Positions 1 to 64,000 of a stretch of 64,000 bases of DNA are shown in pieces. Made by a program: the position numbers and the translations under genes. Position 1 is the stretch's first letter, and every line of letters starts with the position of its first letter. This DNA comes from Agrobacterium sp. AGB01 (GTDB taxonomy: Bacteria > Pseudomonadota > Alphaproteobacteria > Rhizobiales > Rhizobiaceae): positions 682,001 to 746,000 of the forward strand of contig NZ_JACVAB010000002.1 of NCBI RefSeq assembly GCF_014851585.1, given 5' to 3'. The notes below the pieces were generated by a model. It did no database searches. It was not told the DNA's origin and saw nothing but the letters and a program-made list of their open reading frames with translations.

Positions 1-2
1 AC

Positions 3-1922
3 GACAATATCGATGCTGAACTGCGTGACGCCTGTGAAGACGTGGTGCTGAACCGTCGTGACGATGCCACTGAGCGACTGCTGGAAATTGCAGAACGTTT
101 CCGTGGTTCTGGTGCCAAGGAAGCCAAGGTGCAGGACCTGTCCTGGCGTGAGTTGCCGGTTGAAAAGCGCCTGTCGCATGCGCTGGTCAATGGCATTACC
201 GATTATATCGATGCCGATACCGAGGAAGCACGCCAGAAGGCTGAGCGTCCGCTGCACGTTATCGAAGGCCCGTTGATGGCCGGCATGAATGTGGTGGGTG
301 ACCTGTTTGGTGCCGGCAAGATGTTCCTGCCGCAGGTGGTGAAATCCGCCCGTGTCATGAAACAGGCCGTGGCCGTGTTGTTGCCATACATGGAAGAAGA
401 GAAGCGTCTGAATGGCGGTTCTGAACGTAGTGCTGCCGGCAAGGTGCTGATGGCGACCGTGAAGGGCGACGTACACGACATCGGCAAGAACATTGTCGGC
501 GTCGTGCTGGCCTGTAACAACTATGAGATCATAGATCTTGGCGTGATGGTGCCGACCTCGAAAATTCTGGAAACGGCGATTGCTGAAAAGGTCGATGTCA
601 TCGGTCTTTCCGGCCTGATCACGCCGTCACTGGACGAGATGGTGCATGTTGCTGCCGAAATGGAGCGGCAGGGTTTTGACATCCCACTGCTGATCGGTGG
701 CGCAACCACCAGCCGTGTGCACACGGCCGTGAAGATCCACCCGCGTTATGAGAAGGGGCAGGCGATTTACGTCACCGATGCTTCTCGTGCCGTAGGCGTG
801 GTGTCGGCGTTGCTGTCCAACGAGCAGAAGCCTGCCTATATCGATGGCATTCGCGGTGAATACGCCAAAGTTGCCGAAGCCCATGCCCGTAACGAGCGTG
901 AGAAGTTGCGCCTACCGTTGCAGCGTGCCCGTGATAATGCCCACAAGGTTGACTGGAGCGATTACAAGCCGGTCAAACCGCAGTTCTATGGCACCAAGGT
1001 GTTCGAGAGCTACGACCTTGAGGAATTGTCGCGTTACATTGACTGGACCCCATTCTTCCAGACATGGGAACTGAAAGGCCGCTACCCGGCGATCCTCGAC
1101 GATGAAAAGCAGGGTGAGGCCGCACGCCAGCTTTATGCTGACGCACAAGCCATGCTCAAGAAGATCATTGATGAGAAGTGGTTCCGTCCGCGGGCTGTTA
1201 TCGGTTTCTGGCCTGCCAATACTGTTGGTGACGATATCCGCTTGTTTACCGATGAAAGCCGCGCGGAGGAATTGGCGACGTTCTTCACTCTGCGTCAGCA
1301 GTTGTCCAAGCGCGACGGTCGTCCGAATGTGGCGCTATCTGACTTCGTGGCACCAAAGGACAGCGGCGTTGAGGACTATGTCGGCGGTTTCGTTGTCACG
1401 GCTGGTATCGAGGAAGTGGCGATTGCCGAACGGTTTGAGCGCGCCAACGACGACTATTCGTCCATTCTCGTAAAGGCGCTGGCAGACCGTTTTGCCGAAG
1501 CCTTTGCCGAGTGCATGCATGAACGTGTGCGCAAGGAGTTCTGGGGATATGCCAAGGACGAGAGCCTCAGCAATGAAGATCTGGTCGGTGAAGCCTATGC
1601 CGGTATTCGCCCGGCGCCGGGTTATCCTGCCCAGCCGGATCACACCGAAAAGAAAACGCTGTTCGAACTTTTGGACGCGACAAATGCCGCCGGTGTCGAG
1701 TTGACCGAGAGCTACGCCATGTGGCCGGGTTCTTCCGTGTCCGGCATCTATATCGGCCATCCTGAAAGCTACTATTTCGGCGTTGCCAAGGTAGAGCGCG
1801 ATCAGGTTCACGACTATGCGGCGCGCAAGGGCATGCCGGTTGTCGAGGTTGAGCGTTGGCTTGGACCGGTGCTGAACTATGTGCCGACCAATGGCGACGA
1901 CGACGTGGAAAATGCGGCCTGA
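3..1922 (+). CDS. metH: Methionine synthase, cobalamin-dependent, C-terminal half (5' truncated)
   Basis: The reading frame is already open at base 3, so only the last 639 residues are present (full MetH is about 1,250). The homocysteine and most of the methyltetrahydrofolate domains lie off the window. What remains is the B12 cap and B12-binding module, with the motif [11 protein letters not shown] whose His (codon 474-476) is the lower axial cobalt ligand, followed by GLSGL and GGATTS. After that comes the SAM-dependent reactivation domain with [15 protein letters not shown] and the tail [11 protein letters not shown]. The enzyme transfers a methyl group from methyl-THF to homocysteine in the cytoplasm. 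metF, which supplies its substrate, is on the same strand 33 kb away. The stop is followed by a hairpin terminator. The family call is secure. Confidence 0.97.
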
Positions 1923-1985
1923 GAGTTTGCGTCAGGCCGTTGAAGATCTGAGTCCGGTTTTATCGACAAGGCATTGAAGGAAAAG

Positions 1986-2016
1986 AAAAAGGCGCGAAAA
2001 ACTTCGCGCCTTTTTT
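1986..2016. terminator. Bidirectional intrinsic terminator between metH and the MHS transporter gene
   Basis: A GC-rich stem GGCGCGAA/TTCGCGCC with loop AAAC is flanked by an A-run on the left and a T6 run on the right, so it can end transcripts from both converging genes. It lies 64 bp after the metH stop and 57 bp beyond the end of the minus-strand gene. Confidence 0.9.
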
Positions 2017-2072
2017 GTTGCCTCAAAGACTGTGTCGGCCCCGCCCTTTGGGACGGCGAGGCGGCGGCCTTG

Positions 2073-3404
2073 TCAGGCGCGCAGTGTTTCCAGTTCCTCG
2101 ATGCCGACATGGCTTTCCACCTCGTCACCACGCAGATGCAGGTAGACACCAATGGCAAAGGCCAGAACGGCGATGAACACCAGATACCAGGCGTGAGCCA
2201 TCGGGGTGTAGGCGAGCGCGGTAGTGACGGCAACTGGTGTCAGGCCGCCAAAGATCGCGTAGGAGACATTGTAGGCGAAGGACATGCCGGAGAAACGCAC
2301 CGATGCCGGGAAGGCACGGACCATCACGTATGGTACTGCGCCGACGATGCCGACCGAGAAGCCCATAACCGCGTAAAGGCCGAACAGGGCGGTGAGCGAG
2401 ATACCGGCAAAGCTGTAGAACGTGAAAGTCGCAATACCGAAAAACACGCTGGCGCCCATGAAGAAACGGCCACTGCCGATCTTGTCGACCAGTGCACCGG
2501 CCAGAATGACACCGATGATCAGGAATAGCGTTCCAAAGCTGGTGGCAGCCAGTGACTCAAGCGCCGAGTAGCCATAAAGCTTCTGCAGGAAAGTAGCGGT
2601 CATCAGTGTCGTGACGACGATTGCCGCAGACAGAACCCAGGTCAGCAGGGCAGAAATGATGACGCCGCGTCTGTGGTTCTTCAAAACGGTGCCAAGTGGC
2701 AGGTCGCGCGACAGCGACTTCGACTTCTTCATCTCGTTGAAGATCGGGGTCTCCTCGAGCCAACGGCGCAGGTAAACGGCAACGAGGCCGAAGATGCCAC
2801 CAATGAAGAACGGAATGCGCCAAGCGTAAGCGGCAACTTCCTCAGGCGTGAAAATGCTGTTGATGGCGGTCGCGATGAGCGAACCTAGCATGATGCCGAG
2901 CGACAGACCGGAGGTCAAGAAACCGCAGGCGAGGCCAACACGGCGGAATGGCACGTGTTCAGACACGAATGTCCAGGCGCCCGGTACTTCGCCACCAATG
3001 GCAGCACCCTGCAACATGCGCAGGATAACCAGCATGATCGGTGCCGCAATGCCAATTGATGCATAGGTTGGCATCAGCGCCATGCCGAGCGTGGAAAGCG
3101 CCATCAGCAGAATGGAGAAAGCAAACACACGCTTGCGGCCATAACGGTCACCGAAATGGGCAAGTACGATGCCACCGATCGGTCGGATCAGATAACCGGC
3201 GGCAAAAATACCGAAGGTCTGGATCATGATCACCGAGTCCGACATGTCGGCCGGGAAGAACAGGTGGCCGATGACGGTGGCGAAAAAGACGAAAATGATG
3301 AAATCGTAAAATTCAAGCGCGCCGCCAAGGGCGGACAGGCCGAGTGTACGGTAATCCTGTGAATTCAGGGGGCGGGCAGCCGCCGGTGTCGTGGTGGGAG
3401 ACAT
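2073..3404 (-). CDS. MFS transporter, metabolite:H+ symporter (MHS) family
   Basis: A 443-residue inner-membrane carrier. The N-terminus LGGALEFYDFIIFVFFATVIG is the typical first helix of MHS (ProP/KgtP/ShiA-like) symporters. It is followed by the loop 2-3 signature GDRYGRKR, the IGGEVPGAWTFVSEH stretch of helix 5, and about twelve hydrophobic segments. The frame extends 71 codons further upstream, but the ATG at 3404 is preferred: it is preceded by GAAGAGAAC and gives the usual family N-terminus, while the extension is polar and unlike the family. The substrate (an organic acid or betaine-type compound in relatives) cannot be read from the sequence. It appears to be a single gene. Confidence 0.88.
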   Translation of the reverse strand: MSPTTTPAAARPLNSQDYRTLGLSALGGALEFYDFIIFVFFATVIGHLFFPADMSDSVIMIQTFGIFAAGYLIRPIGGIVLAHFGDRYGRKRVFAFSILLMALSTLGMALMPTYASIGIAAPIMLVILRMLQGAAIGGEVPGAWTFVSEHVPFRRVGLACGFLTSGLSLGIMLGSLIATAINSIFTPEEVAAYAWRIPFFIGGIFGLVAVYLRRWLEETPIFNEMKKSKSLSRDLPLGTVLKNHRRGVIISALLTWVLSAAIVVTTLMTATFLQKLYGYSALESLAATSFGTLFLIIGVILAGALVDKIGSGRFFMGASVFFGIATFTFYSFAGISLTALFGLYAVMGFSVGIVGAVPYVMVRAFPASVRFSGMSFAYNVSYAIFGGLTPVAVTTALAYTPMAHAWYLVFIAVLAFAIGVYLHLRGDEVESHVGIEELETLRA

Positions 3405-3653
3405 AATGATGCCGTTCTCTTCGTAGGTGACCCCACGCAACCCGCCGCTCGTTTGAATTATGTCATGGCAATGGATTGCGCATACAACATTGAGGAGACT
3501 GTCCGGCGCATGGTGCCATGGGCGGATTGTCTGAAACTCACTGTCCGGGCGGTTGAATGCGGTATCGTCAGGGGGATTACAAGCAGTTTCTGGCCGCTTT
3601 TGCCCGACGGTGGACAAAAGCGGCGTAAAGCCAGTTTAAATCGATTGTATTTC

Positions 3654-4715
3654 CTACTCGCGGATAACGAGAAGGTCGCGTGCGTCGAAATACAAGGTCA
3701 CGACAGAATCATGTTCTGGTGGCTGCATGCCGGGATTATTGAACATGTCGAACGAGATTTTGTGACCGGCGACATCCAGACGCGTACGGATGACCGAGCC
3801 AAGGAAGTTGCTGCTTAGCACCTTTCCGGAAATCGACGAGTCCTTGTTTTCCGATGCAGACAGCGTTCCTGCTTCCGGGCGAAGCGCGAGCGAAATCTTA
3901 TCGCCCTGTTTGTGAGTGGCAATTGGTTCTGCCAACTTCAGTGTCGTTTCGCCGATCTTGACCGTGGCGCTGGCCGGATCAACCACCGTTGCCTCAAGGA
4001 TATTGAGCGTGCCGACGAAGGATGCCACAAAGCGGGTTTCCGGCTTGTTGTAAACCTCAAACGGCGTGCCGATCTGGTCTGCACGGCCGGCATTCATCAC
4101 CACGATGCGGTCGGAAATCGACAAGGCCTCTTCCTGATCGTGGGTCACGAAAATGGTGGTGATGCCTAGCTGACGCTGGATCTGGCGAATTTCTTCACGC
4201 AGCGACACGCGGATCTTGGCGTCGAGAGCCGAGAGCGGTTCGTCGAGCAGCAGCACTTCCGGCTTTGGCGCAAGAGCACGGGCCAAGGCAACACGCTGCT
4301 GCTGACCACCGGACATCTGATAGGGGTAACGGTCTGCCAGATGTTCGAGGTGAATGAGCGCCAGCATTTCCTTGACGCGTGCGTCGATCTCGCTCTTTGG
4401 CTTGCCGGCGACCTTGAGGCCGAATGCGACGTTTTCAAACACGTTCATGTTTGGAAACAGGGCGTAGGCCTGAAACACCATGCCAATGTTGCGTTGGTTT
4501 GGCCGCAATGTCGTCTGGTTGCGACCGTTGATGACGATGTCACCGTCGCTGGGTGTCTCGAAACCGGCGATCATGCGCAGGATGGTGGTCTTGCCGCATC
4601 CCGATGGGCCGAGGAACGAGATGAACTCACCTTTTTCGATCGCCATGTTGAAGTCATGGACGACCTGCACCGGGCCAAAAGATTTTTTAATGTTCTGAAG
4701 TGTCAAAAAGCTCAT
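3654..4715 (-). CDS. ABC transporter ATP-binding protein (PotA/FbpC-like), last gene of the import operon
   Basis: This 353-residue ATPase has Walker A GPSGCGKTT, Q-loop MVFQAYALFP, signature MSGGQQQR, Walker B VLLLDEPLSALD and the H-loop FVTHD. A C-terminal TOBE-type regulatory region (from about residue 235, FVASFVGTLNILEA) is typical of the spermidine/ferric/phosphonate importers. It starts 10 bp after the second permease and is fed by the operon beginning at the binding protein at 7599. It powers uptake at the cytoplasmic face. Substrate assignment depends on the neighbours, which suggest an amine or amino alcohol. This is inference. Confidence 0.93.
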   Translation of the reverse strand: MSFLTLQNIKKSFGPVQVVHDFNMAIEKGEFISFLGPSGCGKTTILRMIAGFETPSDGDIVINGRNQTTLRPNQRNIGMVFQAYALFPNMNVFENVAFGLKVAGKPKSEIDARVKEMLALIHLEHLADRYPYQMSGGQQQRVALARALAPKPEVLLLDEPLSALDAKIRVSLREEIRQIQRQLGITTIFVTHDQEEALSISDRIVVMNAGRADQIGTPFEVYNKPETRFVASFVGTLNILEATVVDPASATVKIGETTLKLAEPIATHKQGDKISLALRPEAGTLSASENKDSSISGKVLSSNFLGSVIRTRLDVAGHKISFDMFNNPGMQPPEHDSVVTLYFDARDLLVIRE

Positions 4716-4725
4716 AAAATCTTCC

Positions 4726-5508
4726 TCAGGCCTTTGGAGGCGCGCCCTTCTGGTAGCGTGAGACGAGTTGGATCAGACCAAGGCAACCCCATGTAATGCC
4801 GAAGGAAATCACGGCAAGGGCGGCAGGCTCATAAGCGCGGTTGGCGCCGAGCAACTGCATGTAAGGTCCGAAGGCGGGGCGGTTCAAAAGCGCTGCCATG
4901 GTGAATTCACCAATGACGATGGCAAAGGTCAGGAATGCGCCTGACAGGACGGCAACGAGCACGTTTGGCAGGATGATGCGCGACAGGATGGTAAACCATC
5001 CCGCACCCAGGCTCTGGGCGGCTTCAGTCAGTGTGCCGATATCGATGGTACGCAGACCCGTATCGACGGCACGATACATGTAGGGCAAAGCAAGTATTGC
5101 ATATCCGAACATCAACAACAGGTCGGTGCCGAAGGCAGAACCGGTCAGCGGCAGCCAGCTCGAGGTGTTGTAAAGGCGGATGTAACCGAACACGATAACG
5201 ATGGCTGGAATAACCAGTGGCAGCAGCGTGACGAATTCGACGTAAGGGCGAAGCGCTGGCAGTTTAAGACGCACCCAGTAGGCAGTAGGAACCACCAGCA
5301 ACACGCCGAACACGATGGTGAAAAGCGCCATCATCACAGAGTAGCTGAAGGTTTCCTGAAAACGCGGATCGCCAAGCACCTTGGCGTAAGCGTCGAATGA
5401 ATATTCGCCGCGTCGCATTTTCATGGAGAAGTTTGTCATGCCGATCAACGGCAGGGCAAAATATAGAATGCCGAAAACCAGCGCACCCCAGGCAAAAATA
5501 CGCTTCAT
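4726..5508 (-). CDS. ABC transporter permease (PotC/PhnV-like)
   Basis: A protein of 260 residues with about six membrane helices and the binding-protein-dependent permease loop EAAQSLGAGWFTILSRIILPN (about residues 183-203), which contacts the ATPase. The chosen ATG at 5508 overlaps the stop of the upstream permease (ATGA) and has AAGGTGG five bases before it. A GTG three codons earlier is the alternative. It forms the second half of the translocation channel with the 5505-6395 product. Confidence 0.92.
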   Translation of the reverse strand: MKRIFAWGALVFGILYFALPLIGMTNFSMKMRRGEYSFDAYAKVLGDPRFQETFSYSVMMALFTIVFGVLLVVPTAYWVRLKLPALRPYVEFVTLLPLVIPAIVIVFGYIRLYNTSSWLPLTGSAFGTDLLLMFGYAILALPYMYRAVDTGLRTIDIGTLTEAAQSLGAGWFTILSRIILPNVLVAVLSGAFLTFAIVIGEFTMAALLNRPAFGPYMQLLGANRAYEPAALAVISFGITWGCLGLIQLVSRYQKGAPPKA

Positions 5509-6395
5509 TTCAGCCACCTTTCACTGCGGGCGCGCAGCCAGATATAAAGCGCGTTGGCAATGCCGGTCAGTACGATCATGCCGAATGCAAGTGCGTAACC
5601 CAAATGCGGGTTACCGAGAACGTCGCCACGGATCTGCGCAAAAAGCAGAATGGGCACAATGCTGAGCGATGAACCGGTCAATGCGATAGCGGTTGCAACA
5701 GCGCCAAAGGCGTTGGCAAACAGCAGCGACATGGTGCCGAGAATGGATGGCAGCAGGATGGGGAATGCAACCATGCGCCAGTATTGGAAACCGCTGGCGC
5801 CGAGGATTTCGGCGGCTTCGCGCCATTCGCGCTTCAAACCATCCAGGGCAGGGGTGATGATGAGGATCATCAGCGGGATCTGGAAGAACAGATAGGTGAT
5901 GGTCAGGCCCCAGAACGACAGCAGGTTGAAGCCCATCAGGCGTAGGTCAAGACCAAGCTGTGTTTTCAGGAAAACCGTGACGAGACCAACAGGGCCGAGT
6001 GTGGCGATGAAGGCGAAGGCCAGTGGCACACCGGCAAACTGCGAGGCAACACCGGAAAAGGTCAGCAGCGGGCTACGGATCCAGTTGGGCAGGCCACCCA
6101 GCACAACGGCTGCGGCCACACCAAAACCGATCAGGCAGCCGAGAAGGGCCGAGGCGATGCTGATTTTGATGGAAATCCAGTAGGCGGCGATAATCGAGGG
6201 CGTGTACAGACCCTTGATATTGTCCAGTGTAAAACTGCCATCAGGATTTTGAAAAGCGCCAATGACGATTTTCATCGTCGGCAAAAAAAGGAAAAGAACA
6301 ACAAATATAAGAAAAGGAACAACGCCCAGCCAATCAAGCGGAAGACGAGGTCGCTTGCTTGTCTGCCGGGTCGCGCCAGTGTTGGCTGATGACAT
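5505..6395 (-). CDS. ABC transporter permease (PotB/PhnU-like)
   Basis: A 296-residue permease beginning with a short polar tail and then helix 1 (WLGVVPFLIFVVLFLFLPTM). The EAA loop REAAEILGASGFQYWRMVAFPILLP lies near residue 210. The frame could start 24 codons earlier at a TTG, but that region contains the terminator-like hairpin that follows the binding-protein gene, so the ATG at 6395 is preferred. It is translationally coupled to the next permease through an ATGA overlap. Confidence 0.92.
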   Translation of the reverse strand: MSSANTGATRQTSKRPRLPLDWLGVVPFLIFVVLFLFLPTMKIVIGAFQNPDGSFTLDNIKGLYTPSIIAAYWISIKISIASALLGCLIGFGVAAAVVLGGLPNWIRSPLLTFSGVASQFAGVPLAFAFIATLGPVGLVTVFLKTQLGLDLRLMGFNLLSFWGLTITYLFFQIPLMILIITPALDGLKREWREAAEILGASGFQYWRMVAFPILLPSILGTMSLLFANAFGAVATAIALTGSSLSIVPILLFAQIRGDVLGNPHLGYALAFGMIVLTGIANALYIWLRARSERWLK

Positions 6396-6445
6396 GCCGT
6401 GTGCCCCAAACGCCGCAGTTGATGCGGTCTCTTGCTTCAATTTTA

Positions 6446-6480
6446 TAAAAACCGCCCCAGCACGCAATGGCCGGGGCGGC
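6446..6480 (-). terminator. Intercistronic hairpin with T-run between binding-protein and permease genes
   Basis: Read on the minus strand, CCGCCCC pairs with GGGGCGG around a 14-base loop, followed by TTTTT. It sits 13 bp after the binding-protein stop (6493) and before the permease start at 6395. In ABC operons such hairpins usually cause partial termination or protect the upstream mRNA, so that binding protein exceeds permease. Here this is inferred from position and shape. Confidence 0.75.
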
Positions 6481-6492
6481 TTGTATCAATGC

Positions 6493-7599
6493 TTACTGAA
6501 CGTTTGCGCCGACAACGCTATCCCAGCCAGCTGTTACAGCGGCTTTGTTGTCGTCAACTTCCTGAAGGGTCGGGAAGTATGCCTTTTCGTAAGCAGCTGC
6601 TGGTGGCAGGGCATCAAGCAGATCCTGTGGGATCTTGTTGGCCTTTGCCATCGCATTGAAGCGGATCGGGTGGCAGAAGCCCTTCAACCAGCCGAGCTGA
6701 CCTTCGTCAGAATACAGGTGTTCCATCCAGAGCTTGGCAGCGTTCGGGTGTGGCGCGTAAGCCGAGATACCCTGTACGTAAACGCCAGCCAGAACGCCCT
6801 TGGCAGGAACGACAACTTCTGTCGGAGGGTTGCCATTCAGTGTCTTTGCCCAGGACAGAGCATTGTAGTCCCACGCGATGACGATCGGGGTTGCGCCCTG
6901 TGCCAGCGTACCGGCCTTGCCGATAACTGGTACGAAGTTGCCAGCCTTGTTGAGTTCTGCAAAGTACTTCAGGCCAGCTTCTCCGGCGTCCTTGCCAGAC
7001 TTGGCGTCGGACGCAAGACCAGCAGCCAGAACGCTGAGGATAGCCTGGTTGGAAGCACGTGGGTCACCAGCAAGAGCAACCTGGCCAGCATATTCCGGCT
7101 TCAGCAAATCAGCCCAGTCGGTTGGAACGTTGGATACGAGATCCTTGTTCACCATGATGGACATAACACCGTAGTAGTCGCCGTACCAATAGCCTTCGGC
7201 ATCCTTAACTTCATTTGGAATTTCGTCCCAGGTGGAGACCTTGTAAGGCTGCAACAGCCCTTCAGCCTTTGCCTGTGGACCGAAAGCCAGACCGACGTCG
7301 ATAACGTCAGGAGCCTGCGGACCCTTGTTGTCCTTGTTTGCCTTGATGGCTTCGATTTCGTCAGCGGAACCGGCGTCTGGGTTCAGTTCGTTGACGGTGA
7401 TCTCTGGATACTTGGCTTTGAAGGCTGCGATGACATCGCCATAACCACACCAGTCGTGTGGCAGGGCGACGGTAGTGAGCATGCCTTCCTTCTTGGCTGC
7501 TTCGATGAGTTCTGCACTTGGCTGAGCAGATGCGACGGCCGTGGAGGCGATCACAATGGCTGTAGACAGTGCTAGCAGGCGGCGGCTGTTAGAGATCAC
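6493..7599 (-). CDS. ABC transporter periplasmic substrate-binding protein
   Basis: A 368-residue exported protein with a clear signal peptide (NSRRLLALSTAIVIASTAVASAQ, cleavage after ASA near residue 25). The mature part has the family 1 solute-binding fold, with segments such as DVIDVGLAFGPQA and YWYGDYYGVMSIMVNKD resembling iron/polyamine/2-aminoethylphosphonate binding proteins. The start is GTG, preceded by AGGAG at a seven-base distance. It is the first gene of a four-gene minus-strand operon, with its promoter in the 298-bp gap 7600-7897. The ligand is unknown. The adjacent catabolic genes point to a small amine. Confidence 0.93.
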   Translation of the reverse strand: MISNSRRLLALSTAIVIASTAVASAQPSAELIEAAKKEGMLTTVALPHDWCGYGDVIAAFKAKYPEITVNELNPDAGSADEIEAIKANKDNKGPQAPDVIDVGLAFGPQAKAEGLLQPYKVSTWDEIPNEVKDAEGYWYGDYYGVMSIMVNKDLVSNVPTDWADLLKPEYAGQVALAGDPRASNQAILSVLAAGLASDAKSGKDAGEAGLKYFAELNKAGNFVPVIGKAGTLAQGATPIVIAWDYNALSWAKTLNGNPPTEVVVPAKGVLAGVYVQGISAYAPHPNAAKLWMEHLYSDEGQLGWLKGFCHPIRFNAMAKANKIPQDLLDALPPAAAYEKAYFPTLQEVDDNKAAVTAGWDSVVGANVQ

Positions 7600-7777
7600 T
7601 TTTTTCTCCTCTTCGTGTTTCTCAGGCGTCGGCGGACGCTGATACTTCCGTTACGTGAACTTAATGTGACGATCAGATTGCGTTGCCCTTATCCGGATTC
7701 CGCCGCTTTTCGCCTTTTTTCCGCCATCTTTGCGTTTTGTTGCAACCCATGGAGCGGAAAAATATTTTTTTGTTCAG

Positions 7778-7789
7778 TGAAAAATTTCA
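7778..7789. promoter_or_regulatory. Possible RpiR operator upstream of the ABC operon
   Basis: TGAAA-AA-TTTCA is a dyad about 180 bp upstream of the binding-protein start. A similar dyad lies in the regulator's own promoter region (8856-8871), which is why I list it. The surrounding gap 7600-7897 shows no convincing gene. The AT-rich makeup means chance occurrence is possible. Confidence 0.3.
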
Positions 7790-7897
7790 AGGCGTCTATT
7801 CCGGCTTATGTTCTCCCCATCACGCGCCGGAAGCGTTGTAAGGTTATCCAAGCAGCAGATGCAATTTTCGTCAAGGAATATGCATTCTGACTGATGT

Positions 7898-8776
7898 TCA
7901 TGTTCTGTCGGGTCTGCGGAACAGACGTGTCTGCTCGAAAAGTCCTTCCAGCGCGTTCATGCGTTCCTTTGTTTCATCCCATGAGCGGCTCTGAACGGCT
8001 TCGATCAGGGCTTCAACAACGAACAGGGTAACAACGGACGAATCCCACGCGGACGGCGCTTCGATCCGCACCCTAAATGTATGCAGTGCATGTTTTGCGA
8101 CAGGGGAGGTCCATTGGTCGGTAAACAGCAGAATGCTGACGCCATTGGCATGGGCAACCTCTGCAAGGGTCGCCATGTCATGTTCGTAACGCCTGATGTC
8201 GAAGATCACCAGCACGTCACCGGCGCTCATGTTCAGCATATATTGCGGCCATGAACTGGAGTTGGACGACATCAGCGTCGTTTTCGGGCGGATGACCTGC
8301 ATATGGGTGAAGAAATATTCCGCGATCGATCCGGTGATGCGGCCACCCACGAAATAGAGGCTGCGCTTACGGTCGGCGAGCAGCGCAGCGGCATTGTCGA
8401 AGGAGGCGGTGTCGAGATCGCTCAACGTGTCGCGCAGATTGCTGGTAATGGCATCGGCGAAGCGGTTGAGAATGTGCAGGCCAGGCGCATTGGATGCCCA
8501 GCGGTCATGTTTGGCAATCGGGCCGGAAATCGTTGCTTCCAGTTCCTGATGCAACCTTGCCTGAAATTCCGGATATCCCTTGAAGCCAAGCTTCTGCACC
8601 ATGCGCACGACGGTTGGCGTGGAGACGCCAGCGTTTTCCGCGACCGTGGTTATGCTGCCCAGTCCTGAGACGGGGTAGTTGGCAAGCAGGCTTTCCGCGA
8701 GCTGTTTTTCAGCTCTCGTCAGGTTTTCATAATGGCTATGGATGACATCCGATACGGTTGCCGCTGCACTTTGCAA
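7898..8776 (-). CDS. RpiR/MurR-family transcriptional regulator with SIS domain
   Basis: A 292-residue protein. Residues 1-80 form the RpiR helix-turn-helix (LTRAEKQLAESLLAN, then VAENAGVSTPTVVRMVQKLGFKGYPEFQARL). Residues 125-260 are a SIS (sugar isomerase-like) effector domain (SLYFVGGRITGSIAEYFFTHM, GDVLVIFDIRRYEHD). The start is probably TTG, with GGAGGGGG upstream. SIS domains normally bind phosphosugars. Here the gene sits between an ABC operon and a divergent amine-catabolic run, so it probably controls both. Which ligand it senses is not visible. Confidence 0.9.
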   Translation of the reverse strand: MQSAAATVSDVIHSHYENLTRAEKQLAESLLANYPVSGLGSITTVAENAGVSTPTVVRMVQKLGFKGYPEFQARLHQELEATISGPIAKHDRWASNAPGLHILNRFADAITSNLRDTLSDLDTASFDNAAALLADRKRSLYFVGGRITGSIAEYFFTHMQVIRPKTTLMSSNSSSWPQYMLNMSAGDVLVIFDIRRYEHDMATLAEVAHANGVSILLFTDQWTSPVAKHALHTFRVRIEAPSAWDSSVVTLFVVEALIEAVQSRSWDETKERMNALEGLFEQTRLFRRPDRT

Positions 8777-8855
8777 ATTGTTCCCCCTCCGGTCTTTTTG
8801 CCGGTCTGGATTTGCAGATTAACAATGGGGATGTTGGGGGAGTCAATCGAAAACT

Positions 8856-8871
8856 TGAAAAGATTTTTTCA
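8856..8871. promoter_or_regulatory. Possible operator in the divergent RpiR/amidohydrolase promoter region
   Basis: TGAAAA-GATT-TTTTCA is a 6+6 dyad in the 178-bp gap between the divergent starts at 8776 and 8955. A second palindrome AAGAATTCTT follows at 8900-8909. Placement between the regulator and the catabolic genes fits an autoregulatory operator. The resemblance to 7778-7789 is limited to the TGAAA/TTTCA arms. Confidence 0.35.
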
Positions 8872-8954
8872 GAATTTCATTGACAGAATGTGAATGGTGA
8901 AGAATTCTTTTCTTGCTGCGTGGGGACGTGGCATGATCTGGCGGGGTTCTTTGC

Positions 8955-9746
8955 ATGACTTTGCGTTCACGGTTTTTCACTGATGCTGAGGGTGACACTG
9001 TCGCCGTGGAAAACGCGGATGCCGTCGGTGATGTGCTATTGATCTGCGAACATGCGTCACGGGAAATTCCGGAGTATTTTGGCACGCTGGGCTTGGATGC
9101 CAATGTGCTGTCCAGCCACATTGCCTGGGACCCAGGCGCACTGGCGGTCTCCAGACTGCTGGTGGACAAGCTTGATGCAACCCTTGTTTATCAACGATAT
9201 TCACGACTGATCTACGACTGCAACCGCCCGCCGGAATCCTTGGCAGCAATGCCGTCTTCCAGCGAGATTTATGAAATACCGGGTAATCGGCAGATTTCCG
9301 ATGCCGAGCGTTTTGCCCGCACATCGGCGGTTTACATGCCGTTTCACGAGAAAGTGGATGACATTATTGCCGCCCGTCTGGTGCAGGGGCGTCAGCCCGT
9401 CATCGTGACCATTCACAGCTTCACGCCTGTTTATTACGGCCAGCTCCGTGAGGTTCAGGTCGGCATTCTTCATGACGTCGACAGCCGTCTGGCCGACGGA
9501 ATGCTGGCGGCGGCAAACAGTGATTCTCCTGAAGGGGGTAAATCCTATCAGGTGGAAAGAAACCAGCCTTACGGACCGGAAGATGGCGTGACGCACACAT
9601 TGCGTCTGCACGCACTGCCGGAAGGTTTGCTCAACGTGATGATCGAAATTCGCAACGATCTCATCAGGGATGAAAAGGAGCAGGAAGCTGCCGCGGATTT
9701 TGTGGCGAGACTTGTGAAACAGGCACTGTCATCGTTGGCACGATGA
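8955..9746 (+). CDS. N-formylglutamate amidohydrolase family protein
   Basis: A 263-residue protein with the FGase family landmarks in order: ICEHAS (about 30), HIAWDPGA (about 55), RYSRLIYDCNRP (about 80), TIHSFTP (about 155), NQPYGPEDGVTHTLRLHA (about 210) and MIEIRNDLI (about 235). The classical member (HutG type) removes formate from N-formyl-L-glutamate in histidine breakdown, but no hut genes are present here. It heads a plus-strand run with a gamma-glutamyl synthetase and dehydrogenases, so a plausible role is hydrolysis of a gamma-glutamyl amide, releasing glutamate and the oxidised amine. That role is inference; the family is seen directly. Confidence 0.88.
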   Translation: MTLRSRFFTDAEGDTVAVENADAVGDVLLICEHASREIPEYFGTLGLDANVLSSHIAWDPGALAVSRLLVDKLDATLVYQRYSRLIYDCNRPPESLAAMPSSSEIYEIPGNRQISDAERFARTSAVYMPFHEKVDDIIAARLVQGRQPVIVTIHSFTPVYYGQLREVQVGILHDVDSRLADGMLAAANSDSPEGGKSYQVERNQPYGPEDGVTHTLRLHALPEGLLNVMIEIRNDLIRDEKEQEAAADFVARLVKQALSSLAR

Positions 9747-9967
9747 AACAATCTGGGGAGATGGCGGGCAAAGATCCGCACTCGCAATAAGAATATTGGA
9801 AATACTGCCGCACGTTCAGACAGCCGAAAAGGCGCGAAGTGCTGCAGGGGAACAGTAAATGCGCATGGGCGCTAGCGGATCAATCGTTCCGAACGCACCC
9901 GATCAACTGGGGCAAAATCGGCCATTCCGGCTGACTGCCTGTTTTTTCTTTTTCAGGAGAGAAGAGC

Positions 9968-11467
9968 ATGGACAGTTCATCAGCAGGCGTCAGCTATAAA
10001 AAAGCAGACGCTTCCTATTTCGAAAAACGAGGACTTTCACGCTACGCCGGTGTGTGGTCACTTTGGTCACTTGGGGTTGGCGCGGTTATTTCAGGGCATT
10101 TTTCCGGCTGGAACTTCGGGTTTTCTACCGGCGGGTGGGGTGGCATGCTCGTCGCGGGCATAATTATCGCGGTCATGTATCTCGGCCTTACTCTTTCCAT
10201 TGCTGAAATGAGCCCGGCGCTGCCGCATACGGGTGCGGCCTATTCCTTTGCCCGCACAGCCATGGGTCCGTGGGGCGGTTTTATCACCGGCCTTTGTGAG
10301 AACGTCGAATATGTTCTCACCCCCGCCGTTATCGTGACTTTCATCACGGCCTATGTGAACTCAATCCTTGGGCTTGATCCCGTCTATTCACCCTTCTTAT
10401 GGGTCTTGTTCTACGTGATCTTTCTTGCTCTCAACATTTTCGGGCTTGAGCTTTCCTTCAAGGTAACGCTGGTCATCACGCTGATTTCGCTCGGTGTTCT
10501 GGTGTTCTTCTGGATCAGCGCCATTCCGAACATGGACTTTTCGCGTTGGGCATTGAACATCGGCGTCGGGCCTGATGGCGCTGCGGTTGAACTGCCAGAG
10601 GGCAATGGATCATTCTTCCCATTCGGTTTTTCCGGTGTTCTGGCCACGCTGCCATTTGCCGTTTGGTTGTTCCTTGCCATCGAACAGTTGCCGCTGACGG
10701 CCGAGGAATCCGTTGATCCAAAGCGTGATATGCCGAAGGGCATCATTCTCGGCATTATCACGCTAATGATTTCGGCATTCATGATTGTGCTGCTCAACCC
10801 ATCGCTGCCAGGCGTGGGTGCCTTCCATCTCGGTTCGTCGCTTGAGCCGCTGCTGGATGGTTTTAAGGCCGTCTATGGTGACGGTGGCGTGGTTCTGCTC
10901 GGTCTCGTTGCCTTGACCGGTCTGATCGCCAGCTTCCATACGATCCTTTATGCGCAGGGACGCCAGATCTATTCGCTGTCGCGTGCCGGATATTTCCCTA
11001 CAGCACTTTCTGTCACCCACCCGAAATTCAAAACCCCACATGTTGCAATGCTGACCGGTGCTCTCGTCGGCCTCAGCGTCATGTTGGTAATCTGGTTCTC
11101 GCTGGGCGCAGACCAGGGTGGCAGCATCATTGGCAGCGTGCTGCTGAACATGGCGGTGTTTGGTGCGATGTTCTCCTACATCATGCAGGCGATCTCGTTC
11201 ATCATGCTTCGCCGCAATCTGCCGAACATTGAACGGCCATTCCGTTCTCCCGTCGGTATTCCAGGCGCAGTGCTGACCATCATCATTGCTGTCGTAACTC
11301 TGCTGTATCAGGTTCAGGACCCTAACTTCTCAAAGGGTGTTGTCTGGGTGGCCGTATGGTTTGCCGTTGCCATTGCTTACTTCGCACTGGTCGGCCGTCA
11401 TCGTCTGATCCTGTCTCCGGAAGAAGAGTTTGCTCTGGAGCACAAGCAGGCCGCTACGCGTGCTTAA
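9968..11467 (+). CDS. eat: Amino acid/ethanolamine permease, APC superfamily (Eat type)
   Basis: A 499-residue carrier with twelve hydrophobic segments. The N-terminal block RYAGVWSLWSLGVGAVISGHFSGWNFG and the later AYSFARTAMGPWGGFITGLCENVEYVLTPAVI match the ethanolamine permease subfamily as I know it. Helix-breaking GVGAVISG is the substrate-binding segment of APC carriers. The start has AGGAGAGAAG upstream. The preceding gap (9747-9967) holds no gene that I can see and may carry the promoter. The cargo is probably ethanolamine or a related amino alcohol. The subfamily call is from memory of motifs, not alignment. Confidence 0.82.
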   Translation: MDSSSAGVSYKKADASYFEKRGLSRYAGVWSLWSLGVGAVISGHFSGWNFGFSTGGWGGMLVAGIIIAVMYLGLTLSIAEMSPALPHTGAAYSFARTAMGPWGGFITGLCENVEYVLTPAVIVTFITAYVNSILGLDPVYSPFLWVLFYVIFLALNIFGLELSFKVTLVITLISLGVLVFFWISAIPNMDFSRWALNIGVGPDGAAVELPEGNGSFFPFGFSGVLATLPFAVWLFLAIEQLPLTAEESVDPKRDMPKGIILGIITLMISAFMIVLLNPSLPGVGAFHLGSSLEPLLDGFKAVYGDGGVVLLGLVALTGLIASFHTILYAQGRQIYSLSRAGYFPTALSVTHPKFKTPHVAMLTGALVGLSVMLVIWFSLGADQGGSIIGSVLLNMAVFGAMFSYIMQAISFIMLRRNLPNIERPFRSPVGIPGAVLTIIIAVVTLLYQVQDPNFSKGVVWVAVWFAVAIAYFALVGRHRLILSPEEEFALEHKQAATRA

Positions 11468-11489
11468 CGCACGCCAATAAAAAGAAACG

Positions 11490-11512
11490 GACGGCCCACA
11501 ATTCGGGCCGTC
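11490..11512 (+). other. Intercistronic hairpin between permease and synthetase genes
   Basis: GACGGCCC pairs perfectly with GGGCCGTC around a seven-base loop, 23 bp after the permease stop and 28 bp before the next start. The tail is TCCTTTCG rather than a T-run, so it is more likely an mRNA-processing or stability element, or a leaky terminator, than a strong end point. Confidence 0.6.
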
Positions 11513-11540
11513 TCCTTTCGATTGAGGGATCAGATAAAAA

Positions 11541-12911
11541 ATGACCGCCACCTATACATTCGATGAACTGAAAAAAGACGTGACCGAAGGGCGTATCGAT
11601 ACTGTGCTGGCATGTCTGGTTGATATGCAGGGCCGCCTGATGGGCAAGCGTTTTCAGGCGGAATTTTTCGTGGAAAGTGCCCATGAAGAAACGCACAGCT
11701 GCAACTACCTGCTGGCGACCGACATGGAGATGGAGACTGTTGCCGGCTACAAGGCGACAAGCTGGGAAAAGGGATATGGCGATTATACCATGAAGCCTGA
11801 CCTCTCGACGCTGCGGCGCGTGCCATGGCTGGAAGGTACGGCACTGGTACTGTGCGACGTGCTGGATCATCACACTCATGCAGAGGTGCCGCATTCACCG
11901 CGTGCCATCCTCAAAAAGCAGGTGGCGCGACTGGCCGAGATGGGGTTGAAGCCCTTCATGGCAACGGAGCTGGAGTTTTTCCTATTCGACCAGACCTATG
12001 ATGCGGCGCGTGAAAGCGGATATCGCAACCTGCACCTCGCCAGCGGTTACAACGAGGATTACCACATCTTCCAGACCACCAAGGAAGAAGATGTAATGCG
12101 CGCGCTGCGCAAGGGCCTGCAGGGAGCAGGCATTCCGGTGGAAAACTCCAAGGGTGAGGCATCGCCCGGCCAGGAAGAAATCAACGTGCGGTATGCCGAT
12201 GCGCTGACCATGGCTGACCGCCATTCGATCATCAAAAATGCTGCCAAGGAAATTGCCTGGTCCAAGGGCAAGGCCATCACCTTCCTTGCCAAGTGGAATT
12301 ATAATTCCGCCGGCAGTTCGTCACATATTCACCAGTCCCTTTGGAGCCTTGACGGCAAGACGCCAGCCTTCTTCGACAAGGGGGGAGAGCATGGCATGTC
12401 TGACACAATGAAGCATTACATGGCGGGTCTGTTGGCGCATGCCAGCGAGATTACCTATTTCCTTGCGCCCTATATCAACTCCTACAAGCGGTTCATGGCT
12501 GGTACGTTTGCACCAACCAAGGCCATCTGGAGCAAGGACAACCGCACGGCAGGGTATCGCCTGTGCGGTGAAGGCAGCAAGGCGATCCGCGTCGAGTGCC
12601 GGGTGGGTGGTTCCGATCTCAATCCGTATCTCGCCATGGCGGCGCTGATTGCCGCAGGCATTGATGGCATTGAGAAGAAACTTGAATTGGAGCCTGCTTT
12701 CGTAGGAGATGCTTACGGTGCGAAAGAGGTGCGGGAAATTCCACACACCCTTCGCGCGGCAACTGCGGAATTGAAATCATCTGCCATGTTGCGGTCTGCT
12801 TTTGGCGATGAGGTGATTGACCACTATGTGCGCGCTGCCGAGTGGGAACAGGAAGAATACGACCGTCGCGTGACCGACTGGGAGGTCGCACGCGGTTTTG
12901 AGCGAGCATAA
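11541..12911 (+). CDS. Glutamine synthetase-like gamma-glutamylamide (probably amino alcohol/polyamine) synthetase
   Basis: A 456-residue type-I GS fold enzyme. Visible landmarks are ATELEFFLFD (about 140), the metal/glutamate loop SKGEASPGQEEINVRY (about 205), SSSHIHQSLW (about 260), the ATP loop APTKAIWSKDNRTAGYRL (about 320-337) and RVECRVGGSDLNPYLAMAA (about 350). The ammonia-site sequence differs from true GlnA, and the genes around it are a permease, aldehyde and alcohol dehydrogenases and an amidohydrolase. The likely reaction is ATP-dependent ligation of glutamate to an amine, as in PuuA, IpuC or the ethanolamine enzyme GlnA4 of Streptomyces. It is probably not the housekeeping GlnA. 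The exact amine is inferred. Confidence 0.87.
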   Translation: MTATYTFDELKKDVTEGRIDTVLACLVDMQGRLMGKRFQAEFFVESAHEETHSCNYLLATDMEMETVAGYKATSWEKGYGDYTMKPDLSTLRRVPWLEGTALVLCDVLDHHTHAEVPHSPRAILKKQVARLAEMGLKPFMATELEFFLFDQTYDAARESGYRNLHLASGYNEDYHIFQTTKEEDVMRALRKGLQGAGIPVENSKGEASPGQEEINVRYADALTMADRHSIIKNAAKEIAWSKGKAITFLAKWNYNSAGSSSHIHQSLWSLDGKTPAFFDKGGEHGMSDTMKHYMAGLLAHASEITYFLAPYINSYKRFMAGTFAPTKAIWSKDNRTAGYRLCGEGSKAIRVECRVGGSDLNPYLAMAALIAAGIDGIEKKLELEPAFVGDAYGAKEVREIPHTLRAATAELKSSAMLRSAFGDEVIDHYVRAAEWEQEEYDRRVTDWEVARGFERA

Positions 12912-13022
12912 GCAACACTGGGTCGAGCCGTGACATGCGGTTTCGGTCCGGTGTTAAAAGACAAGAATATGGAGCGACGAAAACAATGGTTTGCGTCATT
13001 CCGTTAACACAGGAAAACGATC

Positions 13023-14411
13023 GTGGTTATGATCCAGAATATCTCACCCATTGACGGTTCGGTGTATGCCGAACGCGAGGCGCTGTCGCTGGACGCGGCA
13101 CGAGCTGCCGTTGCCAAAGCACGCAAGGCCCAGAAGGATTGGGCGCGGCGTCCGCTTGAGGACCGTGTGCAACTGGTGCTGAAGGGCGTGGCACGCCTCA
13201 ATGAAATGGTCGGTGAGGTGGTGCCGGAACTGGCACATATGATGGGCCGCCCCGTACGTTATGGTGGTGAGTTCAAAGGTTTCAACGAGCGCTCCAATTA
13301 CGTCGCCTCGATTGCGGCTGATGCTTTGGCGCCGCTGGTGATCGAAGAAAGCGGCAATTTCGAACGTCGCATTGAGCGCGAACCACATGGTGTCGTGTTT
13401 GTTATCGCACCATGGAACTACCCTTACATGACTGCGATCAACACGGTTGCGCCGGCTCTGATGGCAGGCAACACGATCGTGATCAAACATGCCGCCCAGA
13501 CCCTGCTGGTGGGTGAGCGCATGGTACGTGCCTTTGTCGAGGCGGGTGTACCCGAAGACGTGTTTATCAATGTGTTTCTGGATCACGGCACCACGTCTGC
13601 CCTGATTTCCGAAGGACTGTTCAACTTCGTCAACTTTACCGGTTCTGTTGAAGGCGGACGTTCCATCGAGCGCGCTGCGGCTGGCACCTTTACCGGCCTT
13701 GGTCTGGAGCTTGGCGGCAAGGACCCCGGTTATGTCATGGAAGATGCCGATCTTGACGCAGCGGTCGATACGCTGATGGATGGAGCGACCTATAATTCGG
13801 GCCAGTGCTGCTGCGGGATCGAACGTATCTATGTCAATGAAGCGCTTTACGATGCGTTTGTCGAAAAGTCCGTTGCCTGGGTGTCCAATTACAAACTCGG
13901 AAACCCGCTGGAGCAGGAAACAACGCTGGGACCGATGGCCAACAAGCGTTTTGCCAAGGTGGTGCGCCAGCAGATTGCCGATGCGGTTGCCAAGGGTGCA
14001 AAGCCGCTGGTCGATGCAAAGCTATTTGCTGCCGATGATGGTGAAAGCGCCTATGTCGCGCCGCAGATCCTGGTCAATGTCGATCACTCCATGGAGTTCA
14101 TGACCGAGGAGACCTTTGGTCCTGCCGTCGGCATCATGAAGGTCAAGAATGACGACGAAGCCATCGCACTGATGAATGACAGCAAATACGGACTGACCGC
14201 ATCCCTGTGGACGCAAGACCCGGCAAGGGCAGGGCGGATTGGTCGCGAGATTGAAACCGGCACCGTTTTCATGAACCGGGCCGACTACCTCGATCCTGCA
14301 CTGTGCTGGACCGGCGTGAAGGAAACCGGTCGTGGCGGTTCGCTGTCCGTCATCGGTTTCCAGAACCTTACCCGTCCAAAGTCCTACCATCTGAAGAAAG
14401 TCACGAAATGA
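13023..14411 (+). CDS. NAD(P)-dependent aldehyde dehydrogenase
   Basis: A protein of 462 residues from GTG at 13023 (AGGA eight bases upstream); an ATG six bases later is possible. It carries the ALDH landmarks: PWNYPYM with the oxyanion Asn, cofactor loop FTGSVEGGRSI, general-base Glu in LELGGKDP, nucleophile in GQCCC, and the late EETFGPA. In this locus it would oxidise a gamma-glutamyl aldehyde, made by the coupled alcohol dehydrogenase, to the acid. Its last bases overlap the next gene by ATGA, so the two dehydrogenases are made together. Confidence 0.9.
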   Translation: MVMIQNISPIDGSVYAEREALSLDAARAAVAKARKAQKDWARRPLEDRVQLVLKGVARLNEMVGEVVPELAHMMGRPVRYGGEFKGFNERSNYVASIAADALAPLVIEESGNFERRIEREPHGVVFVIAPWNYPYMTAINTVAPALMAGNTIVIKHAAQTLLVGERMVRAFVEAGVPEDVFINVFLDHGTTSALISEGLFNFVNFTGSVEGGRSIERAAAGTFTGLGLELGGKDPGYVMEDADLDAAVDTLMDGATYNSGQCCCGIERIYVNEALYDAFVEKSVAWVSNYKLGNPLEQETTLGPMANKRFAKVVRQQIADAVAKGAKPLVDAKLFAADDGESAYVAPQILVNVDHSMEFMTEETFGPAVGIMKVKNDDEAIALMNDSKYGLTASLWTQDPARAGRIGREIETGTVFMNRADYLDPALCWTGVKETGRGGSLSVIGFQNLTRPKSYHLKKVTK

Positions 14412-15553
14412 ATATTGTCGCGAACTGGAGCTATCCGACCGCAGTCAAGCTGGGCCGTGGACGGATCAAGGAACTTGCGGATGCCTGCAAGACACTGGGC
14501 ATCAAGAAGCCGCTGCTGGTAACCGACCGTGGTCTGGCAAGCATGGCAATTACCGGCCATGCGCTGGATGTTCTGGAGCAGGCAGGTCTTGGTCGTGCAA
14601 TCTTTGCCGAAGTTGACCCAAACCCGAATGAAATCAATCTTGAAGCCGGTGTAAAGGCGTTTAAGGACGGTGGTCATGACGGCGTTGTTGCCTTTGGTGG
14701 CGGCTCCGGCCTTGATCTTGGCAAGGCGGTCGCCTTCATGGCTGGCCAGACCCGACCGGTATGGGACTTCGAAGATGTTGACGACTGGTGGACACGTGCC
14801 AATGTAGAAGGCATCGCCCCGATCGTTGCCGTGCCGACCACAGCAGGCACCGGCTCAGAAGTCGGGCGCGCCAGCGTTATCACCAACTCCAAGACCCATG
14901 TGAAGAAGATCATCTTCCATCCGAAGTTCTTGCCCGGCGTTGTTATCTGCGATCCGGAACTGACGGTCGGTATGCCGAAGATGATTACCGCCGGTACCGG
15001 CATGGATGCCTTTGCTCATTGCCTTGAGGCCTATTCGTCACCGTTCTTTCATCCAATGAGCCAAGGCATTGCGCTGGAAGGTCTGCGTCTGGTGAAGGAA
15101 TATCTGCCACGCGCTTACAAGGATGGCAGCGATATCGAAGCCCGCACCAATATGATGGCTGCTGCTGCCATGGGCGCTGTTGCTTTCCAGAAGGGGCTTG
15201 GTGCCATCCATTCGCTGTCGCACCCTATCGGTGCTGTCTACAACACCCACCACGGCATGACCAATGCGGTGGTGATGCCGGCGGTGCTGCGCTTCAATCG
15301 CCCCGCCATTGAAGACAAGATTGCTCGCGCGGCAGCCTATCTCGGCATTGAGGGTGGCTTTGACGGTTTCTACAATTACGTTCTTGAGCTTCGCAAAGAG
15401 CTGGGTGTGCCAGAAAATCTGACGGCAATGGGCATCAAGCCAGACCGGATTGATGAGCTGACAGCCGAAGCCATCAAGGACCCAAGCTGCGGCGGTAATC
15501 CGGTGCCGATGACACTGGAAAACACCAAAAAACTGTTCGAAGACTGCTTCTGA
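14408..15553 (+). CDS. Iron-containing alcohol dehydrogenase
   Basis: A protein of 381 residues. The ATG at 14408 overlaps the upstream stop; a longer frame exists but runs inside the aldehyde dehydrogenase gene. Motifs are AFGGGSGLDLGKAVA (nucleotide site), PTTAGTGSEVGRASVIT, DAFAHCLEAYSS and GAIHSLSHPIGAVYNTHHGMTNAVVMP, which supply the Asp/His ligands of the group III Fe-ADH metal site. It probably oxidises the hydroxyl end of a gamma-glutamylated amino alcohol, feeding the aldehyde dehydrogenase. A hairpin terminator follows 35 bp after the stop, inside the next gene's start. Confidence 0.92.
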   Translation: MNIVANWSYPTAVKLGRGRIKELADACKTLGIKKPLLVTDRGLASMAITGHALDVLEQAGLGRAIFAEVDPNPNEINLEAGVKAFKDGGHDGVVAFGGGSGLDLGKAVAFMAGQTRPVWDFEDVDDWWTRANVEGIAPIVAVPTTAGTGSEVGRASVITNSKTHVKKIIFHPKFLPGVVICDPELTVGMPKMITAGTGMDAFAHCLEAYSSPFFHPMSQGIALEGLRLVKEYLPRAYKDGSDIEARTNMMAAAAMGAVAFQKGLGAIHSLSHPIGAVYNTHHGMTNAVVMPAVLRFNRPAIEDKIARAAAYLGIEGGFDGFYNYVLELRKELGVPENLTAMGIKPDRIDELTAEAIKDPSCGGNPVPMTLENTKKLFEDCF

Positions 15554-15567
15554 AAGCCAAATTCATA

Positions 15568-15948
15568 ATGTTCAAACACTCTACTTTTGCGCCACTGATT
15601 GCAGTGGCGCTTTTTTGTCTGCCAGCCGGTGCGCAAGCAGAGAGCTTCAAAAGCCTGACAGGACAGGGTTATGCAGTCGGACCACTTGCCAAAAACAAGG
15701 CAGGTATCTGGGGCTGGACCTTTATGAAAAGCGGGACACGCTACTTCTGCGAAATGAAGGTTGGCGTGGCCTATTCCGGTAAAGAGGGCATGATCGGCTT
15801 TACCAGTAGCGGTCGCACAATCAGCATTGATCGTGGAACCTACGAGGCCAATATCGGAGGGCCGGATGCCAGCCTGCCGCAATATGAAGACCTGAAGGCC
15901 GGACGGTTACGCGCCTCAGATGTCGGGTCTTGCCGCAAGCAGGCATAA
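15568..15948 (+). CDS. Small secreted protein of unknown function
   Basis: A 126-residue protein with a strong Sec signal peptide (FAPLIAVALFCLPAGAQA, cleavage near residue 25). The mature domain is basic and Gly-rich with two cysteines (YFCEMKV and GSC near the end), which could form one disulfide. I do not recognise a family. Only 14 bp separate it from the alcohol dehydrogenase gene, and a canonical terminator lies within its first 17 codons, so it probably relies on its own promoter or on read-through. No obvious ribosome site precedes the ATG. Confidence 0.72.
   Translation: MFKHSTFAPLIAVALFCLPAGAQAESFKSLTGQGYAVGPLAKNKAGIWGWTFMKSGTRYFCEMKVGVAYSGKEGMIGFTSSGRTISIDRGTYEANIGGPDASLPQYEDLKAGRLRASDVGSCRKQA
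15589..15616 (+). terminator. Intrinsic terminator inside the 5' coding end of the secreted-protein gene
   Basis: GCGCCACTG pairs perfectly with CAGTGGCGC around a four-base loop, followed directly by T6. It would end the amine-catabolic operon, yet it encodes residues 8-16 of the next protein's signal peptide. Confidence 0.75.
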
Positions 15949-16009
15949 AACAGGCGAGCGCATTCTGAACCTTTAAGGCATCGATACTGCATTTCGCGGT
16001 TGGAATATG

Positions 16010-16043
16010 AGGGCCGTATAGGAAAATTTCTATACGGCCCTTT
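16010..16043 (+). terminator. Intrinsic terminator after the secreted-protein gene
   Basis: GGGCCGTATAG pairs with CTATACGGCCC around an eight-base loop and is followed by TTT. The remainder of the 309-bp gap up to 16257 is AT-rich promoter-like sequence without a visible gene. Confidence 0.85.
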
Positions 16044-16163
16044 GTCGTGTTATGCCTCGAAAAATCTCGATGGAACAATGTGTTACATGTTTTCTCTCTG
16101 ATTATTGCAGCCGATGATCTTGCGTTTTGGCAAATTTACAATCTTTCCAAAATTTCCGGTTCA

Positions 16164-16180
16164 TTAACCATAATCGTTAA
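16164..16180 (+). promoter_or_regulatory. Possible CtrA-type site upstream of the ParA-like gene
   Basis: TTAACCAT followed by CGTTAA lies 78-94 bp before the ParA-like start. TTAACCAT is the known 8-base CtrA half-site form in alphaproteobacteria. The second TTAA is nine, not seven, bases away, so the full gapped consensus is not met. Confidence 0.3.
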
Positions 16181-16257
16181 GAATATGGGCTGGCACCATG
16201 AGCGTGAGGTGCCTTCAGGAGCGATGAAATTAGGCTCTGCATCACTTCGAGGGCTCC

Positions 16258-16974
16258 ATGCCAGTCATTACATTCGCAAATACCAAAGGCGGCGCCGGTA
16301 AAACCACCGCCGTGCTTCTGCTCTCAACCGAACTTGCCCGCATGGGCCATCGCGTCACCATCCTTGATGCCGATCCGCAGCACTGGATCTCCCGCTGGCA
16401 CGAACTTTCCGGGCATATCCCAAACCTCTCGGTTATTTCGCACGTCACGAGTTCGTCGCTTGAGGCCCATATCCGAGAAAACAAAGCCAATACGGACTGT
16501 TTTATCATTGATATGCCTGGCACTCGCAGCCCGTTGCTGACGATGGCGCTTGGCATATCTGACCATGTCGTTATTCCCATTCAAGGCTGTGCGATGGATG
16601 CGCGCGGCGGCGCGCAGGTTCTGGAACTGATTGAATTCCTCACCGAAAAGACCGGCAGAAAGATTAATCATTCGGTTGTGCTGACGCGCGTCAATGCGAT
16701 GATCACCACACGTTCGTTGCTGTTGGTCAAAGGTCTTCTGGCGACCAAAAACGTGCGCGTGCTCGACACAGCGATTGCCGAGCGTGCGGCGTATCGCGAC
16801 ATTTTCGATTACGGCGGTACGCTCTCGGGTCTCGATCCACTCAAGGTAAGCAATCTCGACAAGGCAAAAGAAAACGCCCAGTCGCTTGCCAAGGAAATCC
16901 TGCGGCTTTTGCCGGTCAGGGTCGTGCGTAGCGTACCTCACGTTCCCAGCATTCTGAGACGCAAGGTTGCTTGA
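16258..16974 (+). CDS. ParA/VirC1-like ATPase
   Basis: A 238-residue MinD/ParA-type P-loop protein. The deviant Walker A is KGGAGKTT (residues 10-17, with the signature Lys 10). Walker A' is ILDADPQ (about 38-44), and there is a FIIDMPGTRSP Walker B-like segment. No N-terminal helix-turn-helix and no neighbouring parB or parS are visible, so it is an orphan and not a replicon partition cassette. Length and the single-domain layout resemble VirC1 of Agrobacterium Ti plasmids and chromosomal ParA-like positioning ATPases. Cargo is unknown. A terminator follows within 30 bp, so the gene is probably expressed alone. Confidence 0.88.
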   Translation: MPVITFANTKGGAGKTTAVLLLSTELARMGHRVTILDADPQHWISRWHELSGHIPNLSVISHVTSSSLEAHIRENKANTDCFIIDMPGTRSPLLTMALGISDHVVIPIQGCAMDARGGAQVLELIEFLTEKTGRKINHSVVLTRVNAMITTRSLLLVKGLLATKNVRVLDTAIAERAAYRDIFDYGGTLSGLDPLKVSNLDKAKENAQSLAKEILRLLPVRVVRSVPHVPSILRRKVA

Positions 16975-17002
16975 TAGTGCTCCCAGTTCAGAAACAGATA
17001 TT

Positions 17003-17035
17003 CGCCCGCTGCATCACCAGCGGGCGTTTTTGTTT
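17003..17035 (+). terminator. Intrinsic terminator after the ParA-like gene
   Basis: CGCCCGCTG pairs with CAGCGGGCG around CATCAC and runs into TTTTTGTTTT. Its T-run touches the stop codon of the converging AraC-family gene. Confidence 0.9.
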
Positions 17036-17857
17036 TCAGTGATTGCTGTGCGAGTTGAGGTAGGAGCGGGGAGAGGTGCCGAGCATACGTTTGAACATGG
17101 TGGTGAAGGCTGGAATGCTGCCATAACCGAGATCGAGCGCCACAGTGGTTACGGCTTCACCGGCCGCAAGGCGTGGCAATGCTGCAAACAGGCAGGCCTG
17201 CTGGCGCCACACGGACAGTGACAGGCCGGTTTGCCGGCGAAAAGCGCGGGTAAAGGCGCGCCTGCTCATCGACAACTCCCTTGCCCATTTATCGATGATC
17301 AGATCCGGCGTTGGGTTGGCGATGAACCGACGGCACAAGGCAGCAAGGCGGGGATCCTCTGGGAATGGCAGGCCGAGCGAAATGTCAGGCAGTTTGGCCA
17401 CGACATTCAACAGCAACGGCAGGATCAGGTCGGCGCGTTCTCGGCTGTTGTCGTCCGACGGCGGTTGCACTGCTTCGATGATCAGCTCTCGTGCCAGACC
17501 GGTTATGCTAACCACGCGCACGAAGGCGGGGAGGTCAGGCACGGCACTGGCGTCAAGATAAAGCGACAGCATGGTTACGGCACCTAACATCTCCACAGAA
17601 TGTTCGACGCCCGGCGGTATCCACAAGGCGTGCTCAGGTGGCACCATCCAGCGGCCCTGATCGGTGGTGACAAGCACCACGCCGGAGCGCGCATAAAGCA
17701 ATTGTGTTCTCTTGTGGCTGTGGCGTTCAACCAGATCGCCAGCACTGTAATGGTTGGGTGAGGTGTGAACCGGACCAGCCGCAGTCTCTATCGCCCACAG
17801 CCTGTCATAGTGCTTGCTGCGGGGTCCCATTATTTCTTGTGGCTTCTTTTGCTGCAT
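17036..17857 (-). CDS. AraC-family transcriptional regulator with N-terminal cupin domain
   Basis: A 273-residue protein from the ATG at 17857. The frame runs 17 codons further, and another ATG lies nine codons inside. Residues about 30-110 are a cupin sensor (HSHKRTQLLYARSGV, LWIPPGVEHSVEM). The C-terminal 100 residues carry the double helix-turn-helix (WARELSMSRRAFTRAFRRQTG and VALDLGYGSIPAFTTMFKRMLGTSPRSYL). It is transcribed divergently from the Fsr-type efflux gene with about 90 bp between starts, so it is a good candidate for its regulator. Confidence 0.9.
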   Translation of the reverse strand: MQQKKPQEIMGPRSKHYDRLWAIETAAGPVHTSPNHYSAGDLVERHSHKRTQLLYARSGVVLVTTDQGRWMVPPEHALWIPPGVEHSVEMLGAVTMLSLYLDASAVPDLPAFVRVVSITGLARELIIEAVQPPSDDNSRERADLILPLLLNVVAKLPDISLGLPFPEDPRLAALCRRFIANPTPDLIIDKWARELSMSRRAFTRAFRRQTGLSLSVWRQQACLFAALPRLAAGEAVTTVALDLGYGSIPAFTTMFKRMLGTSPRSYLNSHSNH

Positions 17858-17947
17858 TTGGCCCACTCGCGTAATAAATGGACCAAAACACGAAAGCGGG
17901 GACGCCACAATCCTCTTATTGGATTATGTCAAATAATGGAGACGAAA

Positions 17948-19168
17948 GTGGCCAATAACTCAGTAGGTCTGGAGACACACAAAGCGGAAGAAACGGTCTT
18001 CGGCATCATCATGGCTGTCAGCTTCTGTCATTTGCTGAATGACACGATGCAGTCGCTTATCCCGGCGCTTTATCCCATGCTCAAGGATGGATATGCGCTC
18101 GACTTTACGCAGATCGGTCTACTTGGACTGGTGTTTCAGGTCACTGCGTCGCTGCTTCAGCCGTTGATCGGTATCTATACCGATAAACGTCCGCTGCCAT
18201 ATTCGCTGTCGGTCGGTATGGGCTTTTCGCTGATCGGCCTGTTGTTAATGGCCTATGCGCATTCCTACGAGGTCCTGCTGCTCGGAGCCGGTGTGTTGGG
18301 TCTGGGATCTGCGGTATTCCATCCGGAATCCTCGCGTGTTGCCCGTCTGGCGTCCGGTGGCCGTCATGGTTTGGCGCAGTCACTGTTTCAGGTGGGCGGT
18401 AATTTTGGCTCGGCACTTGGACCGTTGCTGGCTGCATTCATCGTGCTGCCGCGCGGACAGGAAAGTGTTGCGTGGTTCTCTGCTGCGGCATTGGCTGGCA
18501 TGATCATTCTGTTCCAGGTGGGTAGATGGTATTCGCAGCACCGTGTTGCCACCGCAAAGCGCATGGCTGCTGCACCAGCTATCGTGCTGCCGCGCGCAAA
18601 GGTCATGAAGGCCATTGCCGTTCTGGCACTGCTGGTATTGTCGAAATACCTCTACATGACCAGCCTTTCGAGCTACTATACCTTCTACATGATCGAGCGT
18701 TTCGATGTGTCGGTGCAGTATGCACAGATCCTGCTGTTCGTGTTCCTCGGCGCCGTTGCCATCGGTACGGTTGCAGGTGGACCTGTTGTTGACTGGTTCG
18801 GCACGAAGTTCGTGATCTGGTTCTCGATCCTTGGTGCGCTGCCGTTTACGCTGGTGCTGCCCTACGTCGGCTACAACACAACGATTGTCCTGACATTTAT
18901 CATCGGTGTGATCATGGCGTCGGCCTTCTCGGCAATCGTGGTGTTTGCACAGGAATTGGTGCCGGGCCGGGTTGGCATGATTGCCGGACTGTTCTTCGGT
19001 TTCGCTTTCGGTATTGGCGGCATCGGTGCTGCGGCACTTGGCGTGGTGGCTGACCACAAGGGCATCGTCTACGTCTACCAGGTTTGCTCGTTCCTGCCAC
19101 TGCTTGGATTGCTGACAGTGCTGCTGCCGGATATCGGCAAGGGTCGCAGACACAAGATCAAGGTCTGA
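17948..19168 (+). CDS. fsr: MFS efflux protein, fosmidomycin resistance (Fsr) family
   Basis: About 406 residues and twelve membrane helices. The first helix FGIIMAVSFCHLLNDTMQSLIPALYPMLK is the hallmark of Fsr-type exporters, followed by GIYTDKRPLPYSLSVGMGFSLIGLLLM and HPESSRVARLASGGRHGLAQSLFQVGGNFGSALGP. I prefer the GTG at 17948 because GGAG lies six bases before it. The in-frame ATG at 17936 overlaps that ribosome site and has none of its own. The natural substrate is unknown; relatives export fosmidomycin when overproduced. It is likely controlled by the divergent AraC protein. Confidence 0.88.
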   Translation: MANNSVGLETHKAEETVFGIIMAVSFCHLLNDTMQSLIPALYPMLKDGYALDFTQIGLLGLVFQVTASLLQPLIGIYTDKRPLPYSLSVGMGFSLIGLLLMAYAHSYEVLLLGAGVLGLGSAVFHPESSRVARLASGGRHGLAQSLFQVGGNFGSALGPLLAAFIVLPRGQESVAWFSAAALAGMIILFQVGRWYSQHRVATAKRMAAAPAIVLPRAKVMKAIAVLALLVLSKYLYMTSLSSYYTFYMIERFDVSVQYAQILLFVFLGAVAIGTVAGGPVVDWFGTKFVIWFSILGALPFTLVLPYVGYNTTIVLTFIIGVIMASAFSAIVVFAQELVPGRVGMIAGLFFGFAFGIGGIGAAALGVVADHKGIVYVYQVCSFLPLLGLLTVLLPDIGKGRRHKIKV

Positions 19169-19194
19169 CAGACCTGCCTCCACGAAGACAAAAG

Positions 19195-19230
19195 AAAAGG
19201 CGCGACACCCAACAAGTGTCGCGCCTTTTT
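19195..19230. terminator. Bidirectional terminator between fsr and the L,D-transpeptidase gene
   Basis: GGCGCGACAC pairs with GTGTCGCGCC around CCAACAA, with AAAA on the left and TTTTT on the right. It serves both converging genes. Confidence 0.92.
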
Positions 19231-19255
19231 CATGCCGTGGAAATGGTTGGAGACC

Positions 19256-20662
19256 TTATTCGGCGAACTCAACCACTACGCCAGGCTTGACCATCTTGGC
19301 CAATTCGGTGGCATCCCAGTTGGTCAGGCGAATACAACCGTGGCTGTTGGTCTTACCAATCTTGGATGGCTCCGGCGTGCCGTGAATGCCGTAAGTCGGT
19401 TTCGACAGGGCAATCCAGACGGTGCCGACCGGACCGTTCGGGCCTGGTGGGATCTGCAGGATCTGGGTATTTTGACCCTGCTGGAAGTTGATTTTCGGGT
19501 TGTAGGTATAACCGGGGTTCAGTGCGATACGTTCAACGGTGTGAATGCCGCTTGGCGAAGGTGTATCAGACGAACCGATGGTGGCCGGATAGGCAGCAAC
19601 CAGCGTGCCGGTTTCGTCATAGGCGAATACCTGTTTGATGCCCTTGTGGGCGACGATGCGCGCAACCGAGCCCACCTTCGGTTTGCCCGGATCGATAACC
19701 TTGATGATCGAGCCGGGCACCGTGAAGTCAACGCCAGGGTTCAACTCTTTCAGATAGGTTTCATCCATGTGGAAACGCTCGGCAAGCGATTCAGTGACCG
19801 AGGTAAACGACATGGCGGGAAGCTGCGCCTTTTGGCTGTAGTCGTCAGGAATGGCTGCAACATACGGACCGGCAGCATCGGCTGCGGTGATCGTGTAGTT
19901 GACGATGGCCATGCCACCGGACATGCGCAGGCGCTCCAGAATGTCTTCCGAGTTGTTCGGGTCCAGTGTTTCGCCGGTCATATCCTGCCAGGCCGAAATG
20001 GCCTTGGTGACGTTGGAGCCCATCTTGCCGTCGATTACGCCGGGCGAGATGCCTTCACGGTCGAGGAATGTCTGAAGTGCGACAATTTCCTGACGCGAAC
20101 GATTTGTCGGTGCGGTAACCGGGGCGTGGCGCTCGATCAGGCGATCGGGCTGCGGAACGGCGGCTGTCGTGCTTTCGCCGGGCATTGGCTGTTCCAGCGG
20201 TGCGCTTTCAATGGCGCCAGGTGCGGGCACAGAGCCGGTGTAGACGTCACGGTCTGTCCCATCATTGCGATATTCGCGGTAATCACGAACGCTACCATTG
20301 TCGTAATAGCCGATATCGCGCTGTGAGTGGCCAGGTGCTGGCGGATAATAGGTTTCGCGGGAAGGCTGCTGCCTGCGTACAGCCTCCGGCGGCATTTCAG
20401 TGGCCAGCAGGTTGCCATAGCTGTCATAGAAAACGGTGCGGCCAATGCGGTCGCGGCTGATGACGATGTCACTGCGTTGCGGAATGAAATCAAGCACGCG
20501 TCCATCCGGCGTTACCAGCAGTGGCTGTTCCTGAGTGGCATAACGATAGCGGTCCTGCGCCTCAGCGAAACTGAACGGCAAGACGGACAAAGTGGTAACA
20601 GCCACGAAAAAAGTTGTTTTAAGAAACTGTTTCACGATTCCGCTTTTCCTCACTCTTTTCAT
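19256..20662 (-). CDS. L,D-transpeptidase (YkuD domain) with peptidoglycan-binding domain
   Basis: About 468 residues, secreted. The N-terminal signal VKQFLKTTFFVAVTTLSVLPFSFAEA is followed by a Tyr/Arg/Asp-rich linker of about 150 residues. Next come a PG_binding_1 module (QEIVALQTFLDREGISPGVIDGKMG, about 190-240) and a C-terminal YkuD catalytic domain with YGIHGTPEPSKIGKTNSHGCIRL, which supplies the His and the nucleophilic Cys. It forms 3-3 crosslinks or attaches proteins to DAP-type peptidoglycan in the periplasm, important in polar-growing rhizobia. The start could be ATG 20677, ATG 20662, or GTG 20635, which has GAGGA upstream. Confidence 0.92.
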   Translation of the reverse strand: MKRVRKSGIVKQFLKTTFFVAVTTLSVLPFSFAEAQDRYRYATQEQPLLVTPDGRVLDFIPQRSDIVISRDRIGRTVFYDSYGNLLATEMPPEAVRRQQPSRETYYPPAPGHSQRDIGYYDNGSVRDYREYRNDGTDRDVYTGSVPAPGAIESAPLEQPMPGESTTAAVPQPDRLIERHAPVTAPTNRSRQEIVALQTFLDREGISPGVIDGKMGSNVTKAISAWQDMTGETLDPNNSEDILERLRMSGGMAIVNYTITAADAAGPYVAAIPDDYSQKAQLPAMSFTSVTESLAERFHMDETYLKELNPGVDFTVPGSIIKVIDPGKPKVGSVARIVAHKGIKQVFAYDETGTLVAAYPATIGSSDTPSPSGIHTVERIALNPGYTYNPKINFQQGQNTQILQIPPGPNGPVGTVWIALSKPTYGIHGTPEPSKIGKTNSHGCIRLTNWDATELAKMVKPGVVVEFAE

Positions 20663-20790
20663 CCACCTACACATCACAATATTGACCCTATTGTGAAAAA
20701 GATGAATTCGAAGTGAACGTTACGTTAATTTCATCATGTCTCAGTGGACGTTCACGGTAAAATATAGTTCAACTTCCAGTGAGAGGCCGT

Positions 20791-21627
20791 ATGCGAGACA
20801 TTCAACTCGGTAAATCGCCAGTTATTCATCTTGATGAAACGTCGGTTCTGGACATCGGTTCCTGCATTGTCGAGGGAATCAATATCGCACCGGGCCGGGC
20901 TATTCCTGATGATGGCGACCCGCGCATCGATCACTCGCTGGAAGGTTTCCTTTTCACCTGTGGCCCTGACCACATTCGCCATCCTCAGCCGATTGAGGGC
21001 GATACCACGGGGCGCAAATATCCGCTGCATGGCTCGTTCTCGTCCCACCCGGCTGAAATAACCGCTTGGGACGTCGGCGAGAAAAGGGCAAGGATCGCAG
21101 CGGATATTCCGGTGCGGCTTGCCACTGGCGGCACGGCATTGTTGCAGCGTGTCTGGACGATTGACGGGGCAACTGGTGAAGTGGCGTTGGACGACACGAT
21201 CACCAACACCAGTGACACGGTGCAACCGGTATTTCTGATGTACCACATGAATGTCGGGGCAAGGCTGTTCGATGACAAGGTGCAGCTCGAAGGCGACATG
21301 TTGGAGGGGGGTGGCTTCAACTGGCGGTTTGGCGAGGAACCGGGCAGCGTGTTCTGTGTGCAAGCCACCGGCAATGAGGATTGGGCAACGCTTCGTCTGG
21401 GGCCGATTGCCTCACTTGGCGGCAAGAGCCTGACAGCGCAGTTCCGCACCGATACTCTGCCTTATCTGCAAATCTGGCGTAACCAGAAGGCGCCTGCCCA
21501 TGTGCTTGGCATCGAGCCGGTTTCGCACCGCTGGGTCAGCCGTGAGGAGCTTGCCGACAGTGGCGAGTTCAACATGTTGCAGCCGGGCGAAACGCGGTCA
21601 TACGGTTTGCGTTTCCACATTGCCTGA
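20791..21627 (+). CDS. Aldose 1-epimerase-like protein (DUF4432 family)
   Basis: A protein of 278 residues. Sequence features such as GFLFTCGPDHIRHPQ, YPLHGSFSSHPAEI and the late HVLGIEPVSHRW resemble the beta-sandwich galactose-mutarotase superfamily DUF4432 branch. It probably acts on a sugar in the cytoplasm, as no signal peptide is seen. The ATG at 20791 follows GAGAGG directly; four further codons are possible upstream. It is divergent from the L,D-transpeptidase gene. No sugar operon is adjacent, so the substrate is open. Confidence 0.78.
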   Translation: MRDIQLGKSPVIHLDETSVLDIGSCIVEGINIAPGRAIPDDGDPRIDHSLEGFLFTCGPDHIRHPQPIEGDTTGRKYPLHGSFSSHPAEITAWDVGEKRARIAADIPVRLATGGTALLQRVWTIDGATGEVALDDTITNTSDTVQPVFLMYHMNVGARLFDDKVQLEGDMLEGGGFNWRFGEEPGSVFCVQATGNEDWATLRLGPIASLGGKSLTAQFRTDTLPYLQIWRNQKAPAHVLGIEPVSHRWVSREELADSGEFNMLQPGETRSYGLRFHIA

Positions 21628-21765
21628 TGCGGTTTTAAACCCGATGCTGGCAGTTGCTTGTCGATTGACGCACCGCCCAATTCGCCTTACACCCTTGGCA
21701 CTTCAATTTTAGAGGCGAAGGGCCGAAAGGCTTGCCGAGCCAAGGCATTTCAGGAGGATTTGAAG

Positions 21766-22104
21766 ATGGATATCCGACGTATTGACGATGAATATTCAGT
21801 GACCGGCCAGATCAGCGTTGCCGATCTGGATCAGATCAAGGCGCTCGGCTTTAAATCCATCGTTTGCCACCGCCCAGACGGTGAAGAAGAGGGCCAGCCT
21901 CTGTTTGCCGATATTGCCGAGCGGGCTGAAGAGCTGGGTTTGACCATTGCACATGTGCCGGTTGGCCGGAACGGTGTCGATGGTGAAGCTGTTGCCGGAA
22001 TGGTGGATGCGCTTGACGAGTTGCAGCGTCCGATGCTGGGCTATTGCCGCTCTGGCGCGCGCTCGACTGCCATCTACGACAAGACCCACCATCTGCGCGG
22101 CTAA
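21766..22104 (+). CDS. DUF442 / TIGR01244-type sulfurtransferase-phosphatase-like protein
   Basis: A 112-residue single-domain protein. The active-site loop YCRSGARST (about residues 96-104) has the CX4R spacing of rhodanese-like proteins. Upstream pieces GQISVADLDQIKALGFKSIVCHRPDGEE and HVPV are the usual DUF442 core. This small domain is often fused or adjacent to a metallo-beta-lactamase-like persulfide dioxygenase, but none is nearby here. AGGAGG lies nine bases before the ATG. Role in sulfur transfer or phosphate-ester handling is not resolved. Confidence 0.85.
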   Translation: MDIRRIDDEYSVTGQISVADLDQIKALGFKSIVCHRPDGEEEGQPLFADIAERAEELGLTIAHVPVGRNGVDGEAVAGMVDALDELQRPMLGYCRSGARSTAIYDKTHHLRG

Positions 22105-22171
22105 GTCGTTTTTGCACGTTGCCCGAAATGGGGCAGGAAATTTCATATAAGCTTATAACAGGAGCATTTTC

Positions 22172-22513
22172 ATGAGCATCAAGCGTATCGAACCCGGCAA
22201 GCGTATGAGCGGTGCAGTCGTTCATGGCAACACTGTTTATCTGGCTGGTCAGGTTGGTGAAGGTTCGTCGGTTGCCGAGCAGAGCAAGTCTGCACTGGCT
22301 GAAGTTGATCGTCTGCTGGCTGCTGCCGGTTCTGACAAATCCAAGATCCTTCAGACCATCATCTACCTCTCCGACATGTCGACCTTCGGTGAAATGAATG
22401 CTGTCTGGGAAGGCTGGATTGACCCGGCAAACCCGCCAGCACGTGCAACCAGCGAAGCTGCTCTGGCAACGCCGGATTACAAGGTTGAGTTTATCGTGAC
22501 GGCAGCGCTCTAA
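22172..22513 (+). CDS. RidA family protein (enamine/imine deaminase-like)
   Basis: A 113-residue YjgF/RidA fold protein with GAVVHGNTVYLAGQVG, ILQTIIYLSDMSTFGEMNAVWEGW and the key Arg in NPPARATSEA. True RidA hydrolyses the reactive 2-aminoacrylate released by PLP enzymes. The C-terminal VEFIVTAAL replaces the usual VEIE(A/V) ending that carries the second catalytic residue, so it may belong to another Rid subfamily. It has an AGGAG ribosome site and sits 67 bp after the DUF442 gene. Confidence 0.9.
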   Translation: MSIKRIEPGKRMSGAVVHGNTVYLAGQVGEGSSVAEQSKSALAEVDRLLAAAGSDKSKILQTIIYLSDMSTFGEMNAVWEGWIDPANPPARATSEAALATPDYKVEFIVTAAL

Positions 22514-22538
22514 GTCGCTGATCGCAACGATCAAACAG

Positions 22539-22575
22539 AAAAGGCCGGTCAGTGTCATGCTGACCGGCCTTTTTT
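22539..22575. terminator. Terminator after the RidA-family gene
   Basis: GGCCGGTCA pairs with TGACCGGCC, with AAAA before and TTTTTTT after. The flanking A-run means it could also act on the converging minus-strand gene. Confidence 0.93.
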
Positions 22576-22633
22576 ATGAGGTTGTCGAGGGGGCGCCCAG
22601 GGATTGTCGTTGTTTGTGAATCCCTTGTCGCTG

Positions 22634-23398
22634 TTACTTCGAATCCTGATTCAACGCCTTTGCAAGTTGATTCAATGTTTCGACACGGTCCGCAAACCAC
22701 AGCCGCGCCAGATCGGACGAGGCCGCGAGGTTGATACCTTCAGGATCAATCGAAGTGATTTTCCAGTTGCCGGCTTTTTTGCCGGCCAGCGACGCCAGCC
22801 GAGTGGCCTCACCCTTGATGGCGTTGAGACGTTTTATTTCGTCGGTAGCGCCAGCCATCAGCGCGTCGGCACCGGAGAGGTCGGTCCGCAGGTCTACAGG
22901 TGTAATGTTACTGGCATTGCGTGCTGGCCCGCCGTTGATCTGCACGCCCTCAACCTGCAGCCGGAACAGCAACGTGTCGGGAAGTGACAGATAGAGCTTG
23001 GATTTCGGGTAACGAGCGAGATAGGCGGCCTTTGCCGTTTCAAATTCATCTGCCTCGATCAAGACGGCGCGGCCGACCAGTGTCAGGCGAGGTTCCGTCA
23101 GCGCATCACCTTTGCCAAACGGGGCAAGCGTCAGGGAAATGCGGTTATCGGCTTCGATGTTGCGGGCGTGAAGTGTCAGACGTGCTGCAAAAAAGAATGG
23201 CGTGCCGTCCGGCTCAATCGCGATATTGGTGACTGTGGTGTAGGGATAACCGCTGACGGGATCGATGGTCGCCAGCGCTGCAAACCGGCAGGTATGAAGA
23301 ACGGTTTTAGAAACCCGCACCGCTTCAAAAGGGGCGCCGGCGCTGGGCTCGATCTTCATTCCTCTAGGGGTGATCACTGGGGACTGTGCTTCCGGCAT
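22634..23398 (-). CDS. HugZ/pyridoxamine-phosphate-oxidase-like flavin or heme-binding protein
   Basis: A 254-residue protein with an N-terminal split-barrel domain (RFAALATIDPVSGYPYTTVTNIAIEPDGTPFFFAARLTLHARNI, about 40-85) and a C-terminal DUF2470-like helical domain (about 170-250, LNAIKGEATRLASLAG and NLAASSDLARLWF). This architecture is that of HugZ-type heme-utilisation proteins, which degrade or bind heme. No iron-uptake genes are adjacent, so the specific role is uncertain. The start is ATG 23398, with AGGAAG six bases upstream. Confidence 0.82.
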   Translation of the reverse strand: MPEAQSPVITPRGMKIEPSAGAPFEAVRVSKTVLHTCRFAALATIDPVSGYPYTTVTNIAIEPDGTPFFFAARLTLHARNIEADNRISLTLAPFGKGDALTEPRLTLVGRAVLIEADEFETAKAAYLARYPKSKLYLSLPDTLLFRLQVEGVQINGGPARNASNITPVDLRTDLSGADALMAGATDEIKRLNAIKGEATRLASLAGKKAGNWKITSIDPEGINLAASSDLARLWFADRVETLNQLAKALNQDSK

Positions 23399-23465
23399 GG
23401 CGCTTCCTGTTGGTTTATTCGACCGCAGGAATTGCACCATTCCGGAAACCTGTCCATGCCAAGTA

Positions 23466-25118
23466 TCAGGTTTTTTCGCGAATTTGCGTCAGTGTTCGGG
23501 TCGGCGTGATGGCTTCCGCATCCAGCTTGATTTCGATGATTGCCGGTTTGCCGCTGGCGCGTGCGCGCTCGAACGCCGGTGCAAACTGATCCGTGGTTTC
23601 GACAAGTTCACCATGACCGCCATAGGCCTTGGCAAAAGCCACGAAATCCGGATTGACCAGATCCGTGCCGCTGACGCGACCGGGATATTCCCGCTCCTGA
23701 TGCATGCGGATGGTGCCATAGGTGCCATTGTTGATCAGCAGCGTGATGATGGGCAGGCCATAACGCACTGCCGTGATGAATTCCTGGCCATGCATCATGA
23801 AGCATCCATCACCGGCAAAGCAGATGACCTCGCGCTCCGGGAACAGATGTTTGGCGGCAACGGCAGCCGGCAGACCGTAACCCATCGAGCCCGATGTTGG
23901 CGCGGACTGGGTGTTGAAGCGCTGGAAGCGATGGAAACGGTGAAGCCATGTGGCGTAGTTGCCAGCGCCATTGGTGAAAATGGCATCCTTCGGGGTGTTT
24001 TCCTCGATCCATTCCATGATCGGCCCCATGTGAACCGAACCGGGACCTGTCTTGGGTGGGGTAGACCACTTGAGATAGGTTTCGTGCATGGCAACAGTAC
24101 GCTGTTCCCAGACGGGATGAGCAGGTGCCTCAAGTGTTGCGAGGGCTGCTACAAAATCCTTCGGGCTGGCGCAGATGGCCAGATCCGGGCGGTAGACACG
24201 ACCGAGTTCATCCGGGTCCGGATAGACATGCACCAGTTTCTGCGCAGGATATGGAATATCAAGCAGTGTGTAGCCGGAGGACGGCATTTCGGAGAAACGT
24301 CCACCGAGCAGCACGATGAGGTCGGCTTCCTTGACCTCCTTGCCAAGTGCTGGATTGACGCCAATGCCGATGTCACCGGCGTAAGATGGGTGCAGATGAT
24401 CAAATAGCATCTGGCGGCGGAAAGAGCAGCCGACCGGCAGTTTGAACTTTTCAGCAAAAGCCTGGAACTGTGCCACGCTTTCGTCCGTCCAACGGGTGCC
24501 ACCAAGAATGACCAGAGGACGTTTGGCGTCCTTCAGCATTTCAGCAAAGTCAGCAATCTGTGCTGCACCTGGATGCGCCTCGACCGGGGTCGATGGCTTG
24601 GCCTGCGGTGCGTCGAATTCCTCAACCAGCACATCCTCAGGCAGAGTGAGAACAACAGGGCCGGGACGGCCGGAGGAGGCAACGGCAAAGGCACGGCTTA
24701 CAAATTCTGGAATGCGCCTGACGTCATCGATCTCACCCACCCATTTGGCGAATTCGGTAAAAGCGCGGCGATATTCGACTTCCTGAAAGGCTTCACGTTC
24801 ACGCGCATCACGCTGCACCTGACCGATGAACAGGATCATCGGAATGGAATCCTGCATGGCGATATGCAGGCCGGCTGACGCGTTGGTGGCACCGGGGCCA
24901 CGGGTTACCATGCAGATACCAGGTTGGCCCGTCAGGCGACCCCAGGTGTCAGCCATCATGGCTGCGCCACCTTCCTGACGGCAGACAATGGTCTCAATGC
25001 CGCTTTCATAGAGTGCATCGAGAACGGCGAGATAGCTTTCGCCGGGAACGCAGGAAACGCGTGTTACGCCATTGGCCTTCAGTGCCTCGACAATCAATTG
25101 TCCGCCGGTTCTTTTCAT
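23466..25118 (-). CDS. Thiamine pyrophosphate-dependent enzyme, acetolactate synthase-like
   Basis: A 550-residue three-domain ThDP enzyme. The cofactor-activating Glu is in CRQEGGAAMMAD (Glu 49). The middle domain carries VILGGTRW, and the ThDP/Mg2+ motif GDGCFMMHGQEFITAVRYGLPIITLLINNGTYG lies near 430-460. It is of the acetolactate synthase/glyoxylate carboligase type, but no small regulatory subunit gene is nearby, so it is probably not biosynthetic IlvB. Its start overlaps the stop of the upstream CoA-transferase gene by four bases (ATGA), implying a joint pathway. The substrate is not known. Confidence 0.88.
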   Translation of the reverse strand: MKRTGGQLIVEALKANGVTRVSCVPGESYLAVLDALYESGIETIVCRQEGGAAMMADTWGRLTGQPGICMVTRGPGATNASAGLHIAMQDSIPMILFIGQVQRDAREREAFQEVEYRRAFTEFAKWVGEIDDVRRIPEFVSRAFAVASSGRPGPVVLTLPEDVLVEEFDAPQAKPSTPVEAHPGAAQIADFAEMLKDAKRPLVILGGTRWTDESVAQFQAFAEKFKLPVGCSFRRQMLFDHLHPSYAGDIGIGVNPALGKEVKEADLIVLLGGRFSEMPSSGYTLLDIPYPAQKLVHVYPDPDELGRVYRPDLAICASPKDFVAALATLEAPAHPVWEQRTVAMHETYLKWSTPPKTGPGSVHMGPIMEWIEENTPKDAIFTNGAGNYATWLHRFHRFQRFNTQSAPTSGSMGYGLPAAVAAKHLFPEREVICFAGDGCFMMHGQEFITAVRYGLPIITLLINNGTYGTIRMHQEREYPGRVSGTDLVNPDFVAFAKAYGGHGELVETTDQFAPAFERARASGKPAIIEIKLDAEAITPTRTLTQIREKT

Positions 25119-26332
25119 GGCGTCATGTTCCTTTCAATCTCTTCCAGTTCAGCCAGCACATCAGCCTGATGTTCGCCAAGTCGCGGGCTGGGGCGTTCGT
25201 ATTGCAATGGTGTTTCGGACAGCACGATAGGGGTGCGGACACCGGGAATGGTGGTGCCATCTGCGGCCTGCAGATCAACCCGCAATCCTCGCGCCTCTAC
25301 CTGCGGGTCGGCAAACATTTCCTCGATCGAGTTGATCGGGCCGGCTGGCACGGCGTTGCTCTCGCAGGCGGTCAGCAGATCGCGCTTTTGCCACTTCAAG
25401 GTTTCGGTGGATATGATGCGGCGGACGTCTCCCTTGTGTGCGACGCGCGCCTTGTTGGTCGCGTAACGCTCGTCTGTGGCGATTTCGGCAATCCCAAGAA
25501 TTTTGCACAGGCGGCTGAACTGGCCATCATTGCCGACGGCCAGAATAAGGAAACCATCGGCTGTGGGTACCACCTCGTAAGGGGATATATTGGGATGGGC
25601 ATTACCAAGACGCACCGGAGGCTTGCCGGAAATGAGATAGTTCATGTTCTGGTTGGCCAGCACGGCCGACTGAACATCCAGCAGGGCCATGTCGACATGC
25701 TGGCCCTGTCCGGTGCGCATCGCGTGGATGAGGGCGGCCTGAATGGCGGTCACCGAATAAATGCCGGTGAAGATGTCTGCGACTGCAACGCCCGCCTTCA
25801 TTGGCTGGCCATCCGGTTCACCGGTGATTGACATGAAACCTGACATGCCCTGCACGATGTAATCGTAACCGGCGAAATCCGCATATGGGCCGGTTTGGCC
25901 GAAGCCAGTAATCGAGCAATAGATCAGCTTCGGATTAAGCGTTTTCAGGCTTTGATAATCCAGCCCATATTTGACAAGCCCGCCACGCTTGAAATTTTCG
26001 ATGACCACATCTGCCGTTGCGACCAGACGACGAACGAGATCGCAGCCCTCAGTCGTGCGCAGATCAGCGGTGATCGACCGTTTGCCGCGGTTGGTAGCGT
26101 GATAATAGGCGGCCGAGAGGTTCTCGCCATCAACACTTTCCACGAAGGGTGGCCCCCATGTGCGGGTGTCATCACCACCATCAGGGTTTTCAATCTTGAT
26201 GACATCGGCGCCCATATCCGCCAGCATTTGTCCCGCCCATGGTCCGGCCAGGACACGGGCCAGTTCGATAACACGGATGCCTTTAAGTGGTGGTTGTCTG
26301 TCATGTGTCTGCTGGGTCATGTCTAGGGTCAT
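25115..26332 (-). CDS. CaiB/BaiF (class III) CoA-transferase family protein
   Basis: A 405-residue protein with the family start GIRVIELARVLAGPWAGQMLADMGADVIKIE, NRGKRSI, and the catalytic Asp in GVAVADIFTG (Asp 186), which forms the aspartyl-CoA anhydride. It moves CoA between carboxylic acids in the cytoplasm. It lies between a DMT transporter gene (5-bp gap upstream) and the ThDP enzyme gene, making a three-gene operon. The pair recalls formyl-CoA transferase/oxalyl-CoA decarboxylase in logic, but the ThDP partner is not the oxalyl-CoA decarboxylase type. Confidence 0.92.
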   Translation of the reverse strand: MTLDMTQQTHDRQPPLKGIRVIELARVLAGPWAGQMLADMGADVIKIENPDGGDDTRTWGPPFVESVDGENLSAAYYHATNRGKRSITADLRTTEGCDLVRRLVATADVVIENFKRGGLVKYGLDYQSLKTLNPKLIYCSITGFGQTGPYADFAGYDYIVQGMSGFMSITGEPDGQPMKAGVAVADIFTGIYSVTAIQAALIHAMRTGQGQHVDMALLDVQSAVLANQNMNYLISGKPPVRLGNAHPNISPYEVVPTADGFLILAVGNDGQFSRLCKILGIAEIATDERYATNKARVAHKGDVRRIISTETLKWQKRDLLTACESNAVPAGPINSIEEMFADPQVEARGLRVDLQAADGTTIPGVRTPIVLSETPLQYERPSPRLGEHQADVLAELEEIERNMTP

Positions 26333-26336
26333 TATC

Positions 26337-27314
26337 TCATGGGGTCAGCGGTGTTGTCTCGACATTGGAGACTGGCTTTGAGGCAAAGCGGCGTTCCCGC
26401 CAGATGATGTAGAGGCCCGACGCTACGATGATGGCGATGCCAAGCCATTTGATGGCATCTGGGAAGTGGTTGAACACCAGCCAGCCGAAGATTGTCGCAG
26501 AAACAATTTCTAGATATTGCAGCGGGGCCAGCATCGAGGCGGGGGCCGCGCGATAGGCGTAAACGCCGAGAATGCCTGATAGAGTGGCTGAAACACCAAC
26601 ACCCAAGAGATAAAACAGGATTGTGGTATCGGCCGAGGTAAAGGCAATGCCGGGTATGCCAAGCATGTCACTGAACAGCATTGGCAAGGCGCAGAACAGG
26701 AAACCCCACATGCCGGACTGAAGCTGCATGCTCCACGGATCTTCCTTCTGCGAACCGATGCGGGTCAGAATGGCGAAAATGGCAATGCAGAATGCCGAAA
26801 GAACTGGCAGAAGCGCAACGTAACCGACTTCGGCAAAACTGGGCTGGATGACCAGCAACGCGCCGAAAAAGCCGACGGCGCAGGCGGTATAACGCCGCCA
26901 GCCAATTGCTTCCTTCAGGATGACGCTGCTGAGGATGGTCAGAATGATTGGCTCTACGAAAAAGATGGCAATTGCATCTGCCACTTCCATGAATTCCAGC
27001 GTGGCAACGAAACTGATCATCGACAGGGCAAGGATGCCACCACGAACGATGTGAAAGCCGGTTGAGCGCCAGGACATCGAGAACAGATGCGGTCGCATCA
27101 TGAGAAAAGGCAGGGCTGCAAGCGATTGGATCAGGAAACGCGCCGCGCTGATTTCAATCGCTGGAACGGTGGTGATGGCCAGCTTGGCGAAAATGTCGAT
27201 GATCGGGGAAATCATCACCGCGGCAAACATCATGAACAGCCCGGTGGATACACTGCCGGATGCCAGAGCTGTCGCTTGAGGTGCTGTTTTTCCGCGGGTC
27301 ATTTTCGATGCCAT
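26337..27314 (-). CDS. EamA/DMT-family transporter
   Basis: A 325-residue membrane protein with ten hydrophobic segments arranged as two EamA repeats, for example GGILALSMISFVATLEFMEVADAIAIFFVEPIILTILS and PLQYLEIVSATIFGWLVFNHFPDAIKWLGIAIIVASGLYII. It probably exports a small metabolite. The ATG at 27314 is preferred over a TTG ten codons upstream. It is the first gene of the operon with the CoA-transferase and ThDP enzyme, so it may move a substrate or product of that pathway. Confidence 0.9.
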   Translation of the reverse strand: MASKMTRGKTAPQATALASGSVSTGLFMMFAAVMISPIIDIFAKLAITTVPAIEISAARFLIQSLAALPFLMMRPHLFSMSWRSTGFHIVRGGILALSMISFVATLEFMEVADAIAIFFVEPIILTILSSVILKEAIGWRRYTACAVGFFGALLVIQPSFAEVGYVALLPVLSAFCIAIFAILTRIGSQKEDPWSMQLQSGMWGFLFCALPMLFSDMLGIPGIAFTSADTTILFYLLGVGVSATLSGILGVYAYRAAPASMLAPLQYLEIVSATIFGWLVFNHFPDAIKWLGIAIIVASGLYIIWRERRFASKPVSNVETTPLTP

Positions 27315-27429
27315 TGGTGTTTCTTTCAACGTGCGAATGCGCAACGGTGTCGCGACTATAGAACACCCTTTTCAAGGGAGCGCATTCGATATTATCTCAT
27401 GATGATATTCCGTTTCGGCACAGGAGCGG

Positions 27430-28365
27430 TCAGTCCTCGACGACCTTTGTGCACCATGCCGCGAAATCGGCTGCGGGCACTTCCCAGCCTTTTTCATTCA
27501 ATGTTTCGTGGCGCATGCCCTTGTAAATAATGTCCTTGATGTCAGTGAAGCCGGCATTTCGGAACTGGTCTGCAAGCCAGACAATTTCCTTGCCGTCATT
27601 GGTGGCGGCATCCTCGTCTCCGCTGACCAGCAGGATCGGCATGTCTTTTGGTAATCGGCTGATCAGTTTTGGGCCACGATAAGACATTTCAAACACGTCC
27701 TGCCAGAGAGAGACACTTGCATCGAAACTGCAGAGCGGATCTTCGACATAGGCGTCGACGGCAGCCTTGTCGTGGCTCAGCCAGTCGGCAGTGGTGCGCT
27801 TTTCCGGCATACGGGCATTCCATGTCCGAAACGTTGCCTTGGGCAGAATGCCGCTCGGCACATCCGAACCCTTCAGCCATTTCTCGATGCGAAGCACCAC
27901 CTGTGCGGCACGGCCCGAAAGACCGGGGTTAAAGTTGGAGTTCCAGATGGACAGGGCAGCAAAGGATTGCGGATGGCTGACGGCGGTGTTCAGTGCCACA
28001 AGTCCACCCATCGAATGTCCAAACAGGACAACTGGCAGGCCGGGATGACGCTCGCCAACCAGGCTGCGCACAGCCATTACATCCTTGATCGCCTTGTCGA
28101 CGCCATCTTTCCAGGCAAAACGGCCTAGCGGCGCGTCATCGGCTTTTGTCCGTCCGTGGCCTCGGTGGTCATGGGCGTAAACTTCAAAACCCTGTTTTGC
28201 CATGACATCGGCAAACCGGGCGTAGCGGCCAGCATGTTCAACAAGACCGTGGCAGATCATCAAGACGCCGCGTGCCTCGTTTTCAGCGGGCATGTGGCGA
28301 TAGGCAACTGAGGCGCCGGACGGGCTTTCAAGGCGGTTGATCTGCGAGAACATGGTGCTGTCCAT
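27430..28365 (-). CDS. Alpha/beta hydrolase, monoacylglycerol lipase/lysophospholipase-like
   Basis: A 311-residue serine hydrolase of the Hydrolase_4 type. Seen are MICHGLVEHAGRYARFADVMAKQGFEVYAHDHRGHG, the nucleophile elbow GHSMGG, the acid residue region LLVSGDEDA and the terminal His in GMRHETLNE, giving a complete triad. No signal peptide is visible, so it is probably cytoplasmic. GGAG precedes the ATG by five bases. It is divergent from the ettA gene. Confidence 0.92.
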   Translation of the reverse strand: MDSTMFSQINRLESPSGASVAYRHMPAENEARGVLMICHGLVEHAGRYARFADVMAKQGFEVYAHDHRGHGRTKADDAPLGRFAWKDGVDKAIKDVMAVRSLVGERHPGLPVVLFGHSMGGLVALNTAVSHPQSFAALSIWNSNFNPGLSGRAAQVVLRIEKWLKGSDVPSGILPKATFRTWNARMPEKRTTADWLSHDKAAVDAYVEDPLCSFDASVSLWQDVFEMSYRGPKLISRLPKDMPILLVSGDEDAATNDGKEIVWLADQFRNAGFTDIKDIIYKGMRHETLNEKGWEVPAADFAAWCTKVVED

Positions 28366-28476
28366 AATAACTCCGGCAAAGACTTCGCTTGCTAAATTGG
28401 TTTGACATGTTGCCCCACACGGTCATTTCGCCTACATAGCGGCAAACCTCATTTCATGGCGCGGAGCATTCCTTTA

Positions 28477-30126
28477 ATGGCACGTCAGTTCATTTATCAT
28501 ATGTCTGGTCTTAACAAGTCCTACGGGGCGAAGAAGATCCTCGAAAACGTTAACCTGTCGTTCTACCCGGATGCCAAGATTGGTATTCTCGGTCCAAACG
28601 GTGCCGGTAAGTCTACCGTGCTGCGCATCATTGCCGGTCAGGACAAGGAATTTACCGGTGAAGCCTGGCTCGCCGAAGGCGCGACTGTTGGTTACCTGGA
28701 GCAGGAACCGAAGCTTGATCCTGCGAAAACCGCTTTTGAAAACGTCATGGAAGGCGTTGCCGATAAGAAAGCCGTTATCGATCGTTACAACGAATTGATG
28801 ATGAATTATTCCGACGAAACTGCGGATGAGGGTGCCAAGCTTCAGGACATCATCGACAGCCAGAACCTGTGGGATCTGGAACAGCAGGTCGAAATGGCGA
28901 TGGAAGCACTGCGCTGCCCGCCAAAGGACGCCAATGTTGAAACGCTGTCGGGTGGTGAGCGCCGTCGTATCGCGCTGTGCCGTCTGCTGCTGTCGCAGCC
29001 TGACCTGCTGCTGCTCGACGAACCGACCAACCATCTTGACGCCGAAACCATTGCCTGGCTCGAAAAGCACCTGCGTGACTATCCGGGCGCCGTAATGATG
29101 ATCACCCACGATCGCTACTTCCTGGACAACGTCACGGGCTGGATTCTCGAACTCGACCGTGGCCGTGGCATTCCTTACGAAGGCAACTACTCTGCCTACC
29201 TGCAGGCCAAAGCAAAGCGCATGCAGCAGGAATCCCGCGAAGAAGCAGGCCGCCAGAAGGCACTGTCGCGCGAACAGGAATGGATTGCATCCAGCCCGAA
29301 AGCCCGTCAGGCCAAGTCGAAGGCCCGTATCAAGGCTTACGAACAGCTGGTGGATGCCGCTGAAAACATCCGTCCAGGCGACGCGCAGATCATCATTCCT
29401 GTCTCCGAGCGTCTTGGCCAGGTCGTTATCGAGCTGGAAGGCATCAACAAGGGCTTTGAAGGCCGCACGCTGATCAACGATTTGTCGATCAAACTGCCAC
29501 CGGGTGGTATCGTTGGTATCATCGGTCCGAACGGTGCCGGTAAGTCGACGCTGTTCAAGATGATCACCGGTCAGGAAAAGCCGGACGCCGGCTCGATCCG
29601 CGTCGGTGAAACGGTTCACCTCGGTTATGTTGACCAGAGCCGCGATGCGCTGGATGGCAACAAGACCGTTTGGGAAGAAATTTCCGGTGGTGCGGAAGTG
29701 ATCAAGCTTGGCAAGTTCGACATGAACTCCAGAGCATATTGCGGCGCGTTCAACTTCAAGGGCGGCGATCAGCAGCAGAAGGTTGGCAATCTCTCGGGTG
29801 GTCAGCGTAACCGTGTTCACCTTGCAAAGATGCTGAAGGCTGGCGGCAACGTGCTGCTGCTCGACGAACCGACCAACGACCTTGATACGGAAACACTCGG
29901 TGCGCTGGAAAGCGCGCTGGAAGCTTTCGCAGGCTGCGCCATCATCATCAGCCACGATCGCATGTTCCTTGACCGTCTGGCGACACACATCCTTGCTTTC
30001 GAGGGTGATGGCCATGTCGAATGGTTCGAAGGCAACTTCGAAGACTACGAAGAAGACAAGGTTCGTCGCCTTGGTCCTGACGCCCTCAATCCGGGCAGCC
30101 AGGCCTACAAGCGCCTGACACGCTAA
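28477..30126 (+). CDS. ettA: Energy-dependent translational throttle protein EttA (ABC-F ATPase)
   Basis: A 549-residue soluble protein with two ABC cassettes and no membrane part. Cassette 1 has GPNGAGKST (about 38-46), LSGGERRR and LLLDEPTNHLD. Cassette 2 has GPNGAGKST (about 350), LSGGQRNR and LLLDEPTNDLD. The arm insertion and the Lys/Arg-rich inter-domain linker (SREQEWIASSPKARQAKSKARIKAYEQL) are typical of EttA. It binds the ribosomal E site and gates the first elongation step according to ATP/ADP. The frame opens 25 codons earlier, but MARQFIYHM is the conserved start. Confidence 0.95.
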   Translation: MARQFIYHMSGLNKSYGAKKILENVNLSFYPDAKIGILGPNGAGKSTVLRIIAGQDKEFTGEAWLAEGATVGYLEQEPKLDPAKTAFENVMEGVADKKAVIDRYNELMMNYSDETADEGAKLQDIIDSQNLWDLEQQVEMAMEALRCPPKDANVETLSGGERRRIALCRLLLSQPDLLLLDEPTNHLDAETIAWLEKHLRDYPGAVMMITHDRYFLDNVTGWILELDRGRGIPYEGNYSAYLQAKAKRMQQESREEAGRQKALSREQEWIASSPKARQAKSKARIKAYEQLVDAAENIRPGDAQIIIPVSERLGQVVIELEGINKGFEGRTLINDLSIKLPPGGIVGIIGPNGAGKSTLFKMITGQEKPDAGSIRVGETVHLGYVDQSRDALDGNKTVWEEISGGAEVIKLGKFDMNSRAYCGAFNFKGGDQQQKVGNLSGGQRNRVHLAKMLKAGGNVLLLDEPTNDLDTETLGALESALEAFAGCAIIISHDRMFLDRLATHILAFEGDGHVEWFEGNFEDYEEDKVRRLGPDALNPGSQAYKRLTR

Positions 30127-30155
30127 GACCTGTCCGAATAACGGACAATTTCATG

Positions 30156-30189
30156 AAGCCTCTGCACGCTATGTGTGCAGAGGCTTTTA
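30156..30189 (+). terminator. Intrinsic terminator after ettA
   Basis: GCCTCTGCAC pairs with GTGCAGAGGC around GCTATGT and is followed by TTTTATTTT. A smaller hairpin TGTCCG/CGGACA precedes it at 30131-30147. Confidence 0.9.
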
Positions 30190-30384
30190 TTTTGTGCGGC
30201 AAATCTTGCTGATTTCTAAAAAAAGCAGTGCCTGCGACATATGTGTGCAGCTTGATGATCGTCATTTTAAGCCATTGTTTTGACTTTTACTTTCAGTTTT
30301 TTCTTAAGGTGATTTTTGTAGTTTTTTCTAGTGCATGATCGGCACAATTTTAGATGGCATGAGGCCATGCTTCAGGAGTGTCTC

Positions 30385-32682
30385 ATGAGATTGGTCGATA
30401 TTTCAATCAGCAAGCGGCTGTGGACCGCAGTCACCTTGCCCATGCTTGCTGCCGGTTATCTTGCCTATGCCCAGATATCAGATCGCTTGGTCATATATAA
30501 TGACATGCAGCAGATCACGGTCGCCAGTGAACAGCTGAAAAAGCTGAGCGATATGGTGCACGCCCTACAAGTGGAGCGTGGCCTGACTGCCGGGTTTATC
30601 GCCTCGAAAGGCAATCAGAATGCGTCCCAGCTTGCTAGCGCCCGTTCGCAGACCGATGCAGCGGTCGGAGAGTTCCAGGCGTTGTCGCAGGAACTGGCGA
30701 AAGCGGTTGATTTTGATCTGGCCGGTCCCAAGCAATCAATCAGCAGCGGTATTGGCGAAATTGCAGTTCTACGTAGATCCGTCGACAGCCTGTCAACGAC
30801 CGGTGCGCAATCGTTCAGTTTCTACACGGGCGTCGTTGGCAAGATTGTCGGTCTTTCCGGCAATATCGCCGCTACTGCGCAAGACGCCGACATTGCCCAG
30901 CAGATGTCTGGCTATGTGCAACTAATGCAGGCCAAGGAAATTGCCGGTCAGGAACGTGCAATTGGCAATGGCTTTATTACAGCAAAACGAGTGGACCCAA
31001 GCCGCTTCGCAGAGTTTGCAGCCATGGCTGGCGGTCAGGCCGCGCTTCTCAATTCTTCGCTGTCGGTTCTGGATGAAAACCAGCGCAGCAAATATCAGGC
31101 GATGATTGCCGACGTTTCCCAAGACGTTGTCGCGATCCGCGCGCTTATTCTTGCAAATGGCGAAAATGCCGAGCTGGGCAATCTCGACAGCGGCAAATGG
31201 TTCACTGTTTCCACCAAACGTATTGAAACGCTCAAACAGATCGAAAATGAGGATTTGCAGCGCATCGCGGCATTGGCGCAGGCGCATGCCGATGGTGCTT
31301 TCAGCAATCTTGTTGTGATTGCCGTCCTTTGCCTTATCGGCGGCCTCATCATGGTGGTGTTTTCCGGCCTGATGGCAATGACCGTTGTGCGTCCGATTGC
31401 GCGCATGGTTCAGATCATGGGGCGTTTGGCGCATGGCGATATCGACAACAATGATGTCGCGACCGGCCGCAAGGACGAAATAGGCGACATGGAACAGGCC
31501 GTCGAGGTGTTCCGTCAGGCCGCTATTCGCAATCGTGAACTGGAAGCGGCAGAGGAAGAGGCAAGGGGCCGTGCAGAGCGCGAGCGGCTGGAAATGCAAC
31601 GGGTTGCGGAGGCGGAAGCAGAAGCGCGACTGGTTGAGGCCACAAGCACCTTTGCCAGCAGCATGAAACGTCTGGCCGCTGGTGATCTGTTGTGCGAGTT
31701 GCATGAACCACTGTCCTCGCAGTTTGAAGCATTACGGCAGGACTTCAACAGTTCGGTTTGCCAGTTGCGTGAGACGCTGGCAAGTGTTGGTCATTCCGTA
31801 TCCACGGTGACGGGTGGATCGAAAGAGGTTTCGTCTGCATCTGATGATCTCTCACGGCGTACCGAGCAGCAGGCCGCGTCACTTGAGGAAACCGCCGCGG
31901 CGCTGGAACAGATCACCGCCAATGTGACTTCGACATCCAGACGGGCAGGCGAGGCGCGCGATGTGGTGCGTAACGCCCGTGATCGTGCTGATAACTCCGG
32001 CAATGTCGTACGCAATGCCGTTTCTGCCATGGAAAAGATTGAAAACTCCTCCCAGCAGATCAGCCAGATCATAGGTGTTATCGACGAGATCGCCTTCCAA
32101 ACCAACCTGCTAGCACTGAACGCTGGCGTCGAGGCCGCACGTGCGGGTGAGGCAGGCAAAGGCTTTGCTGTCGTCGCACAGGAAGTGCGTGAACTTGCGC
32201 AGCGTTCTGCCAATGCCGCCAAAGAAATCAAATCGCTGATCGGCAATTCTGAAATTGCCGTCAGCGAAGGTGTGCGCCTCGTCAACGATACCGGTACAGG
32301 TCTGGCTGAAATTGCCGGTCTGGTTCAGTCGATCAATGTCCATATGGAAGCCATTGCGACCGCAGCACATGAACAGTCCGCTGGACTGGCGCAGGTCAAT
32401 ACGGCCGTCAATCACATGGATCAGTCGACGCAGCAGAATGCGGCGATGGTGGAGGAGATGAATGCGGCCGGTGCGGCGCTTGCGCAAGAAAGCGTCAATC
32501 TGAACTCCCTGCTGTCGCAGTTCCAGCTTGGCCAGCAGGTTGGGCAGTTGCAGGCGGCGGCGGATGTCATGCGTCGTGTGGCAGCACCTGTGCCGACGGC
32601 TCCCCGACAGGCGCCGGTTCGCCGCTCTGCTGCGGTTGCGCATGGCAATGCGGCCGTTGCCGAGGATTGGACCGAGTTCTGA
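30385..32682 (+). CDS. Methyl-accepting chemotaxis protein with nitrate/nitrite-sensing-type (NIT) periplasmic domain
   Basis: A 765-residue chemoreceptor. TM1 is about residues 13-31. The periplasmic all-helical domain of about 270 residues starts [25 protein letters not shown], which is typical of the NIT (PF08376) domain. TM2 is about 307-333, then come HAMP and a second linker, then the cytoplasmic hairpin with tip [38 protein letters not shown]. The C-terminus ends DWTEF, a pentapeptide like those that tether CheR/CheB. It starts at ATG 30385 with CAGGAG upstream. No che genes are nearby, so it is an orphan receptor; its ligand is inferred only from the domain name. Confidence 0.92.
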
Positions 32683-32730
32683 TCTCATAGGCCCGTGGCA
32701 GAGGGCTGACCTTCAACCTGACTTCGATAT

Positions 32731-32764
32731 AGCGGCCGCATAAGGGGAGCCTTGTGCGGCCGCT
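32731..32764. other. Strong GC-rich hairpin in the gap after the chemoreceptor gene
   Basis: AGCGGCCGCA pairs with TGCGGCCGCT (two GCGGCCGC octamers), with an inner AAGG/CCTT stem. No T-run follows, so it may be a Rho-type or RNA-stability structure. The rest of the 332-bp gap (32683-33014) shows no gene; its last part should hold the catB promoter. Confidence 0.6.
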
Positions 32765-33014
32765 GTCAATTCAGCTCTTGTTCTACCGCTCGATTTGTGG
32801 GGGGAGGGTGACTGGTCGTCGATGTCGCGCAGAGGGTTTCCTCCAGACGGGAAACAGGCTAAAAGCGTCCTATGAAATCTGCACCGTGTACCATCTGCAT
32901 AGTGCTCCCGCGCATCTGACGTGAGGGGCTGTGGCGACAAGGCCTCTGGTCTTTCGCAAGGGTGCCGCGTGCCTGCAAGTGCGTCGCGGCGAAACACATG
33001 CAGAGAGAACTTCA

Positions 33015-33650
33015 ATGCAGAACTATTTTGAAAGCCCTTTCAGGGGCATTACGCTCGACAAGCAGATAACCAATCCTAACATCGTTGTTGGTTGCTACAG
33101 CTATTATTCCGGTTATTATCACGGTCACAGTTTTGATGACTGTGCCCGGTATCTTCTGCCGGATGAAGGTGCCGACAGGCTGATCATTGGCAGTTTCTGC
33201 TCGATTGGATCAGGTGCTTCCTTTATCATGGCTGGTAATCAGGGCCACAGAAACGACTGGATCAGCACTTTTCCATTCTACTGGATGTCGGAGGTGCCGG
33301 CATTTGCAGGCGCGCAGAACGGTTACAAACCGGCCGGCGATACTGTCATCGGCAATGATGTGTGGATCGGCTCCGAGGCCGTTATCATGCCGGGTGTTAA
33401 GGTCGGGGATGGTGCGGTGATTGGTACACGCGCACTGGTAACCCGTGATGTCGAGCCTTACGCAATCGTCGGCGGTAATCCCGCCCGTAACATTCGTCTG
33501 CGTTTCGATGAGCACCTGATTGCTATGTTGCTGGAAATGCAGTGGTGGAACTGGCCCGATGAACAATTGCATCAGGTTATGCCGTTGCTGACCAGTGGCG
33601 ACATCGAAACGCTTTATGAGCATTGGCAAGCGGGTATCAACGTCGTTTGA
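33015..33650 (+). CDS. catB: CatB-type xenobiotic O-acetyltransferase
   Basis: A 211-residue protein, matching the usual 208-212 residues of the family. It is a left-handed beta-helix acetyltransferase with the CatB landmarks [46 protein letters not shown] (catalytic His), [45 protein letters not shown] and FPFYWM. It transfers acetyl from acetyl-CoA to chloramphenicol-like acceptors. The ATG at 33015 gives the family N-terminus; 28 upstream codons are open but unlike the family. The gene sits in ordinary chromosome with no mobile element around it, so it looks resident rather than acquired. Confidence 0.93.
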
Positions 33651-33771
33651 TCTTGATTGCTCACCTCGGGGCGGCCGGGGCGTCGCCAAACGGCCGCCCT
33701 GGGGAGCTGTCGTGACCTGACAAAATGCGTTAACAGTTTCTGGATTATCGCTTGCAACCGCCCAGCAAATC

Positions 33772-33791
33772 ACATAAAGATATCTTTATGT
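33772..33791. promoter_or_regulatory. Perfect 20-bp palindrome, probable SamR/SahR-type operator
   Basis: ACATAAAGATATCTTTATGT is a perfect inverted repeat 27 bp before the start of the ArsR-methyltransferase gene. Position overlapping the likely promoter fits autoregulation and control of metF. Confidence 0.75.
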
Positions 33792-33818
33792 CTTGATTGG
33801 GTCTTGGCGAGGCGTGTT

Positions 33819-34832
33819 GTGCAGTTTGAATTGAACAATCTTGTGGATTTGTTGAAGGCGGCAGGTGAGCCGACGCGGTTGCGTCTGCTGGCTTTGTTGT
33901 CGGCTGGCGATCTGACTGTAACCGATCTTACCGAAATTCTCGGTCAATCCCAACCGCGTGTGTCCCGGCATTTGAAGCTTTTGACGGAAGAAGATCTGAT
34001 CGACCGTTATCAGGAAGGTGCATGGGCTTATTTCCGTCTGAAACAGGATGGTAATGCCGCTTCGCTGGTGCGCCAGTTGCTGGACGCAACTGCCAAGGAT
34101 GATGCCGTTTTACTGCGTGATAGCGAGCGTCTGGCCGATGTGAAGCGGGTCCGCTCTGAGCGCGCGCAGGATTATTTCAGCCGCAACGCGGCCGCCTGGG
34201 ACGAATTGCGCAAGCTGCATGTCAGCGACGAATTGATCGAAGAGCAGCTTCTTGGCCTGATTGGTACGACGCCGATCGACTCAATGCTGGATCTTGGCAC
34301 GGGCACCGGCCGTATCCTGCAGTTGCTCAGCGGTGTCTACCGCCGTGCGATTGGCGTGGATGCCAGCCGTGACATGCTTGCCGTGGCGCGTTCCAATCTA
34401 GACAAGTCGGGCATTAGCAATGCGTCCGTCCGTCACGGTGACATTTTCAACCTGCCACTTGAAGGTCAGGATTTCGATCTGATCGTTATCCATCAGGTTT
34501 TGCATTTCCTGGATGAGCCTGACCGGGCCATTGCCGAAGCTGCGCGTTTGTTGCGTCCCGGTGGCCGTCTGGTCATCATCGATCTGGCACCGCATTCATT
34601 TGACTATCTGCGGGAAGACCATGCCCATGTGCGGCTCGGATTTTCTCACCAAACGCTTGAGGACTGGCTGAAGAAGTCTGAACTCGAGCTTCTCAAGGCG
34701 GTTGATCTGCGCTCCGGCAAAGCTGGAAGCCAGTCACTGGATGTTACAATCTGGATTGCAAAGGACCAACGTTTGCTGATTGCAAACGAGGCAGCAGCAT
34801 CCACTCCGTTTGTTGCCTCGGGGAGGGCATGA
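33819..34832 (+). CDS. ArsR-family regulator fused to SAM-dependent methyltransferase domain (SamR/SahR-like)
   Basis: A 337-residue two-domain protein. Residues 1-95 form a winged helix (LLKAAGEPTRLRLLALLSAGDLTVTDLTEILGQSQPRVSRHLKLLTEEDLI). Residues about 110-320 form a class I methyltransferase (motif I MLDLGTGTGR, then VDASRDMLAVAR and LRPGGRLVIIDLAPH). This fusion is the known regulator of methionine/SAM-cycle genes in many proteobacteria, sensing SAM or S-adenosylhomocysteine. The GTG at 33819 is chosen because GAGG lies six bases before it and the perfect operator lies just upstream. Its stop overlaps the metF start. Confidence 0.9.
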   Translation: MQFELNNLVDLLKAAGEPTRLRLLALLSAGDLTVTDLTEILGQSQPRVSRHLKLLTEEDLIDRYQEGAWAYFRLKQDGNAASLVRQLLDATAKDDAVLLRDSERLADVKRVRSERAQDYFSRNAAAWDELRKLHVSDELIEEQLLGLIGTTPIDSMLDLGTGTGRILQLLSGVYRRAIGVDASRDMLAVARSNLDKSGISNASVRHGDIFNLPLEGQDFDLIVIHQVLHFLDEPDRAIAEAARLLRPGGRLVIIDLAPHSFDYLREDHAHVRLGFSHQTLEDWLKKSELELLKAVDLRSGKAGSQSLDVTIWIAKDQRLLIANEAAASTPFVASGRA

Positions 34833-35728
34833 CAATGGCCACGACAGAACAAAATCGCGCCAATGGCCATATTCATCTGTCCTTTGAATTCTTTCCACCG
34901 AAATCGCCGGAGATGGACAAACAATTGTGGGAAACCGTGGCCGAGCTTTCGCGCTGGAACCCCGACTTCGTGTCGGTGACCTATGGCGCTGGTGGCACGA
35001 CCAAGGCACCGACGCTTGAGGCTGTGCGAAGAATGATTGGCGATGCCAAGCTGCATACCGCGGCCCATCTGACCTGCGTTGATGCCAGCCGCGAGGACGT
35101 GCACAAGGTTGTGGACGAATTTCGTGCTGCCGGTGTACGCCATTTCGTGGCGCTGCGTGGTGATCCGTCAACCGGTATAGGCACGGCATATAAGCCGCAC
35201 CCGGACGGTTACGCCAATGCATCGGAACTGGTGAAGGGGCTGCGCGAGATTAGCGATTTCGAAATCTCTGTGTCCGCCTATCCGGAAAAACATCCTGAGA
35301 GCACCGACGAAGCGGCTGACATCGACATGCTGAAGCGCAAGTTCGACAATGGTGCAACGCGTGCCCTGACGCAGTTCTTTTTCGATAACGACGTCTATGA
35401 GCGTTACATGGAGCGTGTAACGGCTGCTGGCATCACCATTCCCGTGGTGCCGGGCATCATGCCGATCCAGAACCTGACGCAGCTCAAGCGTTTTGCTGGT
35501 CGTTGCGGCACAAGCGTGCCTTCATTCCTGGATACTCGCTTCGAAGGTCTGGATGACAACCCGACAGACCGGGCCAAGGTGGCCGCCGATGTGGCCGCTG
35601 AGCAGATCGAGGATTTGCAGCGACGCGGCTTCAGCGAATTTCACCTTTACACCATGAACCGTGCGCCACTGGTCAATGCTGTTTTGGAAAATCTTGGCCT
35701 GTCGCGTGAAAGACGCTCGGCAGCCTGA
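34829..35728 (+). CDS. metF: 5,10-methylenetetrahydrofolate reductase
   Basis: A 299-residue FAD-dependent TIM-barrel enzyme with the starting HLSFEFFPPKSPEMDKQLWETV, SVTYGAGGTT, HLTCVDASREDV, FVALRGDPSTG and ISVSAYPEKHPES landmarks. It makes 5-methyl-THF, the methyl donor for MetH, whose gene is at the left edge. The ATG at 34829 overlaps the regulator stop by four bases, with GGGAGGG just before it. A second ATG lies two codons in. It is presumably repressed together with the upstream ArsR-type gene. Confidence 0.97.
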   Translation: MTMATTEQNRANGHIHLSFEFFPPKSPEMDKQLWETVAELSRWNPDFVSVTYGAGGTTKAPTLEAVRRMIGDAKLHTAAHLTCVDASREDVHKVVDEFRAAGVRHFVALRGDPSTGIGTAYKPHPDGYANASELVKGLREISDFEISVSAYPEKHPESTDEAADIDMLKRKFDNGATRALTQFFFDNDVYERYMERVTAAGITIPVVPGIMPIQNLTQLKRFAGRCGTSVPSFLDTRFEGLDDNPTDRAKVAADVAAEQIEDLQRRGFSEFHLYTMNRAPLVNAVLENLGLSRERRSAA

Positions 35729-35755
35729 ACCGACTTAAGTTCTTACAAATACGGA

Positions 35756-35797
35756 AAAAGCGCAGATCCTCCCGAATCTGCGCTTTTAAATTTTTTT
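35756..35797. terminator. Intrinsic terminator after metF
   Basis: AAAAGCGCAGAT pairs with ATCTGCGCTTTT around an eight-base loop, followed by AAATTTTTTT. The A/T flanks would also allow action on the minus strand for the small gene at 35844-35921. Confidence 0.9.
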
Positions 35798-35843
35798 AAG
35801 TCATCAACTGTTTTGGATGCTTGATCGAGCCTTAAAGTCCTCG

Positions 35844-35921
35844 TCAGATAAAAAGCATTGCTCCGACGAACACAAACGCCATACCGACTACCAAGGCATT
35901 AAGAGAGTTCGTGAGTCCCAT
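35844..35921 (-). CDS. 25-residue single-pass membrane peptide
   Basis: A very short frame, easily missed. It has an ATG start with AGGAGG at ideal spacing, then a peptide starting MGLTNSLNAL and ending GAMLFI, and a TGA stop. From about residue 9 to 25 it is one hydrophobic helix (VVGMAFVFVGAM), with a polar, uncharged N-terminus. The perfect ribosome site, the membrane-like composition and the metF terminator lying downstream at a fitting distance argue for a real gene. Function is unknown; small peptides of this kind often modulate a larger membrane complex. The upstream region 35922-36166 is AT-rich, holds no other visible gene and could carry the promoter. Confidence 0.72.
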   Translation of the reverse strand: MGLTNSLNALVVGMAFVFVGAMLFI

Positions 35922-36166
35922 GGTCTGCCTCCTTCTGTTGACTGGAGGATAATATGACCGTTTTGTGTCGCTTGAAAAGCGTATTTTATGCCGCAGCGCA
36001 GTGCATTTGTTCGGTTTTTAGGAATGAATTTCCTCAATCCATTGAAAATCAAATAATATTTCAATATTAGAAATTAATTGTTTTATTGAGAAAAAGTAAA
36101 TCCAGGCCGCTTATCCCCAGTCGTTTTGTCGAGATTAGGACATAATCCTTAAGCGGGATGGTAAAT

Positions 36167-36193
36167 GCGGCCCCAGATTCGAACAGGGGCCGC
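36167..36193 (-). terminator. Hairpin after the MltB-type gene
   Basis: GCGGCCCC pairs with GGGGCCGC around an eleven-base loop, 36 bp past the stop of the minus-strand gene. The tail (ATTTACC) is a poor T-run, so strength is doubtful. Confidence 0.55.
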
Positions 36194-36228
36194 TTGGTTC
36201 AATTGGTGCCAAATGTGGCAGTTTTGCC

Positions 36229-37455
36229 TTAAAGCGCGTCGAGAAGCTCACGGGTAGGCCAACCATCGGCTGCCATGCCAAGACGCTTCTGCTCGCGCTG
36301 GACGGCAACACGGGTCCCTGAACCGAGAATGCCGTCGATCTTGCCAACGTCATGGGTCATGTTATCGAGCTTGGTTTGCAGCTCGCGCATCGCCGCGTCA
36401 TCCAGGCCCTGATCGGGGTTACCCTTGTTGTAAACAGGTGCGCCCATCAGACGTGTGGCGAAATAGGCCGCGGACGTCGTGTAGATGAAGGACTGGTTCC
36501 ACTCCAGATACACATTGAAGTTAGGGTAGGTGATGAAGGTCGGGCCTTTGCGACCCTGTGGCAGCACCAGTGCGGCTGGCAGGTTTGCGAAATTCTTGTT
36601 GCCATCACGCGGGGTCACGCCGAGCGCAAACCACTCGCCAGCCGTCAAAGGACCACCGAGACCAGATTTTTCCCAAGGCAGGTTTTCCGGAACGCTGACT
36701 TCCTGGATCCATGGCTCGCCCTTGCGGAAGCCAAGGCTCTGGATGAACTTCGCGGCAGTCAGGATGGCGTCGGGAGCGCTGGTCTTGACGTTGATGTGGT
36801 TGTCGCCGTCACCGTCGACACCAAAGGCGATAATGTCCTTAGGCAGCATCTGTACCTGGCCGATTTCACCAGCCCATGCACCGGTGTTGGTGGCAGGGTC
36901 GAGATCGCCATGCTGCACCATTTCAATCAGGGCAAGCAGTTGCGGACGGAACAGTTCCGGACGGCGGCAGTCATGCGACAGGGTCACAAGTGCGTTGCGG
37001 GTGTTGAAATCACCCTGAACGGCACCGAAATCGGTTTCCATGGCCCAGAAGGCAGCAATGACGCCAGCTGGAACACCAAATTCCTGCTCGGCACGCTGGA
37101 AGGTGCTGGATAGCTGCTGGATCTTCTTGCGGCCGATATCAAGGCGAGCCTGGCTGACGGTGCGCTGCGAGAACTCAAGGAAGGTCTGTTTGAAAACGCC
37201 TTGCGCGCGGTCTCTCGACAGAACCTTCTGGTCGATCTGCGCGCCTGCCAGAGCCTTGTCGATGGCGTCAGCCGGAATGCCCTTTGCCAATGCGTCTGTT
37301 TTTACCCCCTGCAGGAAGGCTGAAAGATCACCGCCGCAAGTTGCGGCCTGTGCGGGTGCCTGTGTTGTTGTCTGCGCCTGCGCAAAAACAGTACCGGAAG
37401 TCAGAAGGCAGGTGGCAGCGACGAGAACCGCGCTGCGGACGGATGGCATGAACAT
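36229..37455 (-). CDS. Lytic murein transglycosylase, MltB family
   Basis: A 408-residue exported protein with a signal peptide (SAVLVAATCLLTSGTVFAQA, residues about 7-26). The SLT_2/MltB catalytic domain has the general acid Glu 140 in AFWAMETDFG, and there is TGAWAGEIGQVQMLPKDI. A C-terminal PG_binding_1 domain of about 60 residues follows (LQTKLDNMTHDVGKIDGILGSGTRVAVQREQKRLGM). It cleaves glycan strands to 1,6-anhydro-muropeptides. The ATG at 37455 with AAGGAA upstream replaces the longer open frame, whose N-terminus has no export signal. Confidence 0.93.
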   Translation of the reverse strand: MFMPSVRSAVLVAATCLLTSGTVFAQAQTTTQAPAQAATCGGDLSAFLQGVKTDALAKGIPADAIDKALAGAQIDQKVLSRDRAQGVFKQTFLEFSQRTVSQARLDIGRKKIQQLSSTFQRAEQEFGVPAGVIAAFWAMETDFGAVQGDFNTRNALVTLSHDCRRPELFRPQLLALIEMVQHGDLDPATNTGAWAGEIGQVQMLPKDIIAFGVDGDGDNHINVKTSAPDAILTAAKFIQSLGFRKGEPWIQEVSVPENLPWEKSGLGGPLTAGEWFALGVTPRDGNKNFANLPAALVLPQGRKGPTFITYPNFNVYLEWNQSFIYTTSAAYFATRLMGAPVYNKGNPDQGLDDAAMRELQTKLDNMTHDVGKIDGILGSGTRVAVQREQKRLGMAADGWPTRELLDAL

Positions 37456-37538
37456 CGTGTGGTTCCTTGGTGGTGACGTTTTCCTGCTTTCGGCAAGCTT
37501 TGTGACGAAAGCATGAGGCCTGGTATAAAAACACCCCA

Positions 37539-37561
37539 AAACCGGGCTAAACACCCGGTTT
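37539..37561 (-). terminator. Intrinsic terminator after the GH25 lysozyme gene
   Basis: On the minus strand AAACCGGG pairs with CCCGGTTT, continuing into T residues, 33 bp after the stop at 37595. It separates the two cell-wall hydrolase genes. Confidence 0.75.
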
Positions 37562-37594
37562 GATGGTAGGTTCGTTAACAAAGGCCTTTCAGCA

Positions 37595-38380
37595 TTACTT
37601 GCTAGCGGTTGTAACCCAGCTTTTCCAGTTCTTTTCGCTGCCCGCGAACACGTTGATATCCGTCGGTCCGGTCACACCGGGCACAACGCCGGTTGCGGTA
37701 TATTGCCAGAACGCCCAGCGGCGATCCTCATAGATCTTGGTTGGATGGGCGGCCACCGAGCGCACCCAGAAATGGTAGTCCTTGAACTGGCCAACCAGAT
37801 TGTCACGATGGAAGTCCACCGAGGTGTAGATGATGGGACGTTTGCCGTAGTGTTTCTCGAGACGGTCGAGGAAACGCTGCATCTCGGCGCGCACGACCAT
37901 CGGGGCAGGGCGCGTCTTGCAGGTCGGGGAAGACGGGTTCCACTCGACATCAAGAACCGGCGGCAGGGTTACGGCTTCCTTCGGCACGTTCTGGATGAAC
38001 CAGTCGGCCTGCGCATCCGCCGTCGAGCAGAAATAGTAGAAATGGTAGGGCGCATGCAGGATGTCCGCTTTCGCGGCGAGGCGCCAGTGGTCATTGAATT
38101 TCGGGTCGATACGATCCGAACCTTCGGTGGCTTTGATAAAGACGAAGGAGACGCCTGACTTGCGCACCTGCTGCCAATCGACATCGCCGTTCCACTTGGA
38201 CACATCGATACCATGGATATCATGGCGGTGCGGATTGTTGACGCCAAAGTCCTGCGGATCGGTGTCCTGAAAGCGTGGTTTGGCAACGGATGCCGTTTCC
38301 AGCAGGTCATAGCTGGCGGAAGTGCAGCCACTGACAAGCATCAATGTGGAAAGAACCACCGGTAAAAGCCGTCGCCCCAT
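37595..38380 (-). CDS. GH25 muramidase (lysozyme-like) lipoprotein
   Basis: A 261-residue protein with a lipobox LMLVSGC (lipidated Cys 19), so it is membrane anchored in the periplasm. The GH25 barrel begins HGIDVSKWNGDVDW (about 56) and has the catalytic Asp-x-Glu in PVLDVEWN (Asp 144, Glu 146). Late barrel strands RPIIYTSVDFH and WAFWQYTATGVVPGV follow. It hydrolyses the beta-1,4 bond between MurNAc and GlcNAc. Chromosomal GH25 proteins of this sort are common in rhizobia. It is not part of a prophage here. Confidence 0.92.
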   Translation of the reverse strand: MGRRLLPVVLSTLMLVSGCTSASYDLLETASVAKPRFQDTDPQDFGVNNPHRHDIHGIDVSKWNGDVDWQQVRKSGVSFVFIKATEGSDRIDPKFNDHWRLAAKADILHAPYHFYYFCSTADAQADWFIQNVPKEAVTLPPVLDVEWNPSSPTCKTRPAPMVVRAEMQRFLDRLEKHYGKRPIIYTSVDFHRDNLVGQFKDYHFWVRSVAAHPTKIYEDRRWAFWQYTATGVVPGVTGPTDINVFAGSEKNWKSWVTTASK

Positions 38381-38539
38381 GTCTGTCTCGTCTAAAAAAG
38401 GAATATTACCCCCACACCACCTCGGTTTCGAAGCAGTTCGGATATTCTTAATTCAGCATATCGTGGTAAACAACCGGTTATGACAAGGGGCAAAACACTG
38501 TTTTGCTTGGTATTTAAGCAAGGCTTTGCAGCGAGATGT

Positions 38540-38570
38540 CATCATCCCCGGTTTTTAACCGAGGATGATG
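38540..38570. other. Imperfect hairpin between btaB and the GH25 gene
   Basis: CATCATCC pairs with GGATGATG, with inner CGGTT/AACCG and one mismatch. It lies 29 bp beyond the btaB stop. There is no T-run. The rest of the 218-bp gap should hold the GH25 promoter. Confidence 0.5.
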
Positions 38571-38598
38571 CTGGATGTGAGAGGGCCGATTTTGCCGT

Positions 38599-39282
38599 TT
38601 ATCCCTGCTGGACTTTGGTAATCACGGCCCGCCAGGCGTAGCCACCGCCAATGGTTTCAAAGCGCAAGGTGGCGTTATGCTGCGTGAGGCGCTGCTCGAG
38701 AACGTGTCGCAGATCAGCTCTCGGCGTGACATGGAAGCGGGTAAGCCACCCCCGCAACAGGCGCCTGAACAGCAAGGGCAGTTTTTCCTGCTGGCCGAAA
38801 TCGATGATGTGCAGGCTGCCGTCCGGTGCCAGTGCAGACAATGACGCATCGATTGCGCCGTGCCAGTCGGGGATCATCGACAGCGCATAGGAAATCATGA
38901 TCCGGTCGAAACCGCCGTCCTGTCCGAAATCGGCTGCGTCAAAGGCCGTGGCATCGGCCACTTTGAAAACCGGTTTTGTCGATTCAGATCTGAAGTTTGC
39001 GGCAGCTGTTTCAAGCATTTGTGCAGAAATATCCAGACCGAACAAACGGGCGGCAGGAAACGTCTTGCGGGTCAGCAGCAGATTGCGACCTGTGCCGCAA
39101 CCGACTTCCAGCATGGTGCCGTCGGCTGGGATATTCAGGCCAGCAATGGTGCCATCGCGTCCCAGCAGGTAATATTTGCGGGTCAGGTCGTAAATGTACC
39201 GCTGGTAGCGGTACATATCATCCATCAGGCCGGCATGGTCATTGCTATCAAGGGACTGAAAGCCTTTGCTTTGACCACTCAT
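38599..39282 (-). CDS. btaB: Betaine-lipid synthase methyltransferase BtaB
   Basis: A 227-residue class I SAM methyltransferase with motif I MLEVGCGTGRN, FGLDISAQMLE and DRIMISYALSMIPDW. It would add three methyl groups to diacylglyceryl-homoserine, giving the betaine lipid DGTS at the inner membrane. The ATG at 39282 overlaps the btaA stop (ATGA). The longer open frame runs inside btaA and is rejected. Identity rests on the tight pairing with btaA. Confidence 0.9.
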   Translation of the reverse strand: MSGQSKGFQSLDSNDHAGLMDDMYRYQRYIYDLTRKYYLLGRDGTIAGLNIPADGTMLEVGCGTGRNLLLTRKTFPAARLFGLDISAQMLETAAANFRSESTKPVFKVADATAFDAADFGQDGGFDRIMISYALSMIPDWHGAIDASLSALAPDGSLHIIDFGQQEKLPLLFRRLLRGWLTRFHVTPRADLRHVLEQRLTQHNATLRFETIGGGYAWRAVITKVQQG

Positions 39283-40529
39283 GCCGTGGTCTTTTCGTAG
39301 ATGTGGAAGCCGCCGTAAATTGCCGAACGATCCTTGCGGTTCAGTTCGTGCGACCGTTCTTCCAGATAGACCCAATTGTTGCGGACTTCCGGTGACAGGC
39401 GGCCTTCGATGACGCTTTTTTCCGCAGCGGTACGGAAGATGACGCGTGCGCCTTGGGCAGCGGTGCGGGTCATCTGGCTCCACAGATCGTTGAGCTGTGT
39501 GTCGTTCATCCAGTCCTGCGCATCCAATAGCACATAGCGGTCAAGGCTGGCGGCCTGTTTGCCAGCCAAAAGCTCCGTGAAGGTTGCGTGGTGTACTGAA
39601 ACCTTGAGCGCGTTGTTACGAATGGCTTCGTAATATTCCGGCTTCAGGTAGGCTGGCAGATCGCCTTCATGCGGCTCTGGATACCGGCGAGCAAATGCCT
39701 GCCAGGCGAAGTAATTATCCTTCAAGGGGAAGTCGCAGGCCAGCTTTTCGAGGCGGGCACGCAGAACCGGGGTAATGGTGTTGCCATCCGAGAGGCTTGC
39801 CAGTTCGTCATACTGACGTGGCGGAATGCCAAGGCCAAACAGCGAGCTTTTGCGTTTGGTGAGCCAGCGGATCATTGGCTTGTCAAACAGCGGTGCTACC
39901 TTCTCATCAAAGAAGCGGCGCTGCTCATCCATGGTGCGGGCGTGGATCATCTCGGTCAATTTGACGCCGTGCAGGCGGGCAATGACGTGACCTGCGCCGA
40001 TGAAGCGGCCGAGCAAGCCGGTGCGGTAGATATTGCGATTGAACACCGAAATACGGCGACGGCCGGTCATCGTGCGCTTCGACCAATAGGCGCGGGTCTG
40101 GTGGTCGAGGTGAGGGGCGATGAAGCGGTCATAGCCTTCACTGTTGCTGCGGATGTTGGACTGGCCGAACTGGCGAACAACATCTCCGTGGCCGGGCAGG
40201 TGATGGAAGGCGGTCAGCTTGAGCTTGTTGAGGGCGATGTGATGCGGATTGAGATCGACGACATCAATGCTTTCAGGATTACGCGAGAGGTATGCCAGTA
40301 CATTGCAGCCACCGGAGCCGATGGTGACAATGCGGTGCCCGTCCCGCAATTCCATGGCTTCCATGTCGACTTCCGGATCTTCCCATATTTGCGGGTAAAC
40401 CAGACCGGAAAACAGCACGCCGAACAGACGCTCGGAAAAGCCATCCGTAGAAAGTGTCTTGTGCTGGAGAAGGGCATTCTTCAGCTTTCCATTGTTACGA
40501 AAGCTGGTTTTGTGTGTGGCGCTCGTCAT
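39279..40529 (-). CDS. btaA: S-adenosylmethionine:diacylglycerol 3-amino-3-carboxypropyl transferase BtaA
   Basis: A 416-residue DUF3419/BtaA family protein. Landmarks are GLVYPQIWEDPEVDMEAMEL, the SAM site VTIGSGGCNVLAYLSR, VDLNPHHIALNKLKL and the late YVLLDAQDWMN. It moves the 3-amino-3-carboxypropyl group of SAM onto diacylglycerol to make diacylglyceryl-homoserine, the first step to the phosphorus-free lipid DGTS. In related rhizobia this lipid is made under phosphate starvation under PhoB control, and a probable Pho box lies upstream at 40575-40592. Confidence 0.94.
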   Translation of the reverse strand: MTSATHKTSFRNNGKLKNALLQHKTLSTDGFSERLFGVLFSGLVYPQIWEDPEVDMEAMELRDGHRIVTIGSGGCNVLAYLSRNPESIDVVDLNPHHIALNKLKLTAFHHLPGHGDVVRQFGQSNIRSNSEGYDRFIAPHLDHQTRAYWSKRTMTGRRRISVFNRNIYRTGLLGRFIGAGHVIARLHGVKLTEMIHARTMDEQRRFFDEKVAPLFDKPMIRWLTKRKSSLFGLGIPPRQYDELASLSDGNTITPVLRARLEKLACDFPLKDNYFAWQAFARRYPEPHEGDLPAYLKPEYYEAIRNNALKVSVHHATFTELLAGKQAASLDRYVLLDAQDWMNDTQLNDLWSQMTRTAAQGARVIFRTAAEKSVIEGRLSPEVRNNWVYLEERSHELNRKDRSAIYGGFHIYEKTTA

Positions 40530-40574
40530 ATGATTCCACCTCTACATTGGGTTAGAGGCGTTTATCTCTGATAC

Positions 40575-40592
40575 GCTACAGTTTGATGACGT
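40575..40592 (-). promoter_or_regulatory. Probable Pho box upstream of btaA
   Basis: On the minus strand ACGTCAT-CAAA-CTGTAGC. The two heptamers match the CTGTCAT/CTGTCAC consensus at 10 of 14 positions with the correct four-base spacer, 46 bp upstream of the btaA start. Confidence 0.5.
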
Positions 40593-40606
40593 GCTGTGGA
40601 TAGCGC

Positions 40607-41644
40607 CTATTTGCGCAGGACGTGCAACATGCCCTTACGCTTGGCATCGTAGTAGTAACCACGTGCATAAAGACGTACGGCATTGTCACGGTCGTTGTCA
40701 GCCACCAGCCATGCGCCGCGCAGATATTTGACGGCATATTTCAGGTTGGTCTCTGCATCGAACAGACCGGACGCAGGGCCATCAAAGCCCATGGAACGGG
40801 CGGTGGCGTGTTTGATCTGCATGAGGCCGTAATGTCCACGGTTGAAGGCGGACGGAACGTAACGGCTTTCGCGTTGTACGACGCGGTGCACCAGATCTTC
40901 TGGCACATCATACATCTGCGAATATTTGGAAATCAGCGTGCTGAGCTTTTCGCGTCCGACAGGAGAAGTTTCCATGCCTTCGCGGGTGTTGATGGCAGCG
41001 ATGGCCGAGTTCTGCGGGGCGGAGGCATACGCCATCATCACGCCCTGCGGTTTTTGAGAGGGAACAGCTGTCTGCGCGGAAATGGCGGCCTGGGCGGCCT
41101 TGCCATCGTCAAACGGCTGCATGGCCATGGAAATGCGCATGGCCGCAGATTCGGATTGTTTGCTTGGGAACGAACCCTTTACGGCGGCAACCTGTGTGAA
41201 AGTGGCCGTGTTGCCTGCTGTGGCAACGGTGTTTGCGGCTGCAGCAGGTGTGGCCTGTGCGGTTGTTGCCTGCTCTGCTGCCGGGGTGTTTGCCTGCGCC
41301 ACCATTTGTGCTTCTACCTGGCCATCGGTCGGCGCTTGGGCGGCAGCTGCGGCAATTTCTGCGGCTGGTGGAAGAACGAGTTTGCCGGCAGCATCAACGG
41401 CGACGGTTGCTGTTGCGGCCTGTGCAGCAACTTCGTTACCTGCAGCTACGGTTGCGGCGGCCGGGGTCGTGCCATCTGCAGCAGGCTCTGTCGTTGCCTG
41501 CGCCTGCAAGGTCGGCTGGGTGGTTTCAAGCTGAGGCTTGGAAGCAATTTCTACACTGGTGCAACCTGCCAAAGTGGCTGCGATACCAAAAGTGGTCGAT
41601 ATCAGGAGCGCCGTTCTCCGGCTTGCACTCAGGCGTTTTGTCAT
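40607..41644 (-). CDS. Lytic transglycosylase lipoprotein with Ala/Thr/Gln-rich linker
   Basis: A 345-residue protein. A signal with lipobox (IAATLAGC, Cys about 28) is followed by about 200 residues dominated by Ala, Thr, Gln and Pro, a disordered tether. The C-terminal 110 residues are an SLT catalytic domain (LISKYSQMYDVPEDLVHRVVQRESRYVPSAF with the catalytic Glu, then GLMQIKHATARSMGF and YLRGAW). It cleaves peptidoglycan while anchored to a membrane. GAGAGCGG precedes the ATG. The long linker would let the enzyme reach across the periplasm; that is inference. Confidence 0.9.
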   Translation of the reverse strand: MTKRLSASRRTALLISTTFGIAATLAGCTSVEIASKPQLETTQPTLQAQATTEPAADGTTPAAATVAAGNEVAAQAATATVAVDAAGKLVLPPAAEIAAAAAQAPTDGQVEAQMVAQANTPAAEQATTAQATPAAAANTVATAGNTATFTQVAAVKGSFPSKQSESAAMRISMAMQPFDDGKAAQAAISAQTAVPSQKPQGVMMAYASAPQNSAIAAINTREGMETSPVGREKLSTLISKYSQMYDVPEDLVHRVVQRESRYVPSAFNRGHYGLMQIKHATARSMGFDGPASGLFDAETNLKYAVKYLRGAWLVADNDRDNAVRLYARGYYYDAKRKGMLHVLRK

Positions 41645-41757
41645 GTTGCCGCTCTCGTTTTGCCTGTCTTTCGACGCCCTCGTCGCGAACGAAGCAGGCC
41701 ACTACATGTGACGTCCATTAACCTATTGTGAACCGGGCGGCAAGCAGGCCCGCAACG

Positions 41758-42393
41758 TCAGGCGGCAATGCGGCGGTATCCTGCTGTTACGGCGCGACCG
41801 CTGATGAAGTAGCTACGGCGTTGATAAGGCTTGCGTTTTTGGTTGCTCATCTGCCGCGCAAGTGACAGGCTCTTTTCGGCAAAAACAGCGTGTCCGAGGG
41901 CCAGAACAAGCGACATCAGAAGGGCCAGCGCCTGCATTTCTGCCAGCAAGGTAATGTTGTCTGCACCTGCTGTCACGAACTGCGGCAACAAGGCCAGAAA
42001 GACAGCGATGAAACGTGGTGTCAGCGCCAGGCAATAACAGTCGGTGAAAACACCGCTGGCTGTCTTGAAAGGAAGGTTGTCATTGTCGGCCTTGGCAAGC
42101 CGCACAGCCGGGCTGGCAAACACCCACAGCATGAACAGCAACAGCCAGCCAATGCCGGCCCATTGCACGATTTCCAGCAGGGATGCGGAGAGATAGGCAA
42201 AACCGAGCGTTGGCACCGCGGCGGCCGTCATGGCGGTTACAATGCCAATCGATGCGCCTGTAATGGCCGGGATAATGGTTTTTTTGCCTCTGATGGCACG
42301 GTAGGATGCTACCCGGTGTGAAAGCGGCGAGGGAAGTGAAAACAAAATGGCGCAAGCTGCGGCAAATGTGATCCATAGCTCGGCGTTCATCAT
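41758..42393 (-). CDS. LysE/RhtB-family amino acid exporter-like protein
   Basis: A 211-residue membrane protein with about five or six hydrophobic segments. The pattern matches LysE translocators (PSPLSHRVASYRAIRGKKTIIPAITGASIGIV, then SGVFTDCYCLALTPRFIAVFLALLPQF in place of the usual NPK). AAGGGAG precedes the ATG at 42393. Seven more codons are open upstream. The substrate is unknown. The basic C-terminal tail (QKRKPYQRRS) is probably cytoplasmic. Confidence 0.82.
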   Translation of the reverse strand: MMNAELWITFAAACAILFSLPSPLSHRVASYRAIRGKKTIIPAITGASIGIVTAMTAAAVPTLGFAYLSASLLEIVQWAGIGWLLLFMLWVFASPAVRLAKADNDNLPFKTASGVFTDCYCLALTPRFIAVFLALLPQFVTAGADNITLLAEMQALALLMSLVLALGHAVFAEKSLSLARQMSNQKRKPYQRRSYFISGRAVTAGYRRIAA

Positions 42394-42675
42394 TTCGGCT
42401 CCCTTTCCTCCCAAAGCGCAACGGATCAGCAGATAGTCCGGGCGCGCCTTAAGTCTTTCTTATCGCATGTTCTTATCTCAAAACCGCTACACAGTTTTGT
42501 GTGCCATGCTTTAATTTAGCAAGATCAGAAGCATGATGCCATGCTCCTGACGTCTTGCAAGGGAATTTACCCTGAAAAAGCATCGGGTCGTCAATCAAAA
42601 AGAAATTTTCCTGACATGCCGATGCATAAATTCAAATGGTTAGGGCACCCGCAGGTTGCAGAGCGCCCTTATGCG

Positions 42676-43887
42676 TCATGCTGACACAGCCTTCTGGCCG
42701 ATGTGATCCATCACGTCGGTGAACCATTTTGCCGAGATATCGAAGTGCTTTCCACCCTTGATGCGCGGGAATTCGATGGTGCGCAGCTTGCCACCCTGTT
42801 CCTCATCATGGCCGGTGACACCGGACACCTTGTTGAGCGCGCTTTCGACTGCAAGATCGACCATGCTCTGGATCAGGCGCAGGTCATCCTGATTGGCCGG
42901 GGCCGAGCGGGCATAATAACCAGACTTCTGAACCATCGAGCGTTCCGCGCCGATCAGCGACGCAAACTGCTTCTGGAACCAACCACCGACATTGATGGTG
43001 TCGATCTTGACGTGGCCAAAGGCGTCGCGCTTGACGCTTTCGCCAGCCGCTTCGCGTTCGGCAACGATGGTATCGAGGCCTGCACCTTCCGACACGAACA
43101 GCGTGACATAACCTGATTTGTCCATGATGGCGCGCAGACGCTCAGATTCTGCCTCAAGGTCAAACGCCATTTCCGGCAGGAAAAGGCCGTCGATGTTCTT
43201 CATCGCGGCATTCATCATGAAACCGTCGACATATTCATTGGCGCTGGTTTTCTGAATGTAGGAACGGGCGGTTGCGGCCGTCAGCCAACCGCAGTGGCGG
43301 CCCATGACTTCATGTATCACCAATGTGCGAGGTGCGGCACTCTGTTCATTGCTGACATTGTCAAAGAAGTTGGCGCCGACTTCGGCGGCTGTCCATGCGC
43401 CAAGCGACTGCTTGATTGGAACGACGTCATTGTCGACGGTCTTTGGAAGGCCAACCACAGTGAGGTTGTAACCGTTGGCGCCAAGATAGGCTGCGAGATC
43501 GGCAGCGGTGGTGTTGGTGTCATCACCACCAATGGTGTGCAGGATGGTGACGCCGTCATTGGCCAGACGTTCAGCCGCAACGCGCAACGGGTTTTCGCCT
43601 TCCTTGACGAGGCCGCGCTTCACACAGTCGGCAGCATTGGTCAGCTTGACGCGGCTGTTGCCGATTGGCGAGCCGCCATAACGGTGCAGCAGGTGCGCCT
43701 TTTCGCGCATGTCCTTGTTGATTTCGATGCGGTCACCCAGAAGAACGCCCTGATAACCGGAACGGTAGGCCACGATGTCGAGCTCCGGTGCGATGTCCGT
43801 GTATCTGCCAATCAGGCCGCCAACAGCGGAAGAGAGGCAGGGAGCAAGTCCACCGGCGGTCAGCATTGCGACTTTCTGTTTGGCCAT
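42676..43887 (-). CDS. pfp: Pyrophosphate-dependent 6-phosphofructokinase
   Basis: A 403-residue PfkA-superfamily enzyme. GGDDT at 120-124 and PKTVDND at 148-154 are the diagnostic residues: Asp in place of Gly in GGDGS, and Lys before TVDND. Both indicate pyrophosphate rather than ATP as phosphoryl donor. Further motifs are VMGRHCGWLTA and FVSEGAG. It interconverts fructose 6-phosphate and fructose 1,6-bisphosphate reversibly. Many rhizobia lack ATP-PFK and carry this form. It is a single gene, divergent from the TerB-DnaJ gene. Confidence 0.94.
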   Translation of the reverse strand: MAKQKVAMLTAGGLAPCLSSAVGGLIGRYTDIAPELDIVAYRSGYQGVLLGDRIEINKDMREKAHLLHRYGGSPIGNSRVKLTNAADCVKRGLVKEGENPLRVAAERLANDGVTILHTIGGDDTNTTAADLAAYLGANGYNLTVVGLPKTVDNDVVPIKQSLGAWTAAEVGANFFDNVSNEQSAAPRTLVIHEVMGRHCGWLTAATARSYIQKTSANEYVDGFMMNAAMKNIDGLFLPEMAFDLEAESERLRAIMDKSGYVTLFVSEGAGLDTIVAEREAAGESVKRDAFGHVKIDTINVGGWFQKQFASLIGAERSMVQKSGYYARSAPANQDDLRLIQSMVDLAVESALNKVSGVTGHDEEQGGKLRTIEFPRIKGGKHFDISAKWFTDVMDHIGQKAVSA

Positions 43888-44225
43888 AACGGCACTCCTT
43901 TTAGGTCATGAAAATCTGGTCTGTGGGCAAATGGATGCGACAGCAGGCCGCGGCTGTAAAGTGAATTTATCAAGAAAAACGGGAGTTTCGCCCGGTTTTT
44001 GGAGGCGATTGCGGCCAAGGGCAAATATAATCGTTTCAATTGATGACGGTGATGTGGTGCCATTTGGCGGGCTGTGGATAACCTTGTCTGTGCTGAGTCC
44101 CGTGGCAGGTTGTGCGTGTGTGCCAGTTTCGATCATCAGTTTCATCGCGACCAAAGATGAATAAAACTTAATACTGGCAGAGTGCCGTGCACCTTGATTT
44201 TTCGGGCATTATCTGGTGAATCTGC
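43888..44225. other. Divergent promoter region, no gene seen
   Basis: This 338-bp gap lies between the divergent pfp and TerB-DnaJ genes. Open frames that cross it are uneven in composition and lack ribosome sites, so I call none. It should contain both promoters; I do not see a clear operator. Confidence 0.5.
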
Positions 44226-44969
44226 ATGATGATTATAGATTTCGCCTGTCTGCAACTTTCATCTCTGTGGGAACGGCTGCTCGGTGCAATCGGCGACGTG
44301 GCGGGAAATACGCTCGGTCGCGTGGTGGAAGCCATCCGCACGCTGTTTGAAGGCGACCCGGAAACCCGTCGTAAAGTATCATTTTCTGTGGCGATCATCG
44401 CGCTCTCTGCCAAGATGGCCAAGGCTGATGGTGTCGTCAACGATGCCGAGGTGAAAGCCTTTAGGCAGATTTTCGATTTTCCGGAAGAAGAAGCGCAAAA
44501 CGTTGCCCGTCTTTATAATCTCGCCCGTCAGGACGTGGCCGGTTATGAAGCTTATGCCGAGCGTCTGGCTGGCCTTTGCGGTTCGGGACAGGACAATTGC
44601 CAGATGCTGGAAAGCGTCATTGACGGTCTTTTCCATATCGCCAAGGCGGATGGTCTGATCCATGAGCGCGAACTGGCATTCCTTGGCCGTATTGCGGAAA
44701 TCTTCCATATTACCGAAGACCATTTCGAAACGATCATGGCCCGCCACGTTCATCTCGATGGTCGTGACCCTTACCGGGTACTTGGTGTTTCGCGTTCTGA
44801 CGCATTTACTGAGATCCGCAAGCGTTACCGCAGTCTGGTGGCAGAACACCATCCGGACCGTCTGATTGCCCGTGGCGTGCCGATGGAGTTGCATGCCGCT
44901 GCCAATGAACGTATGGCTGCACTCAATGCCGCTTATGCGGCGATTGAGAAAGAACGCCGCGCTGCATGA
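44226..44969 (+). CDS. TerB-like plus DnaJ-domain protein (DjlA-like)
   Basis: A 247-residue protein. An N-terminal short hydrophobic/amphipathic stretch leads into a TerB-like helical domain of about 130 residues (SVAIIALSAKMAKADGVVNDAEVKAFRQIF and IDGLFHIAKADGLIHERELAFLGRIAEIF, two acidic metal-site repeats). A C-terminal J domain follows (DPYRVLGVSRSDAFTEIRKRYRSLVAEHHPDRL) with the HPD tripeptide that stimulates DnaK. Unlike E. coli DjlA there is no clear transmembrane anchor. Its last bases overlap the amidase start, so the two are translated together. Confidence 0.9.
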   Translation: MMIIDFACLQLSSLWERLLGAIGDVAGNTLGRVVEAIRTLFEGDPETRRKVSFSVAIIALSAKMAKADGVVNDAEVKAFRQIFDFPEEEAQNVARLYNLARQDVAGYEAYAERLAGLCGSGQDNCQMLESVIDGLFHIAKADGLIHERELAFLGRIAEIFHITEDHFETIMARHVHLDGRDPYRVLGVSRSDAFTEIRKRYRSLVAEHHPDRLIARGVPMELHAAANERMAALNAAYAAIEKERRAA

Positions 44970-45733
44970 CTGCTTTTACACCGGATTACATGGGTGCATC
45001 CGTCGCACCTTCGCCTAACCATGGCGAGCGGGTAGATAACTGTCCGCCTGATATGATCATTCTTCATTACACGGGTATGCCGAGCGCAGATGGTGCTCTG
45101 TCATGGCTGTGCAATCCGGAAAGCGAAGTTTCCAGCCATTACTTTGTCCACGAAGACGGCCGTGTGGTGCAGCTTGTGCAAGAGGCGCGCCGTGCATGGC
45201 ATGCGGGCAAAAGTTTCTGGGCTGGTGCCACGGATATCAATTCACGCTCCATCGGCATTGAAATTGCCAATCCTGGCCACACCGGCGGCTTGCCCGCGTT
45301 TCCTGCCGAACAGATCAAAGCGGTTGTCGAATTGTGCAGAGATTGTGGCGAGCGCTGGTCTATCGCGCCTGAAAGGATACTGGCGCACTCTGATATCGCG
45401 CCGGTTCGCAAGGTTGATCCAGGCGAAAACTTCCCCTGGAAAGTCCTGCATGAAAACGGGGTCGGGCACTGGGTGGAGCCTGGTACGGTAACTGGCGGAC
45501 GTTTTTTCCAGCGCGGTGATGCGGGCCAACCGGTCGAGGCCCTGCAGTCCATGCTGTCCTTCTACGGATACAATGTTGAAATTACAGGGTCTTTCTGTGA
45601 AAAGACAGAAGGTGTCGTTGCTGCATTCCAGCGCCATTTCCGTCCGCTGCGGGTGGATGGTATCGCCGATTTCTCGACAATCGACACGCTGCACAGGCTT
45701 TTAACAGAACTTCCAAAATACCGCTCTGTCTAA
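44966..45733 (+). CDS. N-acetylmuramoyl-L-alanine amidase (Amidase_2, AmiD/AmpD-like)
   Basis: A 255-residue protein. Zinc ligands are visible as His 34 (IILHYTG), His 141 and Asp 151 (AHSDIAPVRKVDPG), with Glu 99 in IGIEIAN as the likely catalytic residue. A C-terminal PG_binding_1 domain spans about 190-245 (QRGDAGQPVEALQSMLSFYGYNVEITG). It splits the lactyl-amide bond between MurNAc and the stem peptide. No signal peptide is seen, which suggests cytoplasmic anhydro-muropeptide recycling, although the PG-binding domain is more common in wall enzymes. It is coupled by ATGA to the J-domain gene. Confidence 0.92.
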   Translation: MTAFTPDYMGASVAPSPNHGERVDNCPPDMIILHYTGMPSADGALSWLCNPESEVSSHYFVHEDGRVVQLVQEARRAWHAGKSFWAGATDINSRSIGIEIANPGHTGGLPAFPAEQIKAVVELCRDCGERWSIAPERILAHSDIAPVRKVDPGENFPWKVLHENGVGHWVEPGTVTGGRFFQRGDAGQPVEALQSMLSFYGYNVEITGSFCEKTEGVVAAFQRHFRPLRVDGIADFSTIDTLHRLLTELPKYRSV

Positions 45734-45981
45734 GTTGTTTTCAGTCGTTTTGTTCCTGAATTGGCAGCTGTGAAGATCAGTTTTTCCGAGTTGCCACAGT
45801 ATATCCTTAATAGGCTGTTTAAACGTCACCATTGAACTGCGGTGGGACGCTCATTTAAGCAACTGTCGTGAATATCAACAAGTAAGACTTTTTTAGCCGG
45901 AGTATCCGTGATGGACTCCGCAAGGTGAGTTGTTGCGCTGTGGCGCCATTCCCGTCTTACGTCTGGAGAATTTTTCTAAAT

Positions 45982-46521
45982 ATGAAAAGAGTTGTTGTTG
46001 CCGGTGCAGCATGTATTGCCATGCTCGTTGCACAGGGTGGATCTGCGTTTGCCCGTGATGAGAAGGTGAAAACCAAAACCGTTACACTAGAAACTATGAT
46101 CCGTAAGCCCGGTTATCCAATGCCGGAAAAGGCAGTTCCTTCGGCTCTTACCAATTCTTACTCCCCGATCATCGTGAAATACGCCAAGAAATATGGTGTG
46201 CCTGTTGGTCTTGCTCATGCTGTTGTCAGCGTCGAGAGCAAGTTCAATCCAAAGGCCCGCGGCAGTGCCGGTGAAGTTGGACTGATGCAGATTAAGCCGG
46301 CAACAGCGCGTATGCTTGGTTATCGCGGTACGGCAAAGGGCCTTTACGACCCTGAGACCAACATTCGCTGGGGTATGGAATATCTTGCGCGGGCACATCA
46401 GCTTGGCGGCGGCCAGACCTGCGGCACCATTCTGCGTTACAATGCAGGCCATGGTGCAAAACGCATGAACCCGGTTTCCAAGCGTTACTGTGGTAAGGTG
46501 CAGGCACTTCTGGAAGGTTGA
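45982..46521 (+). CDS. Secreted lytic transglycosylase, SLT domain
   Basis: A 179-residue protein. Its signal peptide is RVVVAGAACIAMLVAQGGSAFA. The SLT catalytic core has YSPIIVKYAKKYGVPVGLAHAVVSVESKFNPKARG (Glu in VESKF), GEVGLMQIKPATARMLGY and LRYNAGHG. It cleaves peptidoglycan in the periplasm. The ATG at 45982 is chosen because the product then begins with a proper signal; GGAGAA lies upstream. A GTG/ATG-like extension of 19 codons is less likely. A modest hairpin (TCAAACGG/CCGTTTGA, 46545-46571) follows. Confidence 0.9.
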   Translation: MKRVVVAGAACIAMLVAQGGSAFARDEKVKTKTVTLETMIRKPGYPMPEKAVPSALTNSYSPIIVKYAKKYGVPVGLAHAVVSVESKFNPKARGSAGEVGLMQIKPATARMLGYRGTAKGLYDPETNIRWGMEYLARAHQLGGGQTCGTILRYNAGHGAKRMNPVSKRYCGKVQALLEG

Positions 46522-46656
46522 TTGTCCTTTCACGTTGGTGTCAATCAAACGGTTGTGTTCTTGCCGTTTGAGTTCCGCGGTCGCGTTCACATCATGTGTT
46601 GACAGGCGGACTGCCGATCATGGTAGCTCTGTTTCCGGAATATGGAGCAGAATGCA

Positions 46657-47844
46657 GTGACGGACTTTAAATACATAATCATAGGTGCGGGCATGATGGG
46701 CGCAGCCGCAGCCCGCCACCTTTCTCAAGTGACCGATGGCATTGCGCTGATTGGTCCTGAAGAACCGGCAAACCGTAAAAACCATTCCGGTGTGTTTGCC
46801 AGCCATTATGATGAAGCCCGCATCACGCGCGGTTTCGATGGCGACCCGATTTGGGGAACGCTCGCGGTCCGATCTCTTGCCCGGTATTCCGACATCGAAG
46901 TGGCCAGCGGTATTTCCTTCTACAGTGAAGTCGGCTGCCTGTTCTCGGGCGAAGAACCAATCTCAAGTACCGATTATGTGCGTCGTGCCTTTGCCACAGC
47001 TTCCAGGCTTGATCTTGATATCGAGACGGTCAGGCCGGACGCCATGCCGGCGCGTTTTCCGATGTTTGCGCTGCCGCCAGCTCATAACGGATATTTCGAA
47101 GCGCAGAATGCCGGTTATGTGAACCCGCGCGCCTTGGTGAAGGCTCAGCTGACTGTCGCGCAAACACAGGGTGTTTCGGTGCTGCGGGACACGGCAATCC
47201 GCGTCAATGACATGTCTTCGCATGTGCTGGTCGAAACGGCCGATGGCAACAGCTATACGGCAGAAAAGGTGCTGGTGGCGGCCGGTGGTTTTACCAATAT
47301 GGCCGATATCTTGCCGCGCCCGGTCGACATGGCGGCGACTGGCCGAACCATCGTGTTCTTTGAGCTTGATGAGGCAAAACAGGCGCTGTTCAAGAATATG
47401 CCGTCCACCATCGTGCTGGCCGATAATGACGACGATATCGTCTATATCCTGCCGCCGGTGCGGTACCCGGATGGCAAGGTCTATCTGAAGATTGGCGGCG
47501 AGGGGGAAAAGAGCGCGCTTGGTTCGCTCAGTGATGCAGTCTCTTGGTTCCAGTCGGACGGAAATCTTGCAGAGGTCGACTATCTGACCAAACGTGCGCT
47601 TTCGTTGATGCCTAATCTTGCTGGTGCGCCGGTCACATCAGGCTCCTGCGTCGCATCAATTACCAAAACCGGATATCCCTATATTGGTTACACGGATGCA
47701 CCCAATATCGCGGTGCTGACGGGTGGCAATTTTGTTGCGGCAAAATCCTCAGATGAAATTGGCAGGCTCGGTGCGCAGCTGTTATTTGACGGAGCGCTGC
47801 AGGAGCGTGAATTCGCCGCAGCAATGGCGCCGGTTTTCGTCTGA
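46657..47844 (+). CDS. FAD-dependent oxidoreductase (DAO family), copy 1
   Basis: A protein of about 395 residues. The N-terminal FAD site YIIIGAGMMGAAAARHL is followed by the family blocks GVFASHYDEARITR, AGYVNPRALVKAQ, VLVAAGGF, ILPPVRYPDGKVYLKIGG and the C-terminal AVLTGGNFVAAKSSDEIGRLG. It probably oxidises the C-N bond of an amino acid or N-methylated amine. GTG 46657 is preferred because GGAG lies nine bases before it and the product then aligns with the neighbouring paralogue; ATG 46642 is the alternative. The substrate cannot be read from sequence. Confidence 0.85.
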   Translation: MTDFKYIIIGAGMMGAAAARHLSQVTDGIALIGPEEPANRKNHSGVFASHYDEARITRGFDGDPIWGTLAVRSLARYSDIEVASGISFYSEVGCLFSGEEPISSTDYVRRAFATASRLDLDIETVRPDAMPARFPMFALPPAHNGYFEAQNAGYVNPRALVKAQLTVAQTQGVSVLRDTAIRVNDMSSHVLVETADGNSYTAEKVLVAAGGFTNMADILPRPVDMAATGRTIVFFELDEAKQALFKNMPSTIVLADNDDDIVYILPPVRYPDGKVYLKIGGEGEKSALGSLSDAVSWFQSDGNLAEVDYLTKRALSLMPNLAGAPVTSGSCVASITKTGYPYIGYTDAPNIAVLTGGNFVAAKSSDEIGRLGAQLLFDGALQEREFAAAMAPVFV

Positions 47845-47925
47845 CTTTGATACAGCGGATCGCTAGAACGTATTGATCCTGAATCCAAAAAGCGGGACGC
47901 ATATTTAAAATAATAAGGGAACAGC

Positions 47926-49122
47926 ATGTCAGCACATTTCAAGCATATCGTCATTGGTCGCGGCATGATGGGGGCCGCCGCTGCCAAATATCTGGCGCGA
48001 CAGACCGAGGGCGTTGCGGTGATTGGTCCCGATGAACCCCAGGACGCCAAGACCCATCAGGGCGTTTTTGCCAGTCACTATGATGAAGCGCGCATAACCC
48101 GTACCATTGATCCCGATGCCGATTGGGCATTGATGGCAAATCGCTCGATCGCCCGTTACGGTGACATTGCACGGGAAAGCGGTGTTGAATTTTACGCTCC
48201 TGTTGGATGCCTCGTCGTTGGGCCGAAGCGTGGCGGCAGCAATCCATTTATCCAGAATATCTGCAGTGCGGCTGCCAAACTGAATGTCGAAACGCAGCTG
48301 TTGAGCAATGATGCTCTGGCAAAGGACTTTTCCTATTTCGCCTTTGAAGCGGGTTGCGAGGGGGTGTTTGAGGCCAAAAATGCCGGATACGTCAATCCTC
48401 GCGCGCTGGTGAAGGCGCAAAGCGCGCTGGCGGAAAAGGCTGGCGCTACCGTTCTGCGCGAAGTGGCTGTGTCTGTTCGTGACGAAGGCGGCGTTGCCGT
48501 GGTGACAACGGCTGAAGGCAATGAATACCGCGCTGATAATGTGCTGGTGGCTGCTGGTGGGTTCTCGATCATGGAAGGTCTGCTGCCGCAGCCTGTGAAG
48601 CTCAATGTCTACAAAAGAACGGTGACGTTTTTTGAAATTCCCGAAGACGAACTGGATGCTTATTCCGGCATGCCATCGCTGATTTATGAGCCGAGCGATC
48701 CGTCAAAGCACATCTATATGTTACCGCCGGTGCGTTATCCCGATGGCAAGGTTTACCTCAAAATAGGCGGTGACCCTGACGATAAGCTGGTTTCCGGTGA
48801 TGCCGACATGCGTGAGTGGTTCCGCGCCGGCGGCCGACAGGTTGCGCAGGATCATCTGACGGCAATTGTTGCGACCCTTGTGCCATCGGTTGATTTGTCA
48901 CGTGTTTCAACAGGTGCCTGCGTGGTGTCGAAAACACCGGGTGGGTATCCGGCCATCGGCTTTACATCGTCCCCCCGTATTGCTGTGCTGACGGGTGGAT
49001 GTGGAACGGCCGCCAAGAGCTCGGACGAGATTGGGCGGTTGGGTGCGACCTTGGTACGAGAGGGGCAGATTGATGATGCTGCCTATGTCACGGACTTTAA
49101 ACCCGCCTTTGCAACGATGTGA
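47926..49122 (+). CDS. FAD-dependent oxidoreductase (DAO family), copy 2
   Basis: A 398-residue protein, clearly a paralogue of the gene ending 81 bp upstream. It shares GVFASHYDEARITR, AGYVNPRALVKAQ, VLVAAGGF, LPPVRYPDGKVYLKIGG and AKSSDEIGRLG. The FAD motif is HIVIGRGMMGAAAAKYL. The segments between these blocks have diverged (for instance residues about 100-130 and 225-245), so the two probably act on different substrates or form a heteromer. The ATG at 47926 follows AAGGGAACAG. A hairpin terminator follows. Confidence 0.88.
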   Translation: MSAHFKHIVIGRGMMGAAAAKYLARQTEGVAVIGPDEPQDAKTHQGVFASHYDEARITRTIDPDADWALMANRSIARYGDIARESGVEFYAPVGCLVVGPKRGGSNPFIQNICSAAAKLNVETQLLSNDALAKDFSYFAFEAGCEGVFEAKNAGYVNPRALVKAQSALAEKAGATVLREVAVSVRDEGGVAVVTTAEGNEYRADNVLVAAGGFSIMEGLLPQPVKLNVYKRTVTFFEIPEDELDAYSGMPSLIYEPSDPSKHIYMLPPVRYPDGKVYLKIGGDPDDKLVSGDADMREWFRAGGRQVAQDHLTAIVATLVPSVDLSRVSTGACVVSKTPGGYPAIGFTSSPRIAVLTGGCGTAAKSSDEIGRLGATLVREGQIDDAAYVTDFKPAFATM

Positions 49123-49126
49123 TACT

Positions 49127-49156
49127 AACCGGCGATCCCAAGTGATTGCCGGTTTT
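49127..49156 (+). terminator. Intrinsic terminator after the second oxidoreductase gene
   Basis: AACCGGCGATC pairs with GATTGCCGGTT (one G-T pair) around a six-base loop and ends in TTTT. It lies five bases after the stop and before rnpB. Confidence 0.8.
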
Positions 49157-49209
49157 ACAGCCTTTTCCTGTTTTTCACTGTGGCTTTCCTGCCGAAAGCC
49201 GTTTAAGGA

Positions 49210-49612
49210 GCCGATGCCAGTTGGCCGGGCAGCCGCGCTTTACCAATGTCGAAAGACGGTAGGGTGAGGAAAGTCCGGGCTCCACGGAAACACGGTGCCG
49301 GATAACGTCCGGCGGGGGCGACCCCAGGGAAAGTGCCACAGAGAGCAAACCGCCACGCATGCGTGGTAAGGGTGAAAGGGTGGGGTAAGAGCCCACCGCG
49401 CGACTGGTAACAGAAGCGGCAAGGTAAACCCCACCGGGAGCAAGACCGAATAGGGATGACGCGGGGCGCGCAAGCGCCTACAGCCGGTTTTCGGGCCAGT
49501 CATCCGGGTGGGTTGCGAGAGGCGGTGTGCAAACATCGTCCCAGATGAATGGCTGCCACGTTCCGGGTCAAACCGGGGCCATACAAAACCCGGCTTATAG
49601 GCCAACTGGCGA
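49210..49612 (+). ncRNA. rnpB: RNase P RNA, bacterial class A
   Basis: The universally conserved blocks are present in order: GAGGAAAGTCCGGGCTCC near 49266, ACAGAAGCGGCAAGGTAAAC near 49410 and AGGGATGACGCGG near 49452. The end-closing P1 helix pairs GCCAGTTGGCC (49216-49226) with GGCCAACTGGC (49600-49610). About 400 nt fits alphaproteobacterial RNase P RNA, which matures tRNA 5' ends with the protein RnpA. Exact ends are estimated from P1. Open reading frames across this stretch are not genes. Confidence 0.95.
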
Positions 49613-49635
49613 TTTTCCTCCCGATGAGGGCCTTT

Positions 49636-49656
49636 GCGGATTTGATTCCGCTTTTC
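49636..49656 (+). terminator. Probable terminator after rnpB
   Basis: GCGGA/TCCGC with an extra base pair closes a six-base loop and runs into TTTT. The stem is short and there is no other candidate before the dcw promoter. The rest of the gap to 50018 carries the mraZ control region and no supported gene. Confidence 0.5.
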
Positions 49657-49807
49657 CTGTTATTTCGCTGAAATGTATGAATAAATCGTGGTTTATAGCT
49701 CGGTTTTGTGCGCCGTTTCGGTTGCGCTTTCGCAAGCCGCATAAACCATTCATTAAACTTAACGGTCTATGAATATACGATGCGGAAGACAGTATTGTGC
49801 TGGCTTC

Positions 49808-49842
49808 TCCCATTGACGCCCATAGTGTCCCATGGTATCCCA
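49808..49842 (-). promoter_or_regulatory. Four MraZ-type boxes at 10-bp period
   Basis: TCCCA, GCCCA, TCCCA and TCCCA begin at 49808, 49818, 49828 and 49838, exactly 10 bp apart. On the minus strand they are TGGGN units separated by five bases, which is the recognition pattern known for MraZ. Confidence 0.75.
49813..49841 (+). promoter_or_regulatory. Probable sigma70-type promoter of the dcw cluster
   Basis: TTGACG at 49813-49818, a spacer of exactly 17 bases, then TATCCC at 49836-49841. The start point would be near 49848, giving a 5' leader of about 170 bases. It is fully overlapped by the MraZ boxes. Confidence 0.6.
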
Positions 49843-50018
49843 AATGCACATCGCAAAGGGTCGTGTTTCTGGCCCACAATCGCTGAAATCTTCGGAAGGC
49901 CTCCTTGGGGGTGCTGTGGAACATGCTGTTCTGACGGCTGGCGTGTTGTCGTGTGTATCGGTGTGGCCTGTGGGGCGGTTGGTCCGTCTTTCGGGTGGTG
50001 TTTTAAACGAGACGGGCA

Positions 50019-50459
50019 ATGAACCGCTTTCTGTCGAACGTCACGAACAAGATCGATACAAAGGGACGGGTCTCCGTTCCTTCGGCATTTCGTTCCGTTC
50101 TGGCCGTGCGCGGTGTTCAAGAATTGTATTGTCTGCAGGATTTCGCGTTTCCGGCGATCAGTGTCGGTGGGCCGGATTTGCTGGATCGTTACGAGCGGCA
50201 AATCTCGGCAATGGATGCTTTTTCGCCGGAGGCCAACATGATGTCGTTGCTGGTTCATGGCGGCGGTGTTTTTATGAAGCTCGATTCCGAAGGGCGGCTT
50301 ATGGTGACGGATTTCATCCGGGAATTTACCGGGATTTCCTCCGAAGTCACATTCGTCGGTCGAGCAGACCATTTTCAGCTTTGGCAACCGGATGCTTTTC
50401 AGGAAGCGCAGGTGGCCGCAAGATCCGGGCGCAGTTTTGCGGTAACGCGTCCGGTTTGA
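50019..50459 (+). CDS. mraZ: Transcriptional regulator MraZ
   Basis: A 146-residue protein with two SpoVT/AbrB-like repeats: [16 protein letters not shown] near the start, and [20 protein letters not shown] in the second half. It forms a ring oligomer that binds TGGGN repeats and represses its own dcw operon; such repeats are present upstream at 49808-49842. Its stop is 14 bp before rsmH. A long frame of another phase covers this gene and is not real. Confidence 0.96.
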
Positions 50460-50473
50460 TACGGGGAAACAAG

Positions 50474-51499
50474 ATGACAGTGAATTCCGACGAAGGCATT
50501 GATGATGCCGGTGGCGAAACCGTTCGTCATATTCCTGTTTTGTTGAAGGAAGTGCTGGTCGCTCTTGATCCGCAACCCGGCAAGATTATTCTCGATGGTA
50601 CATTCGGGGCAGGCGGCTACACCCAAGCAATTATAGACCAAGGCGCAGAGGTGATCGCACTGGATCGCGATCCGAATGCCATTGCTGCCGGTCAGGCAAA
50701 GGTTGCTGCCAATGGCGGACGCCTCACTCTTATTCAGTCACGGTTTTCCGACCTTGCTCACCATGCGCCGGAAGGCGGTCTTGATGGCGTGGTATTGGAT
50801 ATCGGCGTGTCTTCCATGCAGATCGACGAAGCCGATCGCGGTTTCTCGTTCCAGAAAAACGGCCCTCTTGACATGCGTATGTCATCGTCAGGCGTATCAG
50901 CTGCTGACGTGGTCAATCGCTGCAAGCCGGGTGATCTGGCGCGTATCTTCGGTTTTCTCGGAGAAGAAAAGCAGGCGGGTCGCATTGCGCGCGCCATTGA
51001 AAAGAAGCGTGCCGAAGAACCTTTCCGCACCACGCGCGATCTGGCCGGGCTGATTGAAATCGTTACTCCGCGCAAGGCCAAGGACAAGATCCATCCTGCC
51101 ACGCGGGTGTTTCAGGCGTTGCGTGTATTCGTCAATGATGAACTGGGTGAACTTGCCTCGGCACTGTTTGCTGCCGAACGGGCGCTGAAACCAGGCGGTC
51201 GACTGGTGGTGGTGACGTTCCATTCGCTGGAAGACCGTATCGTCAAGAAGTTCTTTGCCGATCGTTCCGGTCGTGCCTCAGGCTCCCGTCACATGCCGAT
51301 GGTCGAAGAGAAGTCCCCAATATTTGATGCGCTGGGCAAGCCTATGGTTGCAGCCACCGAAGAAGAAGCTGCATTGAACCCACGTGCCCGTTCCGCAAAG
51401 CTGCGAGCCGGCGTGCGCACCACAGCCAAGGCGCCAAAGGCGGATGTCTCGATATTCGAGCTGCCCGATCTGGCCAGCCTCGAAAAACTAGGAGGCTGA
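50474..51499 (+). CDS. rsmH: 16S rRNA (cytosine-1402-N4)-methyltransferase
   Basis: A 341-residue MraW/RsmH protein with [10 protein letters not shown], the SAM loop [46 protein letters not shown] and the C-terminal [13 protein letters not shown]. It methylates C1402 in the ribosomal P site. The ATG at 50474 gives the family start; upstream codons in this frame run through mraZ and are rejected. Two bases separate its stop from the ftsL start. Confidence 0.96.
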
Positions 51500-51500
51500 C

Positions 51501-51989
51501 ATGCTGCGTACTTTTGATCTCGTTCTGGTCGGCGTCATGATTTCTGCAGCGGTCGTTACCTATACGATCAAACATCGGGCGGATGAAAAGCTGGCCGAGG
51601 TTCGCAAGCTCGAAACCGAAATCAAGCTGGAGAAGGACACGATTGACCTTCTGCGCGCTGACTGGGCCTTGCTGACGCAGCCAAATCGTCTGCACCGCCT
51701 TGTGACGGTTTATGGTGACGAGTTGAAGCTGGTACCGACATTGTCGACCCAGCTTGCGCAGCCGAGTGAACTGCCAATGTTGCGCTCGCAGTTGCCGCAG
51801 CCGCCAGAGCCGGAAGGCATGAGTGTTGAGGATGCGATTGCCTCGGCGACGGCCGGCTCCAATGATACCAAACTTGCTTCGCGTGGCGCGACAACCGGCG
51901 GGCTTGCCTCGAAGGGCATTCCCGTTCCGCAGCCGCGTGCTTCCGTGCTTGGTGTAGATACAACGACAACAGGATCGGTGAACCGCTGA
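51501..51989 (+). CDS. ftsL: Cell division protein FtsL
   Basis: A 162-residue bitopic protein. A short cytoplasmic end, one helix (LVLVGVMISAAVVTYTI, about 7-23) and a periplasmic coiled coil (EKLAEVRKLETEIKLEKDTIDLLRADWALLTQPNRL). The C-terminal 70 residues are a low-complexity Pro/Ser/Thr tail typical of alphaproteobacterial FtsL. It scaffolds FtsW-FtsI at the septum with FtsB and FtsQ. AGGAGG precedes the ATG, and the stop overlaps ftsI. Confidence 0.9.
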   Translation: MLRTFDLVLVGVMISAAVVTYTIKHRADEKLAEVRKLETEIKLEKDTIDLLRADWALLTQPNRLHRLVTVYGDELKLVPTLSTQLAQPSELPMLRSQLPQPPEPEGMSVEDAIASATAGSNDTKLASRGATTGGLASKGIPVPQPRASVLGVDTTTTGSVNR

Positions 51990-53728
51990 TGTCATTTCTT
52001 TCCCGTATCATGGTTCACAAAAGCCGGGCACATTACTCCGTATCCACGGGAGGTGTGACCGATCATGCAGCCTTTGAAGGCGCACGCAAAAAACGGGCAG
52101 GGCAGGCCAAAAGCCGCGTTGGTATCATCGCGCTGAGCTTTACAGCCTTTTATTGTGTTATCGGTGGACGTCTGGTGCAGTACGGCATGGAAAAGCCGGA
52201 AATCGTTTCCAGCATTGCACCGGCCGACCGCTTGATGGCATCGCGTCCTGACCTCCTGGACCGTAACGGCGAAGTGCTGGCAACCGACATCAGGACCGTT
52301 TCGCTGTTTGCCGAACCGCACCGTATTGTTGATGTCGATGAAGCCATCGAAAAGCTGAGAACGGTTCTGCCTGATCTCGATGCGCGTGGCACCTATCAGA
52401 AGCTCTCTTCCAATTCGCGCTTCCAGTGGCTGCGCCGCCAGCTGACCCCAAAGCAGCAGAGCCAGATTTTGGCACTCGGTATTCCCGGTATCGGTTTCCG
52501 TCCTGAAAAGCGTCGCTTCTATCCGGGTGGCGCAACGGCCTCGCACATTGTCGGTCACGTCAATATCGACAACCGTGGTGTTGCCGGCATGGAGCGTTAC
52601 GTCGACAGCCAGGGGTTGGCTGATCTGACAGCGCTTGGCATGACGACCGACCAGCCGCTAGAGCCGGTCAAGCTGTCCATCGATCTGCGCGTTCAGGCAA
52701 TCCTGCGCGAAGTCATTTACAACTGGATTGCAAAAACCGAAGCAATTGGTGCCGGTGCCGTAGTGCTGGATGTCCATACCGGTGAAGTTCTCGGCATGGC
52801 ATCTGCCCCGGATTATGATCCGAACAATCCGGCCGAAGGCGCCAAGGAAGGCTGGTTGAACCGCATGTCGAACGGTACGTTCGAAATGGGTTCGACATTT
52901 AAATCCTTCACCACAGCCATGGCGCTGGACACCGGCAAGGTGCGGATTACCGACAGCTTTGATGCGTCGGCGCCGATCCGTATCGGTGGCTTCACCATCA
53001 AGGACTTTCACGGCAAGGGACGTGTTCTCTCGGTACCTGAGATTTTCCAGTATTCGTCTAACATCGGCACGGCCAAGATGGCTGACGTTGTGGGTATTCA
53101 GGGCCACAAGGACTTCCTGACCAAGCTTGGTCTGTTGACCCGTATGAAGACGGAATTGCCTGAGGTGGCAATGCCAACCCAGCCGCGTGAATGGAAGAAG
53201 ATCAACTCGATCACGATTTCCTTTGGTCACGGTGTGTCGACGACGCCTTTGCAGACGGCGGTTGCCGGTGCAGCACTGGTCAATGGTGGCAAGCTGATCG
53301 AGCCGACATTCCTGCCAAGAAGCCGCGCTGATGCGGATGCTGTGGCAACACAGGTTATCCAGCCATCGACCAGCAAGGACATGCGCTTCCTGTTTGACTG
53401 GAATGGCACGAAGGGTTCCGGCCGTAATGCGCGTGTCGACGGATTTGACGTGGGCGGTAAGACCGGTACGGCAGACAAGGTCGTCAATGGCCGTTACGCG
53501 CATGACAAGAACTTCAACGCGTTCCTTGCGGCATTCCCGATCAGCGATCCGCAATATGTGGTGCTGACATTTATTGATGAACCAAAGACAGACAAGGGCA
53601 ACGGGGCGGCGCTTGCCGGTAACACTGCGGCACCAATGGTCAAAGAGATCATCAGCCGTTCTGCAGCCATACTCGGTGTGAAACCAAAGTTCGGTGAGGA
53701 TGGCTCGGCCTTGCTCGTGTCTTATTGA
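51989..53728 (+). CDS. ftsI: Peptidoglycan D,D-transpeptidase FtsI (PBP3)
   Basis: A 579-residue class B penicillin-binding protein. It has one N-terminal membrane helix ([23 protein letters not shown], about 42-64), a pedestal domain, and a transpeptidase domain with the nucleophile Ser 302 in GSTFKS, SSN near 357 and KTG at 491-493. It crosslinks septal peptidoglycan as partner of FtsW. Its ATG overlaps the ftsL stop by one base. Confidence 0.96.
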
Positions 53729-53787
53729 TTGTTAGAGCTTACTATAAACCGACGATTCGAGTCGGGGGACAAGACGGAAAACAGTCG

Positions 53788-55248
53788 ATGAAATTGCGAG
53801 ATCTGTCCGGAACAGAGTTTCCGGAACTGAACGAAGTTATGCGCTCCACTCTCGGAGAGCTTGAAATCAAATCCCTCACGGCTGACAGCCGTAAGATGGA
53901 GCCGGGCGGTTTATTTGTCGCTCTTGCCGGCTCCAAGGCAGATGGCGCAGCCTTTATCAATGATGCTGTTGCCAAGGGTGCATCCCTCATTTTGTCCGGT
54001 CATCCGGCTGATGCGCCTGTGCCGGTTCTGGCTGTTTCCAATCCTCGCCGCTATCTGTCACTGGCAGCCTCCCGTTTCTACGGCGCACAGCCACAGACCA
54101 TGGTGGCTGTTACCGGCACTGCGGGTAAAACCTCCGTTGCGTCCTTTACACGTCAGATCTGGGCAGCAGCCGGTCATGCGGCGGCGCAGATCGGCACGAC
54201 CGGCGTTATTTCGCCTAGCCGTTCCGACTATGGTTCGCTGACAACGCCGGATCCGGTATCGCTGCATGCGCTGCTGGCTGAACTGGCTGGCGAGGGTGTA
54301 ACCCACGCCGCAATGGAAGCATCCAGCCATGGTCTCGACCAGCACCGTCTTGACGGCGTGAAGCTGGTTGCCGGTGCCTTCACCAATCTCGGCCGTGATC
54401 ATATGGATTACCATCCGACGATGGAAAACTATATGGCTGCCAAGATGCGGCTGTTTAGCGAGTTGCTCGAAAAGGGCCAGCCAGCGGTTATTTTCTCTGA
54501 CGATCCGTGGTCGCAACATGCCATCAATGCCGCTGAAAGTGCTGGGCTTGATGTGCGCACCGTTGGCCGCAAGGGTAACTTCCTGACGTTGAAGCGCGTC
54601 GAACATTTCCGCCACAAGCAGATGATTGAAATTCATCATCAGGGCGAAATTTTCGAAGTCGATATTCCGCTGGCGGGTGATTTTCAGGTTGCCAACGCGC
54701 TGGTGTCGGCTGGTCTGGCGATTTCGACCGGCGTTCCGGTTGCTGTTGCGCTGCGAGCACTGGAAAAGCTGGTGGGTGCGGCTGGTCGCCTTGAGCTCGT
54801 CGGTCATGCAAAAAATGGCGCGCTTGCCTATGTGGATTATGCCCATAAGCCCGACGCGCTGGAAAACGTGCTGACCTCGGTGCGGCCGTTCACCTCTGGC
54901 CGCATTGTCGTGGTGTTTGGTTGCGGTGGTGACCGCGACAAGGGCAAGCGCCCGATCATGGGTGAGGTTGCCTCACGCCTTTCGGATGTGGTGATCGTGA
55001 CCGACGATAACCCGCGCTCCGAAGTGCCCGAAACCATTCGTTCCGAAATCATGGCAGCGGCTCCCGGCGCGCTGGAAATTGCTGACCGCGCTGAGGCCAT
55101 TCGCCACGCCGTGGCGATGCTGGAAAGCGGCGACACGTTGATCGTTGCCGGCAAGGGTCATGAAGAGGGACAGATCGTCGGAACGACGGTCCTGCCATTC
55201 TCGGACCATCAACAGGTGCGCAGTGCATTGGAGGAGACGTCGCTTTGA
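53788..55248 (+). CDS. murE: UDP-MurNAc-L-alanyl-D-glutamate--meso-diaminopimelate ligase
   Basis: A 486-residue Mur ligase with P-loop GTAGKTS (about 112-118), the central [11 protein letters not shown], and the C-terminal DNPR motif (in [11 protein letters not shown]) that selects meso-DAP over lysine. It adds the third stem residue in the cytoplasm. The ATG at 53788 starts MKLRDL; 21 further codons are open upstream but unlike the family. The stop overlaps murF. Confidence 0.96.
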
Positions 55249-56678
55249 ACTGGTTATGGACAGTGCAGGAATTGATTTCGGTTATGTCGGGACGGCCGGT
55301 CGGCAATTTGCCGCTGGGCATAACCGGCATTTCCATCGACAGCCGCACGGTCAAACCCGGTGAAGCCTTCTTTGCGATCAAGGGCGACCGGGTAGACGGG
55401 CATGATTATGCCAGCTTTGCGGTTGCCAATGGCGCCGGATTGCTTGTTATCAGCGAGGCGAAGCTGCCGGCGCTCGGCCGTCTGACCGTGCCGATGATCG
55501 TGGTGGAAGACGTGCTGGCTGCTTTGGTCAAGCTCGGCGTTGCGGCACGTGCCAGAAGTCAGGCCAAGATCATTGCTGTGACGGGTTCGGTCGGCAAGAC
55601 CACAACCAAGGAAATCCTGCGCCAGATACTTGAGCCATCGGGCAAGGTGCATGCCGCCGTTGCCTCGTTCAACAATCACTGGGGCGTGCCTTTGACCTTG
55701 GCGCGTATGCCTGCCGATTGTGATTTCGGCGTATTTGAAGTCGGCATGAATCATCCTGGCGAAATTCGTCCGCTGGTAAAGTTGGTGCGTCCGCATGTGG
55801 CAACCATCACTACCATTGCTGCAGCCCATTTGGGCAACTTCCGTGACCTTGAAGAAATTGCGGCCGCTAAGGCCGAAATTTTTGAGGGCGTTGAGCCGGG
55901 TGGCGCGGTTGTTCTCAACCGTGACAACTCGCAGTTCGATTTTCTTGAGGAAGCCGCCCAGAAGGCTGGTGTCGAACACATCTACACATTTGGGCAGCAC
56001 GCCAAGGCAGATTTCCGTCTGGCCGATTATGAAAACACCCCTAGCGGTTCGACATTATGGGCAATCATCAATGGCGAAACCCGCGAATTGCGTATCGGTG
56101 CGCCGGGTCGCCATATTGCCGACAACGCCATGGCGGCACTCGGTGTGGCGCTGTTGTGTGGCGCTGATCTCGAAAATGCCGTTTCTGCGCTTCGTCGTCT
56201 GGAAGCCGTCAAGGGTCGTGGCCAGCGCCACCGCCTGACGGTTGGTGATGGTTCCTTCGTGTTGATTGACGAGAGCTACAATGCAAACCCCGCTTCGATG
56301 CGTGCAGCCATTGCAGTTCTTGCAACCGTGGATGCCAAGGCGCAGGGCAGGCGTGTTGCCGTGTTGGGCGACATGCTGGAAATGGGCGAGTTTTCTGCGC
56401 AGGTGCATGAAGAGCTGGCTGGTCCCTTGCTTGCGGCAGGCATTGAAAATGTCTGGCTGGCGGGCGAAGCCATGGCGCATCTGCGCGACGCACTGCCTGA
56501 CAGTGTCAACGTCTTCTGGTTTGAGACCACGCAGGAATTGAATGAATTCGTCGCCAGTGCGGTGCAACCGGGCGACATTCTGATGCTAAAATCGTCTCTT
56601 GGTATTGGTTTCGGCAAGATCGTCGCAGCTCTGCTTGACAAGCATTCGCCATTCCCCGACACGGAACCCCAAAACTAA
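55245..56678 (+). CDS. murF: UDP-MurNAc-tripeptide--D-alanyl-D-alanine ligase
   Basis: A 477-residue Mur ligase. It starts with TTG overlapping the murE stop (TTGA), supported by GGAGGAG nine bases before and the product start [10 protein letters not shown]-loop is [10 protein letters not shown], followed by [21 protein letters not shown] and [11 protein letters not shown]. It attaches D-Ala-D-Ala to complete the pentapeptide. The rare TTG start probably tunes its yield relative to MurE. Confidence 0.95.
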
Positions 56679-56702
56679 AACTGCCTTGCTGAAAGGGCAA
56701 TT

Positions 56703-57803
56703 ATGCTGATCTGGCTTGTCGAACTGGCTGACCATATTCAAATTTTCAACCTGTTCAGGTACATCACCTTCCGTGCCGGTGCGGCCATGTTTACCTCCGC
56801 ACTGATCGTCTTTATTTTCGGACCTTCGATCATCGCCTCGTTGCGTGTCAGGCAGGGCAAGGGTCAGCCGATCCGTGCCGATGGTCCGCAGACCCATTTC
56901 AAGAAGGCAGGAACGCCGACCATGGGCGGCCTGATGATCCTGGCCGGTATTCTCGGCGGCTCTTTGCTGTGGGGTGACCTGTCCAACGTTTACGTGGTCA
57001 GTGTGTTGATGGTGACGCTTGGATTTGGCGCCATCGGTTTCTACGACGATTACTTGAAGGTTACAAAGCAGAGCGACAAGGGTTTTTCCGGCAAGGCGCG
57101 TCTGGGCATTGAATTTGTCATCGCAGCGATTGCCGTGTTTTTCATGATGAAAATGTCGCTGGCATCCAGCCCGCACAACCCGACACTCGGTACCTCGATC
57201 GCGTTTCCGTTCTTCAAGGAATTCGTGCTCAACATCGGCTACTTCTTTGTGCTGTTTGGTGCATTCGTGATTGTTGGCGCCGGCAACGCGGTCAACCTGA
57301 CCGATGGTCTCGATGGCCTTGCCATCGTGCCGGTGATGATTGCTGCTGCAACCTTCGGCGTGATTGCCTATCTGGTTGGTAATGCGGTTTTTGCAAACTA
57401 CCTGCAGATCAATTTCGTACCGGGCACGGGTGAGCTTGGCGTTATCGTTGGTGCGGTTATTGGTGCCGGTCTCGGCTTCCTGTGGTTCAACGCACCACCT
57501 GCCGCTATCTTCATGGGTGACACCGGTTCGCTGGCATTGGGTGGCTTGATCGGTTCTGTGGCCGTTGCCACCAAACACGAGATTGTCATGGTCATCGTCG
57601 GTGGCCTGTTTGTTATGGAAACCCTGTCGGTTATCATCCAGGTATTCTGGTTCAAGAAGACCGGCCGTCGTGTGTTCCTGATGGCGCCAATCCACCACCA
57701 TTTCGAAAAGAAGGGCTGGACCGAAAGTCAGGTCGTTATTCGCTTCTGGATCATTGCCGTTGGCCTTGCCATGCTCGGCCTTGCCACACTGAAATTGAGG
57801 TGA
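56703..57803 (+). CDS. mraY: Phospho-MurNAc-pentapeptide translocase MraY
   Basis: A 366-residue polytopic membrane enzyme with about ten helices. The active-site motifs [21 protein letters not shown] and the HHHFE stretch ([13 protein letters not shown]) are all present, as is the early [13 protein letters not shown]. It links the pentapeptide precursor to undecaprenyl phosphate, forming lipid I. The gap to murD is four bases. Confidence 0.97.
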
Positions 57804-57807
57804 TGGC

Positions 57808-59217
57808 ATGATCCCTGTTACGGTTTTTAAAGGTCGCAAGGCCGCTCTGTTCGGTCTGGGCGGTTCCGGCCTTGCCACCGCAAAGGCGCTGGTTGCTGGC
57901 GGGGCTGATGTCGTTGCTTATGACGACAATCCCGACAGTACAGCCAAGGCGGCGGCCGAAGGCATAACCGTTGCGGATCTCAGAACTGTTCATTGGCCGT
58001 CTTTGGCGGCCTTTGTCCTTGCTCCCGGCGTGCCGTTGACACACCCCAAACCGCACTGGACGGTTGAGCTGGCGCGCGCTGCCGGTGTCGAAATCATTGG
58101 CGACGTGGAACTGTTCGTGCGTGAGCGCCGAGCGCACTCGCCCGATTGCCCGTTCATCGCCATTACGGGTACCAATGGCAAATCGACCACCACGGCATTG
58201 ATCGCCCATATTCTGCGCGCGAGCGGCCGTGACACGCAACTTGGCGGCAATATCGGTACCGCCGTGCTGACGCTTGATCCGCCAAAGGCGGAACGTTACT
58301 ACGTCGTAGAGTGCTCCTCCTACCAGATCGATCTTACTCCGACGCTAAACCCGACAGCCGGTCTTCTCCTCAACCTGACACCCGATCACCTCGACCGTCA
58401 TGGCACCATGCAGCATTATGGTGAAGTGAAAGAGCGGCTGGTTGCTGGCAGCAATACCGCCATTATCGGGGTTGATGACAGTTACTGCGCGTTGATTGCC
58501 GACCGGGTTGAACGGGCTGGTGTCAAGGTGCAGCGCATTTCCAAACGCAATGTTGTGGCAGAAGGGCTTTATGCGCAGGACAGCCAGATCATGCTGGCGC
58601 AGGGGGGCACGTCGTCGCTGTTTGTCGATCTTGATGGCATCCAGACATTGCGCGGCAGTCACAATGCGCAGAATGCGGCGGCTGCGATTGCGGCCTGCCT
58701 TGCCGTCGGCGTCAGTGCCGATGACATTCGTGCAGGCTTGAAGACATTCCCCGGCCTCAAGCATCGCATGCAGCCGGTGGCGCGCCGCGGGTCCGTTTCC
58801 TTTATCAATGACAGCAAGGCGACCAATGCCGATGCGGCAGCTCCGGCACTGTCGAGCTATGATCGCATCTATTGGATTGCCGGTGGCCTGCCGAAATCCG
58901 GTGGCATCTCCAGCCTGTCCAGCCTGTTTCCGCGCATTGCAAAAGCCTACCTGATTGGTGAGGCGGCGGCCGAATTTGCCGCGACGCTGGGGGATACGGT
59001 TCCTTATGAAATTTCAGGCACTCTGGACAAAGCTGTCGAACACGCTGCTTCAGATGCGCAAAAAGACGAAAATACCGGCAATGTCGTGATGTTATCACCG
59101 GCTTGCGCAAGCTTCGACCAGTATAAGAACTTTGAAGTGCGTGGTGATGCGTTCGTTGCACATGTCGCTGCTCTTGACGGCGTGACAATGCTGATTGGTT
59201 CTGGAAAGGGAAACTGA
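57808..59217 (+). CDS. murD: UDP-MurNAc-L-alanine--D-glutamate ligase
   Basis: A 469-residue Mur ligase with an N-terminal Rossmann [14 protein letters not shown]-loop [14 protein letters not shown] (about 123-136), [24 protein letters not shown] and the C-terminal [12 protein letters not shown]-like block ([19 protein letters not shown]). It adds D-Glu to UDP-MurNAc-L-Ala. Position between mraY and ftsW is the standard order. Confidence 0.96.
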
Positions 59218-59221
59218 CGCT

Positions 59222-60373
59222 ATGGTAAGCCGTATTGACCGAGGTCCGGTTGCCGAATGGTTCTGGACCATTGACCGATTTTTCCTGGCCGCGTTCATTG
59301 CGCTGATGGGCATCGGCCTGATGCTTTCCTTCGCGGCATCTCCGGCGGTGGCTGAGCGTATCGGCCTCACCAGCTTCTTTTTCGTTGAACGACACGCGGT
59401 ATTTATCCTGCCGTCGATTGCAATCATGGTCGGCCTGTCGTTCCTGTCGCCGCGTCAAATCCGCCGTGTCGCGATCATCATGTTGATCGCGTCACTGCTG
59501 ATGATGATTTTTGCGCTGTTCTTCGGCATGGAAGTGAAGGGTGCGCGCCGCTGGATTTCCGTAGGCACATTTTCGATCCAGCCGTCCGAATTCATGAAGC
59601 CGGCCTTTGTGGTGGTCTGCGCATGGCTGTTTGCCGAACGGGCACGCCATCCGGAAATTCCAGGCAACCTGTTTGCCATCATCACCTTCGGTGTTGTTGC
59701 AGCCCTTTTGATTGCCCAGCCTGACTTTGGTCAGACGATCCTGACCAGCGCGGTGTGGGGCGGCATGTTCTTCATGGCCGGCGTGCCATGGCTGTGGATC
59801 ATCCTGCTTGGCGGTCTGGGTGTTGCCGGTTTCATATCGGCCTATTTCGTTTTCCCGCACGTGGCCGGTCGTATCGACCGCTTTTTGACCGGTGAAGGTG
59901 ACACGTTCCAGGTGGATACCGCCCGTGAGGCGATCATCCGCGGCAACTGGTTCGGTCAGGGCCCGGGTGAAGGCGTGGTCAAGCGCATCATCCCGGACAG
60001 CCATACCGACTTTATCTTCTCCGTTGCGGCAGAAGAATTCGGCATTCTGTTCTGCATGGTTCTAGTGGTGATTTTTGCCTTCATCGTGCTGCGCGGTCTG
60101 TCTCATGCCTTTAAGGAAAAAGACGATTTCGCCCGCTTTGCTGTGGCTGGTCTTGTCTTGCAGATCGGCATTCAGTCGATGATCAACATCGGCGTTAATC
60201 TTGAACTCATGCCTGCAAAGGGTATGACATTGCCGCTGATTTCCTATGGTGGTTCATCAATGATGGCAATCAGCGTCACCGCCGGTTTCCTTCTGGCATT
60301 GACGCGCCACAGGCCGGAAAAACGTGCGCAGGAGCGCAGCTTTTTCCGCGTAGGGGCAGTGCCCGCGGAGTAA
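59222..60373 (+). CDS. ftsW: Septal peptidoglycan polymerase FtsW
   Basis: A 383-residue SEDS-family membrane protein with about ten helices. Seen are GARRWI, QPSEFMKPAFVV, AQPDFGQT, GNWFGQGPGEGVVKRIIPDSHTDFIFSVAAEEFG with the catalytic-loop Asp, and LPLISYGGSSMM. It polymerises lipid II into septal glycan with FtsI. The ATG at 59222 is chosen; nine upstream codons overlap murD. Confidence 0.96.
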   Translation: MVSRIDRGPVAEWFWTIDRFFLAAFIALMGIGLMLSFAASPAVAERIGLTSFFFVERHAVFILPSIAIMVGLSFLSPRQIRRVAIIMLIASLLMMIFALFFGMEVKGARRWISVGTFSIQPSEFMKPAFVVVCAWLFAERARHPEIPGNLFAIITFGVVAALLIAQPDFGQTILTSAVWGGMFFMAGVPWLWIILLGGLGVAGFISAYFVFPHVAGRIDRFLTGEGDTFQVDTAREAIIRGNWFGQGPGEGVVKRIIPDSHTDFIFSVAAEEFGILFCMVLVVIFAFIVLRGLSHAFKEKDDFARFAVAGLVLQIGIQSMINIGVNLELMPAKGMTLPLISYGGSSMMAISVTAGFLLALTRHRPEKRAQERSFFRVGAVPAE

Positions 60374-60378
60374 TATGA

Positions 60379-61515
60379 ATGAACAAAGGTATTGTGCTGC
60401 TCGCCGCCGGGGGAACCGGCGGTCATGTGTTTCCGGCAGAGGCTCTGGCTTATGAGCTGAAAGCGCGTGGCTATCAGGTGCATCTGGTCACCGACAGCCG
60501 CGCTGAACGCTATGCCGGCAAGTTTCCAGCCGATGAAATCCATGTCGTGCCATCTGCGACGATCGGTTCGAAAAATCCGATTGCGGTAGCACGTTCACTG
60601 TTGAAGCTGTGGACCGGTCTTCGCGCGGCACGACGCCTCATCACGAAACTGAAGCCGGTGGCCGTGGTTGGCTTTGGTGGTTACCCCACCGTTCCGCCGC
60701 TGCTCGCCTCCACGGGGCTTGGCGTTCCATCGATGCTGCATGAACAGAATGCCGTGATGGGCCGCGCCAACAAGGCGCTGGCTAAACGCGTCAAGGCAAT
60801 TGCCGGTGGTTTCCTGCCGTCGGATCGTGGTGAATATGCCAACAAGACCGTGGCAACCGGCAATCCGGTTCGGCCTGCAGTCCTCGAGGCGGCTAATGTT
60901 GCCTATGACCCTTCGGAAAACACCGAGCCGTTCAAGCTTGTTGTGTTTGGTGGAAGCCAGGGCGCGCAGTTTTTCGCTGCCGCCATTCCGGCTGCCATTT
61001 GCCTTTTGGGAGATGAGAAGCGTTCACGCCTTTCAGTGACCCAGCAGGCACGCCCGGAAGACAAAGACAACGTCATTGCCGCCTATGCCAAGCTTGGCGT
61101 GCAGGCCGATGTTTCGCCGTTTTTTGGCGACATGGCCGAAAGGATCGGCGCTGCCCATCTGGTGATCAGCCGGTCAGGTGCTTCAACCGTATCGGAACTG
61201 TCGGTGATTGGCCGACCTTCGGTGCTGGTGCCTTATCCGCATGCGCTTGATCATGACCAGGCCGCCAATGCTGCCGCCCTTGCTAGTGCTGGTGGCGCAA
61301 GTGTTATCAAGCAATCCGAACTTTCTCCGCAGAAGCTGTCGACCATTTTGGCAGACGCGCTGATACAACCGGAGCGGCTGGCTACGACGGCCGCTGCTGC
61401 CAAGGCAACCGGCAAACCGCATGCGGCCTCGGTTCTCGCCGATATGGTGGAAACGCTTGCGCAGGGTGGTTCCATTGCCGAATTTAAAAAGAAAATTGAA
61501 GGAGAGCATCCATGA
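60379..61515 (+). CDS. murG: UDP-GlcNAc--lipid I N-acetylglucosaminyltransferase
   Basis: A 378-residue GT-B glycosyltransferase at the inner membrane face. The lipid-binding loop [41 protein letters not shown], the GGSQGAQFF loop and [11 protein letters not shown] are present. It converts lipid I to lipid II. GGAG lies eight bases upstream of the ATG. The stop overlaps murC by four bases. Confidence 0.97.
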
Positions 61516-62927
61516 AGATGCCAAAAGCCATAGGTCTTGTTCATTTCATCGGTATCGGTGGCATCGGCATGAGCGGCATTGCCGAGGTGCTGCATAATCT
61601 CGGCCACAAGGTTCAGGGTTCTGACCAGTCAGACAGCGCCAATGTGCAGCGTCTGCGCGAAAAGGGCATCGATGTGTTTGTCGGCCACACCGCTGAAAAC
61701 CTTGGCGAGGCCGAAGTGGTCGTGGTTTCCACTGCGATCAAGAAGAACAATCCGGAACTGATTGCTGCCCGCGAAAAGCATTTGCCGATTGTACGTCGTG
61801 CGGAAATGCTGGCAGAACTGATGCGCTTCCGTAATGCAATCGCCATTGGCGGTACGCATGGCAAGACCACGACCACATCGATGGTCGCGACGCTGCTGGA
61901 AGCCGGTGAGCTGGACCCGACCGTTATCAATGGCGGCATCATCAATGCTTACGGCACCAATGCCCGTATGGGTGAAGGTGAGTGGATGGTTGTCGAGGCT
62001 GATGAGTCTGACGGCACATTCCTGAAACTGCCGGCCGATGTGGCCGTGGTGACCAATATCGATCCTGAGCATCTCGATCACTATGGTGATTTTGATGCCG
62101 TGCGTGCCGCTTTCCGCCAGTTCGTGGAAAATGTGCCGTTTTACGGTTTTGGCGTCATGTGCCTCGACCATCCAGAGGTTCAGGCGCTGGTGGGCAGGAT
62201 CGAAGACCGCAAGGTTGTCACCTATGGTGAAAACCCGCAGGCCGACGTGCGTTTCTCCAATGTCCGCATTGATGGCACGCGTTCCATTTTCGACGTTGAA
62301 ATCCGCCGTCGTCGTACCGGCAAGATCTTTACCTTCAAGGATCTTGTCCTGCCAATGCCAGGCCGTCACAATGTGTCGAACGCCTGCGCGGCCATTGCCG
62401 TGGCCAACCGTCTCGGTATTTCGGAAGAAAACATCAAGAAGGGTCTTGCCTCGTTTGGTGGCGTAAAGCGTCGCTTCACGCTGACCGGCACCTGGAACGA
62501 CGTTCAGGTGTTTGATGACTACGGTCATCACCCGGTAGAAATCAAGGCGGTGCTCAGAGCTGCGCGTGAAGCCTGCAAGGGCCGTATCATCGCCGTGCAC
62601 CAACCGCACCGCTACAGCCGTCTTTCCAGCCTGTTTGACGACTTTGCGCATTGCTTCAATGATGCAGACACGATTATCCTTGCACCGGTTTATGCGGCGG
62701 GCGAAGATCCAATCGAAGGCGCAAACTCCGAAGCTCTGATTTCGGCCATCAAGGCGGCAGGACATCGTGATGCGCGGTTTTTGCCTTCCAAGGATGAACT
62801 TGCCAAATTGATCGCAGGCATTGCGAATCCCGGTGATTTCGTGGTTCTGTTGGGTGCTGGTAATATTACGCAATGGGCGGCGTCGCTGCCTTCTGAACTG
62901 GAAAGCATATCAGGAAAGTCTGCATGA
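61512..62927 (+). CDS. murC: UDP-N-acetylmuramate--L-alanine ligase
   Basis: A 471-residue Mur ligase with [22 protein letters not shown]-loop [11 protein letters not shown] (about 112-122), [34 protein letters not shown] and HQPHRYSR. It adds L-alanine, the first stem residue. Its ATG overlaps the murG stop, and its stop overlaps murB, both by ATGA, so murG-murC-murB are translationally chained. Confidence 0.97.
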
Positions 62928-63889
62928 AACAGGTGGATGGGGTTAAGCTGCTGGGAAGGCTCGGCGAGGGAGTGAATGAACTGCGTGGACGCCTGACGCC
63001 GGATGCGCCGATGGACCGCGTTACGTGGTTCCGGGCAGGTGGTCTTGCGGAGCTTATGTTCCAGCCTCACGATGTGGATGATCTTGTTACCTTCCTGAAA
63101 CTGCTGCCGGAAGATGTGCCGCTGACGGTTGTTGGCGTTGGCTCCAACCTGTTGGTGCGTGACGGCGGCATTCCTGGCGTTGTCGTGCGTCTTTCCGCCA
63201 AGGGTTTTGGCAATCTTGAACTGGCCGGCGAAAACCGCATTCGCGCTGGTGCTATTTGCCCGGACAAGCATATTGCCGCGATGGCCATGGACAATGGTAT
63301 CGGTGGTTTCCATTTCTATTACGGCATTCCCGGTTCAATCGGTGGTGCGCTGCGCATGAATGCTGGTGCCAATGGCGGCGAAACCCGCGAGCGCGTTGTG
63401 GAAGTGCGTGCGGTTGACCGTCAGGGCAATATCCACACGCTTTCGAATGAGGAGATGGGTTACACCTATCGCCACTCCAGCGCATCGGAAGGCCTGATCT
63501 TTGTGGATGCGCTTTTCGAAGGCTATCCTGAAGACAGAGCAAAAATTCGTGCAGATATGGATGCCGTGCGTCTTCATCGTGAGACTGTTCAGCCGATCCG
63601 CGAAAAGACTGGTGGTTCGACCTTCAAAAACCCAGAAGGCCATTCGGCATGGGAATTGATTGACGAGGCTGGGGGCCGTGGCCTGGTAATCGGTGGCGCG
63701 CAGATGTCGTCGCTGCACTGCAACTTCATGATCAATACCGGTAATGCGACCGGCTATGATCTGGAATATCTCGGCGAGACCATTCGCCGTCGTGTGCGTG
63801 AGCACTCTGGCATTCAGCTGGAATGGGAAATCAAGCGCCTTGGCCTGTTCATGCCGGGCCGTGAAGTCGAGCCCTTCCTCGGTGGCTGA
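62924..63889 (+). CDS. murB: UDP-N-acetylenolpyruvoylglucosamine reductase
   Basis: A 321-residue flavoenzyme with [32 protein letters not shown] (FAD site), [21 protein letters not shown] and [12 protein letters not shown], with the catalytic Ser in GGSTFKNP. It reduces the enolpyruvyl group to give UDP-MurNAc. A strong hairpin terminator follows 34 bp after the stop, ahead of any further division genes. Confidence 0.97.
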
Positions 63890-63923
63890 TGCCGCCTGAC
63901 GCAAACGCTTTCAATATTTTAAG

Positions 63924-63954
63924 AACGGCCGGGTTTATCACCCGGCCGTTTTGT
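63924..63954 (+). terminator. Intrinsic terminator after murB
   Basis: AACGGCCGGG pairs with CCCGGCCGTT around TTTATCA and is followed by TTGTTT. It interrupts the expected run from murB to later dcw genes. Confidence 0.8.
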
Positions 63955-63973
63955 TTCTGGGGAGAGGGGTGTC

Positions 63974-64000
63974 TTGCCAGTGCGTGTATTGATGTTGTCG
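63974..64000 (+). CDS. Possible start of the next gene, cut by the window end
   Basis: GGAGAGG at 63961-63967 precedes a TTG (63974) and a GTG (63980) in a frame open to the last base (reading VRVLMLS from the GTG). Only nine codons are visible, so neither reality nor identity can be judged. By position it would be the next dcw-associated gene. Confidence 0.3.

Follow-up and report, generated by a model that had tools for sequence, protein, structure and literature searches.

Degradation of ethanolamine through gamma-glutamylated intermediates in Chromohalobacter salexigens and Agrobacterium tumefaciens C58 reportedly goes back to work by Vetting in 2015, San Francisco in 2015 and Gerlt in 2016, as cited in later papers. 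According to the available text of PMC10132767, the pathway has been demonstrated in both organisms, and Table 2 in the accessible part of PMC9397018 gives the C. salexigens set as PF00120, PF00465, PF00171 and PF05013. The operon MED193_10021-10056 of Phaeobacter sp. MED193 encodes RpiR, GGAH, EtoVWX, ETAGA, GAADDH and GETADH; its proteins are induced on phosphorylethanolamine, and the TRAP protein EtoX binds ethanolamine with a Kd of 7.9 uM (PMC10132767, available text). In Streptomyces, GlnA4 makes gamma-glutamylethanolamide in vitro and a mutant phenotype has been reported (PMC6529630, in extract). Oxidation of the alcohol, oxidation of the resulting aldehyde and a final hydrolysis, in this order, are the steps proposed in Streptomyces and in C. 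salexigens, and the Phaeobacter scheme is drawn likewise (extracts of PMC6529630, PMC9397018 and PMC10132767).

The Agrobacterium locus and its predicted pathway

The window, which is the whole 64-kb stretch of Agrobacterium sp. AGB01 DNA analyzed here, has five open reading frames on the plus strand within 8955-15553 by our ORF check, and the four enzyme families PF00120, PF00465, PF00171 and PF05013 lie on one strand within 6.6 kb by Pfam. The frames encode an FGase-family hydrolase, predicted to be a gamma-glutamylglycine hydrolase (GGAH; 8955-9746, PF05013, 134.6 bits), an Eat-like permease of the APC family, predicted to import ethanolamine (9968-11467, PF13520, 113.8 bits), a glutamine-synthetase-like ligase, the predicted gamma-glutamylethanolamide synthetase (11541-12911, PF00120, 344.9 bits), an aldehyde dehydrogenase (ALDH) predicted to convert the gamma-glutamyl aldehyde to gamma-glutamylglycine (13023-14411, PF00171, 387.9 bits), and an iron-type alcohol dehydrogenase (Fe-ADH), the predicted gamma-glutamylethanolamide dehydrogenase (14408-15553, PF00465, 160.7 bits, also PF25137). 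An earlier note on this DNA had named five genes of these families in one orientation, with the ALDH gene overlapping that of the Fe-ADH; each assignment is upheld by the open frames and Pfam scores, and the overlap is most likely a 4-base ATGA at the ALDH stop. The Fe-ADH most likely starts at ATG 14408 rather than at the mechanical ORF start 14303, and the ALDH at GTG 13023 or ATG 13029. The ALDH translation carries LELGGK at residue 227 and GQCC at residue 259, which we take to be ALDH motifs. The only PDB relative of the hydrolase at E <= 0.001 is 2odf, the hypothetical protein Atu2144 (388 bits), which is 91-94% identical to the same-operon hydrolase of three other loci (L122, L126 and L128). 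The span described in the earlier note omits a divergent RpiR gene (7898-8776, minus strand) and a linked ABC importer (3654-7599, minus strand). The order RpiR, hydrolase, transporter, ligase, ALDH and ADH is the one given in the available text of PMC10132767, and as other genomes have both the set and its order, it is more than a chance assemblage.

From the sequence and its comparisons, we consider it very likely that this RpiR-controlled operon serves to use ethanolamine, by way of gamma-glutamylation, as a source of nitrogen and carbon. Ethanolamine would enter by the Eat-like permease, and the ligase would use ATP to join it to glutamate, giving gamma-glutamylethanolamide. The Fe-ADH would oxidize the alcohol of this product to the protected aldehyde, the ALDH would convert the aldehyde to gamma-glutamylglycine, and the FGase-family enzyme would release glutamate and glycine. 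The first reaction, which the earlier note had attributed to GlnA4, is confirmed for that enzyme by its in vitro product (PMC6529630, in extract). The candidate route that the note had outlined agrees with the published pathway at each step, and is for that matter already in print (extracts of PMC6529630, PMC9397018 and PMC10132767); the interpretation is thus very probably right but already known from the literature.

Distribution of the gene set and the changing transporter

A ligase ortholog at E <= 1e-80 was found in 110 of the 151 sampled genomes of the family and in 43 of the 398 sampled genomes of the phylum, own genome included in both counts; although few organisms are known to have the route, its key enzyme is thus common. 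Our phylum-wide set comprises 43 loci around the ligase outside the window's own genome, some of them cut by contig ends. The co-occurrence search that had been suggested returned all four enzymes clustered in 29/43 loci, and it returned transporters of differing type. The Fe-ADH was present in 41/43; the FGase was not found in 13/43 and the ALDH, at the threshold used, in 6/43, so the enzyme set is not invariant. In the loci lacking a detected FGase, ten neighbor frames were scanned, and none was a clear candidate for carrying out the hydrolysis.

The window permease occupies a slot taken in relatives by a TRAP transporter or another APC permease, and across loci the enzymes are kept while the transporter may be of the TRAP, APC or Eat type. 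A TRAP DctM gene was found in 17 of the 43 phylum-wide loci (outside the slot in L053), and in Pseudorhizobium endolithicum (L127) a TRAP system sits within an otherwise Rhizobiaceae-type locus. By Pfam, the window slot holds no EtoVWX but an APC permease; EtoVWX is a trait of the described Phaeobacter member and not of the pathway chemistry. Since TRAP and APC importers, belonging to two families, should share one ligand, the substrate prediction is testable.

Four loci carry bhc genes (beta-hydroxyaspartate cycle, for glyoxylate/glycine assimilation) after the operon, in keeping with glycine as the product; these loci have no transporter between hydrolase and ligase (by annotation in three, by query search in L150). 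A search for EutB (PF06751) gave no match in the AGB01 genome (estimated as 100% complete), in agreement with the earlier suggestion that the route avoids EutBC; of 14 control genomes, E. coli alone gave a match.

Permease, ligase and the choice of substrate

Among NCBIfam models, TIGR00908 for ethanolamine permeases matches the permease best by a wide margin, at 363.8 bits with a cut-off of 381.75; the label of an Eat-type permease given earlier therefore stands as to APC family and best model, and misses the curated rule. This shortfall leaves some room for a close analogue such as 3-aminopropanol, which would yield beta-alanine, as the main substrate, with ethanolamine secondary and the chemistry unchanged. 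The specificity of the ligase pocket is unreadable from sequence, and the oxidizing pair would suit any primary amino alcohol. Nevertheless, the best permease model is that for ethanolamine, the bhc linkage fits glycine, and phosphorylethanolamine induces the Phaeobacter operon that shares this layout, whose TRAP protein binds ethanolamine (PMC10132767, available text), so that we consider such an analogue improbable. From isopropanolamine or another secondary alcohol the route would yield a ketone, and the ALDH would then have no role.

The ethanolamine reading agrees with the ligase residues. In the residue alignment, the ligase retains the metal, glutamate and ATP residues of glutamine synthetase (GS), with F323 replacing GS E327 and D173 replacing GS Y179; the GS D50 column was left unused because its position shifts from alignment to alignment. 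The GlnA of the AGB01 genome retains E and Y at these two positions, and for Streptomyces GlnA4, F331 and V189/D186 have been reported (PMC6529630, in extract). The E327 position is Y in PuuA, W in PauA7 and F in an own-genome paralogue (L005), and hence F at this position alone is no proof of ethanolamine as substrate. Overall, the residue pattern is consistent with the predicted gamma-glutamylethanolamide synthesis. The nearest solved structures are 11zs (680 bits) and 5dm3 (655 bits), the latter presumably a C. salexigens protein. The window ligase is 81-88% identical to those of seven close relatives, with 93-96% for the ALDH; replacement of the ligase by recombination was considered, and the identity matrix can also fit faster change in L107 and L147. 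Ligases of Nonomuraea and Embleya from a plasmid collection share about 49% identity with it.

A pathway of the Puu type for putrescine or the Ipu type for isopropylamine would likewise rely on a GS-like ligase and gamma-glutamyl protection, and yet is highly improbable, because the ligase scores only 202.5 bits with the gamma-glutamylputrescine synthetase model NF045547 (cut-off 650), is 30% identical to E. coli PuuA and 37-39% identical to the two genes annotated as ipuC in Paenarthrobacter aurescens TC1, and because the five genes include the FGase and Fe-ADH and neither a PuuB-type oxidase nor a PuuD-type hydrolase; the score, the PuuA identity and the missing oxidase bear out the argument against putrescine made in the earlier note. 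Weakest of all, with hardly any probability, is the reading of the ligase as an auxiliary glutamine synthetase that assimilates ammonium and has unrelated dehydrogenases as neighbors: Pfam and NCBIfam place the ligase in the GS superfamily and several public records label its relatives "glutamine synthetase family protein", but it falls under the NCBIfam cut-offs for GlnA (263 vs 429 bits) and type III GS (247 vs 470), has lost E327 and Y179, clusters with ADH, ALDH and FGase, and belongs to a genome whose GlnA already exceeds its cut-off (673.9 bits).

Regulator and control region

The divergent gene at 7898-8776 (minus strand) encodes an RpiR/MurR-family regulator with HTH_6 and SIS domains (PF01418, PF01380), predicted to repress the operon. 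An RpiR relative was found in 29/43 phylum-wide loci; in a separate listing of 29 loci it lies on the strand opposite to the ligase, and the Phaeobacter operon also has one (PMC10132767, available text). Alignment of 12 RpiR-FGase intergenic regions revealed a partly conserved operator-like inverted repeat, TGAAAAGATTTTTTCA (8856-8871, plus strand), a -35-like element TTGACA (8880-8885, plus strand) of which TTGAC is invariant, and, 3' of this element, a second operator-like inverted repeat, TGAAGAATTCTTTTC (8898-8912, plus strand), which is also indicated by the pattern count. The pattern TGAARANNNNWYTTC occurs in the 64-kb window at repeats 1 and 2 only (3 matches on both strands vs 0.39 expected). 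No clear -10 element was identified after TTGACA. Judging from this conservation, the RpiR protein probably acts as the operon repressor through the two inverted repeats flanking the TTGACA element.

The linked ABC importer

On the minus strand lie genes for an ABC importer, namely a solute-binding protein (SBP; 6493-7599, PF13343, 112 bits), permease 1 (5505-6467, PF00528, 37.4 bits), permease 2 (4726-5517, PF00528, 38.8 bits) and a predicted ATPase (3654-4715), recognized by its ORF and translation and recurring beside the SBP in relatives; the S. meliloti Ak57 gene at its position is annotated as an ABC transporter ATP-binding protein. The importer lies <= 12 kb from the ligase in 62 of the 67 sampled family genomes with both, and 18 genomes have the importer without the ligase. 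This association in presence and absence is not strong (67/18/43/23, Fisher p = 0.068), so the link is positional only. By Pfam, no ethanolamine enzyme was found in 20 chosen neighbor frames of the importer from 18 family genomes without a detected ligase, 9 of these frames matching no Pfam family. L098, which retains an Fe-ADH together with a gene whose start resembles that of the ParA-like ORF in the window, has the look of a cluster that has lost some of its genes. In L084, an Eat-like permease (88.6% identical) is divergent to the importer, and in L094 a PhoD-like phosphatase adjoins it.

A degenerate PHO-box-like repeat, TCGTCACATTAAGTTCAC (7655-7672, minus strand; 5 mismatches of 14), stands 73 nt before the SBP start. 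In 65/79 regions, close relatives included, a PHO-box-like match (<=3 mismatches) was found in the 350 nt preceding the SBP, vs 2.3% of shuffles that preserve base composition only; the window, with its 5 mismatches, is outside these 65. Control sets also exceeded their own shuffles (FGase 9/88 vs 4.2%, RpiR 10/82 vs 3.2%). The five genomes in which separate contigs carry importer and ligase (L102-L106) entered this upstream set only. At <=2 mismatches, the pattern gave 157 matches in the AGB01 genome vs 80 for the reversed control, and the window site is absent among the matches listed. In S. meliloti, SMc04316-SMc04317 is a PhoB-linked operon under "iron transport" in the available text of PMC8829014. 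A cold-shock-protein pattern, sought because SMc04318 figures in the accessible part of a cold-shock paper, had no match in any locus examined. The importer link is the least explained part of the locus, and, from these upstream repeats, the importer may be phosphate-controlled in relatives.

The SBP reaches the NCBIfam cut-off of none of the 6 models listed. A 2-aminoethylphosphonate (2-AEP) system was considered and rejected, the SBP being far under PRK15046 (66.2/310), PhnS (56.6/395.3) and phnS2 (44.4/392.75). Its structure model is moderate (mean pLDDT 71.3), with 5t1p as the best fold match (Z 30.4); the next 49 matches shown (Z 20.0-22.1) include sugar-phosphate, metal-citrate, polyamine, 2-AEP, sulfate and maltose binding proteins, and the fold comparison of this model does not name a ligand. 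The importer beside the operon is named in no title or abstract start among the matches listed, from literature searches directed elsewhere than at the importer.

The importer and its PHO-box-like repeat offer a concrete hypothesis, that soil Rhizobiaceae might recycle phospholipid headgroups. Conceivably, though we hold this to be rather doubtful, the Rhizobiaceae operon could make up half of a salvage module in which a phosphate-starvation-induced importer takes up phosphoethanolamine or glycerophosphoethanolamine, phosphate is removed in the cell, and the ethanolamine passes through the gamma-glutamyl route to glycine. If true, phosphorus and nitrogen scavenging would be coupled in one locus, by an uptake route unlike the extracellular PhoX hydrolysis described in Phaeobacter.

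Comparison with known systems

To the published pathway, our analysis adds the 29/43 clustering, the transporter variation, F in place of E327, the EutB result and the bhc linkage in four loci; several plasmid records still name relatives of the ligase "glutamine synthetase family protein". The Phaeobacter MED193 operon shares with the window its enzymes, their order and the RpiR gene beside the hydrolase, and differs in having TRAP EtoVWX in the slot of the APC Eat-like permease; the window's neighboring ABC importer is absent from the gene set given for it in the available text. The pathway of C. salexigens and A. tumefaciens C58, compared through extracts of citing papers, shares the set PF00120, PF00465, PF00171 and PF05013. 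The S. coelicolor GlnA4 pathway (SCO1610-1615; PMC6529630, in extract) has in common with the window the gamma-glutamylethanolamide synthetase of the first step, with loss of E327, and likewise a predicted dehydrogenase, ALDH and amidohydrolase, although its figure legend names a short-chain dehydrogenase and a glutamine amidotransferase, and its regulator EpuRI and permease differ. With the Puu (putrescine) and Ipu (isopropylamine) pathways, the window shares gamma-glutamyl protection by a GS-like ligase, and it carries an alcohol dehydrogenase and an FGase where Puu has PuuB and PuuD.

Locus content and the ligase

From our analysis of the family assignments, the five-gene set described in the earlier note was confirmed at 8955-15553, where five plus-strand genes encode an FGase-family hydrolase (PF05013), an Eat-like APC permease (PF13520), a GS-like ligase (PF00120), an aldehyde dehydrogenase (ALDH, PF00171) and an iron-type alcohol dehydrogenase (Fe-ADH, PF00465). 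An RpiR-family regulator is divergent to them (7898-8776, minus strand), and the next genes after it are the four of an ABC importer (7599 down to 3654, minus strand). The operon is predicted, with high probability, to convert ethanolamine to glycine. The EutBC-independent route that the earlier note had proposed agrees with our search of the 5.62 Mb genome carrying the window, in which no EutB was found.

Among solved structures, the ligase comes closest to 11zs (680 bits), then to 5dm3 (655 bits); no other GS chain listed scores more than 183 bits. The protein does not reach the cut-off of GlnA, of type III GS or of gamma-glutamylputrescine synthetase. The GS positions for metal (E129, E131, E212, E220, H269, E357), glutamate (R321, R359) and ATP (H271, R344) are retained. 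In the window ligase and all seven aligned orthologs, GS E327 is replaced by phenylalanine (F323) and Y179 by aspartate (D173), both invariant across the 12-member alignment A1; E. coli GlnA and the own-genome GlnA retain E327 and Y179. PMC6529630 gives F331 and V189/D186 at the same two places in GlnA4. Phenylalanine at E327 alone is not diagnostic because the own-genome paralogue (L005) carries it too.

Conservation of the enzymes and variation of the transporter

Ligase matches were found in 43 of 398 genomes across the phylum, own genome counted (E <= 1e-80). Outside the own genome these gave 43 places from 42 genomes (two places in one), taken with up to 8 kb on each side of the ligase, some shortened by contig ends, and scored for gene presence by tblastn with thresholds of our own choosing. 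Fe-ADH was present in 41 of these loci, ALDH in 37, FGase in 30 and RpiR in 29. Of the five genes whose co-occurrence the earlier note wished to see checked, those of the four enzymes are together in 29/43 loci. The transporter is variable: counted anywhere in the locus, and at times outside the FGase-ligase slot (e.g., L048, L053), a TRAP permease is present in 17 loci, a second APC type accounts for 12 and the Eat type for 3, and in 11 loci none of the three was found.

Among the best 80 named loci, which are skewed toward close relatives of the window, the counts were 28 TRAP, 25 second APC type, 8 Eat-like and 19 none. The named loci that combine the Eat-type layout with the greatest identity in ALDH, Fe-ADH and RpiR are L122, L126, L128, L133 and L147, which points to an Agrobacterium-like source for the window; they carry the names Rhizobium rhizogenes, Agrobacterium arsenijevicii, A. 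leguminum, Rhizobium sp. Leaf262 and A. tumefaciens MEJ076. Individual loci add to this variety: L195 has the second APC type downstream, L170 an Eat-like permease at 57%, and L127 a TRAP cassette within an otherwise Rhizobiaceae-type locus. L084 comes from a genome in which no ligase was found; at 8995-12133 it has, divergent to the ABC importer, an Eat-like permease that shares 88.6% identity with that of the window.

Several further observations concern the composition of the locus. The hydrolase (8955-9746) diverges much faster than its neighbours among close relatives, being 63-72% identical to those of L107, L108, L122, L126, L128, L133 and L147, against 93-96% for the ALDH of the same loci. 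In L072, L074, L077, L078 and L079 the ligase and Fe-ADH occur together, and neither FGase nor a close ALDH relative was found (weak ALDH matches only in L077 and L079, 64 and 91 bits); the later steps there may use other enzymes. L098 (genome G497, 6187-14849) retains the ABC importer, Fe-ADH and a ParA-like gene, no ligase was found in its genome, and the locus looks like a partly lost operon.

The regulatory gap and the linked ABC importer

The 178-base gap between RpiR and FGase is alignable across 12 loci. Two repeats lie in this alignment, at 8856-8871 (partly conserved in the 12 loci) and 8898-8912, with TTGACA (8880-8885) between them. The pattern TGAARANNNNWYTTC is confined to the two repeats within the 64-kb window, with 3 matches (site 1 counted on both strands) against 0.39 expected, and at least 3 in 3/100 shuffles. 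The repeats are plausible candidate RpiR operators.

We regard the linked ABC importer as the part of the locus worth testing. Of 151 sampled family genomes, 85 carry an ortholog of its solute-binding protein (SBP, 6493-7599; E <= 1e-90), 110 the ligase and 67 both; in 62 of these 67 the two are at most 12 kb apart, and in 5 on different contigs. The importer lies beyond RpiR in the window and near relatives; in g3 and g7, two further genera, its place is behind Fe-ADH. It also adjoins the ethanolamine operon in many of L038-L061 and L119-L151, with two arrangements in Rhizobiaceae. CP090106.1 (S. meliloti Ak57, titled plasmid pSymB) has the same operon with an APC permease in the slot, plus the importer; at 3.72 Mb, this record is possibly a chromosome under the wrong label.

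A PHO-box-like pattern (CTGTCAY-N4-CTGTCAY, <=3 mismatches) precedes SBP in 65 of 79 deduplicated regions, which include close relatives and so are not independent, against 2.3% of mononucleotide shuffles and control regions of FGase (9/88), ligase (3/133), ALDH (3/115) and RpiR (10/82). In 61/65 the best-matching site is 67-126 nt upstream of the SBP start. With 5 mismatches in the site of the window itself, this evidence is weak for its genome.

Linkage to bhc genes

The beta-hydroxyaspartate cycle (bhc genes) assimilates glyoxylate with glycine, and linkage to it therefore fits a glycine-yielding route. On two plasmids typed conjugative, pMET3 of Aminobacter sp. NyZ550 (L202, NZ_CP114193) and pAA03 of A. 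aminovorans (L206, NZ_CP015008), bhcRABCD comes after the operon. A plasmid of Paracoccus pantotrophus (L203, NZ_CP058692), typed mobilizable, has bhcBCD in this place; in L150, a Rhizobiaceae MAG, bhcABCD lies ~1 kb behind the operon. No transporter was found in the FGase-ligase slot of these four operons, by annotation in L202, L203 and L206 and by our queries in L150. A search of L038-L205, leaving out L199 and L200, gave three or four bhc genes together only in L150, L202 and L203, and single weak matches in L077 and L186; L206, fetched separately, has the full set by annotation. The linkage is rare, since no bhc set was found in the 43 phylum-wide loci. Conceivably, the transporterless bhc-linked operon is a mobile ethanolamine-to-central-metabolism package.

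Comparison with known pathways

The gamma-glutamyl amino-alcohol route of the earlier note is supported, since the published pathway has exactly the same four enzyme families: PF00120, PF00465, PF00171 and PF05013 are given for C. salexigens in Table 2 of PMC9397018. The claim that Streptomyces GlnA4 glutamylates ethanolamine is borne out by PMC6529630, in which gamma-glutamylethanolamide was made in vitro and growth on ethanolamine requires GlnA4; the later steps, to gamma-glutamylglycine and glycine, are a prediction there. In PMC10132767, the Phaeobacter operon has the same gene order as the window's and is induced on phosphorylethanolamine, its EtoX binds ethanolamine, and the related genes are stated, citing Vetting et al., to have been shown to work in C. 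salexigens as well as in A. tumefaciens C58. In essence, the window operon shares its order with Phaeobacter and its enzyme families with C. salexigens; it is a further member of this known pathway and carries an Eat-like importer where TRAP-bearing members have the TRAP transporter.
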